Part shown: in pieces, positions 1-45,583 of the stretch
Layout of the letters: the number at the start of each line of letters is the position of its first letter
Position numbering within the stretch: position 1 is the first letter of the stretch
NCBI GenBank assembly: GCA_020849625.1
Contig: JADLFV010000114.1
Location: 1-45,583, forward strand
DNA: 45,583 nt
Direction of reading: 5' to 3'
DNA from: Phycisphaeraceae bacterium
GTDB taxonomy: Bacteria > Planctomycetota > Phycisphaerae > Phycisphaerales > Phycisphaeraceae
Translations under genes and position numbers: made by a program
Notes under the pieces: generated by a model
What the model saw: only the letters and a program-made list of their open reading frames with translations
The model's database searches: none
Told to the model about the DNA's origin: nothing

Positions 1-218
1 CCGATGGCGTCGAAGCAGCACTCACTCACTTGGGCCCGGTCGCGTCCGTGCCGAACGTTTTTTTCCGTTCAGGCGACTGGGGGTAATCAAGCAATTGAGC
101 CTCATCCGAAACCGGACGGCCTTCCTACCCTTGGCCGCAGCGCAACGTTTGTGCGCGCCGGAGGCACTTTTGAGGGGTCAAAAAAGAGCGTAAGTGCTGA
201 TGCAGTCTGTAATAGAAA

Positions 219-243
219 TTTTTTCGCGCGATCCGCGAAAAAA
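219..243. repeat. perfect 10-bp inverted repeat, 5-nt loop
   Basis: TTTTTTCGCG and CGCGAAAAAA are separated by CGATC. The A/T runs lie at the outer ends of the stem, with T first and A last on both strands. It therefore does not have intrinsic-terminator architecture, which needs a GC stem followed by T. It could be a protein-binding site or a transposon-end remnant; its function is unknown. Confidence 0.6.
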
Positions 244-295
244 CGATAAACCCGTGCCAGCCTGTGCGCGCTGGCGGTGATGCGTAAACCAGGAT

Positions 296-396
296 GTCTC
301 ACCGAAGCCGCCAAGAGCGCGGAGGGGAGCCAGTGACACGGACCAGCCGAAGTTCGATGTGATTTCACCCCGCGTTCTCCGCGGCCTCCGCGAGAC
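296..396. repeat. long imperfect inverted repeat, GCGGAG-type dispersed element
   Basis: The arm at about 296-329 (GTCTC, then GCCGC and GAGCGCGGAG motifs) is the imperfect reverse complement of the arm at about 363-396, which ends in GAGAC. The central spacer is about 33 nt. Intergenic hairpin repeats built from GCGGAG/CTCCGC words are common in environmental genomes with large intergenic spaces. Membership of such a family is an inference from the look of the sequence. Confidence 0.45.
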
Positions 397-429
397 ACTG
401 ACTTACAGAAGGCATCACGGTACCCTATC

Positions 430-446
430 AAAGGGTCAGACCCTTT
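430..446. repeat. REP-like palindrome with GGGTCAGACCC core
   Basis: AAAGGGTC and GACCCTTT flank a single A, giving 8-bp perfect arms. Palindromes with a GGGTCAGACCC core occur near REP-associated (Y1) transposases in many genomes. No transposase is present here, so it is at most a remnant or a solitary REP-like unit. Confidence 0.4.
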
Positions 447-496
447 TGACTAGACTCCGCTACAGATGACCCGCGGGTTGATCGCTGTCTGTCCAT

Positions 497-523
497 AAAA
501 AAACCCTCGTCGCGGGACGAGGG
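497..523 (-). terminator. intrinsic terminator closing the EPS operon
   Basis: On the minus strand a perfect 7-bp stem (CCCTCGT / ACGAGGG) with loop CCCGCG is followed directly by seven T residues. This is the standard layout of a Rho-independent terminator. It lies about 157 nt past the stop codon of the sugar-phosphate transferase at 680, the last minus-strand gene. It is the only convincing intrinsic terminator I found in the window. Confidence 0.85.
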
Positions 524-551
524 TGTGTCGGTGCAAGGGCAAGAAGAAGGT

Positions 552-571
552 CCGGGGATGGCTATCCCCGG
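552..571. repeat. 8-bp hairpin in the 3' UTR
   Basis: CCGGGGAT and ATCCCCGG are separated by a 4-nt loop (GGCT on the plus strand). It lies between the last stop codon (680) and the terminator (497-523). There is no T-run on either side, so it is not itself a terminator. It may stabilise the 3' end of the transcript. Confidence 0.45.
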
Positions 572-679
572 GCGTTTGTTCGAGGCGGATATTGTGGTGC
601 TGTGACTTTGTTGTGTCAGCGCGACAAGTCGCGTCGCTACGTATCACATACTCAGAGAAAAACGGCCGCTGTACGCGAG

Positions 680-2143
680 TCAGATGCGCAGCATGTGGCG
701 CAGGGTGCGCCAGATGATCCACAGGTCCATGCGCCAGTTGAGGCTTTCGACGTATTCGATGTCGTAACGGATCCATTCCTGGAAGTCGAGACCCTGCTTG
801 CGCGAGCGCAGCACCTGCCACAGGCCGGTGATGCCGGGGCGGACGCTGAGTCGCGCTTCGCGCCAGGGCGGGCAGAACTGGTTTTCGCCGTGGGGGCTGG
901 GGCGAGGGCCGACCACGGACATCTGGCCCAGCAGCACGTTGAAGAACTGCGGCAGCTCGTCGATGTTGAGTTTGCGCATGATGCGGCCGAGGCGGGTGAG
1001 GCGCGGATCGTTGTCCATGAAGAACTGCGGGCCATCGGCCTGGTTGGCGGCTGCGAGTTTCTGCTTGAGCTTCTCGGCGTCGTTGCGCATGGTGCGGAAC
1101 TTGAGGCAGGGAAACTCGCGCCCGCCGCGAGTCTCGCGGCGATGCACGAAGAAGAACGGCGAACCATCCTCCACCCAGATCGCCAGCATGATCAGTGGAT
1201 AGAACGGCAAGGTCACCGTCAGCACCAGCAGGGCAAACACGATGTCGAATGCGCGTTTGCCGGCCAACTGCAAACGGCTCAATCGGCGGGGACGGATGCG
1301 GCGCTCGCCGGCGTGAGCGGTTTCGTGCTGCTCGTGGGTGGCGAACGGTTCGATCAGCCGCCAGTCGATCACGTCGGTTTCGGGGATCGCATCGGGGTCG
1401 TCCCAGAGAATGGTGGGGCCGACGATGCTTTCGATGTTGCTCAGGTCGCGTCCGGCGCCGATCCAGACGGGCCCGATGAAGCGGGTCTGGTCGCCCAGAA
1501 TGCTGTCGCGGTCGGACCAGACGGCATCGGCGGAGTTGACGGCGCGGGCGATGGTGGCGGCGGGTCGTCGCCAGACCTGCACGAGTTGGCGGACGAAGTG
1601 CATCACTTCGCGGTCGAAGTCGCCGTTGTAAACCGCGCCATCGACGCTGGCGGTGATGCGCTGGTTGCGATCGACGTCCTTGCGCAGGGCGCGCCAGGCG
1701 TTGGCCGGGTCGTGGGCATGATCGCGCCAGATGCCGGCCAGATGGGGGTCGGTGGTCATGGCCATGCGGGTGACGCGCGAGTCGGCACCGCCATAGACGC
1801 GCTCGAAGCGCACGAAGCGATCGTGCTCATCAGCGATCAGCTGCTCGCGGTAGCCGTGCTCGGCCGTGTTGCGCAGACGGATGAACAGCACGCGCGGGTG
1901 CAGCCAGTTGAGCGTGTCCAGCAGCGGGTGCAGTCGGAACATGGTCAGCACGTTCGGGCCCACCAGCATGAACAACTCAGCGTTGGCGTCGATGGGCTGA
2001 ACACTACCCATGCGTACGATCTGCACGCCGCGGGCGGCCCAGAAGCGGTCGTGCAGTTGCAGCGGTGTCAGGCCCCAGACGGTGCGTCCGTTGGCCTTGG
2101 CGGCGGGTGCGGCGGCGGGATGGGGCTCTGTGATGGTGGTCAC
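680..2143 (-). CDS. polyprenyl-phosphate sugar-1-phosphate transferase with atypical N-terminus
   Basis: This 487-residue protein probably starts EPS repeat-unit assembly by moving a sugar-1-phosphate from an NDP-sugar onto undecaprenyl phosphate at the inner membrane. The C-terminal ~190 residues are a classical bacterial sugar transferase domain: KRAFD before a hydrophobic segment (about 296-325), LKFRTM (347-352), the DE catalytic pair in DELPQ (395-399), GPRP (412-415), PGITGLWQ (436-443) and DIEYVE (461-466). The first ~290 residues are not the usual multi-spanning or CoA-binding-like region of WbaP/WcaJ proteins. They look soluble, with a short hexapeptide-like stretch (IGPVWIGAG, about 223-231). 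The start is GTG, since the codon at 2143-2141 is GTG; the ribosome site is weak. It is the last gene before the terminator and has its own candidate promoter at 2173-2201. Confidence 0.9.
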   Translation of the reverse strand: MTTITEPHPAAAPAAKANGRTVWGLTPLQLHDRFWAARGVQIVRMGSVQPIDANAELFMLVGPNVLTMFRLHPLLDTLNWLHPRVLFIRLRNTAEHGYREQLIADEHDRFVRFERVYGGADSRVTRMAMTTDPHLAGIWRDHAHDPANAWRALRKDVDRNQRITASVDGAVYNGDFDREVMHFVRQLVQVWRRPAATIARAVNSADAVWSDRDSILGDQTRFIGPVWIGAGRDLSNIESIVGPTILWDDPDAIPETDVIDWRLIEPFATHEQHETAHAGERRIRPRRLSRLQLAGKRAFDIVFALLVLTVTLPFYPLIMLAIWVEDGSPFFFVHRRETRGGREFPCLKFRTMRNDAEKLKQKLAAANQADGPQFFMDNDPRLTRLGRIMRKLNIDELPQFFNVLLGQMSVVGPRPSPHGENQFCPPWREARLSVRPGITGLWQVLRSRKQGLDFQEWIRYDIEYVESLNWRMDLWIIWRTLRHMLRI

Positions 2144-2172
2144 GATGAATAGCTCAAAGCGTCAAACCGCAA

Positions 2173-2201
2173 ATTATCCGCGGAAATGCGGGCGAATGCA
2201 A
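2173..2201 (-). promoter_or_regulatory. candidate sigma70 promoter before the sugar transferase
   Basis: On the minus strand TTGCAT (2201-2196) and GATAAT (2178-2173) are separated by exactly 17 nt. The -10 matches consensus at five of six positions and the -35 at three. The predicted start of transcription, about 2166, would give a leader of roughly 23 nt before the GTG at 2143. It lies in the 122-nt gap after the kinase gene, so it could give extra expression of the initiating transferase. Confidence 0.45.
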
Positions 2202-2265
2202 TAGTTTTGGGCTGCGGCGGGCGACGGCGTTGCGTGAAGCCGCAAGCGGTGGGGGCGGGAGAAGG

Positions 2266-4653
2266 TCAACCGGCCTTGCCATTGCCCTTGCTGGCGGAAG
2301 CTCGCGGGCCGTAGGACGCCACGGCGGTCGCCAGGGGGCCGAAGCGGGCACTGGTGTCGGCATCGAGCGAGTCGATGATGCGCTGCTGATTGGGATGGCG
2401 GCTCTGGCTGGCGGTGACGGAACCGTAGCTGGAGCGTTCGATGTCCTCGACCAGGGCGTGGTTGAAGACGACGCCGATCAGGTGGGCCCGGATGCGTCGG
2501 AAGTGATCAATGCACTTGTCAACCAGGGCCTTTTTGTCGCCGCGCGAGATGATCAGGATGCAGCCGTCGGCCTCGGCGGCGGCCATGGAGGCCTCGATGG
2601 AGCCGAGGATCGGGCCGGAGTCGATCAGCACCACGTCGTAGGCGGCGCGGGCGGAGGTGACCAGCCGCTTGATGGCAGCGGGTGATAGGACACCCGCCTG
2701 CTGGGGCAGGGCATCGCCGATGGGCAGCACGTGCAGGTTGGACGTGCCGGTGGGGGCGATGCAGGAGGCGAAGTCCTGACCCTGGCAGACTTCGAGCAGG
2801 CCGATGTTGGATTCCTTTTGCTCAGCCAGAGCGCTGTCACGATCTTCACGGCTGATGTAACCGAGGCCCACGAGGGCGTCGCCCAGTTTCTTGCCCGAGA
2901 CATTCTGGGCCTTGAGGGCCTCATCGATAGCGTGGTCATCGACCTTGCCCTGTTTGAGCAGGATGTGTCCGAGGCGTGGATGGACATGGACGTTCATGCG
3001 TCGCGTGAGGCCGCCGCCCACCACGTCGCCGTCGATCAGCAGCGTGCGTGAACCGGCCGAGGCGAAGGACAGGCCCAGGGCCATGGCCAAGCTGGTCTTG
3101 CCTGCGCCGGCAGCGGGGCTGGTGATGGAAAAGACGTTGGCGGAATCCTCGCGTCCGATCTGCAGCAGCGTGCGGATGTGGTGCACGGCATGAGCGACCA
3201 GCACGCCCTGCTCGTTGTTCTCGAACTTCTCGGGCAACGTGGGCAGCGAACCCAGCACGCGGGGCAGGTCCAGTTCGGCATCGGTGATGTGTCGGAAGCG
3301 TCGGTCGTAGGCGCCCCAGAGCATAATCAGGCCGAGGGCCGCGGCGATGCCGCCCATGCCGCCCATGAGGGCCCGCTTGATTCGGGTCTTGAAGTTGTAG
3401 GGACGGCCGACGCTGCCGGAGCTGATGACCTCGATGTGGTCGCCGATCTCACCCATGGAGAGGTTTTCGATCTGGGCCTGGACACTGCGCAGTTCGTTGT
3501 CGGCATCACGGATGCGCTGGTTGATGTCCTTGATGGCGTTGTTGGTGCGGCCGATGTCGAAGAGATTTTTCTGGGCCGTCTCCAACTGGGTCGCCAGTTC
3601 CTGCTCTTTTTTGGTCAGTTCTTCGAGGGTTGCGTTGGCGGTCATGGAGCCGATGTTGGCGCGGTTCTGGGGCGAGATCAGACCCTTGCGCAACTGATTG
3701 CCGCGCAGGGCGATCTGGTTATCGATGGTCTCCAGGCGGCTCCTGGCGTCGCGCACCTGGAAGTGATTGTCTCCCATGCCTTTGTTGCGATAGGTGTCGA
3801 TTTCGAGCTGGATGGCGTTTCGCTGTTCCAGCAGCCTGGCCATGGGCTGATCGACATTGGCCAGTTCCTCATCCGTCATGGCCGCCACAGCCGCCGCCGC
3901 GTCGCCGCCGCCGCCCAGAGCGATGATGGCCAGACGCACATCATTCAGGGCCGACTCGATCTTCTGCCGCTCGTTGAACTTGGCGTTGTACAGCGGATCA
4001 AGATCGTCGGTGCCCCAGGTGCCGGTGAGCTGATCGCGCTGGGTGCGCAGATTCAACAGGAGCGTGGTCTTGTCGGTTTCACGATCGTGCAACTGCTTGA
4101 GCGTGGCGTCGTCGATCGATTCGTACTTATCGCTGAAGGCGTTTTTGTGAGCGCTCATCACCGCCCGCAGGCCGGCCAGGGCCACTTCGGGATCGGGATG
4201 AATGAAGCTGACCGTGACCAGGTTGGTGCCGCGTTCGTTCTCGACCACCACGCCGCTGGTGATGACCCCGGCATTGTCCGCCTCGTCGCCGGCCGCATTG
4301 CGCCAGTCCTCATCCTTGAGCACCAGGTCCAGCACCTTGGGGCTGGTGATCAGCGACATCTCGGTGCGCAGAAACTCGTTGGAGGTGAAGCCGGCGTTGG
4401 CTGCACCGCGTTCGGCCTCGGGCAGAACCTGCTTGATCTGAATCTTGCCGCTGGAGGCGTAGAGCGTCTGCTGGCTGAAAAATCCAGCGGTCGCCAGGGC
4501 GGCGCCAAGCAGCAAGGCCAGCAGCCCCAGCCAGTGCCAGCGCCCGCGCAGCAGGTTGAGCACCCGCTGGCGGCGGCGATGGGCTTCCTGGTCGGCGGCA
4601 TCGGCTGAACCACCAGCCCACAGCGGATCTTCAACTCGGTCGTTGTCAGTCAT
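2266..4653 (-). CDS. Wzc-type polysaccharide co-polymerase / BY-kinase with nested MshEN-like insert
   Basis: This inner-membrane protein controls chain length and export of EPS (Wzz plus CpsD/Wzc tyrosine kinase in one chain, 795 residues). TM1 is at about 40-60. It is followed by a Wzz-like periplasmic domain with long helical stretches (about 180-400), TM2 at about 428-447, then a P-loop kinase: Walker A SPAAGAGKTS (about 512-521), Walker A' TLLIDGD (537-543) and Walker B VVLIDSG (674-680). Between A' and B sits an extra ~55-residue segment made of two 24-residue motifs (560-583 and 589-612) separated by five residues, matching the MshEN/GspE-N pattern. The C-terminal tail has only two Tyr, so it lacks the usual Tyr cluster. 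The ATG at 4653 is preferred over the ATG at 4659 because AGG lies 6 nt before it but abuts the other. Confidence 0.9.
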   Translation of the reverse strand: MTDNDRVEDPLWAGGSADAADQEAHRRRQRVLNLLRGRWHWLGLLALLLGAALATAGFFSQQTLYASSGKIQIKQVLPEAERGAANAGFTSNEFLRTEMSLITSPKVLDLVLKDEDWRNAAGDEADNAGVITSGVVVENERGTNLVTVSFIHPDPEVALAGLRAVMSAHKNAFSDKYESIDDATLKQLHDRETDKTTLLLNLRTQRDQLTGTWGTDDLDPLYNAKFNERQKIESALNDVRLAIIALGGGGDAAAAVAAMTDEELANVDQPMARLLEQRNAIQLEIDTYRNKGMGDNHFQVRDARSRLETIDNQIALRGNQLRKGLISPQNRANIGSMTANATLEELTKKEQELATQLETAQKNLFDIGRTNNAIKDINQRIRDADNELRSVQAQIENLSMGEIGDHIEVISSGSVGRPYNFKTRIKRALMGGMGGIAAALGLIMLWGAYDRRFRHITDAELDLPRVLGSLPTLPEKFENNEQGVLVAHAVHHIRTLLQIGREDSANVFSITSPAAGAGKTSLAMALGLSFASAGSRTLLIDGDVVGGGLTRRMNVHVHPRLGHILLKQGKVDDHAIDEALKAQNVSGKKLGDALVGLGYISREDRDSALAEQKESNIGLLEVCQGQDFASCIAPTGTSNLHVLPIGDALPQQAGVLSPAAIKRLVTSARAAYDVVLIDSGPILGSIEASMAAAEADGCILIISRGDKKALVDKCIDHFRRIRAHLIGVVFNHALVEDIERSSYGSVTASQSRHPNQQRIIDSLDADTSARFGPLATAVASYGPRASASKGNGKAG
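2818..2976 (-). other. MshEN-like tandem motif nested in the kinase domain
   Basis: Motif 1 runs from RLGHILLKQG to an ending ALKAQ; motif 2 runs from KLGDALVGLG to an ending ALAEQ. Each is exactly 24 residues, with a 5-residue spacer (NVSGK). This is the spacing and consensus (RLGxxLLxxG...L..AL..Q) of the MshEN cyclic-di-GMP-binding domain known from type II secretion/pilus ATPases. Deviations are Lys for Arg at the start of motif 2 and Arg for the aliphatic residue at its position 17, so ligand binding is not certain. Confidence 0.7.
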
Positions 4654-4772
4654 ATGCATCCTGTATGCGCCCTGCGGCCGACAGGTTCGCCCGCCCGCGT
4701 TTATCGGTCCCGCAGCACGGCAGCCCCATGTCCACCATCATCGGCTGATTAGCAAGTCGAATTGCCTGTCAG

Positions 4773-4786
4773 AACACCCTGATCGC
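4773..4786 (-). repeat. 14-nt word shared with the NusG downstream region
   Basis: The minus-strand word GCGATCAGGGTGTT begins 8 nt after the stop codon of the exosortase-like gene. The same word begins 7 nt after the stop of the NusG-like gene (44884-44897), and similarity continues loosely for about 20 more nt. It lies in the 141-nt leader of the kinase gene. Confidence 0.45.
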
Positions 4787-4794
4787 AAACGGGT

Positions 4795-5622
4795 TCAGGC
4801 CTCGTCGGCCAGCTTGTAATACTGTAGCGGCACCGCCGCCCAGCGCAGCAGGCGGATCAGACCCATCAGCAGGGCCAGCGTCAGCGGGATCATCAGCCAA
4901 CCGGCCATGTCGGTCACCGACTCAGCCCGCGGCGAATGCCACCAGCCCAGCATCAGCTCGTGGGTGATCATCTGCAACATCAGCATGAGAATCGCAGCCA
5001 GCGGACTGACCAGCAGAAGCAGCAGGCGCACCCAGGTCCGATAGGGCATGCCAAAGGCGAACGCATAAGCCAGCAACCCGGCACATTTGAGGGTCGGGGC
5101 AGCCTGCTGCATGGCCATCACGTATCCGGACGGCATGGGCTGCACCAGCGTGGCCGCCACGTCTCCGCTGGCAACCGCCAGGCGCAGTTCAATGCCATAG
5201 GGCAGCGGCACCAGGAACAATAGCGCCACGAAGGCGGGCAGAAACGCCTTGAAAAGCTGAAAGCCCAGCACCGAGGTGACGCAGCCCATGACCACGACCA
5301 CGGCCCCCGCGTGCCACAGCAATTCCACGCTCACGCGCTGTCCCATGATCGAGACCAGCCAGCCGCCGATCAGAAGCAACGGTCCGATCCACGTGCCGCC
5401 GGGCTGACACATCTGCATGCGTTGCCGCCGCACCCAGATCAGCCACACGATCACCAGCGGCAGCAGCCACATATGTCGCACATCGCCGCGGGCGGTTGTC
5501 GTGCGGAACAGGTCCACCCAGGCATTGAAGGTGGCCGCCACGCCAACCACGACCATGAGCAGGGCCATGACCAGGTGCCAGTCAGTCCAGCCACGGCGCA
5601 GTTGTTTGGCGCTGAAGATCAT
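4795..5622 (-). CDS. exosortase/archaeosortase-family membrane protein, active site degenerate
   Basis: This 275-residue polytopic protein has the exosortase layout. There are several TM segments, the LVPLPYGIE loop (about 137-145), a Cys in LKCAGLL (Cys180) at the position of the ACSG nucleophile, then TM segments and DMAGWLM (238-244), matching the usual HDxAGWxxF region. Family members process PEP-CTERM proteins during transit to the surface. Here the Arg expected in the ANVLRI-like helix appears to be Gln217 (MLMLQMIT), and the His expected before DxAGW is Thr237, so only Cys180 of the triad is retained. It overlaps the next gene upstream by ATGA (5619-5622). The only PEP-CTERM candidates in the window are the two SGNH proteins. 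It may be a diverged, still active subtype or a non-catalytic partner. Confidence 0.75.
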   Translation of the reverse strand: MIFSAKQLRRGWTDWHLVMALLMVVVGVAATFNAWVDLFRTTTARGDVRHMWLLPLVIVWLIWVRRQRMQMCQPGGTWIGPLLLIGGWLVSIMGQRVSVELLWHAGAVVVVMGCVTSVLGFQLFKAFLPAFVALLFLVPLPYGIELRLAVASGDVAATLVQPMPSGYVMAMQQAAPTLKCAGLLAYAFAFGMPYRTWVRLLLLLVSPLAAILMLMLQMITHELMLGWWHSPRAESVTDMAGWLMIPLTLALLMGLIRLLRWAAVPLQYYKLADEA

Positions 5623-6566
5623 GGTCTGCGTTCCGCCGCTGCAAACGAGGGCACTAGGCGGTCGATGGCGGACTGTCGCGCGCTGACGTGGGCGCCGGGG
5701 CAGACCACCGCTCGCACCAGCAGGGCCTGGTCATCGACCTTGGCCCCGCTGAGCACGATCGAGTCGTGCACCACCGCCGAGGCTGATACTTGCGCGCCAG
5801 GCTCGATCAGGCTGAAGGTCGCCGCCCAGTCCTCGGCCGTGGGATCGCCGGCATCGCCGCGGCCGCTGAGACGTCGGTGATACTCGCGCACGGCTTCCAG
5901 GTATCCGGTCAGCGTGCGGATGGCCAGGCCGGTGGGATTGGCGTAGTTGCAGATGCGCACGTCGTGCGCGCGGGCGATCAGCGGCAGGGCCTGCTCGTTC
6001 AGATCGACGAATCCGACGCGCGGTATCGCCCGCAGCGCCCCGCAGCGCAGCAGCATCACGCCGCCGGGCGTGCCGTCGGGCTGGCGCAGCAGGGCGACGT
6101 CAGCCGCCAGATGGCCGAGCGACTCGGTGAGGATCGCCAGTGGCTCGTAGAGCACCTGCGGGGCGTTGATCACCAGCAGATAATCGTCGTCCTCGTACTG
6201 TCGCGCCAGGTCGCACAGCAGGCCGCCGGTGCCGCGGAACTCGAACGGGTCCTGCTCGAAGCTGACCTCGCAGCGGCCGTTCCAGCGATTGGCGGCCGGG
6301 GTGGGCGTGGTCCGGTCCACGATGACCCGCACCGAAAGTCGGTCGAGGTTCAGGCGCTGGGCCAGGCTCAGCAGGTGGGCGTGCCAACTGTCCATCACGC
6401 ACCGGCCGCTGTCGATGGGCAGCTCGAGCACGAAGCGACCCACCGCCCGCCGCAGGGCGTTGGCGTGGACCGTGCCCGCCAGCAGGATGGCTGCCTTCAG
6501 TTGCTTCAAAGGCTCCAGCGCAGCGCGCGACTTCTCACGAGTTGTATGTTCGGCCCTCAACAGCAT
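5619..6566 (-). CDS. nucleotidyltransferase-like protein with hexapeptide C-terminus, probably catalytically dead
   Basis: The 315-residue chain has the general shape of a sugar-1-phosphate nucleotidyltransferase. AAILLAG (25-31) resembles the first beta strand, RGTGGLLCD (111-119) the GTAGAL-like segment, LLVINAP (130-136) the LVLNGD strand, and residues about 250-295 look like left-handed beta-helix hexapeptides. However, the nucleotide-binding GGxGTRLxPLT signature is replaced by GTVHANALRR, and the metal-binding Asp of LVLNGD is replaced by Ala/Pro. A scaffolding or regulatory role is more likely than catalysis. The start ATG at 6566 has GAGG 6 nt upstream; the TTG at 6569 is less likely. 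The stop is coupled to the exosortase-like gene by ATGA. Confidence 0.6.
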   Translation of the reverse strand: MLLRAEHTTREKSRAALEPLKQLKAAILLAGTVHANALRRAVGRFVLELPIDSGRCVMDSWHAHLLSLAQRLNLDRLSVRVIVDRTTPTPAANRWNGRCEVSFEQDPFEFRGTGGLLCDLARQYEDDDYLLVINAPQVLYEPLAILTESLGHLAADVALLRQPDGTPGGVMLLRCGALRAIPRVGFVDLNEQALPLIARAHDVRICNYANPTGLAIRTLTGYLEAVREYHRRLSGRGDAGDPTAEDWAATFSLIEPGAQVSASAVVHDSIVLSGAKVDDQALLVRAVVCPGAHVSARQSAIDRLVPSFAAAERRP

Positions 6567-6659
6567 CAAGCGCCTCTGTGCTCCCGTTCATCCGTTTGCC
6601 GCATCGCAGCAATGTCAGATCCAATCAGACGTGCGGTCGCCACGTCCTAGTGTCGGACT

Positions 6660-7499
6660 TCAGTGACAATCCCTCGTGTCCCTTTTCCGCCCATCCTTGC
6701 CCGTCTCGTTACCGCAGTCCTTGCCGGCCAGACGGTGGCGACCGGCCAACCATAATACCCGAAACAGGTACGGAAAATCATCCAACAGATATCGGCGGGC
6801 CAACCGACGGGGCTCCTGACACAGGCGGTGAAACCATTCCAAGCCGATGACCTGTAACAGTTTAGGCGCACGCTTCACGTGACCGGCAATAAACGAAATA
6901 CTTATGCCCACGCCCAGAAACCAGGCGGCAGGTAGCAGGTTTTGAAGGCGGAGTTGTTCGATCAAACGTTCCTGCTTGGGTGAACCGAGCCCGACATAGA
7001 CCAGGTCAGGCTTCGCAGCAACAAGCGCCTCGGTGATCGCCCGCATCTGCGCTTGATCATTTTCAAAACCCATCGGCGGGCAATGTGTGCCGGCAATCTT
7101 CAGATCGGGGAATCGCTGATGGAGAACTCGGGCCGCAGCCTGAGCACTTCCGGGGGCGCCACCCAGCAGAAACAGGCTGCGACCCTGCCCCGCCGCCGCC
7201 TCGGCCAGCGTCCAGACCAATGTCGAACCAGCCACCCGTTGCGGCAACGGGGTACCCTGCACCTTGGTTGCCCACAACAGCGGCATGCCGTCGGCCAAAG
7301 CCAGATCCGCTTTACCCAGCATCCGCCGGAAGTCCTGATCGCGCGAGGCCCGACAAAGGTGATCCAGGTTGGGCGTCACAATCCATCCGCCGCGACCGGC
7401 CGCCAGCTCGTCCAGCACGTGCCGCACGCAGGTCGCTTCGTCGATCGCATGAAGCGCTACGCCGTCGATCGTCACGATGGGTAGTCGTTGATCGATCAT
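6660..7499 (-). CDS. WecG/TagA/CpsF-family glycosyltransferase
   Basis: This is a 279-residue family GT26 enzyme. Such enzymes add the second sugar (often N-acetylmannosaminuronic acid or ManNAc) to a lipid-linked primer at the cytoplasmic face. Diagnostic segments are VTPNLDHL, ALADGMPLLWA, LLGGAPGS, VGLGSPKQE and GVGISISFIAGHVKRAP. The length is slightly above the typical ~245 because of a basic C-terminal tail. The open frame extends upstream, but the ATG at 7499 forms an ATGA overlap with the stop of the GT2 gene and begins the conserved part, so I take it as the start. It probably acts soon after the initiating transferase at 680. Confidence 0.9.
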   Translation of the reverse strand: MIDQRLPIVTIDGVALHAIDEATCVRHVLDELAAGRGGWIVTPNLDHLCRASRDQDFRRMLGKADLALADGMPLLWATKVQGTPLPQRVAGSTLVWTLAEAAAGQGRSLFLLGGAPGSAQAAARVLHQRFPDLKIAGTHCPPMGFENDQAQMRAITEALVAAKPDLVYVGLGSPKQERLIEQLRLQNLLPAAWFLGVGISISFIAGHVKRAPKLLQVIGLEWFHRLCQEPRRLARRYLLDDFPYLFRVLWLAGRHRLAGKDCGNETGKDGRKRDTRDCH

Positions 7500-8422
7500 G
7501 TCGTAGGTTTCCACGCACCGGCCATCACGCGGTTGCACTGTTCGGTAGCCTTCGACTTGCCCTTGAGCAGACACTGCCACTGGTAGCGGCGAAGGAACCT
7601 GCGGAAGGCCGGGTCTTCGTAGCGCGGGGTGCGCCCGAACATGCTGCGCACGTAGCCCCACCACATGGCAGCGCCACCGACGATCAGCGGCGGGCGCGTC
7701 ATGCGGAAGATGGCGCTGGCGCTCATGTACGCCAGGTCGGTGCCCATGAAATACTGGCCAAACCCGTGACGCATGCGCCCGGTGAGGATGCCCTTGTGAC
7801 TGGAGCCCATCGGCCGCAGGTGGATGAAGCGCAGGTCCGGCTCGTCGTAGCTGGCGGCTATCCAGCCCAGCATGCGGCAACGGTGGCAGTCAATCGCGTC
7901 CCACATCACCTGCCGCACGAAGCCGCCGATCTGCTCGAAGCACGAGCGGCGGTAGAACTTGATCATGCCCACGCTCATTTCGTCACCGCACTTTTCGCTG
8001 ACCAGCTTGCCGTTCCACTCAAAGTACGGCTTGCCGCTGCACGTGCCCAGGCGCGGCTCGGCCTCCATGCGCTGCATCAGAATCTCGAAATAGCGCGGCG
8101 GCAGGTCCAGGTCCACGTCGATCTTGCACACGTAATCAAACTGCGCCGGATCAGCGCGATCGTAACCGTCATAAAACGCCTCGATCACGCCCGGGCCTAC
8201 TGCACGCCGGCCTCGATCGGGCTTGTTGCAGACTTCGATGAAGTCGTGCTTCGCCGCATATTCCCGCAGGATGTCGGGGGTGTCGTCGGTCGAGCCGTCA
8301 TCGACGATGATCCATTTGGCGGGTCGCACGCGCTGGGCGATCACGCTGTCCAGCGTGCGGCGAAGGTACTTGCCCTCGTCGCGGCAGGGACTGATCAACA
8401 GATAGCGGCGGCCGTCACTCAT
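7496..8422 (-). CDS. family 2 glycosyltransferase
   Basis: This 308-residue GT-A enzyme likely adds a sugar to the lipid-linked repeat unit. It shows LLISPCRDEGKYLRRTLDS at the N-terminus, IIVDDGSTDDT, and the metal/nucleotide-binding KIDVDLDLP. The acceptor-side region contains GTCSGKPYFEW and IGGF. There is a hydrophobic segment late in the chain (about 245-260). The chosen start, ATG at 8422, overlaps the end of the upstream membrane gene by 8 nt; a longer form from 8461 would add 13 poorly conserved residues. The stop overlaps the WecG-like gene by 4 nt. Confidence 0.87.
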   Translation of the reverse strand: MSDGRRYLLISPCRDEGKYLRRTLDSVIAQRVRPAKWIIVDDGSTDDTPDILREYAAKHDFIEVCNKPDRGRRAVGPGVIEAFYDGYDRADPAQFDYVCKIDVDLDLPPRYFEILMQRMEAEPRLGTCSGKPYFEWNGKLVSEKCGDEMSVGMIKFYRRSCFEQIGGFVRQVMWDAIDCHRCRMLGWIAASYDEPDLRFIHLRPMGSSHKGILTGRMRHGFGQYFMGTDLAYMSASAIFRMTRPPLIVGGAAMWWGYVRSMFGRTPRYEDPAFRRFLRRYQWQCLLKGKSKATEQCNRVMAGAWKPTT

Positions 8423-10418
8423 CCGATGCTTTTCCCGCACGGGCCACGTAACTAATCCCATCCAGTCCCGTACACACCGGCTCAGCGAAGCGCGTCAGCA
8501 ACATCTGCCGCAGGTCCTCATCCAGCAGGAACCCCGCGTCCTCCGCCAGCACGCGATGATCTGCCAGCAGCCACACCGTATGTCCATCGGCCTCATCCAG
8601 CAGTTGCCGCAACTGGTCCGCCTGGTAGATCACGCGGGCCCCGGTGATCGGATAGTGCGGCTGATCATCCCCCGCCACTTCGGCCAGTTGCACGTAGTTG
8701 TCCAGCCGCCCGATCTGGGCGTCGAGTTGTCCCACATACCAGCAATACAACGCCGCCACGTGCGGCGGACCGACGCCAATCACCAGGTCGCCCGGCCTGC
8801 GATGTGCCGCCACATAGCGCGACACCTTCCGGGGGTCAGGATGATAGTCCGCCTGCACGGACCAGTTCAGCGCAGCGCGATAGGGGTTCTTATGCGCGTC
8901 CTGGCCGTGTCTGGCGTAAGACGCGGCCGCGATGGGGTTGGTGTCCTGCCCGACAAACAACAACACGACGGCGCAGGCGGTCACCATCACGCCGCGTGGT
9001 GCAGGCCATTTACGCTGCAATGCATCCGCCAGCGCCAACGCTGCCGCCACGCAGCCGACCAGCATCAGCGGATAGAGATGAAAGAAGTAGCGGGCCTCGC
9101 TGAACTTCCAGTTGAGCATGGCCATCGCATACACCGGCCCGATCAGGGCTGTCAGCGCGAACCAGTGCGGCTTGGGCGCGCCCGGCTCGTCCTCGCGCGC
9201 CGCCGACGGCAACAGCATGATCCAGCCGGCCAGCCCGATCACCAGCAACACCGGCCAACCGGCGAGAAGCCAACTGAGGTAGTAGCGCCCGATGTCGGGG
9301 AATCGCGTCAGGTTCAGCAGCACGTCACTGAAGCTGGTGGCGATGCGCGTGTAAAGCAGGAAGGCGCCCCACAATCCGAGGGTCACCGTGCCGCCGAGCA
9401 GGGCCAGCACGAACTGCCGCCGGCGCAGGTCGCGCTCGTTGCGCACGAAGAATGCCAGATACACCAGCCCCAGCAGCACCATCAACGCCAACTCGTGGAT
9501 CATGGCTGCCAGCACCATGCCCACCGCCGTCAGCGTCGGCAGATACCGCCGGTCCTTCACGCCCGTCCACACGATGACAGTGATCGCCAGCAATGGGATC
9601 GGCAGAAGAATGCCCACCACATGTACCTTGTGCAGGTTCGACAGCAGATGCACCATCGTGGGCAGATTGATCTGTCCCAGAGCGGCCGTGTGGTTCGAGG
9701 TTCCGGCCGGATCGACCCACTCCTGCCAGGGCACTTCATACGCAGCGAACACCTGCCACAGCAGTTTGTAGTAGATCGTGCGGGCGGCACCCACCGCCAG
9801 CAGTCCGCCGACGTATGCAGCCTTGCGGCGCAGCGTGATCGAGCGTAGCGGGATCACGGTCAGAAACAGCACGCCCATCATGATGCCCAGGTCGTGCAGG
9901 CTGATGGCGATCAGTGTGGCGACGGCATAACCGACCATCGCGGCGATGTGTCCGCGATAGAAACCGAGATAGAACATCACCAGGGCCAGTACGAACAGCA
10001 ATTGGAACATCGTGTAAAAGCGCCCATAGCGCGACATCTCGATGTGCCAGGTGGAGAAGGCGATCAGCGTCGCCAGCAGCAAGCCGCCGCGGCGATCCAG
10101 CAGGGTGGCGCCGAGCCAGAACACCGCGGGAATGCAGAACAGACCGGCGAGTGCGGCCGGCAGTCGCAGTGACAGGCCGTCGATGCGCCCGCACACAGCG
10201 GCGCAGGCTGCCTGCGTGTAGCTGAACAGCGGCGCGCGGTCATAGACGTATCGACTGTCCAACACCGGCGCCCCATGTTCGAGGATGCCCGCCACGGCCA
10301 TGGCCTGGTAACCCTCATCGCCGTGCAGCGACAGGGCGTCCAGGTTGCCCAGGCGCAGGACAGCGCCGGCCAACATCAGTGCGGCCAGAATGACCGTGGT
10401 GGTCTTGCGGTTCAGCAT
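8415..10418 (-). CDS. GT39/PMT-like polytopic glycosyltransferase
   Basis: This 667-residue integral membrane protein has many TM segments and resembles the ArnT/dolichyl-phosphate-mannose transferase group, which uses polyprenyl-phosphate sugars on the outer face. The first periplasmic loop contains the acidic DE pair in LHGDEGYQA, the hallmark of the family. A soluble C-terminal domain of about 170 residues follows the last TM (near the VVLLFVGQ helix). The ATG at 10418 overlaps the stop of the SGNH gene by 7 nt. Its placement next to two secreted, exosortase-type proteins makes protein glycosylation a possible alternative to EPS decoration. Substrate cannot be read from sequence. Confidence 0.85.
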   Translation of the reverse strand: MLNRKTTTVILAALMLAGAVLRLGNLDALSLHGDEGYQAMAVAGILEHGAPVLDSRYVYDRAPLFSYTQAACAAVCGRIDGLSLRLPAALAGLFCIPAVFWLGATLLDRRGGLLLATLIAFSTWHIEMSRYGRFYTMFQLLFVLALVMFYLGFYRGHIAAMVGYAVATLIAISLHDLGIMMGVLFLTVIPLRSITLRRKAAYVGGLLAVGAARTIYYKLLWQVFAAYEVPWQEWVDPAGTSNHTAALGQINLPTMVHLLSNLHKVHVVGILLPIPLLAITVIVWTGVKDRRYLPTLTAVGMVLAAMIHELALMVLLGLVYLAFFVRNERDLRRRQFVLALLGGTVTLGLWGAFLLYTRIATSFSDVLLNLTRFPDIGRYYLSWLLAGWPVLLVIGLAGWIMLLPSAAREDEPGAPKPHWFALTALIGPVYAMAMLNWKFSEARYFFHLYPLMLVGCVAAALALADALQRKWPAPRGVMVTACAVVLLFVGQDTNPIAAASYARHGQDAHKNPYRAALNWSVQADYHPDPRKVSRYVAAHRRPGDLVIGVGPPHVAALYCWYVGQLDAQIGRLDNYVQLAEVAGDDQPHYPITGARVIYQADQLRQLLDEADGHTVWLLADHRVLAEDAGFLLDEDLRQMLLTRFAEPVCTGLDGISYVARAGKASDE

Positions 10419-11608
10419 CGATGAGGTATCGCAACATCGCGGCCCTGGCACATCGACAGCAGTGCACCGGCTGTCAGCAGGCTCAGGGCCGATGTCGGCT
10501 CGGGGATCGCGTCGAGGGAAAGTGCGGGCGTCAGTGCGAGTGGTATCTCGGGCGCGATGACATAACGGCTGAAGTCCCAGGCCGAGTGCAGCGGCAAAGT
10601 GGGCAGGTCCGCAGCGCCGAGGTAGCCGGCAATAATCTGCTGGGAGGTCAGATAGTCGAGTTCTTCGCCGTAGTATCCGTTGAGGGCGGCAATGATGGCG
10701 TTGGCGTACAGGCCGTTGAAGGCGGTGCCGGGGTGCAGGCCGTCAGCCCACAGATCGTAAGCGCCGCCCTGGATGCCGGTGATGTCGGGTTCGTTCTTGA
10801 ATTCGATGCGATCTTCCATGGTCAGGGGGATCGATCTTTTGGCAGCCTTGTTCAACAGCAGGAACTTGTTAACCACGGGGATTCCGATGCTGTTGGCGTA
10901 GGCAGCTAGGTCGGCGTTGGCCTGTCGGATGGTGAAATAGACCTGCTGTCGCAGCAGCGCGTTGTCAGAGCCGCCGGTGCCGGTGAAGTCGATGTCGAAG
11001 GCGGTATCGATGCGGGCCTGGCGGAAGGGACGGGTGGCCCGCCAGTCGGCGATGTTGGCCAGGACGATGCGTTTGCCGGGATCGGCGGCGCGGATGATGT
11101 CGATCAGGCTCTTGATGTTGCCGAGGATACCGCCCTCACCGGGTCCGAAGCCGCCGATGGTGGCGGCGGTGACAGCCGCGTTGGCGTTGCCGATGTCGAT
11201 GTAGGTCTGCGGCGTCATGGGGGAACCGCCGGTCAGGCCGTGATAGTCGTTGAGTCCGATGTCGATGACGACGTAGTCAGCGAAGAAGAGATTGGAGTGG
11301 CCGGGGTCGTCGTTGTTGGGTCCCAGCAGGCTGGGCAACTGCGTCAGCAGGGCGTCGTTGGTGGTGGCGCCGCTTAAGGCGAAGTTGTACTGATACTGGG
11401 TGGGATTGCCGGAGGGATTGCCGAAGTTGACGCTGCCGACAGCGGCCAGCTGCTCAATCCAGTTGCGGTGGTTATTGCGCGTGCTCTTGATGGCATACTC
11501 ATCGCTATAACTGTCACCGAGGGTGGCGATCGTGACCGCCCGCGCCGAGGGAGCGGTGGCGACCAACAGAGCCAATAGCACCAGAATGAACGGCCGTGCA
11601 TGCTGCAT
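10412..11608 (-). CDS. secreted SGNH/GDSL hydrolase with PEP-CTERM-like tail
   Basis: This 398-residue protein has a signal peptide (residues 1-24, ending ARA). SGNH blocks are present: GDSYSDEY with the nucleophile Ser, FALSGATTND, DIGLNDYHG (block III Asn) and WADGLHPG with the Asp-x-x-His pair. The family includes esterases and acetyl-hydrolases, so trimming acyl groups from EPS is plausible. Near the C-terminus IPEP (368-371) is followed by a hydrophobic run, as in PEP-CTERM sorting signals. However, the usual Arg cluster is replaced by CQGRDVAIPHRC, so sorting may be impaired. It is a tandem paralogue of the next gene upstream (gap 28 nt). Start ATG at 11608. Confidence 0.85.
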   Translation of the reverse strand: MQHARPFILVLLALLVATAPSARAVTIATLGDSYSDEYAIKSTRNNHRNWIEQLAAVGSVNFGNPSGNPTQYQYNFALSGATTNDALLTQLPSLLGPNNDDPGHSNLFFADYVVIDIGLNDYHGLTGGSPMTPQTYIDIGNANAAVTAATIGGFGPGEGGILGNIKSLIDIIRAADPGKRIVLANIADWRATRPFRQARIDTAFDIDFTGTGGSDNALLRQQVYFTIRQANADLAAYANSIGIPVVNKFLLLNKAAKRSIPLTMEDRIEFKNEPDITGIQGGAYDLWADGLHPGTAFNGLYANAIIAALNGYYGEELDYLTSQQIIAGYLGAADLPTLPLHSAWDFSRYVIAPEIPLALTPALSLDAIPEPTSALSLLTAGALLSMCQGRDVAIPHRC

Positions 11609-11636
11609 CAGATTGCGGCGTGGAGGGGTAACTTCC

Positions 11637-12866
11637 TTAACGTCTGCGGCTGGTCAGCAGCAGCATACCGCCCAGCAGCATCATCGCCGCGGCCGGCTCG
11701 GGCGTGATCACATAGCCGGCCAGGTCGATATCCAAGGCCTGCAAGTCCGCGCCGTAGAGATTCCAGTTGTCACCGATGATTTGCAGATCGCTGAGATTGA
11801 CGAGGCCGTCGCCGTTGAAATCGCCATGGGCCCAGTCGGCGCCGTTCTGCTGCCAGTTGTCGCCGAGGATCTGCAGATCGCCGACGCTCAACTCGGTGGA
11901 GCCGGTATAAGCGGTGGCGATCTGTTGCGGCAGCAGAGGGATCAGATGTTCGCCGTAAGCCATGTTGATGGCGGTGAGCACGGCATTGGCGAACAGGCCG
12001 TGGTAGAGCGTACCGGCATGAATGGCATCGGCCCAGAAGTAGGTGCCGTCGCCCTGGCCGGAGGTCGAAGGATTGCTGGTGACGTTGACATTCGGTCCGG
12101 GGCCGTCGAGATCGGGGAAGTAAAGCGGGCTCTGCAGGGCCAGGTTGAGCAGGCCGAAGTTGTCAACGACGGGAATGCCCAGGCCGTTGGCGAAGCTGGT
12201 CAACTGGCTGTTGACGTTGCTGACGGCATCGGTGACCAGTTGGCGCTTGGCCGGATCGCTGATGCCGGTGAAGTTGAAGTTGCCGTCGATGATGTTGGAA
12301 CGGAAACCGATGGCGGCGCCCCAGTCGGGAACGTTGGCCAGGACGATGCTCTGGTTCGGATTCTGGGCGCGGATGTCGCCGATCATCTGCTGGATGTCGC
12401 CCACGACATTATTGACGGTATTGCTGGTGACGATGGCGTTGCCGTTGTAGATGTCGCGGTAGGTCTGGGGCACGTTGGGGCTGCCGGTCCAGCCGGCGAA
12501 GTTGTTGATGCCGATGCTGATGACCACGTAGTCGAGACTGGCCAGGTTGGACAGCGTCGAGGGAAGCTGGCTGCTGACCGCGTCGTCGGTGGTGGCGCCG
12601 CTGAAGGCGAAGTTGTACTGATACTGAGTGGGATTGCCGGAGGCGTTGCCGAAGCTGACACGGTCGGCGGCGGCCAGTTGCTCGACGAAGTTGCGGTGGC
12701 GGTTGCGGGAGCTTTTGATGGCATACTCGTCGCCGTAGCTGTCACCGATGACCCCCAGCGTAACCGCCTGGGCCGCTCCGGCCAGCCATATCAGCAGCCC
12801 CAGCACCGCCGTCCAGCGACAGGCTGACACCCGGGGCTTGCAGTCCCTTATAGAAACACGTTCCAT
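11637..12866 (-). CDS. secreted SGNH/GDSL hydrolase with dockerin-like segment and PEP-CTERM
   Basis: This 409-residue paralogue of the downstream SGNH gene carries GDSYGDEY, FAFSGATTDD, SIGINNFAG (block III Asn kept, following Asp now Asn) and WADAIHAG. Residues about 325-372 form a dockerin-type pair, with LSVGDLQILGDNW and the Ca-binding loop GDFNGDGLVNLSDL. The end is a textbook PEP-CTERM: TPEP, a hydrophobic helix, and SRRR. It is thus the clearest substrate candidate for the exosortase-like protein. The ATG at 12866 is chosen because it is followed by a good signal peptide; GGAG lies about 13 nt upstream. A GTG at 12908 is the alternative. The 169-nt upstream gap may hold a separate promoter, but I could not define one. 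Confidence 0.88.
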   Translation of the reverse strand: MERVSIRDCKPRVSACRWTAVLGLLIWLAGAAQAVTLGVIGDSYGDEYAIKSSRNRHRNFVEQLAAADRVSFGNASGNPTQYQYNFAFSGATTDDAVSSQLPSTLSNLASLDYVVISIGINNFAGWTGSPNVPQTYRDIYNGNAIVTSNTVNNVVGDIQQMIGDIRAQNPNQSIVLANVPDWGAAIGFRSNIIDGNFNFTGISDPAKRQLVTDAVSNVNSQLTSFANGLGIPVVDNFGLLNLALQSPLYFPDLDGPGPNVNVTSNPSTSGQGDGTYFWADAIHAGTLYHGLFANAVLTAINMAYGEHLIPLLPQQIATAYTGSTELSVGDLQILGDNWQQNGADWAHGDFNGDGLVNLSDLQIIGDNWNLYGADLQALDIDLAGYVITPEPAAAMMLLGGMLLLTSRRR

Positions 12867-13035
12867 GTCGGCCGTTCCACTCCTGTGCGAAAAGCTCTTA
12901 TCACCCACAGTTATTCAACCACCCATCTTAGCCGGGGTGAAATCGATCAGAAAATGTTTTTCTTGCATAAAGTCCGTCTGTAGCGCTGGTACAGGTCAAA
13001 CCAGTGGCAATAGTTCGGTAGCGAGTTGACCCAGC

Positions 13036-15006
13036 TTAACAGGCGGCGGTTTCAGCGGTTGCGGTGGTTGTGGCTGAGCCCCGGGCCAACTGCTCGGTCA
13101 GGGCCTCGACGTCCCGGCCGAGGATGTGCATCTGGTACCAGACCTCGCTGTTCAGCAGCAGCCACAGGCGCTGGCCGTGGTCCGCCCGGTCGCCGGCATG
13201 CTCGGCCAGCAGGCGGTCGATCGGCGCCTGCCGCAGCAGGCCGTCGGCGACCAGGCTCGGCCGGCGCAGGAAGGTGTCGAACAGCAGGCGATACTCATCC
13301 TTGAGCAGATAGGGCAGCGCCGAGTGAAAGCCCTGCTTGGGCCGGGTCATCAACTCGGCCGGCAGATACTTCTCGCAAAGTTTGCGTTGGATGTAGCGCG
13401 TGGTTCGGCCGTGCACCTTCAAATCCACCGGCAGGCGGGCGGCGAACTCCGCCAGCACGTGATCCATGAATGGCGCCCGGGCTTCCAGACCATGAGCCAT
13501 CGTCATGCGGTCCAGGATCATCACCGGATGGTCCGGCATGCGCACCATGGAGTCAGCCCACAACATGCGATCGATATCGTTGGCAGCCAGGGCGTTTTCG
13601 TAATGCTCACGAATGCAAGCGTTCGGATCGTTATGCAGATCGGCCATGGCGGGGCCGTAAAGTTCCTTCCGGGGGTCGGGGAAGTAGAAGTAGCCGAGGC
13701 TCTTGGCGTAGCGCCGGCCGCCGTCGTGGTAGGAGAGCTGATGAATCCACTTGAGCTGATGGCCCTTGGACTTGTACCACTTGCCGTCCGGCACGAGATT
13801 GAGCAGCGGGCCCAACACGCCGCTGCGCAGCAGTCGCGGTATGGCTGCGTAGTAACTGGTGTAGCGATTGCCGTAGTAGCGATCGTATCCGCCGAACAGT
13901 TCGTCGCCGCCTTCGCCGCCCAGCACCACCTTCACGTGCTGCCGCGCGAACTGTGAGATCAGATACTGGCAGACCGCCAGCGGATCGCTCGGCTCATCCA
14001 AGTGCCAGACCAGCTTCGGCAGCAGCGAAAGCAGCGAGGGGTGAATCTCCTGCTCGTGATGGATCGTGCCGTACTTTTTCGCCACCATTCTGGCGTAAGG
14101 AGCTTCATCCAGATCGCGGTAGGGCAGACTGACGCTGAAGGTCTGTAAGTCCGGGGCTAACCCGTGCGCCTTGAGCATGGCCACGACCAGCGTTGAATCC
14201 AGCCCGCCGCTCATGAACGCGCCCACCGGCACGTCCGCGATCATGTGCAGGCGCAGACATTCGATAATTGCTTCTTCAAGTTTCTTCGTAAGCTGCTGCT
14301 CGTCGCCTTCCCACTTCGGCTCGTAAGTCGCCTGCCAGTACCTGCTGACCTCCAGCTTGTCCGTGGCCAGCTCATAAGTCAGCATGTGCGAGGGCGGCAA
14401 CTTGCTGATGCCCTCGAACATGGTGAGCGGCGACGCGATGATGCGCAGCGTCAGATACTGATCCAGCGCCGCGCGGTTCATCTTGCGCAACTCCGGCGCC
14501 GCGGCCAGCACCGACTTGATCTCCGAGGCGAACAGCAGCCGCCCCTGATGGCGTGCATAAAACAACGGCTTCTGCCCCAGGCGGTCGCGCGCGATCAATA
14601 GCCGCCGTCGCTTTTCATCCCACAGGGCGAAAGCGAACATGCCGCGCAGCAGCTTGACGCACTCGTCGCCGTGCTGCTCGTAAGCGTGGATGATCACCTC
14701 GGTGTCGCTGTTGGTGCGAAACTTGTGGCCCGCCTGTTCCAGCGGGGGACGAAGCTGCTGATAGTTGTAGATTTCGCCGTTGAAGACGACCCAGATGGTC
14801 TGGTCCTCGTTGGCCATGGGCTGATGCCCGCCGCCCAGGTCGATGATGGAAAGTCGCCGCTGGGTGAGCCCGCACTGCTGCTGCGGATCGTGCTCGAGGT
14901 AGAAGCCTTCATCATCCGGGCCACGGTGTGCCAGGGCGCAGGCCATCTGCTCCAGCGCCCGGCGCTGCACGCTATCGGGATTCACAATGCCGGCAATACC
15001 ACACAT
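13036..15006 (-). CDS. asnB: AsnB-type glutamine amidotransferase (asparagine synthase family)
   Basis: This 656-residue cytoplasmic enzyme has an N-terminal class II glutaminase (MCGIAGIV with catalytic Cys2, ALAHRGPDDEG, VVFNGEIYNY) and a C-terminal ATP-pyrophosphatase/synthetase domain (MSGGLDST P-loop at about residues 265-272, GGEGGDELFGGY further on). It transfers ammonia from Gln to a carboxylate. In exosortase-linked EPS loci a member of this family is a regular component and may amidate a uronic acid or another carboxyl group of the polymer; that role is an inference. A Thr/Ala-rich tail ends the protein. It is separated from the epimerase gene upstream by only 3 nt. Confidence 0.92.
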   Translation of the reverse strand: MCGIAGIVNPDSVQRRALEQMACALAHRGPDDEGFYLEHDPQQQCGLTQRRLSIIDLGGGHQPMANEDQTIWVVFNGEIYNYQQLRPPLEQAGHKFRTNSDTEVIIHAYEQHGDECVKLLRGMFAFALWDEKRRRLLIARDRLGQKPLFYARHQGRLLFASEIKSVLAAAPELRKMNRAALDQYLTLRIIASPLTMFEGISKLPPSHMLTYELATDKLEVSRYWQATYEPKWEGDEQQLTKKLEEAIIECLRLHMIADVPVGAFMSGGLDSTLVVAMLKAHGLAPDLQTFSVSLPYRDLDEAPYARMVAKKYGTIHHEQEIHPSLLSLLPKLVWHLDEPSDPLAVCQYLISQFARQHVKVVLGGEGGDELFGGYDRYYGNRYTSYYAAIPRLLRSGVLGPLLNLVPDGKWYKSKGHQLKWIHQLSYHDGGRRYAKSLGYFYFPDPRKELYGPAMADLHNDPNACIREHYENALAANDIDRMLWADSMVRMPDHPVMILDRMTMAHGLEARAPFMDHVLAEFAARLPVDLKVHGRTTRYIQRKLCEKYLPAELMTRPKQGFHSALPYLLKDEYRLLFDTFLRRPSLVADGLLRQAPIDRLLAEHAGDRADHGQRLWLLLNSEVWYQMHILGRDVEALTEQLARGSATTTATAETAAC

Positions 15007-15009
15007 GTG

Positions 15010-15999
15010 TCAATCCAGTAAATGCTGCTGTTCGTACCACGCTCCGGTGCGCTTGGCGCCATCAGCGAAGCTCACGGTCGCTTCGTAGCCCAGGGCTTTG
15101 CGGGCCAGATCGCCCTTGAAGTGGAAACTCTTGGTAAAAAAGTGCATGCGCCGGCGGTGCAGCGGCGGGTTCATGCCCAGCGGACGCATCGTCGTCTCCA
15201 TCAGCACCGCCATCAGCCACAACGGCCCCAGCGGCACGGTCAGCTTCGGACGCTTGTATCCCATGCTGTCAGCGATGGTGTCCGCCATCTGCCGCGAGGT
15301 GACCACTTCGTAGCCCGGCACGACCATCGGCTCACGCGGCGGATTGTCCACCACCGCCGCCTTGCGCAATGCACTGACCAGGTCATCGATATACACCGGG
15401 TGGTGCAGATTATCGCCGCGCCCGATGTGGAAGTATTTGCCTTTTTTGATGCCCTTGTAGAGCTTGAGCAATCGCCGGTCGCCGGGGCCGTAGGTTTCAC
15501 TGATGCGGATCATGGCACAAGAGAGTTTGTCCATGTAGCTGCGCACGAGGCCCTCGGCTTCCAGCTTGGTGACGCCGTAGATGTTGTCGGGCACCGCCGC
15601 GGTGTCATCGCTGACGGTGCCGTGCTCCGCGTCATACACGCCGATGGTGCTGCCGTGGACGAAGCGCTTGACGCCGGCTTCGAGGCTCTGCTGCAGCATG
15701 GTGCGCGTACCATCGACGTTGACGTGGCGGAAGTGCTCGTCGGGCTTGCCCGCTTCATGTTGGGCGGCTGCCAGGTGATAAACCACGTCGCAGCCGGCCA
15801 CCGCCCGCCTGACTTCGTCGGCGTTGGTGACCGAGCCGAGGACGATCTGATAGCCCTGGCTCTTGAGCTGTTCGAGGTTCTGCCGCTCGGCGTCGGTGTT
15901 GGCCTGGCCAAGCAGGCGCACCTGGTCGCCGCCCTCGCGGCAGGCAGCCGCCAGCCGTGATCCGATGAAACCCGTACCGCCGGTGATGAGCACTTGCAT
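15010..15999 (-). CDS. NAD-dependent epimerase/dehydratase (extended SDR)
   Basis: This 329-residue cytoplasmic Rossmann enzyme probably makes or modifies a nucleotide sugar for the EPS. The NAD-binding GGTGFIG is at residues 7-13, VYHLAAAQH at about 73-81, the Ser/Thr of HGSTIGVYD at about 115-123, and the catalytic Tyr141-x-x-x-Lys145 in IYGVTKLEAEG. The C-terminal part (substrate side) includes RRMHFFTKSFHF, resembling sterol/3-beta-HSD-like members as much as UDP-sugar epimerases, so the substrate is open. ATG at 15999; gaps of 3 and 6 nt to its neighbours show it is within the operon. Confidence 0.88.
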   Translation of the reverse strand: MQVLITGGTGFIGSRLAAACREGGDQVRLLGQANTDAERQNLEQLKSQGYQIVLGSVTNADEVRRAVAGCDVVYHLAAAQHEAGKPDEHFRHVNVDGTRTMLQQSLEAGVKRFVHGSTIGVYDAEHGTVSDDTAAVPDNIYGVTKLEAEGLVRSYMDKLSCAMIRISETYGPGDRRLLKLYKGIKKGKYFHIGRGDNLHHPVYIDDLVSALRKAAVVDNPPREPMVVPGYEVVTSRQMADTIADSMGYKRPKLTVPLGPLWLMAVLMETTMRPLGMNPPLHRRRMHFFTKSFHFKGDLARKALGYEATVSFADGAKRTGAWYEQQHLLD

Positions 16000-16005
16000 G
16001 GATGT

Positions 16006-16761
16006 TTACCTTCTCTGGATGACCTTGGCGGGGACGCCCACGGCGACGGCGCGATCGGGAACATCTTTGGTGACCACCGCGCCCGAGCCGATGATGGCGT
16101 TTGGCCCGATGCTCACTGCATCGAGCACCAGCACCTTCATGCCCAGCCATGCGCCGTCGCCGATGACGACCGGTCCGCGGGTGAAGATGCCCTGCTGCAT
16201 GATCGGCTTATCGGGGTCTTGGCTGTGATACTGCCCGCCGCTGATCGAGCATGAACCTGCGATCAGGGCGTATGACCCGATGCGCACGCCGCCCATGGCG
16301 CAGATGAGCGTGTGTGAGCCGATGTTGGAATTGTCGCCGATGCTGATCGGGCCGGACTTGCACTGGATGGTGCAGCCGCGGCTGATGATGACGTTGTCGC
16401 CGATGACCAGGCCCTCATCGCCTGCCCCGCGGGCATCGAGGACGCATTCGTCGTCGATGACCACGTTGCGGCCGAGGGTGATTTTGTCACCGTGACGGAT
16501 GGTGACGCCGCTGCCGATGACCAGCCCGCCGCCGCAGCCGCGGAAGAGGCGCTTGAAGAACATCTTGCGCAGCACCAGGCCCAGCGCCCCCGGAAGTCGG
16601 CCAAACAACCCGGTGACCAGTTCGTAGTGCAGCAGTGCAAGCAGTCCCGTTTTGCCGGTGACCAGTGACTGGTACATGGCGCGTTTGGACTGTTTTTCGC
16701 CGTGCATTTTTTCACGGATGAACGAGCCGCCGCTCAGTTCGCGGATTTCACCCTGGGGCAT
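16006..16761 (-). CDS. hexapeptide-repeat acyltransferase
   Basis: This 251-residue left-handed beta-helix protein likely O- or N-acetylates a sugar precursor or the lipid-linked repeat unit. Hexapeptide repeats run from about residue 80 to 240 (LVIGSGVTIRHGDKITLG, ISIGDNSNIGSHTLI). The loop with GGQYHSQDP carries the likely catalytic His, and the end (VSIGPNAIIGSGAVV, then VGVPAKVI) is typical of the WcaF/LacA-like group. An N-terminal ~75 residues precede the helix. Start ATG at 16761 with GAGG 7 nt upstream. The neighbouring aminotransferase makes an amino-sugar N-acetyltransferase a reasonable alternative. Confidence 0.88.
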   Translation of the reverse strand: MPQGEIRELSGGSFIREKMHGEKQSKRAMYQSLVTGKTGLLALLHYELVTGLFGRLPGALGLVLRKMFFKRLFRGCGGGLVIGSGVTIRHGDKITLGRNVVIDDECVLDARGAGDEGLVIGDNVIISRGCTIQCKSGPISIGDNSNIGSHTLICAMGGVRIGSYALIAGSCSISGGQYHSQDPDKPIMQQGIFTRGPVVIGDGAWLGMKVLVLDAVSIGPNAIIGSGAVVTKDVPDRAVAVGVPAKVIQRR

Positions 16762-16770
16762 GATGAGACC

Positions 16771-17799
16771 TCAAGCGTTGGTGGGTGGTGGCGTGTGCAG
16801 GGCCTGTCTGATTTTGTGGGCACTGGTCCCGGCCGAGAAATAGAACCAGGCGCCGACGAGGCTGATGAGGATGGTGATGCCGCGGATCAGCAGCATGGCG
16901 GAGAGGGCGACCTCGTACTCGATATCGTAGTGTCGGGCGGCGTAGATGAACATGCCATCAACCAGTCCGATGCCATTAATGGTGATCGGCAGCATACCGA
17001 TGACGGCGGTGGCGGCGAGCATGATGACCAGGCCGCTGAGTTGCGGCGGCTCGTCGAGGGCGGTCAGCAGCAGCCAGTAGAAGGTGATGGTGTGCGCGTG
17101 GAAGATGACGCTGACGCCCAGGCAGGACCAGGCGGTGCGTCCGGGATGTCGCTTGAAATCGTCGAACAGGGCCAGCACGTTCTGAATTTTGCGCGGCAAT
17201 TTGGGGGCCAACCGTTCGATCACCCGGGTGCGCGTCATCAACAGCAGCGCCAGCAGGCCCACGATGGCCACGGCCCCGCCCAGCGGCACCGCCTTGTTCG
17301 ACAGCGGATGTGCGCCGGGCAGCGTCAACCGCCATGTGGCGGCCATGTATCCCAATGCCAGCAGCACCAGCAGCCCGGACAGGCGCTCGATGAACACCGC
17401 GACCACGGCCCCGGCCCGCGATACGCCGTTGTCCAGCGTCTTGATGATGCGATAGCCGTCGCCTCCGATGTTGGTCGGCAGGAAGTTGTTGAAGAAGACC
17501 GCCACGTAGTACCAGCGGTGCAGATCGTTGAAGCGCTGATCGATGCCGTGGATCAGCAGCGTCTGCTTCCACTTGTACGCGCTCAACGGCACGCTCAGGA
17601 ACATCATCACCACCACCAGCAGCAGCAGCCCTAGGTTGGGATTCTCGATGGTGTGCAGCAGACGGGTGAAGTCGGTCTGCCAGAGAATGACGGCGCACAA
17701 CAGGAGCGTGACCACGGCTTTGATCGCCAGCAGCCATCGCTTCCTGTTCAGCGGCGTCCGTGTCGGGATGATCGGCGTCTTCTGTCCCGGACTGTTCAT
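16771..17799 (-). CDS. UPF0104/LPG-synthase-TM-like membrane protein
   Basis: This 342-residue polytopic inner-membrane protein of the flippase-like UPF0104 (AglD/MprF transmembrane) family has about eight TM segments. Conserved spots are FFNNFLPTNIGGDGYRI (about residues 82-98), the charged FIERLSGLL, and LPITINGIGLVDG near the end. Family members occur in glycan and lipid pathways; the activity here is unknown, with lipid-linked intermediate transport possible. The ATG at 17799 is preferred to an upstream TTG (17811). A distant paralogue lies at 20292-21302. Confidence 0.82.
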   Translation of the reverse strand: MNSPGQKTPIIPTRTPLNRKRWLLAIKAVVTLLLCAVILWQTDFTRLLHTIENPNLGLLLLVVVMMFLSVPLSAYKWKQTLLIHGIDQRFNDLHRWYYVAVFFNNFLPTNIGGDGYRIIKTLDNGVSRAGAVVAVFIERLSGLLVLLALGYMAATWRLTLPGAHPLSNKAVPLGGAVAIVGLLALLLMTRTRVIERLAPKLPRKIQNVLALFDDFKRHPGRTAWSCLGVSVIFHAHTITFYWLLLTALDEPPQLSGLVIMLAATAVIGMLPITINGIGLVDGMFIYAARHYDIEYEVALSAMLLIRGITILISLVGAWFYFSAGTSAHKIRQALHTPPPTNA

Positions 17800-17821
17800 G
17801 GATGAACTCAAGAGCAGCGGT

Positions 17822-19051
17822 TCAGGATGAAAGCAGTTGCGTGACCGCGGCGATCACGTCGCGCACATCGTCATCGCTCAGGGCCGGCGTCAGCGGCAGA
17901 CTGACGGTCTGACGCCCGATGTGCATGGCATGCGGATAATCGGTCGGCCGCACGTGATAATGCTGCTGATAGAACGGATGCTCGGGGATGGAAAGGTAAT
18001 GCACGCCCACGCCGATGTGGTGGGCGGTCATGCCGTCGACGAACTGATCGCGGCTGATGCCGCAGCGCTCCTGCTCGACGAGGATGGTGTACAGGTGATA
18101 CGCGTGGCGGGTGTCGGGCTGCGGCGGGACGGGCGTGACGATCGGCAGGTTGGCGAAGGCCTGATCGTAGCGCTGCCAGATAGCGCGGCGGCGCTGCCAG
18201 TTGGCTTCCACGCGGGCAAGCTGGTGCAGGCCGATCGACGCCTGCAGGTCCATCATGTTGTATTTGAACCCGGCATCGAGCACGGCATAGTGCTTGTAGC
18301 CGCTGTCGCCAAAGCGGTGCCAGGCGTCCTTGCTCATGCCATGCAGGGCCAATCGCTTCAAGCGTGCGGCATCAGCTTCGTGAGGGGTCAGGATCATGCC
18401 GCCTTCGCCAGTGACCACGTTCTTGGTCACGTAGAAGCTGAAGCAGCCGAAGTCGCCGAAGGTGCCCGCTTTGCGGCCGTGGTATTCGGTCTCGATGGCG
18501 TGGGCGCAGTCCTCGATCAGCAGCAGGTTGTGCTGTTTAGCCAGGGCGACGATGGCGTCCATGTCGCAGGCCCGGCCGGCAAAGTGCACGGGGATGATGG
18601 CTCGCGTGCGCGGCGTGATCTTTTCAGCGATGCGGGCGGGATTGATGTTCATCGTCTGCGGATCGACGTCGGCCAGCACGGGTGCGCCGTCGGCGTGGAT
18701 GATGGCGTTGACGGTGGCGCAGAAGGTCAGCGGCGTGGTGATGACCTCGTCGCCAGGCTTGAGCCCGGCCCCCAGCATGCTCAGGTGCAGCGCGGCCGTG
18801 CAGGAGTTGACGGCAATGGCGTGTCCGCCGCCGACGTAGTCGCTCATGGCCTTTTCAAACTGCGCGGTGCGCGGGCCGGTGCCGATCCAGCCGCTTTGCA
18901 TGCAGGCGATGACCTCGTCGATCTCCGGCTGCTCGAACTTCGGCGCGCCGAAAACCAGGAAGCGATCCTTGGGTCGCACCGGCCGGCTCTGCGCTTCGGT
19001 GATGCGGTGCTGACCGGTGACAGGAACCGTCTCAGTGGGATGGCTGGACAT
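17822..19051 (-). CDS. DegT/DnrJ/EryC1/StrS-family sugar aminotransferase
   Basis: This 409-residue PLP enzyme transfers an amino group from Glu/Gln to a keto-sugar nucleotide, giving an amino sugar for the EPS. It shows SGWIGTGPRTAQFE, VNSCTAALHL, TPLTFCATVNAI, IEDCAHAIE (PLP-contact Asp181) and the Schiff-base Lys210 in FYVTKNVVTGEGG. Length and order of motifs are standard. The start ATG at 19051 gives an N-terminal extension of about 30 residues before FLVFGAP, longer than usual, so the true start could be internal. It sits with an acyltransferase and, further off, a Gfo/Idh/MocA oxidoreductase, a set compatible with an acetamido sugar. Confidence 0.92.
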   Translation of the reverse strand: MSSHPTETVPVTGQHRITEAQSRPVRPKDRFLVFGAPKFEQPEIDEVIACMQSGWIGTGPRTAQFEKAMSDYVGGGHAIAVNSCTAALHLSMLGAGLKPGDEVITTPLTFCATVNAIIHADGAPVLADVDPQTMNINPARIAEKITPRTRAIIPVHFAGRACDMDAIVALAKQHNLLLIEDCAHAIETEYHGRKAGTFGDFGCFSFYVTKNVVTGEGGMILTPHEADAARLKRLALHGMSKDAWHRFGDSGYKHYAVLDAGFKYNMMDLQASIGLHQLARVEANWQRRRAIWQRYDQAFANLPIVTPVPPQPDTRHAYHLYTILVEQERCGISRDQFVDGMTAHHIGVGVHYLSIPEHPFYQQHYHVRPTDYPHAMHIGRQTVSLPLTPALSDDDVRDVIAAVTQLLSS

Positions 19052-19079
19052 AGTGTGTGATTCGCAGGTGAAGCGTGGC

Positions 19080-20270
19080 TCAGGATTGGTGCAGGGACTG
19101 GTGGCAGTGGCCGTGCGAGCCGCAGCCGTGAACGGTCTGCTCCAGTCCTTCCAGGATCAGGCGGGCGGTGCGGTCCCAGTCGAAGTGGGCCGATCGCTTG
19201 AGGCTTCGTGCAGCCAGGTCGTGCCGCAGCGATTCATCTTCCAGCGCTCGCAGCATCTGGCGTGCGAAGTCGGCCGGATCATGTGGGTCAGCAAAGAGCA
19301 CGGCCTCGCCGCCGATGTCCGGGCAGCCGCCGGTCTTGGACGCCACGATGGGGCGCCCGCAGGCCATCGCCTGCATCAACGTGTTGGGGCAACCCTCGTA
19401 GAAAGAGGGGATCACGAACAGATCCGCCAGGTTATAGAGCTTGGCCAGATCCTCGAAGGGCACCCATTCGATGAGACGGACGCGCTCCAGGTCGCTGTTC
19501 TTGAAACCCAGGTGCATCAGGTACTCATGCACCTGGCGGCCGGCGATGACCAGGTGGTGCGGCACGCGATCGCGGATCTGCATGAAGGCCCGCAGGGCGG
19601 TCTCGGGATTCTTACCGCCGTGGAAGGAATTGGCATGATCCAGGCCCGGATGTGTGACGCGCGTGACGTTGAGGATGTAATGTTGCGGCAGATGGAGTCT
19701 GGCGCGGAAATCCTCCAGCGCGGCGCGATCGTCGATGGGCTGGAACTGCTCATGCGTGGCGGAGTAGGCGATTTTGGTGTTGGCGAACGGGCGCTTGAGG
19801 AATTTGCGATTCTCGTCCAGGATGAACTGCGAGTTGGGGAAGAAGTAAGCCGCCTTGCGCACGTACAGCGGCAGCAGCAGCTTCATGTAGAAGGTGTTGA
19901 ACCAGGGATAGTGCTGGGGCCAGGCGTACCACACCGGCTCCTGCAATCCCATCGTCACCGGGCAATGACTGATCAGCGGCACGCTGAACTTGGGATTGAA
20001 CAGCACATCGACCTTCTCGCGCCGCGCCTGCCATGGCACCGAGACCTGATCCCACCACAGTTTGTTGTGGCCAGTCAACAGCACCTCTTTGACGTTGGGA
20101 TGATCCGCGAAGCCGCCCAGGTATTTGTCGCTGCGATAGAACAGCACGTACTGGTGCTGCGGCCCGACGCGCAACATGCCGCGCACGTAGCCATCAACCA
20201 CGGCCCGAAAGCCGCTGTCCTGATCCATCGCACGCATCATGACGCCGATTTTCAACTTACGCTTCTCCAC
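19080..20270 (-). CDS. family 4 glycosyltransferase with altered EX7E motif
   Basis: This 396-residue GT-B enzyme has a C-terminal nucleotide-sugar domain with YILNVTRVTHP, HHLVIAGR, VRLIEWVPFEDLA and LFVIPSFYEGCPNTLMQAMA, then SKTGGCPDIGG. The second Glu of the EX7E motif is Gln here (EGCPNTLMQ), unlike most of the other GT4 enzymes in the locus. The C-terminus is Cys/His-rich (HGCGSHGHCH), which could bind metal. The first codon at 20270 is GTG. A TTG at 20255, with GGAG 9 nt before it, is a credible alternative that would start just before KIGVMMRAM. It is in series with the aminotransferase gene (gap 28 nt). Confidence 0.85.
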   Translation of the reverse strand: MEKRKLKIGVMMRAMDQDSGFRAVVDGYVRGMLRVGPQHQYVLFYRSDKYLGGFADHPNVKEVLLTGHNKLWWDQVSVPWQARREKVDVLFNPKFSVPLISHCPVTMGLQEPVWYAWPQHYPWFNTFYMKLLLPLYVRKAAYFFPNSQFILDENRKFLKRPFANTKIAYSATHEQFQPIDDRAALEDFRARLHLPQHYILNVTRVTHPGLDHANSFHGGKNPETALRAFMQIRDRVPHHLVIAGRQVHEYLMHLGFKNSDLERVRLIEWVPFEDLAKLYNLADLFVIPSFYEGCPNTLMQAMACGRPIVASKTGGCPDIGGEAVLFADPHDPADFARQMLRALEDESLRHDLAARSLKRSAHFDWDRTARLILEGLEQTVHGCGSHGHCHQSLHQS

Positions 20271-20291
20271 CTTGCAGTACGCAGTTCATCT

Positions 20292-21302
20292 CTATGGGGA
20301 TCGACTAATTGATTCTAAAGCCGGTGTTATCGGAGGCGACTCCTGACGCCGCGGCGGCCGACCCCCGTCGATCAGCAACTGCCACAACCACCAAGGTAGC
20401 AAAGCCGCAGTCTGCACTATTCTACCCGCAAAAGCGATGGCCACAGCTTCGGTCGGCGTCGCCCCCGCCCAGGCCAGCAGGGCCGCGAAAGCTGCATCGA
20501 ACACCCCCAGCCCGTCCATCGACACCGGCAGCCGCGCCAGCAGGATCGACAACGGTACCGCCCCCGTGAAAAACAGCAGACCCACCTCGATCCCCATGCC
20601 CCGGGCTATCAGCCAGCAGTGCAGCACCGGCGTCATCTGCTCCAGCAGGCTCAACAGGAAGAAAACGATCAGCGTACCGCGATGCCTGCCGAACGTGCGG
20701 TAGCCATCGTGAAACTTGCGCATGGTGGTCGCGATCCGGTTATCCCGCCATCGCCCCAACAGCTTTTCGTGCAGTAGGTTAAACGCTGCATCGTGGAACG
20801 AGCAGGCCAGGGCGACCATGCCAGCCAGCAGCGTCGCTCCCGCGATCGCCAGCACCGGCAGCATCCAGCCCTCGGCATGCCCCAGCATGACCAGCACCCC
20901 GACGGCCACCATGCCCATGACCAGGGCTGCCAGGAACCCGATCAGCCGTTCCATCACCACCGTGGCCGTGACGCGATGGGCGTCGAGCCCCTGTCGGCGC
21001 GTGGCGTAAATCCGCACCGCATCCGCGCCGATGGTCGAGGGCATGACCATGCCCCAGATCATGGCGGCACAATAAATCCGCACCCCGCGCCACAGCGGCA
21101 GCCGCTGGTCCAGGCTGTTCAGCAGCAGCCCCCACTTGTAGGTCATCAGCACGCGGTCGGCCGTGATCACCGCCACCGTGGCCAGGGCGTACCACGGGTC
21201 CAGCTCCGCCATTTGCGCCAGCAGCGGGCGCACGCCCCCCATCATCCAGACGAGCACGCCCAGCAACACGGCACTGATCATCAACTTGATAAAAAGTTTC
21301 AT
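20292..21302 (-). CDS. second UPF0104/LPG-synthase-TM-like membrane protein
   Basis: This 336-residue polytopic protein resembles the product of 16771-17799: an N-terminal TM helix, MIWGMVMPSTIGADAVRIYA (matching the NNFLPTNIGGD region), VVMERLIGFLAAL, and LPVSMDGLGVFDA. It probably plays a transport or lipid-modification role at the inner membrane; the activity is unknown. It is the first minus-strand gene left of the plus-strand methyltransferase, so it may open a second transcription unit. ATG at 21302; no clear Shine-Dalgarno. The C-terminal tail is Pro/Arg-rich. Confidence 0.8.
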   Translation of the reverse strand: MKLFIKLMISAVLLGVLVWMMGGVRPLLAQMAELDPWYALATVAVITADRVLMTYKWGLLLNSLDQRLPLWRGVRIYCAAMIWGMVMPSTIGADAVRIYATRRQGLDAHRVTATVVMERLIGFLAALVMGMVAVGVLVMLGHAEGWMLPVLAIAGATLLAGMVALACSFHDAAFNLLHEKLLGRWRDNRIATTMRKFHDGYRTFGRHRGTLIVFFLLSLLEQMTPVLHCWLIARGMGIEVGLLFFTGAVPLSILLARLPVSMDGLGVFDAAFAALLAWAGATPTEAVAIAFAGRIVQTAALLPWWLWQLLIDGGRPPRRQESPPITPALESISRSP

Positions 21303-21462
21303 GCCTATAATGTCGCAGGTATCCCTGAGTAACCTCGGCTGAGGCCGGTCTGCCGGCCGTGGCGTTAAGGAATCCGACGCGACGGCCTGTTATTCAGAGA
21401 TCCCAGAGTTACGATTTCGGTTGCGGGCATGAGCGGCGTCAAAGTTGTATCAGGGGACGTCC
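21303..21462. promoter_or_regulatory. divergent intergenic region
   Basis: This 160-nt spacer separates the minus-strand membrane gene (start 21302) from the plus-strand methyltransferase (start 21463). A perfect TATAAT occurs on the plus strand at 21306-21311, with TTGATA at 21286-21291. The spacing is only 14 nt, so the promoter call is weak. A 6-bp GGCCGG/CCGGCC hairpin (21343-21358) sits centrally. A Shine-Dalgarno AGGGGA (21452-21457) precedes the GTG start at 21463. No clear minus-strand promoter was found. Confidence 0.35.
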
Positions 21463-22203
21463 GTGAGCGATCGCTCAAAACCATCCGTTGCCCAGCATAC
21501 GCGCTCGCCGGAAACGCTGCGGCAGAAGTTCGCTCGTCTGCGCCGCGAAGGGCGATTGGGCCTGGCGGTGCGCGGCCAGATCGGCAACTTGGTTTCGGCC
21601 GTGGGTGAACGTGTCGGATCGCAGCCGCTGATCTTCAATCGCCTGACCTTCAGCATGTTTCACCGCGGAGCTCTGGAGACCGCTCCGGCCGCGGTCGAGG
21701 GACTGCTCGCACTTTATCCGCAACTGCGCACGGCGGTGGACCTGGGCTGCGGCACCGGCGTGTATCTGCACCAGTTGCAGAATCGCAGCCTGGAAGTGTT
21801 CGGCTACGAACACTCCGCGCATGCCCGCGCTGCTGCGCGCAGGTTGTATGGCCTGCCGGTGCAGCCGTTCGATCTGAACGATTTTCCCGGCGTCGAACGT
21901 GCCTGTGATCTGTGCCTGTGCATCGAGGTGGCTCACTACCTGCCGCCGGCCCTGGGTGATCGACTCGTTCAACATTGCGCCCGCTGCGCTCCGCTGGTCA
22001 TGTTCTCGTCCGCGCAGCCCGGCCAGCACGGCTATGGGCATATCAACGCCCAGCCGCCGCAGTATTGGATCAATCGCTTTCACCAGTTGGGCTTCTGTCT
22101 GCATGAATCTCGCACCGATCAACTGCGACAGTTCATCCGGCAAAACATCCGTCGCGGGTTCTGGCTGGCCAACAATCTCTGTCTGCTGGAACGCGCCACC
22201 TGA
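21463..22203 (+). CDS. class I SAM-dependent methyltransferase
   Basis: This is the only plus-strand gene supported in the window (246 residues). The SAM-binding motif VDLGCGTGVYL, the acidic end of strand 2 (FGYEHS) and LCLCIEVAHYLPP (motif IV/post-I region) place it in the class I group. The substrate is unknown; methylation of a sugar or lipid-linked glycan fits the context. The GTG at 21463 is chosen because AGGGGA lies 5 nt upstream; a TTG at 21445 has no ribosome site. It converges on the glycerol-3-phosphate dehydrogenase homologue with a 6-nt gap and no terminator, and splits the minus-strand array in two. Confidence 0.82.
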   Translation: MSDRSKPSVAQHTRSPETLRQKFARLRREGRLGLAVRGQIGNLVSAVGERVGSQPLIFNRLTFSMFHRGALETAPAAVEGLLALYPQLRTAVDLGCGTGVYLHQLQNRSLEVFGYEHSAHARAAARRLYGLPVQPFDLNDFPGVERACDLCLCIEVAHYLPPALGDRLVQHCARCAPLVMFSSAQPGQHGYGHINAQPPQYWINRFHQLGFCLHESRTDQLRQFIRQNIRRGFWLANNLCLLERAT

Positions 22204-22209
22204 AGCCGG

Positions 22210-23892
22210 TCACGCCACGCGCTTGCGGATGTTGGCGGGGAACTTCTCGATGCACTGTTCGACCTGTTGATTTCGGGTCGTTTGATCCCAGCCCAGTTCG
22301 CGGGCCATCAGATCGGCGCAGGTTTCGATCACCGACCGACCCGGATACGCGGCTGTGCCCAGGTCGGTGCGCCTCAGCACCACGTCGTGCACCGTCTGGG
22401 CCATCTCATCGCGCACGGCGTGAACGACTTCAGCGTGCAGCGTGCGCCCGTCGGGGAACACAGCAGCCAGTTCGCTGTGCTCGTCCGCCAGTTTGACCAC
22501 ATCATCGGCGCGCGTGCCGTGGTTGTGGGCCAGGTGACTGGCAATTGCTTCACCGAAGCGCGCTAGTGTTCTAGCCAGGGCGGCGAAGTCGGTGATATCG
22601 CCGCCGACGAGCGGTGTGCTGCGCGAATCGACGCCATCCGGCGCGCTGCACCCCAGCTTCCGGAATGCGATGTTGACCGCCTTGACCGCTTCCAGGGGGC
22701 TGGTGGTGTAGCGCACGCCGATCAGCGTGATCAGCCCGTCGAGTTGCCGCTCCTTGGCGTGATCGACCAGGCGCGAGCGGTGGGCGAACTTCAGGTCGCC
22801 TTCTTCCTGTTCGTTTTCACCGAAGGGAATCAGGCCGGCATTCCACATGCTCACGTCATCGCCGCTGAGCTTGAGCCCGTCGTAGGCGCCGTTGATCTCG
22901 TCGAGGAACTTTTCGATCTCAGCATCGGTGACGGTGAACTGATCGGGATGGCCCTTATAGACCTTGTGCCAGACGCCGACCAGCGTGGCGTGGTTCTGCC
23001 AGGGCACGAGGAACAGGTGCCGCGCTCCGCGGCTGAGCATGGCCTCGGGGTCGTGCGATTGTGCCTGCAGCGCCAGAGCGTGCGGCGGCGCAACCAGTTG
23101 ACGATCCACCACCAGGAACGCATCACGTGACCAATACACCGGCGGATCGATGGACTTGCCCAACGCCCTGGCCAGTAATCCCTCGGCATAGGGGCCGGCC
23201 GCGTTCAGCACAACCTTGGCTTTGATGGTCAGGTCATGGCCGGCCAGCGTGTCGCGGGCTTCGATGCCGCCGATGCGATCGCCTTCACGAATCAGGTTGA
23301 CCGCCTCGACATAATTGGCTGCCACCGCGCCGTGCTTGACGGCCGTTTCGACAAAGGCCAGCACCAGTCGCGGCGGATTGAACATCTGACCGTCGCAGAA
23401 AACGCCCGCCCCGGTCAGCCCTTGCGGGCTGAGGCCGGGGTAACGGGCGAGCACTTGGTCACGATTGAGCGTGTGGCCGCGCGGCACGTGACGGGCCGGA
23501 TCGGCCACGCCGTTGTTGCGGTCGAAGGTGACCGTGTCATAGATCGTCATCGCTGCCCGCAGGGCGGGCTTGCTTTTCATGCCCATGCCGTAGGTCGGCA
23601 CCACGATTGGCAGCGGATGGGCCAGGTGCGGCGCCACGCGGATGAAGCTGCGCCTGGCACAGGCGGATTCGCGCACGCGGATCAGGTCAGCATGCTGCAG
23701 ATAGCGCAGTCCGCCGTGCAGCAGCTTGTAGCTGTGAGCGCTGGTGGCCGAGCAGAAATCGCCGCGCTCGATCAGGGCGACGTTCAGGCCGCGCTGGGCG
23801 GCATCGTTGGCTGCGCAGGCGCCGAAGATGCCGCCGCCGATCACCAGCAGGTCGAAGGTCCGTTCCGTCAGTGCGTTCAGATCACGTTGCAT
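22210..23892 (-). CDS. glpD: FAD-dependent glycerol-3-phosphate dehydrogenase homologue
   Basis: This 560-residue flavoprotein of the GlpD/GlpA family oxidises glycerol-3-phosphate to dihydroxyacetone phosphate, feeding electrons to quinone at the membrane. The FAD-binding LLVIGGGIFGACAANDAA is at residues 15-32. It is followed by SAHSYKLLHGGLRYLQ and later by the DAO C-terminal region with GVRYTTSPLEA. Length is normal. Its place inside an EPS operon (6 nt from the GT4 gene upstream) is unusual. It could supply or remove glycerol-phosphate for a teichoic-like substituent, act on a related polyol-phosphate, or simply be metabolic cargo. The symbol reflects family, not a tested role. Confidence 0.85.
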   Translation of the reverse strand: MQRDLNALTERTFDLLVIGGGIFGACAANDAAQRGLNVALIERGDFCSATSAHSYKLLHGGLRYLQHADLIRVRESACARRSFIRVAPHLAHPLPIVVPTYGMGMKSKPALRAAMTIYDTVTFDRNNGVADPARHVPRGHTLNRDQVLARYPGLSPQGLTGAGVFCDGQMFNPPRLVLAFVETAVKHGAVAANYVEAVNLIREGDRIGGIEARDTLAGHDLTIKAKVVLNAAGPYAEGLLARALGKSIDPPVYWSRDAFLVVDRQLVAPPHALALQAQSHDPEAMLSRGARHLFLVPWQNHATLVGVWHKVYKGHPDQFTVTDAEIEKFLDEINGAYDGLKLSGDDVSMWNAGLIPFGENEQEEGDLKFAHRSRLVDHAKERQLDGLITLIGVRYTTSPLEAVKAVNIAFRKLGCSAPDGVDSRSTPLVGGDITDFAALARTLARFGEAIASHLAHNHGTRADDVVKLADEHSELAAVFPDGRTLHAEVVHAVRDEMAQTVHDVVLRRTDLGTAAYPGRSVIETCADLMARELGWDQTTRNQQVEQCIEKFPANIRKRVA

Positions 23893-23898
23893 GATTTT

Positions 23899-25071
23899 TT
23901 ACCGCGCCATGGCGCGCTCGAAAGCGTCGAGATAGAGCTTGCAGTTGTGGTCGATGTGAAGCTCAGCGATGTCCTGTTGATTGTGGCGACCCATGTCCGC
24001 AGCCAGGGCGGGATTATCGCGGATCTTCATCACAGCTTCAGCGATCCGGTCGGCGTTTTCGATCGGCACCAGCAGGCCGTTGCGCGGCTCGTGGATCAGA
24101 TCGACCTGCCCGCCGTTGTCCGTCGCCACCACGGGCAAGCCCGCTTCCATCGCTTCCTGCACCACGATGCCCAGGCCCTCGTGCAGCGAGGAAAGCACGT
24201 AGCAATCACTCTGCCGCAGCAGGCGATAGATGCTCTCGCGGCTCTGGTAGCCCAGCAGATGGACCCTGTCCGCCACATGCTCCTGCGCCGCAAGCTGCTT
24301 CAACTCAGCATCCAGCGGGCCGTCACCGACGATGCTCAACTGCACGTCCCGCGGCAGCTTCTTCATGGCGCGAACCAGGTGGTTAAATCCCTTGCGCTTC
24401 ACGAGTCGGCCGACGCTAATCAGTCGAAAAATGCCGTCATTGGGCTTGGTGATCGTAGCCGCACCTTCCGGGAGCACTTCCGGGGGCGGGGGAGGCGTGG
24501 GGCGGAAGCCGTAGTTGATCACCTGGATGTCGCGCGTGATCTGATAATGCTCGATGGCGCGTTTTTTCGTGTCGGAACTGATGGCGACCACATGATCGGC
24601 TTTGCCGATGACCCAGCGATTGACCGCCCGCAGCGGGGCGCTGCGGTGGGGCGAGGACTTTTTGGACGGATCGTAGATGTCGCCGCCGATGATTGTCAGC
24701 ACGTTGGGTACGCCCAGCCAGCGAGCGATGAAATGCGCGGCCGGGCCGGTGGGAATGGAAAAGTGGGTGTTGATCACGTCGGCCCGCTGTTTGAGTTTGC
24801 TTCGATGAAACAGCCCGTACAGCATGGCAGAAAGCACGAAGATGCCCATGGTCAGGAACGTGGCGGTGGCGCGCTGCTTGCGGCCGAAGCAGGAAACGCG
24901 GATGACCTCAACGCCGCGCAGGTTCTCGAATTTGGGCAGGCCCTTGCCGTGCGCGGTGAGCACGGTGACTTTGTGACCCGCCCGGGCCCAGGCCTCGGCA
25001 TACTGGCTGGCGCCAATGCCACCGCCGCCGCCCAGGGGCGGATATTCGTAACAGATCTGGAGAATGTTCAC
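23899..25071 (-). CDS. family 4 glycosyltransferase
   Basis: This 390-residue GT-B enzyme acts in EPS assembly. The N-terminal domain has the Gly-rich YEYPPLGGGGGIGASQ loop (about 8-23). The C-terminal domain has LISVGRLVKRKG, VQLSIVGDGPL, HLLGYQSRE and the intact EX7E in HEGLGIVVQEAM, then ATDNGGQVDLI. A Pro-rich linker (PTPPPPPEV) between the domains coincides with one copy of the repeated 16-mer (24477-24492). The start is GTG at 25071, with AGGG 9 nt upstream; the open frame continues to 25155 but without similarity. It lies 19 nt after the epimerase gene. Confidence 0.9.
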   Translation of the reverse strand: MNILQICYEYPPLGGGGGIGASQYAEAWARAGHKVTVLTAHGKGLPKFENLRGVEVIRVSCFGRKQRATATFLTMGIFVLSAMLYGLFHRSKLKQRADVINTHFSIPTGPAAHFIARWLGVPNVLTIIGGDIYDPSKKSSPHRSAPLRAVNRWVIGKADHVVAISSDTKKRAIEHYQITRDIQVINYGFRPTPPPPPEVLPEGAATITKPNDGIFRLISVGRLVKRKGFNHLVRAMKKLPRDVQLSIVGDGPLDAELKQLAAQEHVADRVHLLGYQSRESIYRLLRQSDCYVLSSLHEGLGIVVQEAMEAGLPVVATDNGGQVDLIHEPRNGLLVPIENADRIAEAVMKIRDNPALAADMGRHNQQDIAELHIDHNCKLYLDAFERAMAR

Positions 25072-25090
25072 GTTGATTGACCCTGTCGGG

Positions 25091-26128
25091 CTAGAACATG
25101 CGTTCCAGCATGGCGCGGTTGTCCTTGACCCACTGCACGAGCTGGCGCACACCACTTTGCCAGTCGGTCATCGGCTCCCAGCCGAACTCAGCTTTTGCCT
25201 TACGGATATCGGAGACGTACACCGGCTGATCGCCCGGGCGCCAGTCGCCCTTGGCTGGATCGAGCCGGGGATTCACTTCCTCCTTCAGCAGCTTGAGCAG
25301 ATCGCGCAGGGAGATGGTGTTCTGCGGGCCGCCGCCTATGTTGAAGATGCGGCCGGAGGTCTTGTCGATCTGTTTCCAGGCGCTGTCGTAGGCAGCGACC
25401 AGGTCGTCGATGAACAGCACGTCGCGCACCTGCTTGCCATCGCCATAGACAGTGATGGGCCGGCCGATCATCGCCGCGATGATGAACCAGGCGACCCAGC
25501 CCTGATCTTCCAGCCCGAACTGGCGATAACCATAAATGCAGCTCTGGCGGAACACGACGCTCCGCAGGTCATAGATGCGGGCGTAATCGCGCACGTACTG
25601 GTCGGCCGTGCCCTTGGAGCAGCCGTAGGGCGAGTGGAAATCGAGCACGCGATCCTCGGGGATGCCCAGCGGCAGGTCGCGATAGCTGTAGCGCTGCTCG
25701 CCTTCCACGATGGTGATGTCCTCCATGCCGCCATAGACCTTGTTGGTCGAGGCATAGAAAAACACGGGCTTTTTGCCCTTGCTCTCGCGCACCAGTTCGA
25801 GCATGTTGAAGGTGCCCAGGGCGTTGACCTGGAAGTCGAACACCGGATCGGTGACGGAAGTGGTCACCGCCACCTGGGCGGCCATGTGGAACAGGGCGTC
25901 GGACTTTTCCACCTCGCGCCGCAGGGCCAGCGTCGGCATGCGCACATCGCCGATCAGCACGCTCAGGTTGGCCGCGTTCTGCCGGCTGCGCAGCCAGTCG
26001 AGGTTTTCAACGCAACCGTTGCGGCCGAGATGGTCGTAGATCACCACGCGGCAGCCGGCGTCCAGATAGTGACGGGCGAGGTTGGCGCCAATAAAGCCGG
26101 CGCCTCCGGTGACAAGTACCTGTTTCAT
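25091..26128 (-). CDS. NAD-dependent epimerase, CDP-paratose 2-epimerase-like
   Basis: This 345-residue extended SDR enzyme makes a nucleotide sugar. It has GGAGFIG (8-14), MAAQVAVTTSVTDP (82-95), FQVNALGTFNMLE, STNKVYGG (127-134), and Tyr168-x-x-x-Lys172 in SPYGCSKGTADQY. It continues with FRQSCIYGYRQFGLEDQGWVAWF in two recognisable pieces, RQSCIYG and DQGWVAWF. The QVAVTTSVTDP, STNKVYG and SPYGCSKG pattern is that of CDP-paratose/CDP-tyvelose 2-epimerases rather than general UDP-glucose epimerases, so a 3,6-dideoxyhexose or related sugar is possible. No CDP-glucose pathway partner is in the window, so the substrate is uncertain. Confidence 0.88.
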   Translation of the reverse strand: MKQVLVTGGAGFIGANLARHYLDAGCRVVIYDHLGRNGCVENLDWLRSRQNAANLSVLIGDVRMPTLALRREVEKSDALFHMAAQVAVTTSVTDPVFDFQVNALGTFNMLELVRESKGKKPVFFYASTNKVYGGMEDITIVEGEQRYSYRDLPLGIPEDRVLDFHSPYGCSKGTADQYVRDYARIYDLRSVVFRQSCIYGYRQFGLEDQGWVAWFIIAAMIGRPITVYGDGKQVRDVLFIDDLVAAYDSAWKQIDKTSGRIFNIGGGPQNTISLRDLLKLLKEEVNPRLDPAKGDWRPGDQPVYVSDIRKAKAEFGWEPMTDWQSGVRQLVQWVKDNRAMLERMF

Positions 26129-26143
26129 GTCGGCGTTTCCCCT

Positions 26144-26911
26144 TTAGGCCGGCTTATGACAGACGGCCGCGATCTTCTTGGTCAGTATCTTAGCGTCTTT
26201 GCCATACAGGATATAACAGGCCCGGAAGAACAGATGGAAGAGGCCGGTGGCGATCAAACCCACGTAATTGGCTGGGTTTTTCCAGAAAACGTACAGCTTC
26301 AGCGGCAGCAGCCTGATTCGCTCGAAGCCGTTGATCTCCAGCACCTGGCGCAGGCTGTATTCGGTGAACGTGTTGAAGTGGTCGATGTTGTGGGCCAGGT
26401 TCTCCGAACCGACCAGCGGGTTGGCGCCGTTCAATCCATAGACCAGCAGCGTGCCGCCCGGGCGCATGGCTCGCTGGCACAGCTTCAGGAACGTCAGCAT
26501 TTCTTCCAGCGTCAAGTGGTTCAGCTCCTGCTCGCAGACGATCACATCGTAGGCCGCGCGCTTATCGCTAAGGAACGGGAACGCCTCGGCCGTCCGGCAG
26601 TTGAGCCCGCGCGCCTTGGCTTGTTCCACCTTCCGGGGGTCGGAGTCGATGCCCAGCACATTGCTGTAGCCCTGTTGCTTGAGCAGGTTGACCAGGTAGC
26701 CGGGCCCCGCACTGACGATCAGGATGTCCGCCTGGCGATTGCTGCCGACGTAGGGCAGGAAGTTGGCCTTGTAGTAGTGGAAGAAGGAGGTGTAACCCTT
26801 TTCCACGTCCTTGGGCGCCTGCCAGTAGGAGTCGAAAGGCTCGATACGGGCGGACAACTTCTCGGGAATGATCAGTTCGCTGTTCATGGGTTCAGTGCTT
26901 TCAGTGTTCAT
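26144..26911 (-). CDS. SAM-dependent methyltransferase
   Basis: This 255-residue class I methyltransferase has ILIVSAGPGYLVNLL (motif I, with AGPG in place of GCGTG), LGIDSDPRKVEQA (acidic residue for ribose binding), YDVIVCEQELNHL and MRPGGTLLVYG. The C-terminal region has a hydrophobic stretch (YVGLIATGLFHLFF) that may associate with the membrane. It could modify an EPS sugar or a lipid-linked intermediate. The ATG at 26911 has AGGG 6 nt upstream and overlaps the previous stop by 11 nt; ATG at 26887 is an alternative. The ribosome site is itself part of a copy of the repeated 16-mer at 26920-26935. Confidence 0.82.
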   Translation of the reverse strand: MNTESTEPMNSELIIPEKLSARIEPFDSYWQAPKDVEKGYTSFFHYYKANFLPYVGSNRQADILIVSAGPGYLVNLLKQQGYSNVLGIDSDPRKVEQAKARGLNCRTAEAFPFLSDKRAAYDVIVCEQELNHLTLEEMLTFLKLCQRAMRPGGTLLVYGLNGANPLVGSENLAHNIDHFNTFTEYSLRQVLEINGFERIRLLPLKLYVFWKNPANYVGLIATGLFHLFFRACYILYGKDAKILTKKIAAVCHKPA

Positions 26912-27917
26912 CGCGATCCCTTCCGGGGGCGGGGGTGTGGACATTGCGGATTTTGTATGGCCGGCGATCCTGGCTCTCATGGTAGATGCGCACCAGCAGT
27001 TCGCTGATGATGCCGATCATGACGAACATGACGCCCATGAGGAAGGTCATCACCGCGAACATGACCAGGATGTTGTTGTTGAGGCGGATCGGCTCGTCGT
27101 GACCGGTGAGATAGCCGTACTTCTGGGCGATGGCGATCGCCAGAGCCAGGAACGACACCGCCACCGCCGCCAGGGTCAGCTTGCCGAAGAAGTAGATGGG
27201 CTTGGTCAGATAGTCGCCCAGGAACTTGACCGTCAGCAGGTCGAGCAAGACTTTGAACGTGCGCTTGAGGCCGTACTTGCTGCGGCCGGCGGTGCGCGGG
27301 CGGTGATGGACGACCATCTCGGTGACCTTGGCCCCGCGCCACTTGCACACGGCCGGGAGGAAGCGGTGCATTTCGCCGTACAGCCGCACGTCCTCCAGCA
27401 CCACGCGGCGATAGGCCTTCAGCGAGCAGCCGAAGTCGTGAATCTCCGTGGTCCAGGTCAGCCGTTTGATCAGGCGGTTGGCGATCACCGAGGGAAAACG
27501 CCGGGAAAACAGCCTGTCCTGGCGGTTCTTGCGCCATCCGCTGACGATGTCCCAGCCTGGCGGCTCATCGAGCTTGGCCACCAGACCCGGCACGTCGGCC
27601 GGGTCGTTTTGCAGGTCGCCGTCCATGGGCACGATGACCTTGCCGCGGGCCCGCTCGAACCCAGCCGCCATCGCCGCGGTCTGGCCGAAGTTCTTCATGA
27701 ACTCGATCACGGTGAAGCGACCATCGCCGCCGATCGCCTGCTTCAGCGCGGGAATCGTGTCGTCGTGACTGCCGTCGTCAACGAAGATCACCTCGTAGCG
27801 CTGCGGCTGGCCGTCCATCATCGTCCGCAACTGGCGCACCAGTTCGGGAGCGTTGGCCTGTTCGTCGTACATGGGAATGACGATGGAGACGTCGATGAGA
27901 GGATCGGATCGGGTCAT
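26901..27917 (-). CDS. DPM1/ArnC-like family 2 glycosyltransferase with C-terminal TM helices
   Basis: This 338-residue polyprenyl-phosphate sugar transferase moves a sugar from an NDP-sugar to polyprenyl phosphate, or directly onto the glycan. N-terminal GT-A domain: SIVIPMYDEQANAPEL, VIFVDDGSHDDT, NFGQTAAMAAGF, VPMDGDLQNDP (DxD) and DFGCSLKAYRR. Two TM helices follow at about 230-255 and 272-300. This architecture could supply the donor used by the GT39-like enzyme at 8415-10418. The ATG at 27917 has AGGGGTG just upstream; the longer frame to 28019 lacks similarity. Confidence 0.9.
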   Translation of the reverse strand: MTRSDPLIDVSIVIPMYDEQANAPELVRQLRTMMDGQPQRYEVIFVDDGSHDDTIPALKQAIGGDGRFTVIEFMKNFGQTAAMAAGFERARGKVIVPMDGDLQNDPADVPGLVAKLDEPPGWDIVSGWRKNRQDRLFSRRFPSVIANRLIKRLTWTTEIHDFGCSLKAYRRVVLEDVRLYGEMHRFLPAVCKWRGAKVTEMVVHHRPRTAGRSKYGLKRTFKVLLDLLTVKFLGDYLTKPIYFFGKLTLAAVAVSFLALAIAIAQKYGYLTGHDEPIRLNNNILVMFAVMTFLMGVMFVMIGIISELLVRIYHESQDRRPYKIRNVHTPAPGRDRDEH

Positions 27918-27942
27918 GATTTCACCCCTGTTGTGATTCCAT

Positions 27943-29181
27943 TCAGTTGACGGACCGCTGCGAGGATATCGCCTGATGCAGCAGCGTTTCCAGTTGTCCG
28001 ACGCATTGGTTGGCATCATGCCGGCCGCGGACGGCAGCCGCGCCGCGCTGGCCCATCGCGGCCACCTCTGCCACGGACAGCCGGCACATCGTGCCCATCG
28101 CGTTGCTCAGCGCCTCGATCGAGCCGGGCGAGATCAGCAAACCGTTGACGCCGTTCTCAACCAGTTCGGGAATGCCTGCCACCCATGTGCTGATCACCGG
28201 GCGATGCATGGCGAATGCCTCCATGATCACCACCGGCAATCCCTCGGCAAAACTGGCCAGCACCAGGGCGCGATGCCGAGTCAATTCCTGCCGCACGCGC
28301 TCGCTGTCCTGCGCCCCCAGCAGAGTTACCGCATCCTGCAACTGATGCTGCGCGATGGCCCGCTCGATCTCACCGCGCGATGGGCCGTCGCCGATCATGG
28401 TCAGCTCAACCGGGATACCCTCGCTGCGCAACTTGGCCACCGCTTCGATCAGCAGCGGCGCGCCTTTCTCCGGCGACAGGCGACCGACGAACAGCAACCG
28501 CGGCTCGCCGGGAACTTCCGTGGCCGGTTGATCCAGAAACGCCCGGTCCAGTCCGCAACGCACCACGTGCATCTTCGGCCACAAGCTCTGCGGCGAGATC
28601 ATCATCGCCTGCCCCCGCCCGAAGTTGGTGGCGAACACGGTAAAGGCTGCCTGCTTAATCTTGAGCACGATCGCCCAGCGCGTCGGGTCGTACGTGTCGC
28701 GCATGCCGTGACTGGTCATGCTGAAGCTCACGTCCGCGATCACCGCCGCCAGCATCGCTACGTTGGCCGCGTTCATGGGGATGTGCACGTGCACGTGCTG
28801 GATGCCGTGCTGCTCGATGCGCCGCGCTAGGTACGCTGCCTGCATCAGGTACGCCAACTGCGTGAAAAACCCTTTGATTCCCGGCTGATGAGCCTGCCAG
28901 GCCAGGGCACACGCTTTCAGCCAGCGCAAAGGATGGCGCAGTTTGCATGCCGTAACCGCGGCGATCAGGCGCAGCGGCGAACCTTCCAGGATGTAGTCAG
29001 TCTGCTGTCTCTCGCGGCGAACTTCCTCGCCGGCGTTGGCTTCCTCCGGCGGCTTGCGCGTGGAGTAGGTGTGCACCGTGTGCCCGCGCTGCCGCAGCAG
29101 GCGCACTTCATCGCGGATGAACGTGTCGCTGGTCCGCCCGTAGAGGCTGGTGATGTAAGCCAGGCGCATCGGCTCAGCCAT
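27943..29181 (-). CDS. family 4 glycosyltransferase
   Basis: This 412-residue GT-B enzyme has LAYITSLYGRTSDTFIRDE at the N-terminus (the SETFI-type start common in EPS GT4 proteins), HVHIPMNAANVAML, LLFVGRLSPEKGAPLL, LTMIGDGPSRGEIE, and an intact EX7E in AEGLPVVIMEAFA, then GIPELVENGVNGLL. It acts on a lipid-linked acceptor at the cytoplasmic face. ATG at 29181 overlaps the upstream stop by 8 nt; the ATG at 29169 (MRLAYI) is an equally good start. Gap to the next gene is 25 nt. Confidence 0.9.
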   Translation of the reverse strand: MAEPMRLAYITSLYGRTSDTFIRDEVRLLRQRGHTVHTYSTRKPPEEANAGEEVRRERQQTDYILEGSPLRLIAAVTACKLRHPLRWLKACALAWQAHQPGIKGFFTQLAYLMQAAYLARRIEQHGIQHVHVHIPMNAANVAMLAAVIADVSFSMTSHGMRDTYDPTRWAIVLKIKQAAFTVFATNFGRGQAMMISPQSLWPKMHVVRCGLDRAFLDQPATEVPGEPRLLFVGRLSPEKGAPLLIEAVAKLRSEGIPVELTMIGDGPSRGEIERAIAQHQLQDAVTLLGAQDSERVRQELTRHRALVLASFAEGLPVVIMEAFAMHRPVISTWVAGIPELVENGVNGLLISPGSIEALSNAMGTMCRLSVAEVAAMGQRGAAAVRGRHDANQCVGQLETLLHQAISSQRSVN

Positions 29182-30100
29182 CGGCCGGCTCCTTGCGCTC
29201 CTCGCGCGGCTGCCAGTTCAGGGCGTGACGCAACTGTTTGTTGGACCATGACACCGGCTTATGCAGCGCTTCGACCCGCCGCGGCTGAAGGAAGTAGGGC
29301 AACCGGGTCGAATGGCCGGTCAACATCGACGCCAATTTCGCCACGCACATCGCACAGCCATAGGGCATCGGCACGCGCAGGCCGCGCACCTGTCCGGCGT
29401 ATTGCCAGCGGGTGACCGTCGGGTCGTCCAGCACGTTGAGGATCAACTCCTGTTCGCTCTCGCGCTCGATAGCCTTGACAAATGCCAAGGCGGCGCTGTC
29501 CACGTGCACCAGGCGGGCGGGCGATGACGGCGCGATCACCAGTTGCAGCGACCCGAACTTTCTGCCCAACACGAATGCACCGTCCACGCCGTCACCGTGC
29601 AGCACCGCCGGCCGCAGCACGGTCAACGCCCAGTCGTGCTCCACCGTCTTGTCGCGCACCAGCCATTCCTGCAGCGTCTTGGACTGGGCGTAACCGTCCA
29701 GCGACCCCATGGTCTGCTCGCGCAGCACCGGCGATGTTTCATCCACGTACGAGCCGACCTGCGACCAGTCATACACGCTCATGCTGCTGCACAGCACGAG
29801 CCGGCGACAACTGGTTCTGCTCATCGCATCCAGCAAGCGGCGCGTGCCTTCCACGGTGGTGCGGATCAACTCCCGCGCATCGCCGCGCAGGGCGGCCGCC
29901 AGATGAACCAACACGTCGATGCCGTCGAACGCCCGCTCCAGATGTTCATCAGTCAACAAGTCCGCCTGAATCTGCTCGATTTCGCCGGCATCTTCGCGCA
30001 ACTTCAGATCAAGCACGCGCACGCTATGGCCGGCCCGCAACAATGCTGCCGCGATGTGTCGCCCCAGGTAACCACTGCCGCCGGCGATCAACACCTTCAT
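29174..30100 (-). CDS. NAD-dependent epimerase/dehydratase
   Basis: This 308-residue extended SDR enzyme has GGSGYLG (7-13) for NAD binding, VHLAAALRGD, CSSMSVYDW, and Tyr-x-x-x-Lys in DGYAQSKTLQEW. It probably modifies a nucleotide sugar; the C-terminal region is not diagnostic of one substrate. The ATG at 30100 forms an ATGA overlap with the stop of the oxidoreductase gene. A longer frame from 30121 is less likely. It is one of three SDR enzymes in the locus (with 15010-15999 and 25091-26128). Confidence 0.87.
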   Translation of the reverse strand: MKVLIAGGSGYLGRHIAAALLRAGHSVRVLDLKLREDAGEIEQIQADLLTDEHLERAFDGIDVLVHLAAALRGDARELIRTTVEGTRRLLDAMSRTSCRRLVLCSSMSVYDWSQVGSYVDETSPVLREQTMGSLDGYAQSKTLQEWLVRDKTVEHDWALTVLRPAVLHGDGVDGAFVLGRKFGSLQLVIAPSSPARLVHVDSAALAFVKAIERESEQELILNVLDDPTVTRWQYAGQVRGLRVPMPYGCAMCVAKLASMLTGHSTRLPYFLQPRRVEALHKPVSWSNKQLRHALNWQPREERKEPADG

Positions 30101-31233
30101 GTGTTGGCTTCCTCCGCCCACGGCATCGGCTCGATCGGTGAAAACGTGGTGGTCATGCGATAAGGCGTGCCCATGCGCCGTGCGTCATGGATCGCCAGCA
30201 CCATCTCATTGACGTGCAGGCAGAACTCAGCCGACAACCGGCAGGTGCGCTCAGCTTCGATCGCCGCGGCCATCTCCGCAATCGCGCTGCAGAAATCGCG
30301 CTGCTGCGAGCCGCGATACTTGACCTGTTTGCGCTTGCCGCCCAGCAGCGGCAGCTTGCGTCCCACCGGCATCAGCTTGCGGGCCCGGCGAATGGTGACG
30401 TAGCGGCGATGGCGGATCGGCGAACGATCGCGGCGCGGGTCCGCCACTTCCAGCACGCCGTCTTCACCGAAGAAACGCAGGGCGTGGTCAACCGGGGCAT
30501 AGACCCCGCAGGTCAGGCGCGCGATCACGCCATTGGCGAAGCGCACGAAGGCCACGGTGAAATCGTCGGCCGATTCAACCCTTTCCCCCGGCACCTTGTC
30601 CACCACCAGGCATGCCGCATCCGCGGTGATCGACTCGGCCGGCCCGAAGAAGGCGCACAGCCAGGTCAGCACGTAACCGGCATGCTCGATCGTGCAGCCG
30701 GTCTCAAACTCATCAACGTAAGGCCACGGCACGCCGGCCTCATTGATCCATTTCTGCACCGGCATCTTGTGCACCATGCCGTCGTCCATCTCGGCGTACA
30801 CCAGGCGCACATCGCCGACCACTTTGTCGCGCAGGGCTTTCCACGTGGTCTGGGCTGCTTCGTTCAGCAAGGTGCAGGGTGCGGAAGAAATCTGCACGTT
30901 CTTCTCGCGGGCCAGGGCCACCAGTTGCTTGGCCTGCTCGATGTCGAGTGCTAACGGCTTTTCGGTGTAGACGTGCTTGCCCGCTTCCAGGCATTGCCGC
31001 GTCGTCTCATAGTGAGCGCGCGGGTTAGTCAGGTTCAAAACCATCTCAACCCGGGCATCAGCCAGCATCTGTTCCAGTGACTCGTAAACCCTGCAGCCGG
31101 TCAGCTCCGCCATCTTGCGGGCGCGGGCCGGGTCGCTGTCACAGGCGCCGACCAGTGCCAGTTCCGGATGCAGCGGCAGCGTCAGCCGATACATGTTCGC
31201 CACGTAACCGCAGCCGAGCATTGCCAATTTCAC
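30097..31233 (-). CDS. Gfo/Idh/MocA-family oxidoreductase
   Basis: This 378-residue NAD(P)-dependent enzyme has an N-terminal Rossmann domain (LAMLGCGYVANMY, ACDSDPARARKMAE, VLNLTNPRAHYE, YTEKPLAL with the conserved EKP Lys) and a C-terminal alpha/beta domain. Members oxidise or reduce sugars and inositols, including UDP-sugars (WbpB/WlbA) in amino-sugar pathways, which would fit the DegT aminotransferase. The GTG at 31233 is chosen: it gives a GTGA overlap with the stop of the GT2 gene and has GGGAG 9 nt upstream. An ATG at 31251 would place that ribosome site inside the gene. Confidence 0.88.
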   Translation of the reverse strand: MKLAMLGCGYVANMYRLTLPLHPELALVGACDSDPARARKMAELTGCRVYESLEQMLADARVEMVLNLTNPRAHYETTRQCLEAGKHVYTEKPLALDIEQAKQLVALAREKNVQISSAPCTLLNEAAQTTWKALRDKVVGDVRLVYAEMDDGMVHKMPVQKWINEAGVPWPYVDEFETGCTIEHAGYVLTWLCAFFGPAESITADAACLVVDKVPGERVESADDFTVAFVRFANGVIARLTCGVYAPVDHALRFFGEDGVLEVADPRRDRSPIRHRRYVTIRRARKLMPVGRKLPLLGGKRKQVKYRGSQQRDFCSAIAEMAAAIEAERTCRLSAEFCLHVNEMVLAIHDARRMGTPYRMTTTFSPIEPMPWAEEANT

Positions 31234-32249
31234 TGTCCGCCGCTCCCGCATGCAGGTTTGTATTCAATCAACGTCGCCCGTCTGCCCGCCAGGCGCGCGA
31301 GCCAGTAGCGGACCTGTCCCAGCATCGACGGGAACTTGCCGAGCATACACAGCAAAGCCCAGGCCCAGGCGTCCTTTGCGGTCATGCCGCGTTTGCGCGC
31401 CGCCAGCGTGAGCCGGACGATCATCACCGGATAGACCAGCAGCAGCAGCAAGCCCCATCCGCGCGTCAGGCACGCAGCCGCAATCACGATCACGGGCACG
31501 ATCAATCCCCAGAACCATGTGCTGCGCATCTGTCTGACGTAGTGGCGCTGCGGCGCTTTGCCGTGCATGGCTGCCCCCTCGGCAAACCCCCAGCCGCTGC
31601 GCACCGCGCGCTTCCACCACTGGCTCAAGCGCGTCATGGCGGCGTCGTGCAAGGTCATCTCCGCATCCAGTCGCTCGATATGAAAACCTGCCGCACGAAA
31701 GCGGATGCAAAGCTCCGGTTCCTCACCGCAGATCAACGCCGGATTGAAACCGCCGACCTGCTCGAACGCGCTGCGCCGCATCATGGAGTCGCCGCCGCAC
31801 GCTTTGGCGATGCCGATGGGTGCGTTCCATTCCATGTCGATCAGGCGGTTGTAGATGGATGCTTCTGGAAAGCGTTCTCGCCTGCGACCGCACACGACTG
31901 CCAGCTTGGGGTTCTCATCCAGGCGTTGGGCTGCGATCTTCAGCCACTCGGCCGCCAGTTCGCAGTCGCCGTCAACCAGTTGCACGTACGTGATGTTGCC
32001 GCTCAATTCCGTTAAGCGCTGCACGCCGGCGTTGCGGGCGCGGGCGGCGGTGAATGGCACGGTGGCATCCAGTTCCACCACCTCCGCGCCGAGTTTGCGG
32101 GCCAGTTCCACGCTGCCGTCACTGGAGCCGGAGTCCACGTACACCACCGCGGCTGCTTTGCCGACGCAGGAGCGCAGGCACGTTTCCAGCCGCGCCCCTT
32201 CATTGCGGCCGATCGCCACCACGCCGACCTGTTGCAGGCGATCCGTCAT
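31230..32249 (-). CDS. family 2 glycosyltransferase with C-terminal membrane segment
   Basis: This 339-residue GT-A enzyme has VVAIGRNEGARLETCL, VVYVDSGSSDGSVELA, PFTAARARNAG, YVQLVDGDCELAAEW (DxD) and GEEPELCIRFRAAG. Two hydrophobic segments (about 250-285) suggest anchoring at the inner membrane. It is a likely EPS repeat-unit transferase. ATG at 32249 forms an ATGA overlap with the GT4 gene upstream, and its stop forms a GTGA overlap with the oxidoreductase gene, so it is translationally coupled on both sides. Confidence 0.9.
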   Translation of the reverse strand: MTDRLQQVGVVAIGRNEGARLETCLRSCVGKAAAVVYVDSGSSDGSVELARKLGAEVVELDATVPFTAARARNAGVQRLTELSGNITYVQLVDGDCELAAEWLKIAAQRLDENPKLAVVCGRRRERFPEASIYNRLIDMEWNAPIGIAKACGGDSMMRRSAFEQVGGFNPALICGEEPELCIRFRAAGFHIERLDAEMTLHDAAMTRLSQWWKRAVRSGWGFAEGAAMHGKAPQRHYVRQMRSTWFWGLIVPVIVIAAACLTRGWGLLLLLVYPVMIVRLTLAARKRGMTAKDAWAWALLCMLGKFPSMLGQVRYWLARLAGRRATLIEYKPACGSGGQ

Positions 32250-33391
32250 GCGTTCAGTTTGCGGGCGTAGAGCACATTTTGAATGAATGAGGCGTACTGT
32301 TCGACCACCACGTCCCAGTCGAATCGCGTTTCAACCAGTCGCCGGCGGCGGGCAGCCTGTTCGGGCGAATCGTTCTGCAATGCCCGCTTCAGAGCGGCGC
32401 TGACCGCCGCGATGTCGGTCGTATCAGCCAATTCGCCGCAATCCGCCATCATCCAGCGCGTCAATTCACAATCGTGGGCCACCACGGGCAGCCCGCAGGC
32501 CAGGGCTTCGAGGTAGATGTTGCCGAACGATTCATTTCGACTCATGTGCAGCAGCACGTCGGCGCTGCGATACAGTTGCGGCATGCGCTCGCGCGGCAGC
32601 GTGAGCCGGCGATAGCGCCCCCCCGGAAAAAGCTGATGACCTGTTTCATCCACCTGCTGCCGCAGCGGACCGTCGCCGGCGACGAGCATCCGGGCGTCGG
32701 GAATCGCCGCCGCAGCTCGTAAGCCGTCCGGCACGAACTTCGATTCAATCAACGCGCTGACCATTAACACCACCGGGCCATCTTTGCGCAATCCGAACTG
32801 CTGCCGATCGCCGCTTCCGGGGGCGGGGGAAAACGTCCGGGGGTTGACGCCGTTGGGGATGAGCGTGCAGGGCCAGCGTTGACTATTGCGGGCGAAGTAT
32901 TCAGGGTTGGTGCAGACCAGGCCATCGCAGTGGAAGAAGCGATACTCGCGCCCCCGGAAGTAAGCGGGCCAGTCGCCGTTCTCGGTGATGTAGATGCAGG
33001 CGGGGCGATGCGGGGCGGTGCGGCGGGCGCGTAAGGCCCAGTTGACGAAGGGATAACTGCACCCGATGGTCACGTCGAAGTCCGCGGGGTTGTAGGCACG
33101 CATCAGGCTGGGGATGAAGGTCAATTCTTCCCACGCATACTCGTTGCGCAGGACAGGCACGCGGGGCCAGCGCTCGAAACGTTCGCGCGGCACGCAGCCG
33201 GCATGGATGAACTGATACGGGTCATCGTCACGAGGCTGACCCGAGCCGACCATCGTGACCGCGAAATTCTCTCGCAGCGCCAGGTGCCGGCCGATCGATT
33301 CCAGGGCCGCTTCGGCGCCGCGAGCCACCCGGTGCAGCCCGGGCAGCGCGATCAGCACGCGCGTGGGCTTGTGTTTGCTGTTATTCCGCAT
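32246..33391 (-). CDS. family 4 glycosyltransferase
   Basis: This 381-residue GT-B enzyme has VLIALPGLHRVARGAEAALES (Gly-rich start), IPNGVNPRTFSP, VVLMVSALIESKF, MLVAGDGPLRQQV and the EX7E in NESFGNIYLEALA, followed by PVVAHDCELTRWMM. The segment TFSPAPGSGD is encoded by one of the three identical 16-mers (32814-32829). It overlaps the upstream GT2 gene by 11 nt and the downstream GT2 by 4 nt. It acts in EPS repeat-unit assembly; the sugar is unknown. Confidence 0.9.
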   Translation of the reverse strand: MRNNSKHKPTRVLIALPGLHRVARGAEAALESIGRHLALRENFAVTMVGSGQPRDDDPYQFIHAGCVPRERFERWPRVPVLRNEYAWEELTFIPSLMRAYNPADFDVTIGCSYPFVNWALRARRTAPHRPACIYITENGDWPAYFRGREYRFFHCDGLVCTNPEYFARNSQRWPCTLIPNGVNPRTFSPAPGSGDRQQFGLRKDGPVVLMVSALIESKFVPDGLRAAAAIPDARMLVAGDGPLRQQVDETGHQLFPGGRYRRLTLPRERMPQLYRSADVLLHMSRNESFGNIYLEALACGLPVVAHDCELTRWMMADCGELADTTDIAAVSAALKRALQNDSPEQAARRRRLVETRFDWDVVVEQYASFIQNVLYARKLNA

Positions 33392-34340
33392 CCGCCAGCT
33401 TCTGTTTCCAGAGCAGTGTCCAGACGTCCCCAGCTTCGCGCCCGGATTGCTCGTTGCCGCGTCCCATCAGGCGTAGCAGCAGCAGTCGCGTGCCCCAACT
33501 GAGCAGGTCCACCCAGCGCAGCAGCAGCGCCGCCGCCGGTCCGTAGCATTTGCGTTGCACCATGTAGCGTGCCCGCCATGAAGCCGCCGCCCGGCGTTTG
33601 GCCGCCATGCGCGTGGGATCGGAGGAGCCGCCGCCGTAGTGCAGGATGCCGACTGCCGGGTCGTAGTGGCGACGATAGCCTGCGCGTGCGAAGCGATGTG
33701 AAATCTCGATGTCTTCGCCGTAGAAGAAAAAGTCTTCATCGAGCAGGCCCAGCTCGCGCACCGCATCGCCGCGGCAGAAGAGGAAGGCTCCCCCCAGCCA
33801 TTCGACGTCGCGCTTGACGGTGCGGCGATCCCAGCCGTTGTCCTCGGTGTCCGCCCAGCCGAACAAGCCCGGCAGGCGATAGGAAAGATTGGTGGCGTTG
33901 ACGATCTGGCGCAGGGGCGAGGGAAACTTGCGGGCGGTGATCTGCACCGAGCCGTCGGGGCTGTCGAGTCGGCAACTGAGCAGGCCGATGTCGGGCGACT
34001 GCTGCATGACGTCAAGGCAGTAGGCCATGCAGTTGTCGCCGACGACAGTGTCGCTGTTGAGCAGCAGGATGTATTCGCTGTCGCGGCAGTGCTGGTAACC
34101 GAGGTTGTTGCCGCCGGCAAAGCCCTTGTTGTCGGGCGAGACGATCAGCGTCACCACGTCGGACCATTGGCGCTGACTGATGACCTGTGCCAACTGCGTA
34201 TCGGAGCCGTCACCTGAGCCGTTCTCGACCAGAATCGCGTTGGCATCGCCCACCTGGCGCAGTTGCGGGACCAGCGATTCGAGGCAAGCGGCCGTCAGGT
34301 CAGGTGTGCGGAAATTGATGATGATGACGGACAGTTTCAC
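33381..34340 (-). CDS. family 2 glycosyltransferase (rhamnosyltransferase-like)
   Basis: This 319-residue GT-A enzyme has LSVIIINFRTPDLTAACLES, ILVENGSGDGSD, NKGFAGGNNLGYQH, ILLLNSDTVV (NxD variant of DxD), WLGGAFLFCRGDAV and FFFYGEDIEISHRFARAG. This pattern fits the WsaE/rhamnosyltransferase-like branch. The GTG at 34340 is chosen because it forms a GTGA overlap with the stop of the polymerase gene and directly precedes the conserved KLSVIIINF strand; the frame upstream to 34430 has no similarity. Confidence 0.9.
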   Translation of the reverse strand: MKLSVIIINFRTPDLTAACLESLVPQLRQVGDANAILVENGSGDGSDTQLAQVISQRQWSDVVTLIVSPDNKGFAGGNNLGYQHCRDSEYILLLNSDTVVGDNCMAYCLDVMQQSPDIGLLSCRLDSPDGSVQITARKFPSPLRQIVNATNLSYRLPGLFGWADTEDNGWDRRTVKRDVEWLGGAFLFCRGDAVRELGLLDEDFFFYGEDIEISHRFARAGYRRHYDPAVGILHYGGGSSDPTRMAAKRRAAASWRARYMVQRKCYGPAAALLLRWVDLLSWGTRLLLLRLMGRGNEQSGREAGDVWTLLWKQKLADAE

Positions 34341-35734
34341 GGGCTGGTGCGGGCCTCCAGTTTCCCGGTTGCACCGGCGGCGGCAGACGGGGCAGTGGCA
34401 TGTCGGCGCTCGGCCAGCATGCTGACGCACGCGCCCAGGGCCAGCAGGAAGATCGGATTAACCATGGCGTTGACCAGGCAGTCGAGCATGTAGAGCAGGC
34501 AGACCATGGCCAGCACGATCAGCGATCCCCCGACCGACGCAGCGAAACGGGCCGGCGGACAATGACGAAAGACCAGGAACGTCGGCAGCAGCAGCATGGC
34601 GGTCAACGAAGCCAGGCCGAGGAAGCCATTCTGCCCGAAAGCGATGATCCACAGACTGTCGGTGGTGACGCGCGTGTTGCGGTCCTCGTCGGAATCCTCA
34701 GCGAGAAAGATGCGCGAGCGGTTCCATCCGCCCCATCCGAACAGCGGCTGCTGCAGGGTTCTGCCGCTGATCAGCACCTCGGCATCGAGGCGATATTTCA
34801 GTGATGAAGCGCGGTCTTCGCCGAAGACAGACTGAGCCACGCCCACCAGTTGTGCTCCGTCCCACTGCACGATCGTGCGCGCCCCCAGGTACAGCGGGAT
34901 GACCACCACCACGGCGAGGACCGGCCACGCGCCGCGCAGCAGGTGGCAGGCGAACAGCATCATGATGCCGAACAGCATCAGGGCCGTGGCGCCCGTGGAT
35001 TTGCACAGCACGGTGGTCCCCGCCATCACCAGCACGATCAGCCACATAGGCATCATCCAGAACTGGCGCAGGGTCTTGGAGAACCACAGCCAGGTTGCGA
35101 TGACCGTCGAGCTGGCCATGAACATGCCGACCATCAGCCCGTGGTTCATGAACACCATCGGCCTGAAGCCTCCGCCGCGCAGCGTCTGCACGAACACGTG
35201 CTGGTAGTAGCCGTAGAACTGCTTGTGCAGTTGCGGGCTCATGCGCACTTCCCACAGGCACAGCGGCACATACACCAGCCCGCCGATGAACAGGCCGATC
35301 GCCAGTTCGCGCACGTGCTGCGGCTTGTTGAAATAGACGCGGGCGATGAAGTAGGGCAGCCCCCAATCAATGGCGCGGGCGAGAATGCCGGTCAATCCGT
35401 CGTAGGGGCCCAGGCCGTTGGTGATCGAAGAAAAGAACGGACTGATGCACCAGCCGAGCATCGGCAGGTCCAGCCAGTGAAAGCGGAACTGCCACAGCGC
35501 TTTGTCACGGTCGGCCACCAGCATGCCCAGCAGTACCCCCATGCAGGTGGCGGACATCTTGGTGTAGGCCGGCAGGAACGGCACGTCGTAGCCGTACACC
35601 GGCAAAAACATCCAGGCGCTCAGAAACGCCGCGATCACCGCCCGCCGCGGGGGCAGCACCATGAACAGCATCAGCACGAAGGGGATCCATCCCCAAAGCG
35701 CCAGCGGTACCAGAAGATTCGGATAACCTTCCAC
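34337..35734 (-). CDS. O-antigen ligase/polymerase-like (Wzy-type) membrane protein
   Basis: This 465-residue polytopic protein has about 11-12 TM segments and a large periplasmic loop carrying ISGRTLQQPLFGWGGWNRSR, with the GWGGW motif typical of EPS polymerase/ligase proteins. It probably polymerises lipid-linked repeat units on the outer face of the inner membrane, working with the flippase (38727) and the Wzc-like co-polymerase (2266). The start is GTG at 35734, with AAGGA 5 nt upstream. It begins 1 nt after the stop of the GT4 gene and ends in a GTGA overlap. No other polymerase is present. Confidence 0.85.
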   Translation of the reverse strand: MEGYPNLLVPLALWGWIPFVLMLFMVLPPRRAVIAAFLSAWMFLPVYGYDVPFLPAYTKMSATCMGVLLGMLVADRDKALWQFRFHWLDLPMLGWCISPFFSSITNGLGPYDGLTGILARAIDWGLPYFIARVYFNKPQHVRELAIGLFIGGLVYVPLCLWEVRMSPQLHKQFYGYYQHVFVQTLRGGGFRPMVFMNHGLMVGMFMASSTVIATWLWFSKTLRQFWMMPMWLIVLVMAGTTVLCKSTGATALMLFGIMMLFACHLLRGAWPVLAVVVVIPLYLGARTIVQWDGAQLVGVAQSVFGEDRASSLKYRLDAEVLISGRTLQQPLFGWGGWNRSRIFLAEDSDEDRNTRVTTDSLWIIAFGQNGFLGLASLTAMLLLPTFLVFRHCPPARFAASVGGSLIVLAMVCLLYMLDCLVNAMVNPIFLLALGACVSMLAERRHATAPSAAAGATGKLEARTSP

Positions 35735-35735
35735 G

Positions 35736-36848
35736 TCAGTCCTTCATGGCCGTGGTGTCGGTCGCACGCTCAATGGTCAGGCGCAGCGCCGCTTCAAACT
35801 GATCGGTGGCTGCGTCCCAGGTGTGGTTTTGAGCGTTGGCGTAAGCCTCGTCAGACCACTGCCGCCATTCGGCGTCGCTCATGTTGATCACGCGCTGCAT
35901 CTGATCCGCCATGGCCTGCGGGTTGTCGTGTTCGACCAGTACGCCGCCGCCGCCAGCGATCAACTCCGGTGCTGCGCCGGCCGGGGTGGCGATCACCGGC
36001 GTGCGGCAGGCCATCGCTTCCAGGATCGGCAGGCCAAAGCCCTCACAGCGCACACCATAAAGCCAGGCATCACAACGGCTGTAGATCGCAGCCAGTGCAT
36101 CGTTGGGCGCCTGCCAGTGAAACTCGTCCTGTTCAAGCAACGGCTCGTGCTCGCGCGGCGGATGCGGGCCGAAGCCCACCACGCGAAAGTCCTGCCCGCT
36201 GTTGCGCAGCAAACGCAAAGCCTGCAGGATCAGATCGCTGCCCTTCTCCGGCGTGCGACTGTAGAGCGTGCCGAAGGTGGGTTTGTCCTGCTTGCCGCGC
36301 GGCGGCGCGTGGAACTGCTCGCTGTCCACGCCGTTGGCCGCTAGCGACACCGGCACGTCAACCTCCCGCAGAATCAGCGTACGCAAATAGTCGGAGATGG
36401 TGATCAGGTGCATGGGCATCGACCAGGTGGGCACGATCTGCCGCATCTCCTGGCCGCTTGCGCCGTAGTCCTGCATGAAATAAGCCTTGGCGCCCTTGCT
36501 CGGCGACAGGTCCATCACCCACTGCGCGGTGCGCCACCAGGTGGCGACCACCACGTCACCGTCCGGCACGTCGCCGTCGCGCACCGGGCGGGGCGATTCC
36601 AGCAGATGAATCGGCACATTCAGATCATCAAAGTGGCGCGGATCGGGCGGCGGCGTCCACGGCCAACCCTGCCCGCGCAGCAACTGACCAAACGCTCTGC
36701 GCATCGTCGGCCGGCGGTGCAGCGAGCAGATCACATGCACCTGATGCCCGCGGCGGCGCAGACGGTCGGCATAAATCGCCAGCACGCGCACGCCGCCGGA
36801 AAGATTCGGATAAGGCAGAATGAAATTGATGCGCATCGGTGCGGTCAT
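35736..36848 (-). CDS. family 4 glycosyltransferase
   Basis: This 370-residue GT-B enzyme has INFILPYPNLSGGVRVLAIYA (in the form common to EPS GT4 with GG(V/I)), DVVVATWWRTAQWV, AYFMQDYGA, ITISDYLRTLI, FGTLYSRTPEKGSDLI and the EX7E in CEGFGLPILEAMA, then TPAGAAPELI. The ATG at 36848 gives an ATGA overlap with the GT2 gene; the reading frame runs on to 37331 upstream but that part has a low-complexity Arg/Ala translation and no similarity. It is likely to add one sugar of the EPS repeat unit. Confidence 0.9.
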   Translation of the reverse strand: MTAPMRINFILPYPNLSGGVRVLAIYADRLRRRGHQVHVICSLHRRPTMRRAFGQLLRGQGWPWTPPPDPRHFDDLNVPIHLLESPRPVRDGDVPDGDVVVATWWRTAQWVMDLSPSKGAKAYFMQDYGASGQEMRQIVPTWSMPMHLITISDYLRTLILREVDVPVSLAANGVDSEQFHAPPRGKQDKPTFGTLYSRTPEKGSDLILQALRLLRNSGQDFRVVGFGPHPPREHEPLLEQDEFHWQAPNDALAAIYSRCDAWLYGVRCEGFGLPILEAMACRTPVIATPAGAAPELIAGGGGVLVEHDNPQAMADQMQRVINMSDAEWRQWSDEAYANAQNHTWDAATDQFEAALRLTIERATDTTAMKD

Positions 36849-37786
36849 TTGGTTACGGGTTTGCGCAGGCACATCATCGCCAGGCTGCGCCATGCGGCCA
36901 GGCTGCTCGGTCGCTTGAGGCACGCCCGCCACGCCGAGCGCAGGGCTGAGCCGCGTTGGCCTTCTTCGTGCTGACGCCAGGCCTGACCGAGCAACAGTTG
37001 CTGCGCCTGCTGCGCCGCGTCGGTGGCCGATCCACCTTTGCCCCGCGGCGGATGCGGGGGTTTGCCCAGTTCCAGGTCGTCGCGTTCGCCGGACTGGCGC
37101 TGGGCCGCGAAGCGCCGGGCGCTCTGCTCGTAGAACAATCGCAGCGGATCGCGCTGCTGGTGCGTGATCGAAGCGTCGTGCAGGCGATATTCGTAGGCCG
37201 GCCGCGGCTCGTACCACACGCGACCGGCGTCGGCTAAGCGCAGTTGCAGGTCGATGTCCTCGGCCGTGACAAACCAACTGCGCAGGCCGCCCATTCGTCG
37301 CAGCGTTTGAGTGCGGATGGCATAAGCGCACAGATGCGTGAGCGTGTGGCCCTGGCGCAGGTCGTCGTTGATCAGCCCGGCTTCCCGGCGCTTGTCGAAT
37401 TGCGCCAGCGGTTGTCCATCGTCATCCACGGTGGTGAAGTAGCCGCAGACCGCCACGTCGTCGGGATGCTCAGCCAGCCAGGCGGTTTGCCAGGCGATGC
37501 GTCCGGCCGCGAAGCGATCGTCAGCGTCGCAGCGCATGATGATGTCGCCACCTGCCACGGACAGTCCCGCATTGAACGCAGCCGCGATGCCCTGGCGCGG
37601 GCCTTCGATCAGGATGACGCGCGGGTCGGTCACATCGCGCACCACGCGGCCGCAGCCGTCCTCGCTGCCGTCGTCAACCACGATCACCTGCAATGTCACA
37701 CCTGTTTCCGCCAGCACGCTGCGCAGAGCATCCGCCACGAAGTCGCGGGCGTTCTTCATCGGCATGATGACGCTGACCAGGCTCAT
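36845..37786 (-). CDS. family 2 glycosyltransferase
   Basis: This 313-residue GT-A enzyme has VSVIMPMKNARDFVADALRS, VIVVDDGSEDG, IMRCDADDRFAAGR (DxD) and TAEDIDLQLRLADAG. After the catalytic domain comes a linker with PPHPPRGKGG and a C-terminal helical tail (SAWRACLKRPSSLAAWRSLA). That tail resembles the tail of the next enzyme upstream (37783-38757), suggesting the two arose by duplication. ATG at 37786 forms ATGA with the upstream stop, and its own stop forms ATGA with the GT4 gene. Confidence 0.9.
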   Translation of the reverse strand: MSLVSVIMPMKNARDFVADALRSVLAETGVTLQVIVVDDGSEDGCGRVVRDVTDPRVILIEGPRQGIAAAFNAGLSVAGGDIIMRCDADDRFAAGRIAWQTAWLAEHPDDVAVCGYFTTVDDDGQPLAQFDKRREAGLINDDLRQGHTLTHLCAYAIRTQTLRRMGGLRSWFVTAEDIDLQLRLADAGRVWYEPRPAYEYRLHDASITHQQRDPLRLFYEQSARRFAAQRQSGERDDLELGKPPHPPRGKGGSATDAAQQAQQLLLGQAWRQHEEGQRGSALRSAWRACLKRPSSLAAWRSLAMMCLRKPVTK

Positions 37787-38757
37787 GCTTTGGCGGTGAC
37801 GGATTTGGCGGCCGGTCGCTTCAGCAGTGCGACCACTAACAGTTTCCAGGCGGCTGCGGACCAGGGTTGGATGCCGATGGCTTTCAGGCCGTAGATCATG
37901 GCGGTGGATTTGTGCCCGCTGTTGAAGGCCCACCAGCCGTACTGGCACGCGAAGCGCAGGCGTGAGGCGGCATCGGCGCCGGGTCGCCAGTCCTGATGCG
38001 CTTCGAAGCGTGAGGCGATGCCGCGGCGGGTGCTGGCTTTTTCCACCGCCATGCGGCAGAGGTCCTGCTCCTGCTGGCGACGTGTTTCCGACACCCCGCC
38101 GCCGTGCAGGCGATACTTTCCGATTGCTCGCGGCAGGTTGGCCACGCGCCCGATCTCTGACAAACGCAGGAACAGTTCGATGTCCTCCGCCAGCGGGAAG
38201 TTTTCGTCGTAGCCGCCCGCCTGTTGCATTGCGTCGCGGCGCATCATGCTCATGGTGTGCCAGATCGAGCAGTGGCCGCGCAGCATTTCATCTTCGATCT
38301 GTTCATGCTCGGTGGAGACCTTGAGCGTGGTCAGCACACGGCTCCTGGCGTCCATCATCTGCACGTAACCGCTGACGCAGACGACCCGCGGGTTGGCTTC
38401 GAGAAACTCAACCTCGCAGGCCAGACGATCGGGGTGCGACAGGTCGTCGCTGTCCTGCCGTGCGACGTACTTGCCACGTGCCAGCGACAGGCCGTGGTTG
38501 GCGCTGGCAGGAATGCCGCGCGGCTCCTGGTGCACGATGCGCACACGTTCGTCCGCCTTGGCAAGCTGATCCAGTATGCCGGGAGTGTCATCAGTGGAAC
38601 CGTCGTCGATCACGATCAGTTCAAAATCACGGAAGGTCTGCGCCAGCAGGCTGCGCACAGCCGATTCGACGTAGCGCTGCCCGTTGCGCACGCACATGAT
38701 GATTGAAACCAGCGGATCGCGCTCGCTCAGAAGAGCACCTTTTCGATGATGATCCAT
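37783..38757 (-). CDS. family 2 glycosyltransferase
   Basis: This 324-residue GT-A enzyme has VSIIMCVRNGQRYVESAVRS, LIVIDDGSTDDTPG, GIPASANHGLSLARG, ARQDSDDLSHPDR (DxD) and LAEDIELFLRLSEIG. The C-terminal tail (YGLKAIGIQPWSAAAWKLL) matches that of the adjacent GT2. The start is uncertain. The ATG at 38757 overlaps the flippase gene by 31 nt and lacks a ribosome site. A CTG at 38730 would give a CTGA overlap like the 4-nt overlaps elsewhere in the operon, with AAGG 7 nt upstream. Confidence 0.87.
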   Translation of the reverse strand: MDHHRKGALLSERDPLVSIIMCVRNGQRYVESAVRSLLAQTFRDFELIVIDDGSTDDTPGILDQLAKADERVRIVHQEPRGIPASANHGLSLARGKYVARQDSDDLSHPDRLACEVEFLEANPRVVCVSGYVQMMDARSRVLTTLKVSTEHEQIEDEMLRGHCSIWHTMSMMRRDAMQQAGGYDENFPLAEDIELFLRLSEIGRVANLPRAIGKYRLHGGGVSETRRQQEQDLCRMAVEKASTRRGIASRFEAHQDWRPGADAASRLRFACQYGWWAFNSGHKSTAMIYGLKAIGIQPWSAAAWKLLVVALLKRPAAKSVTAKA

Positions 38758-40109
38758 GCGCCGGGCAGGATGCCGAAACCGAAGAGAATCGGCAGGTCAA
38801 CCTTGGGCTGCCACAGTCCACAGGTGATGGCCAGCCGGGCGTACACGGGATAGAGCAGCCATTGCGTGGCGGTCAGCCCGAACATGAAGCCGAAGGCATC
38901 CATGTAGTACCAGCCGAGCGTGCAGCAGGTGACGAGGATGACCAGTTGCGCCGCTACGCCGACCATGATGCGCCAGGTGGAACCGATGGCGAAGAAAGCG
39001 TTGCCGTAGGTGGAGTTGACCATGCCCGCCAGCGAGCCGGTCACCATGCAGGTGAGCATCCAGGCAGCGTTGGCGTACTGGCTGGGATACACCAGCAGCA
39101 CGAACGGCGGCCCGAAGAAGATCATCAGGACCAGCAGCAGGTTGATGGGCAGAATCAACATCAGCCGCACGCGCTGCAGGTGATGCAGGAATCGCTCCCG
39201 GTCGCGGCGATAGATTTCCGCCAACGCGGGAAAGCCCACCATGTTGCCAAGTTGCTTGACCAGCATGGGCCCCAGTTCCGCCAGGTTGAAGGCGATCCAG
39301 TACACGCCCAGCAGCGTGGTGCCCAGCATCAACTGCAACATGGGCAGTTGAACCTGGCCGGCCCAGAAGGTGATGAACGTGCTGAAGAAGATCCACACGC
39401 CGAAGCGCAGAATCTCGCGCAGCGCTGCGCGATCGATCTGCAAACGATTGCGTTCGCCGGGGATGAAGATGTGGCTGCCGGCCATGGTGACGATGTTGGC
39501 GACCAGGCCGTTGACCACCAGGGCCCAGACGGTGGGGCTGATGAAGTAGGCGAAGCCGACCATGGCGGTCATGCCCACGATCTGGGCGGTGGAGCGCAGC
39601 AGGGTGACCCGGCCGATCATCAGCTTGCGGTTGAGCGAGAACAGCCGCGTGGAGTTGAAGCCCATGATGACCGCGTTGAGGCCGACCACGGGCAACACGA
39701 TGCTGAGTACCGCTTCATCAAAGAACAGAGACAGCGGATAGGCCAGTGAGCAGGCGATCAACCACAGACATAACCCGCGCATCACCTGAACGGACCAGGC
39801 GGTGTTGAGGAACACCGGCTCGTCGCCGCGCTTGGACTGAATGATGTTGGGCCCGATGCCCAGATCGCTGAACATCTGCAGCATGGTCATGACCATGTTG
39901 ACCAGGGCCATGATGCCGAAGACTTCTGGCCCGGTCAGCAGGTAGGCCAGGATCAGGTTGCTGAAGAAGCGGAAGACGTTCTGGAATACGAACCCGCCGA
40001 AGACCCAGCCCGAAGAGCGCACCGCGCGCTGAGTCAGCGAAGCCGTCGGCTGCTCGACGATCGCCTCTTCAACTTCTTCCACATTCAGAGGTGCGTTAAT
40101 ACTTGTCAT
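38727..40109 (-). CDS. Wzx-type polysaccharide flippase (MOP superfamily)
   Basis: This 460-residue polytopic protein has about 12-14 TM segments, with an amphipathic N-terminal ~30 residues and then LTQRAVRSSGWVFGGFVFQNVFR in two pieces (LTQRAVRSSGWVF and FQNVFRFFSNLILA), FGIMALVNMVMTMLQMFSDLG, and a Pro/Gln-containing IGPNIIQSKRGDEP loop typical of the polysaccharide-transport (PST) group. It should flip the undecaprenyl-linked repeat unit to the periplasmic side for the polymerase at 34337. The ATG at 40109 forms an ATGA overlap with the GT4 gene. Confidence 0.92.
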   Translation of the reverse strand: MTSINAPLNVEEVEEAIVEQPTASLTQRAVRSSGWVFGGFVFQNVFRFFSNLILAYLLTGPEVFGIMALVNMVMTMLQMFSDLGIGPNIIQSKRGDEPVFLNTAWSVQVMRGLCLWLIACSLAYPLSLFFDEAVLSIVLPVVGLNAVIMGFNSTRLFSLNRKLMIGRVTLLRSTAQIVGMTAMVGFAYFISPTVWALVVNGLVANIVTMAGSHIFIPGERNRLQIDRAALREILRFGVWIFFSTFITFWAGQVQLPMLQLMLGTTLLGVYWIAFNLAELGPMLVKQLGNMVGFPALAEIYRRDRERFLHHLQRVRLMLILPINLLLVLMIFFGPPFVLLVYPSQYANAAWMLTCMVTGSLAGMVNSTYGNAFFAIGSTWRIMVGVAAQLVILVTCCTLGWYYMDAFGFMFGLTATQWLLYPVYARLAITCGLWQPKVDLPILFGFGILPGAWIIIEKVLF

Positions 40110-41404
40110 GTAGTTTCGCCGGCGTTATGAAAATCGGGGCGCTGTGTCCGCTGGCCCATCGCCCAGCGATAGATTTCGATCATCTTGCGGGCTTTGACGT
40201 CCCAGGTCAGATGGTTCAGGGCGTACGCTCGGGCGGCATCGCCCAGGCGGCGGACGCGCTGCGGATCGTCAGCCAGAGCTTCCAGAGCAGACAGGAAGTG
40301 GTCGGTGATCTGGGCCTGCGTGCCCATCGGCACCTTGATGCCGCGCACCGCGTCGATCAGTCCGCCCGGTCCGCCGTAGTCCACTACCGCGCAGCACAGC
40401 CCGCAGGCCATCGCCTCGGCCACCGCGCCGGCGCCCAGGTCGCGGATCGAGGGAAACACGAACACGTCCGCTTGCCGCATCAACTGCCCGACTTCCTGTT
40501 GCGTTTTCCATCCGGGCATCTGTACGCAGTCTTCAAGCTTGTGCTTTGCGATCTGATCGCGCAGCGGCTGCGACTCGGTGCCTTCGCCTACGATAACCAG
40601 GCGATGGCGGCGAAGTATCTCGCTGCGGGCGAACGCCTCAACGGCCACGCTGGCCAGCTTCAGCGGCGTCAGTCGTCCCGCGAACAGAAAAGTCATACGC
40701 TGCGGGTTGGCATCACGTTCGGTGTCGGCCGCGAAAACCTGTGGGTCCACGCCCACCTCGGGATAGTCGATTATGCGATCACGGGCGCAGGCGGGCAGGT
40801 CGTCGATGGTGTGCTTGAACGCAGCCAGGATCGCGGCACTGCGGCGATAGGTCGAGCGATAGTAGGGCAATAGCCGGTAAGCGTTGCGCACCTTCAGCAG
40901 CCACTCTTTTTCCCGGGCCCTTTCGCCCTGAAATTGTCGCGGCCACTTCAACCCACCGTTGATCGGACCCAGCACGAACGGCACCGGACTCCACCGCGCC
41001 ATGGGACTGGCCAGCGTCGGCGACATCGGCGTCAGGCGGTGCACCACGTCGAACTCACCAGCCTTCAACTGCTTCTTGAACTTCTTCCACGCTTCCCACT
41101 CGAATGCGAGATACGAGGGATAAGTTAGCGCGATCTTGGTGGTCCAGCCGGCATCCTGTCCGCCGCGGATGATCTTGCCGAGCTTGAACAGCGGCGAAGC
41201 GATGTATTCGTTGTCGAGATAGACGACGCTGGCTTTGCCGATGCCGTCACGATCGACCTGCACGCGGTTGCGCACGTGGGTGGCGACGGTGACCTGGGCG
41301 AGGTCGGCCAAAGCGCGGGCGGCCTTGTAACCGACCACCGGCAGCGAGGGCCAGTCGGGATTGCAGTCGTCGGCCAGGATCAGGACCCGCAGTGGTTCAG
41401 GCAT
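40106..41404 (-). CDS. family 4 glycosyltransferase
   Basis: This 432-residue GT-B enzyme has LILADDCNPDWPSLPVVGY at the N-terminus, VVHRLTPMSPTLASP, FVLGPINGGLKWP (GPINGG is typical of this EPS branch), FLFAGRLTPLKLAS, LVIVGEGTES and PSIRDLGAGAVAEAMA. In the last, the first Glu of EX7E is Asp. It is the first glycosyltransferase gene after the secreted protein, 123 nt from that gene's stop. I found no promoter or terminator in that gap. ATG at 41404; ribosome site weak. Confidence 0.9.
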   Translation of the reverse strand: MPEPLRVLILADDCNPDWPSLPVVGYKAARALADLAQVTVATHVRNRVQVDRDGIGKASVVYLDNEYIASPLFKLGKIIRGGQDAGWTTKIALTYPSYLAFEWEAWKKFKKQLKAGEFDVVHRLTPMSPTLASPMARWSPVPFVLGPINGGLKWPRQFQGERAREKEWLLKVRNAYRLLPYYRSTYRRSAAILAAFKHTIDDLPACARDRIIDYPEVGVDPQVFAADTERDANPQRMTFLFAGRLTPLKLASVAVEAFARSEILRRHRLVIVGEGTESQPLRDQIAKHKLEDCVQMPGWKTQQEVGQLMRQADVFVFPSIRDLGAGAVAEAMACGLCCAVVDYGGPGGLIDAVRGIKVPMGTQAQITDHFLSALEALADDPQRVRRLGDAARAYALNHLTWDVKARKMIEIYRWAMGQRTQRPDFHNAGETT

Positions 41405-41527
41405 AGCTGGTGGATCAGTTCAGCTTGAGGTGAAGTTAACCGCCGCACCGGATGGCCGGGCTCTGGTGAGCTCGACCATCGCGGCGCGGGGTCATCGGTC
41501 AGGGATTGTGGCTTGATGTTGGCAAGT

Positions 41528-44482
41528 TCAGTCGTACAGGGGGCTGATCAGCGAGCCCTCGACGACGCGCAGGCGGTCGCCGATCTCATTGCGAATGGTC
41601 TTTTCTCCGGTCCACTGCGAGAAGTCGGGATTCTCGATGAGCACGCTCTTGACGCCGGACTCCTGCAGGAGGACGCCGATGGTGCCGGACCAGCCGGGGC
41701 CGCTGGAGACCCCGGGGCCGATCCAATTGCAGTTGGAGATCGTGGCGCTTTCCAGCGGATTGCTGGCAGGGCTCTTGAGGTGGATCGACCAGCCGTAGGT
41801 GAGGTTGATCGAGTCCGTGCCGCCGGTGTCCCGGAAGACGCAGTTGCGAACGATCAGCCCACTTCCGGGGGAACGAGTGTCGTTGGCCAGGTCGATGAGG
41901 TTCCCCCGGAAGGTGCAATCGATGAATTGCAGGCCGATGAATCCTCGCATCTTGACACCCTGGGCGGCCGCCTCGATGAACTTGCAGCGGATGAACTTGA
42001 CGTTTTCGTTGATGGCCCAGGTGGGATGGTCCGCATCGCGCCGCGAGTCCAGGTACACGTTGTGGTTCTGGTTGAAGCGGGTGGTGCCGATCCAGCCGTT
42101 GTGTTCCCAGACACAGTCCTCGAAGGTGAAGTTCTTGACGCCCTTGAGGAACGTTCCTTGGCTGTGACCCCAGTCGCTGCGCGTCGCTCCCTTAAAGGTG
42201 CAGTTCTTGAACGTCCAGTTGGAACTGGCGCTTGAACCGTCATCCTTGGCCTGGACCTGCAGCAGCACACTGGCGTCTCGGAAGTCGCAGTTGATGAAGG
42301 TGACGTCGTTGATCGTCTTCCAGACCACGCTGACGCCGCCCTTGATGATCAGGTTGCTGTAAGTTTTGCCGGCCTGCACCTGAAGGTTGGACACCGTGGT
42401 GCGCGTGCCGTCATCGTCGATGGTCGGCGAGGTGGGCTCCTCCGGCGTCGGTTCCTCGACCGGGTGAATCACCTGCAGCACCTGCGAGGCGCTAGCCAGG
42501 ATTTCGTGATTGCTGACCAACTGCGCGGTGACTACGTTCTGGCCGTCCGGCAGCAGGTCGAGCTTGTCCGAACTGACCTGTTCGCTGTCGGGATCGATGG
42601 TGTGCGTGAAGCTGGTGACCACCGAGCCGTTGCTGGCTGCGCTGATGATCAGGGCGGAGTCGGAGGGCACGGTGCCTTCGGTGAACAGCAGCAGTCTGTC
42701 ATCGCTGCCGCAGGTGTAGGTGGTGGGATTGTCCGGGTCGAAGCTGAGCGCGACCTGGATGACGGGTTCGGTGGGCTCGGTCGTACCACCATTGTCAGGC
42801 ACGGTCGGTTCGGTGGGTTCGGTCGTACCGCCATTGTCAGGCACGGTCGGTTCGGTGGGCTCGGTCGTACCACCATTGTCAGGCACGGTCGGTTCGGTGG
42901 GTTCGGTCGTACCGCCATTGTCGGGCACGGTCGGATCAGTCGGCTCGGTCGTACCGCCGTTGTCGGGCGTGGTCGGCTCGGTGGGCTCAGTTGTGCCGCC
43001 GTTGTCGGGCACGGTCGGTTCCGTCGGTTCGGTCGTGCCACCACTGTCAGGCGTGGTGGGCTCAGGTTCGGTGCCGGACTGATCACCGGAGCCGGCAGCG
43101 GGCACGATGTCGAGCCACATGTCAGAACGCGAGGTGACCGCGTTATTGTGGCGCAGCATCAGTTGCACGTTGCAGCGTCCCACGGGCAGGCCGTCCATTT
43201 TGGAACCAGCGACAACCAGAGGCGAGCCGGTCACCTTGTGGGCGAAGCTGTTGACCATGCGCGCTTCGCTGTCGGACCAGGCCAGTACGAGCACGTCGTC
43301 GCCTTCACCCAACTCGCCATCGAGCGTGAAGGGGATGTTCTGCTGCGAGCCGACGGTGTACTGCGTCGCGGCGCCGGCCGCGAAAGCCACTTTCGAGGCC
43401 AGGACCACCGGCTCGGTGACCTCGATCCAATGCTCAACTTTCTGGATCGTCTGGTCCGCCTGGCGCAACAGCAGTTGCACGTTGTTGCGTCCGACAGGCA
43501 ACTTGTCCAGCATCGCGGAGCTGATGGTGAAAGGGGCGGCCGTGATGGTCTGCGAAAACTCGCTGACCATGGCCTGGCGTGCGTCGGACCAGGCCATCAC
43601 GAGCACGTCCTGATTCTGGCCCAGTTCGCCGTTGAGCGAGAAATCCAGCGAATGCTGCTGCCCGATCTGGTGGGTGGTCGGGGCGTTGGTGCTGAGCTTG
43701 ATGGCGCTGGCGATGACGACGGAAGGTTTGACTTCGATCCAGTGGCGGACCTGGCTGACGATCTTGTTGTTGGTTCGCAGCAGCAACTGCACTTGATTGT
43801 GTCCCAGCGGCAAGGCGTCCAGGTGCAAGCCGTCCACCTGGTAAGGCGTGGAACTGATGGTGTAGGCGAACGATTTGACCATGGTCTTCTGCTTGTCGGA
43901 CCAGGCCAGCACGAGCACGTCCTGACCCTTGGCCAGGGGATTGTTCAGCGCGAATTGGAGGGTGGTGTCACCGCCCACGGTGTGTTGCGCGGGCAAAACG
44001 TTGGTCAGACTAATCTTGGTCGCGAAGTTGAGCGCGGCGATCGGGACAATGATCGGTGAGGCGCTCGCGTTCTGATCGACGCTGAAGCGGATGCTCTCGC
44101 TGTCAACAATTCTGTCACCGCGGTACACGCGCACGCGGAGGGCATAATCGCCTTGAGGCTGTGAGGCGCTGTTCCAGGCCCCGATGCCGCCATCGTTGCT
44201 GACGGCCAACGACCACGGCCACGACTTGCGCACGATCAACTGGCGCGAACCATTCGGATAGAGAATGGTAAAGGAGACGCGAGACGGCTCACCGTTGACC
44301 ACGGCATAGATGCGCACGCTGCCGCTGATCACCTGTCCATCGCTGACGCCTTCGAGGCGTTCAAGGCCAACAGACGCAGCCGCCAATGCGGGTGAGGCGA
44401 AGCTCATCAGAGCCAGCAACGCCCAGATCAAAGCGCACGAGCGCAAGATCATCGAGGAGTGGATGTGGCTGGTGGTTTTCAT
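41528..44482 (-). CDS. secreted multi-module protein with Ig-like repeats, Pro/Thr/Glu linker and beta-helix
   Basis: This 984-residue protein begins with a signal peptide (cleavage near residue 34, ALA). An Ig-like N-terminal module (about 35-135) is followed by three ~100-residue repeats (about 153-252, 260-357, 363-461) sharing a VLVLAWSD core and an LPVGxNxVQLLLR...WIEV end. A linker with seven GGTTEPTEPTVPDN units (about 479-574) precedes a fourth, diverged repeat (about 575-672) and a C-terminal right-handed beta-helix (about 695-975) with FINCDF, FKNCTF, FEDCVW, FIRCKF, FIDCTF, VRNCVF and ISNCNW coils. Such helices bind or cleave polysaccharides, so an EPS lyase, hydrolase or epimerase is possible; no catalytic set is recognisable. 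ATG at 44482 has GGAAGGA 5 nt upstream. I do not recognise the repeat family. Confidence 0.87.
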   Translation of the reverse strand: MKTTSHIHSSMILRSCALIWALLALMSFASPALAAASVGLERLEGVSDGQVISGSVRIYAVVNGEPSRVSFTILYPNGSRQLIVRKSWPWSLAVSNDGGIGAWNSASQPQGDYALRVRVYRGDRIVDSESIRFSVDQNASASPIIVPIAALNFATKISLTNVLPAQHTVGGDTTLQFALNNPLAKGQDVLVLAWSDKQKTMVKSFAYTISSTPYQVDGLHLDALPLGHNQVQLLLRTNNKIVSQVRHWIEVKPSVVIASAIKLSTNAPTTHQIGQQHSLDFSLNGELGQNQDVLVMAWSDARQAMVSEFSQTITAAPFTISSAMLDKLPVGRNNVQLLLRQADQTIQKVEHWIEVTEPVVLASKVAFAAGAATQYTVGSQQNIPFTLDGELGEGDDVLVLAWSDSEARMVNSFAHKVTGSPLVVAGSKMDGLPVGRCNVQLMLRHNNAVTSRSDMWLDIVPAAGSGDQSGTEPEPTTPDSGGTTEPTEPTVPDNGGTTEPTEPTTPDNGGTTEPTDPTVPDNGGTTEPTEPTVPDNGGTTEPTEPTVPDNGGTTEPTEPTVPDNGGTTEPTEPVIQVALSFDPDNPTTYTCGSDDRLLLFTEGTVPSDSALIISAASNGSVVTSFTHTIDPDSEQVSSDKLDLLPDGQNVVTAQLVSNHEILASASQVLQVIHPVEEPTPEEPTSPTIDDDGTRTTVSNLQVQAGKTYSNLIIKGGVSVVWKTINDVTFINCDFRDASVLLQVQAKDDGSSASSNWTFKNCTFKGATRSDWGHSQGTFLKGVKNFTFEDCVWEHNGWIGTTRFNQNHNVYLDSRRDADHPTWAINENVKFIRCKFIEAAAQGVKMRGFIGLQFIDCTFRGNLIDLANDTRSPGSGLIVRNCVFRDTGGTDSINLTYGWSIHLKSPASNPLESATISNCNWIGPGVSSGPGWSGTIGVLLQESGVKSVLIENPDFSQWTGEKTIRNEIGDRLRVVEGSLISPLYD
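42765..43058 (-). repeat. seven tandem 42-bp repeats encoding a Pro/Thr/Glu linker
   Basis: Seven 42-bp units run in phase, each coding 14 residues (GGTTEPTEPTVPDN or close). Differences are mostly silent or T/V and E/D exchanges. The repeat lies inside the secreted protein and joins its third and fourth Ig-like modules. In-frame 42-bp units allow length changes by slippage or recombination without breaking the gene. Confidence 0.9.
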
Positions 44483-44567
44483 GGGTATCCTTCCAAACTC
44501 CAAGTAGTAGACCCGCCACAAATGAAAAATATGGTGGATGAACGGGCAAAAAGGTTTGCCGCATTAC

Positions 44568-44627
44568 CCAGGTTTCTCCGGTGACGTGTCTTGCCCAGCC
44601 GTTACAGGTGGCTCCAGGTTTATCTGG
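44568..44627 (-). promoter_or_regulatory. paired leader hairpins upstream of the secreted protein gene
   Basis: In the RNA sense (minus strand) two similar hairpins occur 46 nt apart. CCAG-AUAAAC-CUGG is at 44627-44614 and CCGG-AGAAAC-CUGG at 44581-44568. Stems differ by A-U versus G-U and the loops by one base. They lie in a leader of about 260 nt between the promoter at 44748-44776 and the start codon at 44482. I could not match them to a known riboswitch. The rest of the leader has no open frame. Confidence 0.4.
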
Positions 44628-44747
44628 ACCTTTTACCCATCTCCCGGCCGACCCCTGCTTGAGACATATAGATGAGGGGTGCCATAGGAGTCGAGCTGCA
44701 TCCTGTCCGCCGTCCTTGGATGAATCCCCGCGCGGTCAGAACGTGCC

Positions 44748-44776
44748 ATTATTCGCAGTCTGCTGCGTATAGTCAA
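44748..44776 (-). promoter_or_regulatory. sigma70-type promoter
   Basis: On the minus strand TTGACT (44776-44771) and AATAAT (44753-44748) are separated by exactly 17 nt. Both hexamers match consensus at five of six positions. Transcription would begin near 44741 and read into the secreted protein gene and probably the whole array. This is the best promoter match in the window. Confidence 0.65.
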
Positions 44777-44807
44777 GAGTTTTGTTAGTAAATTTTTTGG
44801 TATTGTC

Positions 44808-44861
44808 GGAACCTTGTTCAGTCAAGGCTCCGCCCCCGTCAACTGCGCGCCGATTCGGCGC
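44808..44861 (-). promoter_or_regulatory. two strong hairpins after the NusG-like gene
   Basis: GGAGCCUUG and CAAGGUUCC (RNA sense, 44831-44808, 6-nt loop, one G-U) form a 9-bp stem. GCGCCG and CGGCGC with loop AAU (44861-44847) form another. Neither is followed by a T-run, so they are not intrinsic terminators. Lying between the NusG-like gene and the next promoter, they may be pause or recruitment structures. That use is an inference. Confidence 0.4.
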
Positions 44862-44883
44862 AGCCGCTTAGTCAATCTGGTGT

Positions 44884-44897
44884 AACACCCTGATCGC
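44884..44897 (-). repeat. 14-nt word shared with 4773-4786
   Basis: The minus-strand word GCGATCAGGGTGTT starts 7 nt after the stop codon of the NusG-like gene. The other copy starts 8 nt after the stop of the exosortase-like gene. Here it is followed by ACACC, so GGUG-UUA-CACC can fold. Confidence 0.45.
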
Positions 44898-44904
44898 CAG
44901 GAGC

Positions 44905-45462
44905 TTAAACACACATTGCCCGTTCGACAGGCTCCAGTAGAGTCCCGTCGATTTCAAGCGAGGTCGCCTGGCCCAGTGCCTCAATCTGAAGCACCAGCCG
45001 GCTGTGACGCCGCTTGCGTTCAATGATGCCCTGGACGCCTTTTAAGGGCCCGGACCGAACCTCCACCCACATGCCTTCACGCAGATAGGGATGGGGATCG
45101 AGTTCCTGCCCGCTGTCCAGCACCATCCGGAGGTTGTGCAATTCATCCACCAGACGGTCCTGATCATGCACCGCAATGATCTGCGCCAGTCGGCCGGAGC
45201 GTTCGACCGCCCAGGCCTGCTCCACCGAGCCGCGCAGAAAGACGTAACCGGCAAACAACGGCAAGACCACCTGCACCTTGCGCCGGCCGTAGTAACGCAC
45301 CGTATTCACTAAAGGCAGGTAATGAAATATGTTAAGTGCTTCCAGATCGCGCGCCACCGCCTTTTCCTGACGCGGCCGCGTATGCAGCACCCACCAGTCG
45401 CCTCCCGGCGCATCCATAGCCGACAGACCCAGCCCAGCCAGGCTGCCACAGCCATCTCCCAT
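44905..45462 (-). CDS. NusG-family specialised transcription elongation factor (RfaH/LoaP/UpxY-like)
   Basis: This 185-residue protein likely binds RNA polymerase and suppresses pausing or termination so that the very long EPS operon is read through. The NGN domain begins with WWVLHTRPRQEKAVARDLEAL and continues with YLPLV and LPLFAGYVFLRGS. A KOW motif follows in REGMWVEVRSGPLKGVQGIIE. It is a single gene at the head of the locus rather than next to secE/rplK, which marks it as a paralogue of housekeeping NusG. The ATG at 45462 has GAGG 7 nt upstream. ATGs at 45486 and 45417 are possible; the last would start just before the NGN domain. Confidence 0.88.
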   Translation of the reverse strand: MGDGCGSLAGLGLSAMDAPGGDWWVLHTRPRQEKAVARDLEALNIFHYLPLVNTVRYYGRRKVQVVLPLFAGYVFLRGSVEQAWAVERSGRLAQIIAVHDQDRLVDELHNLRMVLDSGQELDPHPYLREGMWVEVRSGPLKGVQGIIERKRRHSRLVLQIEALGQATSLEIDGTLLEPVERAMCV

Positions 45463-45562
45463 GAACCTGCCTCGTTCCAAGTGCATGACTCGTCAGGCTC
45501 ATCATCGACCCGGAGTCACCGGCCCATGATGTCGATCGCTTCAACTGAACGCGAAAAGTTCT

Positions 45563-45568
45563 ATTATA
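45563..45568 (-). promoter_or_regulatory. candidate -10 element before the NusG-like gene
   Basis: A perfect TATAAT on the minus strand lies about 100 nt upstream of the ATG at 45462. The -35 hexamer would fall at about 45586-45591, beyond the window end, so the promoter cannot be confirmed from this sequence. Confidence 0.35.
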
Positions 45569-45583
45569 CTGCGCAAACCGGGC

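Follow-up and report, generated by a model that had tools for sequence, protein, structure and literature searches.

A putative c-di-GMP switch nested in the ATPase domain of a Wzc-like polysaccharide co-polymerase from a Phycisphaerae-type planctomycete

The EPS locus and the co-polymerase

The window (the whole stretch of 45,583 nucleotides analyzed here) carries the gene of a polysaccharide co-polymerase, hereafter the query, between an initiating phosphoglycosyltransferase and an exosortase, with candidate Wzx- and Wzy-type genes further along the same strand. The features of the locus and of the co-polymerase were as follows.

680..2143, minus strand: initiating phosphoglycosyltransferase (Bac_transf), a conserved neighbour (Pfam, NCBIfam, neighbourhood)
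2266..4659, minus strand: polysaccharide co-polymerase of 797 aa, N-terminal Wzz-like domain, periplasmic coiled-coil, C-terminal BY-kinase-like P-loop ATPase (family models and AF2)
2317..2349, minus strand: C-terminal segment ARFGPLATAVA, predicted helix, which replaces the tyrosine cluster (sequence and AF2)
2602..2634, minus strand: Walker B, VVLIDSGPILG (alignment)
3016..3042, minus strand: Walker A', LLIDGDVVG, both Asp present, DxDxR without its Arg (alignment)
3091..3120, minus strand: Walker A, SPAAGAGKTS (alignment; G and K invariant across 46 relatives)
4795..5622, minus strand: exosortase, a conserved neighbour (Pfam, neighbourhood)
34337..35734, minus strand: Wzy/O-antigen-ligase-like protein (E 1.5e-5, below the Pfam cut-off)
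38727..40109, minus strand: Wzx-type flippase (Polysacc_synt_3; family match)

The order WecG-type glycosyltransferase, hexapeptide protein, exosortase, co-polymerase gene, and phosphoglycosyltransferase recurred in most of the loci that were long enough. It was the same with and without the insert described below, and the co-polymerase gene is orthologous in place. Outer-membrane polysaccharide-export proteins are encoded elsewhere in the same genome, which also gave nine GGDEF and seven PilZ matches over cut-off, so that c-di-GMP enzymes and further c-di-GMP receptors are present.

Several further observations were made along the locus. In five loci that form part of the query's clade (L046, L047, L050, L051, and L056), no exosortase was detected between the hexapeptide protein and the co-polymerase gene; most of the other loci have an exosortase there and ~750 bp more. 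The GDSL hydrolase at 11637-12908 of the window has a PEP-CTERM-like C-terminus as well as a weak dockerin-like segment and is a likely exosortase client. In the same cluster, an aminotransferase and a glycosyltransferase lie between two LPG-synthase-TM (flippase-like) proteins (16771-17811 and 20292-21302). A NusG-like protein (44905-45486) heads this long one-strand EPS cluster, as in the RfaH/LoaP-type antitermination of long operons.

Pfam returned a weak Wzz match for the 797-aa protein and assigned its C-terminal P-loop domain to the AAA_31/ParA type. In NCBIfam, the TIGR01007, EpsG, TIGR03018, and Wzc models all matched in separate stretches that flank the insert. A single-sequence phmmer search of the cytosolic domain against PDB sequences likewise found the BY-kinases BceF, CapAB, and Wzc on both flanks. 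The AF2 model of residues 452-797 (46 sequences) reached pLDDT 90, and its cytosolic domain superposed on CapAB/Wzc at Z 26-28, within an overall range of Z 24-28 against CapAB, Wzc, Etk, and BceF. By alignment, phmmer, and AF2, the host domain of the query has the BY-kinase fold and all three of Walker A, A', and B. The protein is most likely a co-polymerase of the Wzc-like kind, made up of a Wzz domain and an ATPase with the BY-kinase fold, from a Phycisphaerae-type planctomycete.

Sequence and fold of the nested insert

A sequence-only reading of this DNA had proposed two 24-residue motifs joined by a 5-residue spacer at 2818-2976, forming an MshEN-type domain within a Wzc-type catalytic domain, after Walker A' and before Walker B. 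The motifs and spacer were recovered at exactly these coordinates, the host domain folds like CapB/Wzc around them, and the domain identity is borne out by profile, PDB, and fold comparisons. The insert comprises the following features.

2818..2976, minus strand: MshEN domain (c-di-GMP-binding type) of 53 residues, nested, residues 562-614 (NF053729 E 3e-15, model positions 1-53; superposition on 5htl_B)
2905..2976, minus strand: motif 1, RLGHILLKQGKVDDHAIDEALKAQ; every ligand position kept, core position I19K (sequence, MshE numbering)
2890..2904, minus strand: spacer NVSGK, 5 residues (sequence)
2818..2889, minus strand: motif 2, KLGDALVGLGYISREDRDSALAEQ; R38K and L54R, L54 being the guanine-stacking position (sequence, MshE numbering)

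The deviations noted earlier, a Lys for Arg and an Arg at one aliphatic position, correspond to R38K and L54R, to which I19K has to be added. Neither the query nor any of the 44 distinct 53-residue inserts deviated from the 24+5+24 spacing.

When the 797-aa protein was compared with NF053729 (c-di-GMP_motif, MshE-related), the full model (1-53) matched at 55.7 bits (E 3e-15) against a cut-off of 38 bits, and the 53-mer alone matched at E 1e-16; this match is far above chance. In the phmmer search against PDB, residues 109-165 of the cytosolic domain matched MshE (5htl, E 1.7e-6) and PilF (6f8l, E 8e-10), and a profile built from 21 inserts found MshE at 2e-14 and PilF at 9e-27. The Pfam MshEN model PF05157 did not report the query even at E<=1 and matched 0 of 46 homologs at E<=0.01. 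The MshEN identity is therefore based on NCBIfam, the PDB profiles, and the structural comparison.

Within the AF2 model, the insert formed four helices at pLDDT ~97, and modelled alone it reached pLDDT 92. Its predicted structure is the MshEN_N four-helix fold, superposing on c-di-GMP-bound MshE (5htl_B) at 0.7 A across all 53 residues with Z 10.5 and 40% identity, and on the GSPII-B domain of PilF at ~0.9-1.1 A (together Z 9-10.5 and 0.7-1.1 A). The C-terminal domain of fumarase C has the same fold but was clearly further away, at Z ~7 and 1.9-2.0 A.

Conservation, ligand positions and decay of the insert

A scan of genome contigs yielded 80 relatives, nearly all from Phycisphaerae-type planctomycetes and two from Hydrogenedentota. 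The distance from Walker A' to the GLLxV segment in the common alignment was 30-31 residues in 41 relatives and the canonical outgroup L027, and 88-89 residues in 36 rows, the query among them. It was 85 residues in the two Hydrogenedentota, 34-35 in eight rows, and 78-147 in eight rows with different inserts. Insert-less relatives were ~57 residues shorter at the insertion site. The nested arrangement recurs in other planctomycete genomes: within the query's order, 38 of the 201 genomes gave an unbroken match to the insert-bearing model, as counted from the search listing, at E ~1e-98 or better and all in two families. All 38 share the same insertion site and the exact 24+5+24 spacing. Matches from the other families of the order broke near model positions 109-168, the expected place of the insert. 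Phylum-wide, 10 of 392 genomes scored 1e-60 or better, and all belonged to the same two insert-bearing families.

In other planctomycete families, unrelated inserts of 80-120 residues occupy the same site of Wzc-like ATPases (L016, L017, L018, L020, L022, and L084). L034, a second copy in genome G198, is a paralog with a degenerate Walker A and a longer insert at this site, the first half of which resembles a degenerate MshEN/GSPII module; it matched neither Pfam nor NCBIfam models. No meaningful Pfam match was obtained for the inserts of L016, L017, L022, and L034. With several unrelated inserts between Walker A' and Walker B, this loop is an insertion hot spot.

Both G11 and G40, which contact the guanines through their backbone amides, were present in 30 of the 44 distinct inserts; in the other 14, the glycines and much else were lost. 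The 30 glycine-keeping inserts were all hydrophobic at L10, L25, L29, L39, and L58, and all had Q61; L54 was also hydrophobic in each of them except the query. At Gln32 of motif 1, nearly all relatives have Ala or Ser instead, a point against ligand binding in the family; the query is the sole insert among the 44 with Q32. Counting Lys at the motif start as acceptable on the strength of the PilF data, the query has an acceptable residue at 11 of 12 positions (R9, L10, G11, L25, L29, Q32, R38, L39, G40, L54, L58, and Q61), the exception being Arg at L54.

Published mutant data bear on these substitutions. According to the MshE study (PMC5013675), changes of R9, D12, or Q32 cost at most ~fivefold in affinity, single changes of conserved hydrophobic residues cost more than tenfold, and changes of G11 abolish binding. 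The same study reports that L54 stacks on guanine 2 and that XpsE, which does not bind, carries L54H and I19R along with other changes. It also gives 0.35 uM for c-di-GMP binding by isolated MshEN_N (residues 1-62), so the C-terminal subdomain is not needed. PilF tolerates either Lys or Leu where the motif starts and still binds at nM level (PMC11731258).

Most intact pairs had an insert dN/dS of ~0.06-0.29, comparable to the flank and indicative of purifying selection, versus 0.3-0.97 and relaxed selection in degenerate pairs, a comparison based on small numbers, with dS partly saturated and the L055 rows out of register downstream. Since the intact pair L053/L045 has a value of 0.60, this contrast is a trend and not a clean split. 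In a tree computed from the ATPase core after removal of the insert, by a quick method and with long branches, the query fell in a well-supported 15-member clade together with eight members whose inserts are degenerate (key glycines lost) and its six nearest relatives, which have lost the insert. Given the ligand positions kept, the selection pattern, the published mutants, and the decay within this clade, c-di-GMP binding appears likely for the insert-bearing family and plausible for the query's own domain, where L54R may have weakened it.

A proposed c-di-GMP switch and its alternatives

The earlier reading had regarded the host as a tyrosine kinase, a view that the family does not uphold. 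The 62-residue tail of the query has two Tyr, never both within 15 residues, and tails of the insert-bearing family have at most three Tyr per any 15 residues (one in the query) versus five in the canonical relative L027. An FGPLAxAVA-like segment, predicted as a helix, recurs in these tails. Of the 38 rows whose insert is of MshEN size, 37 have lost the Walker A' Arg of the DxDxR motif (DGDVV in the query) and only L072 keeps it, and EX2RX2R is replaced by HxxHxxR in the family (HAVHHIR in the query). The kinase models TIGR01007, Wzc, and EpsG do match the query, yet all NCBIfam tyrosine-kinase matches were below cut-off. For the EpsG model TIGR03029, the score was 74 bits in three separate stretches against a cut-off of 313.8, with the motif nested and not N-terminal. 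Judged by these residues, the insert-bearing host protein is probably not a tyrosine kinase; with the hallmarks missing, autophosphorylation is unlikely and ATP-dependent assembly is the plausible output. The insertion did not bring about the loss of these hallmarks, since relatives without the insert are missing them as well.

We favor, with some confidence, the interpretation that the insert acts as a c-di-GMP switch for a Wzc-like ATPase in a Wzx/Wzy-type, exosortase-linked EPS locus, with both binding and gating inferred from sequence and models. A complete MshEN domain occupies the loop that runs from Walker A' to the GLLxV segment, and binding of c-di-GMP would order it there. The bound insert could then shift the Walker A' loop near the nucleotide site, or a subunit contact under the insert. 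Such a shift would alter the ATP-dependent ring assembly of the co-polymerase, and EPS chain length or export would thereby be coupled directly to c-di-GMP. As the family is without tyrosine-kinase hallmarks, control would come from c-di-GMP and not from autophosphorylation on Tyr. The switch might activate or inhibit; activation at high c-di-GMP would fit the general rule that c-di-GMP promotes EPS. In the MshE study, the ATPase activity of MshE in vitro was hardly altered by c-di-GMP (PMC5013675), so gating of an ATPase is not a given. More tentatively, and with less conviction than for the switch itself, c-di-GMP might have replaced tyrosine phosphorylation as the switch for co-polymerase ring cycling in this planctomycete lineage, directly controlling Wzx/Wzy-type EPS assembly.

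Another possible, though doubtful, explanation is that the insert, a GSPII fold, serves in structure or protein docking and in the query has lost c-di-GMP binding, as the decaying relic of a binding ancestor. L54R and I19K in the query would fit such decay, as would the sister clades that have lost the glycines or the whole insert, and the degenerate inserts, which still have 53 residues while under relaxed selection. A vanishing relic, however, would not be expected to retain 11 of 12 ligand positions, with both Gly and both Gln including the Q32 found in no other insert, or an NF053729 score well above cut-off. The view that the protein is a genuine BY tyrosine kinase, with c-di-GMP gating autophosphorylation of a tyrosine cluster, draws on the intact Walker A, Walker A' Asp, and Walker B and on the model matches, but we consider it improbable in light of the sparse tail tyrosines, the lost DxDxR Arg, the HxxHxxR replacement, and the sub-threshold scores. 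Chance or convergence on a helical hairpin pair, suggested by the fumarase C fold and by a fumarase Pfam model that weakly matches eight members, is very improbable given the curated NF053729 match, the closer superpositions on MshE and PilF, and ligand residues conserved as a set.

Direct post-translational control by c-di-GMP is well described for synthase-dependent EPS systems, whereas the post-translational control of Wzx/Wzy pathways has been called incompletely understood (PMC12802240). Direct c-di-GMP control of Wzx/Wzy-type pathways appears to be little described, and a c-di-GMP domain inside the co-polymerase ATPase would, if the proposed switch is real, be a direct link from signal to assembly. 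As far as sequence and models indicate, the c-di-GMP biofilm signal may act directly on the machine that assembles slime polysaccharide. The planctomycete family offers a natural series for probing the function of the domain, in which the insert is intact, degenerate, deleted, or never inserted.

No description of a BY-kinase with MshEN or c-di-GMP as a regulated system was found in the open-access literature. The sequence-only reading had known of no BY-kinase with such a domain in its catalytic core; the nested position does prove new, but the pairing itself has a precedent in EpsG (TIGR03029), as in Mitsuaria sp. 7 WP_067283969. Like the query, EpsG belongs to an exosortase-linked EPS locus and unites an MshEN-like 53-residue motif with a BY-kinase domain in a single polypeptide; the Mitsuaria gene adjoins exosortase B and EpsF. 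The N-terminal motif was seen in an EpsG-type probe sequence and confirmed in the Mitsuaria plasmid protein, where it scored 37.8 bits with NF053729, just under the cut-off of 38. The insert alone matched TIGR03029 at model positions 5-56. In a plasmid search with the query, the listed matches were ordinary CpsD/Wzc-type kinases only. The Mitsuaria EpsG (L153:3950-4825) ends directly after the catalytic domain and has no tyrosine cluster.

EpsG has its motif ahead of the kinase and leaves the Wzz part to another protein, EpsF, whereas the query has the motif between Walker A' and Walker B and Wzz fused to a kinase-like domain whose Walker A' is without Arg. The novelty lies in this nesting within a protein that has no kinase hallmarks; the pairing of a c-di-GMP motif with a BY-kinase is known but little noticed. 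EpsG may represent another co-polymerase ATPase that is linked to c-di-GMP and free of phosphorylation. Judging by this family, a link between c-di-GMP and the co-polymerase would have arisen on at least two occasions in EPS loci with an exosortase. Wang 2016 (PMC5013675) names EPS biosynthesis in Methylobacillus among the processes of MshEN proteins; the protein meant there is presumably EpsG.

Wzc, CapAB, and BceF share with the query the catalytic fold, the Walker A/A'/B order, and the Wzz fusion, but the query is without their tyrosine cluster, EX2RX2R, and Walker A' Arg and has an additional 57-residue insert. The MshEN (GSPII) domain of MshE, PilB, and PilF is the same 53-residue, 24+5+24 domain. 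In those proteins it stands at the N-terminus of hexameric T4P/T2SS ATPases, with MshEN_C after it, unlike the query insert, which has no MshEN_C and lies inside the P-loop domain of another family. NfrB, the c-di-GMP-activated glycosyltransferase of E. coli, also has an MshEN motif in an EPS machine, within a glycosyltransferase/synthase in its case and within a Wzx/Wzy co-polymerase in the query; the NCBIfam NfrB model NF008411 matched the insert weakly.
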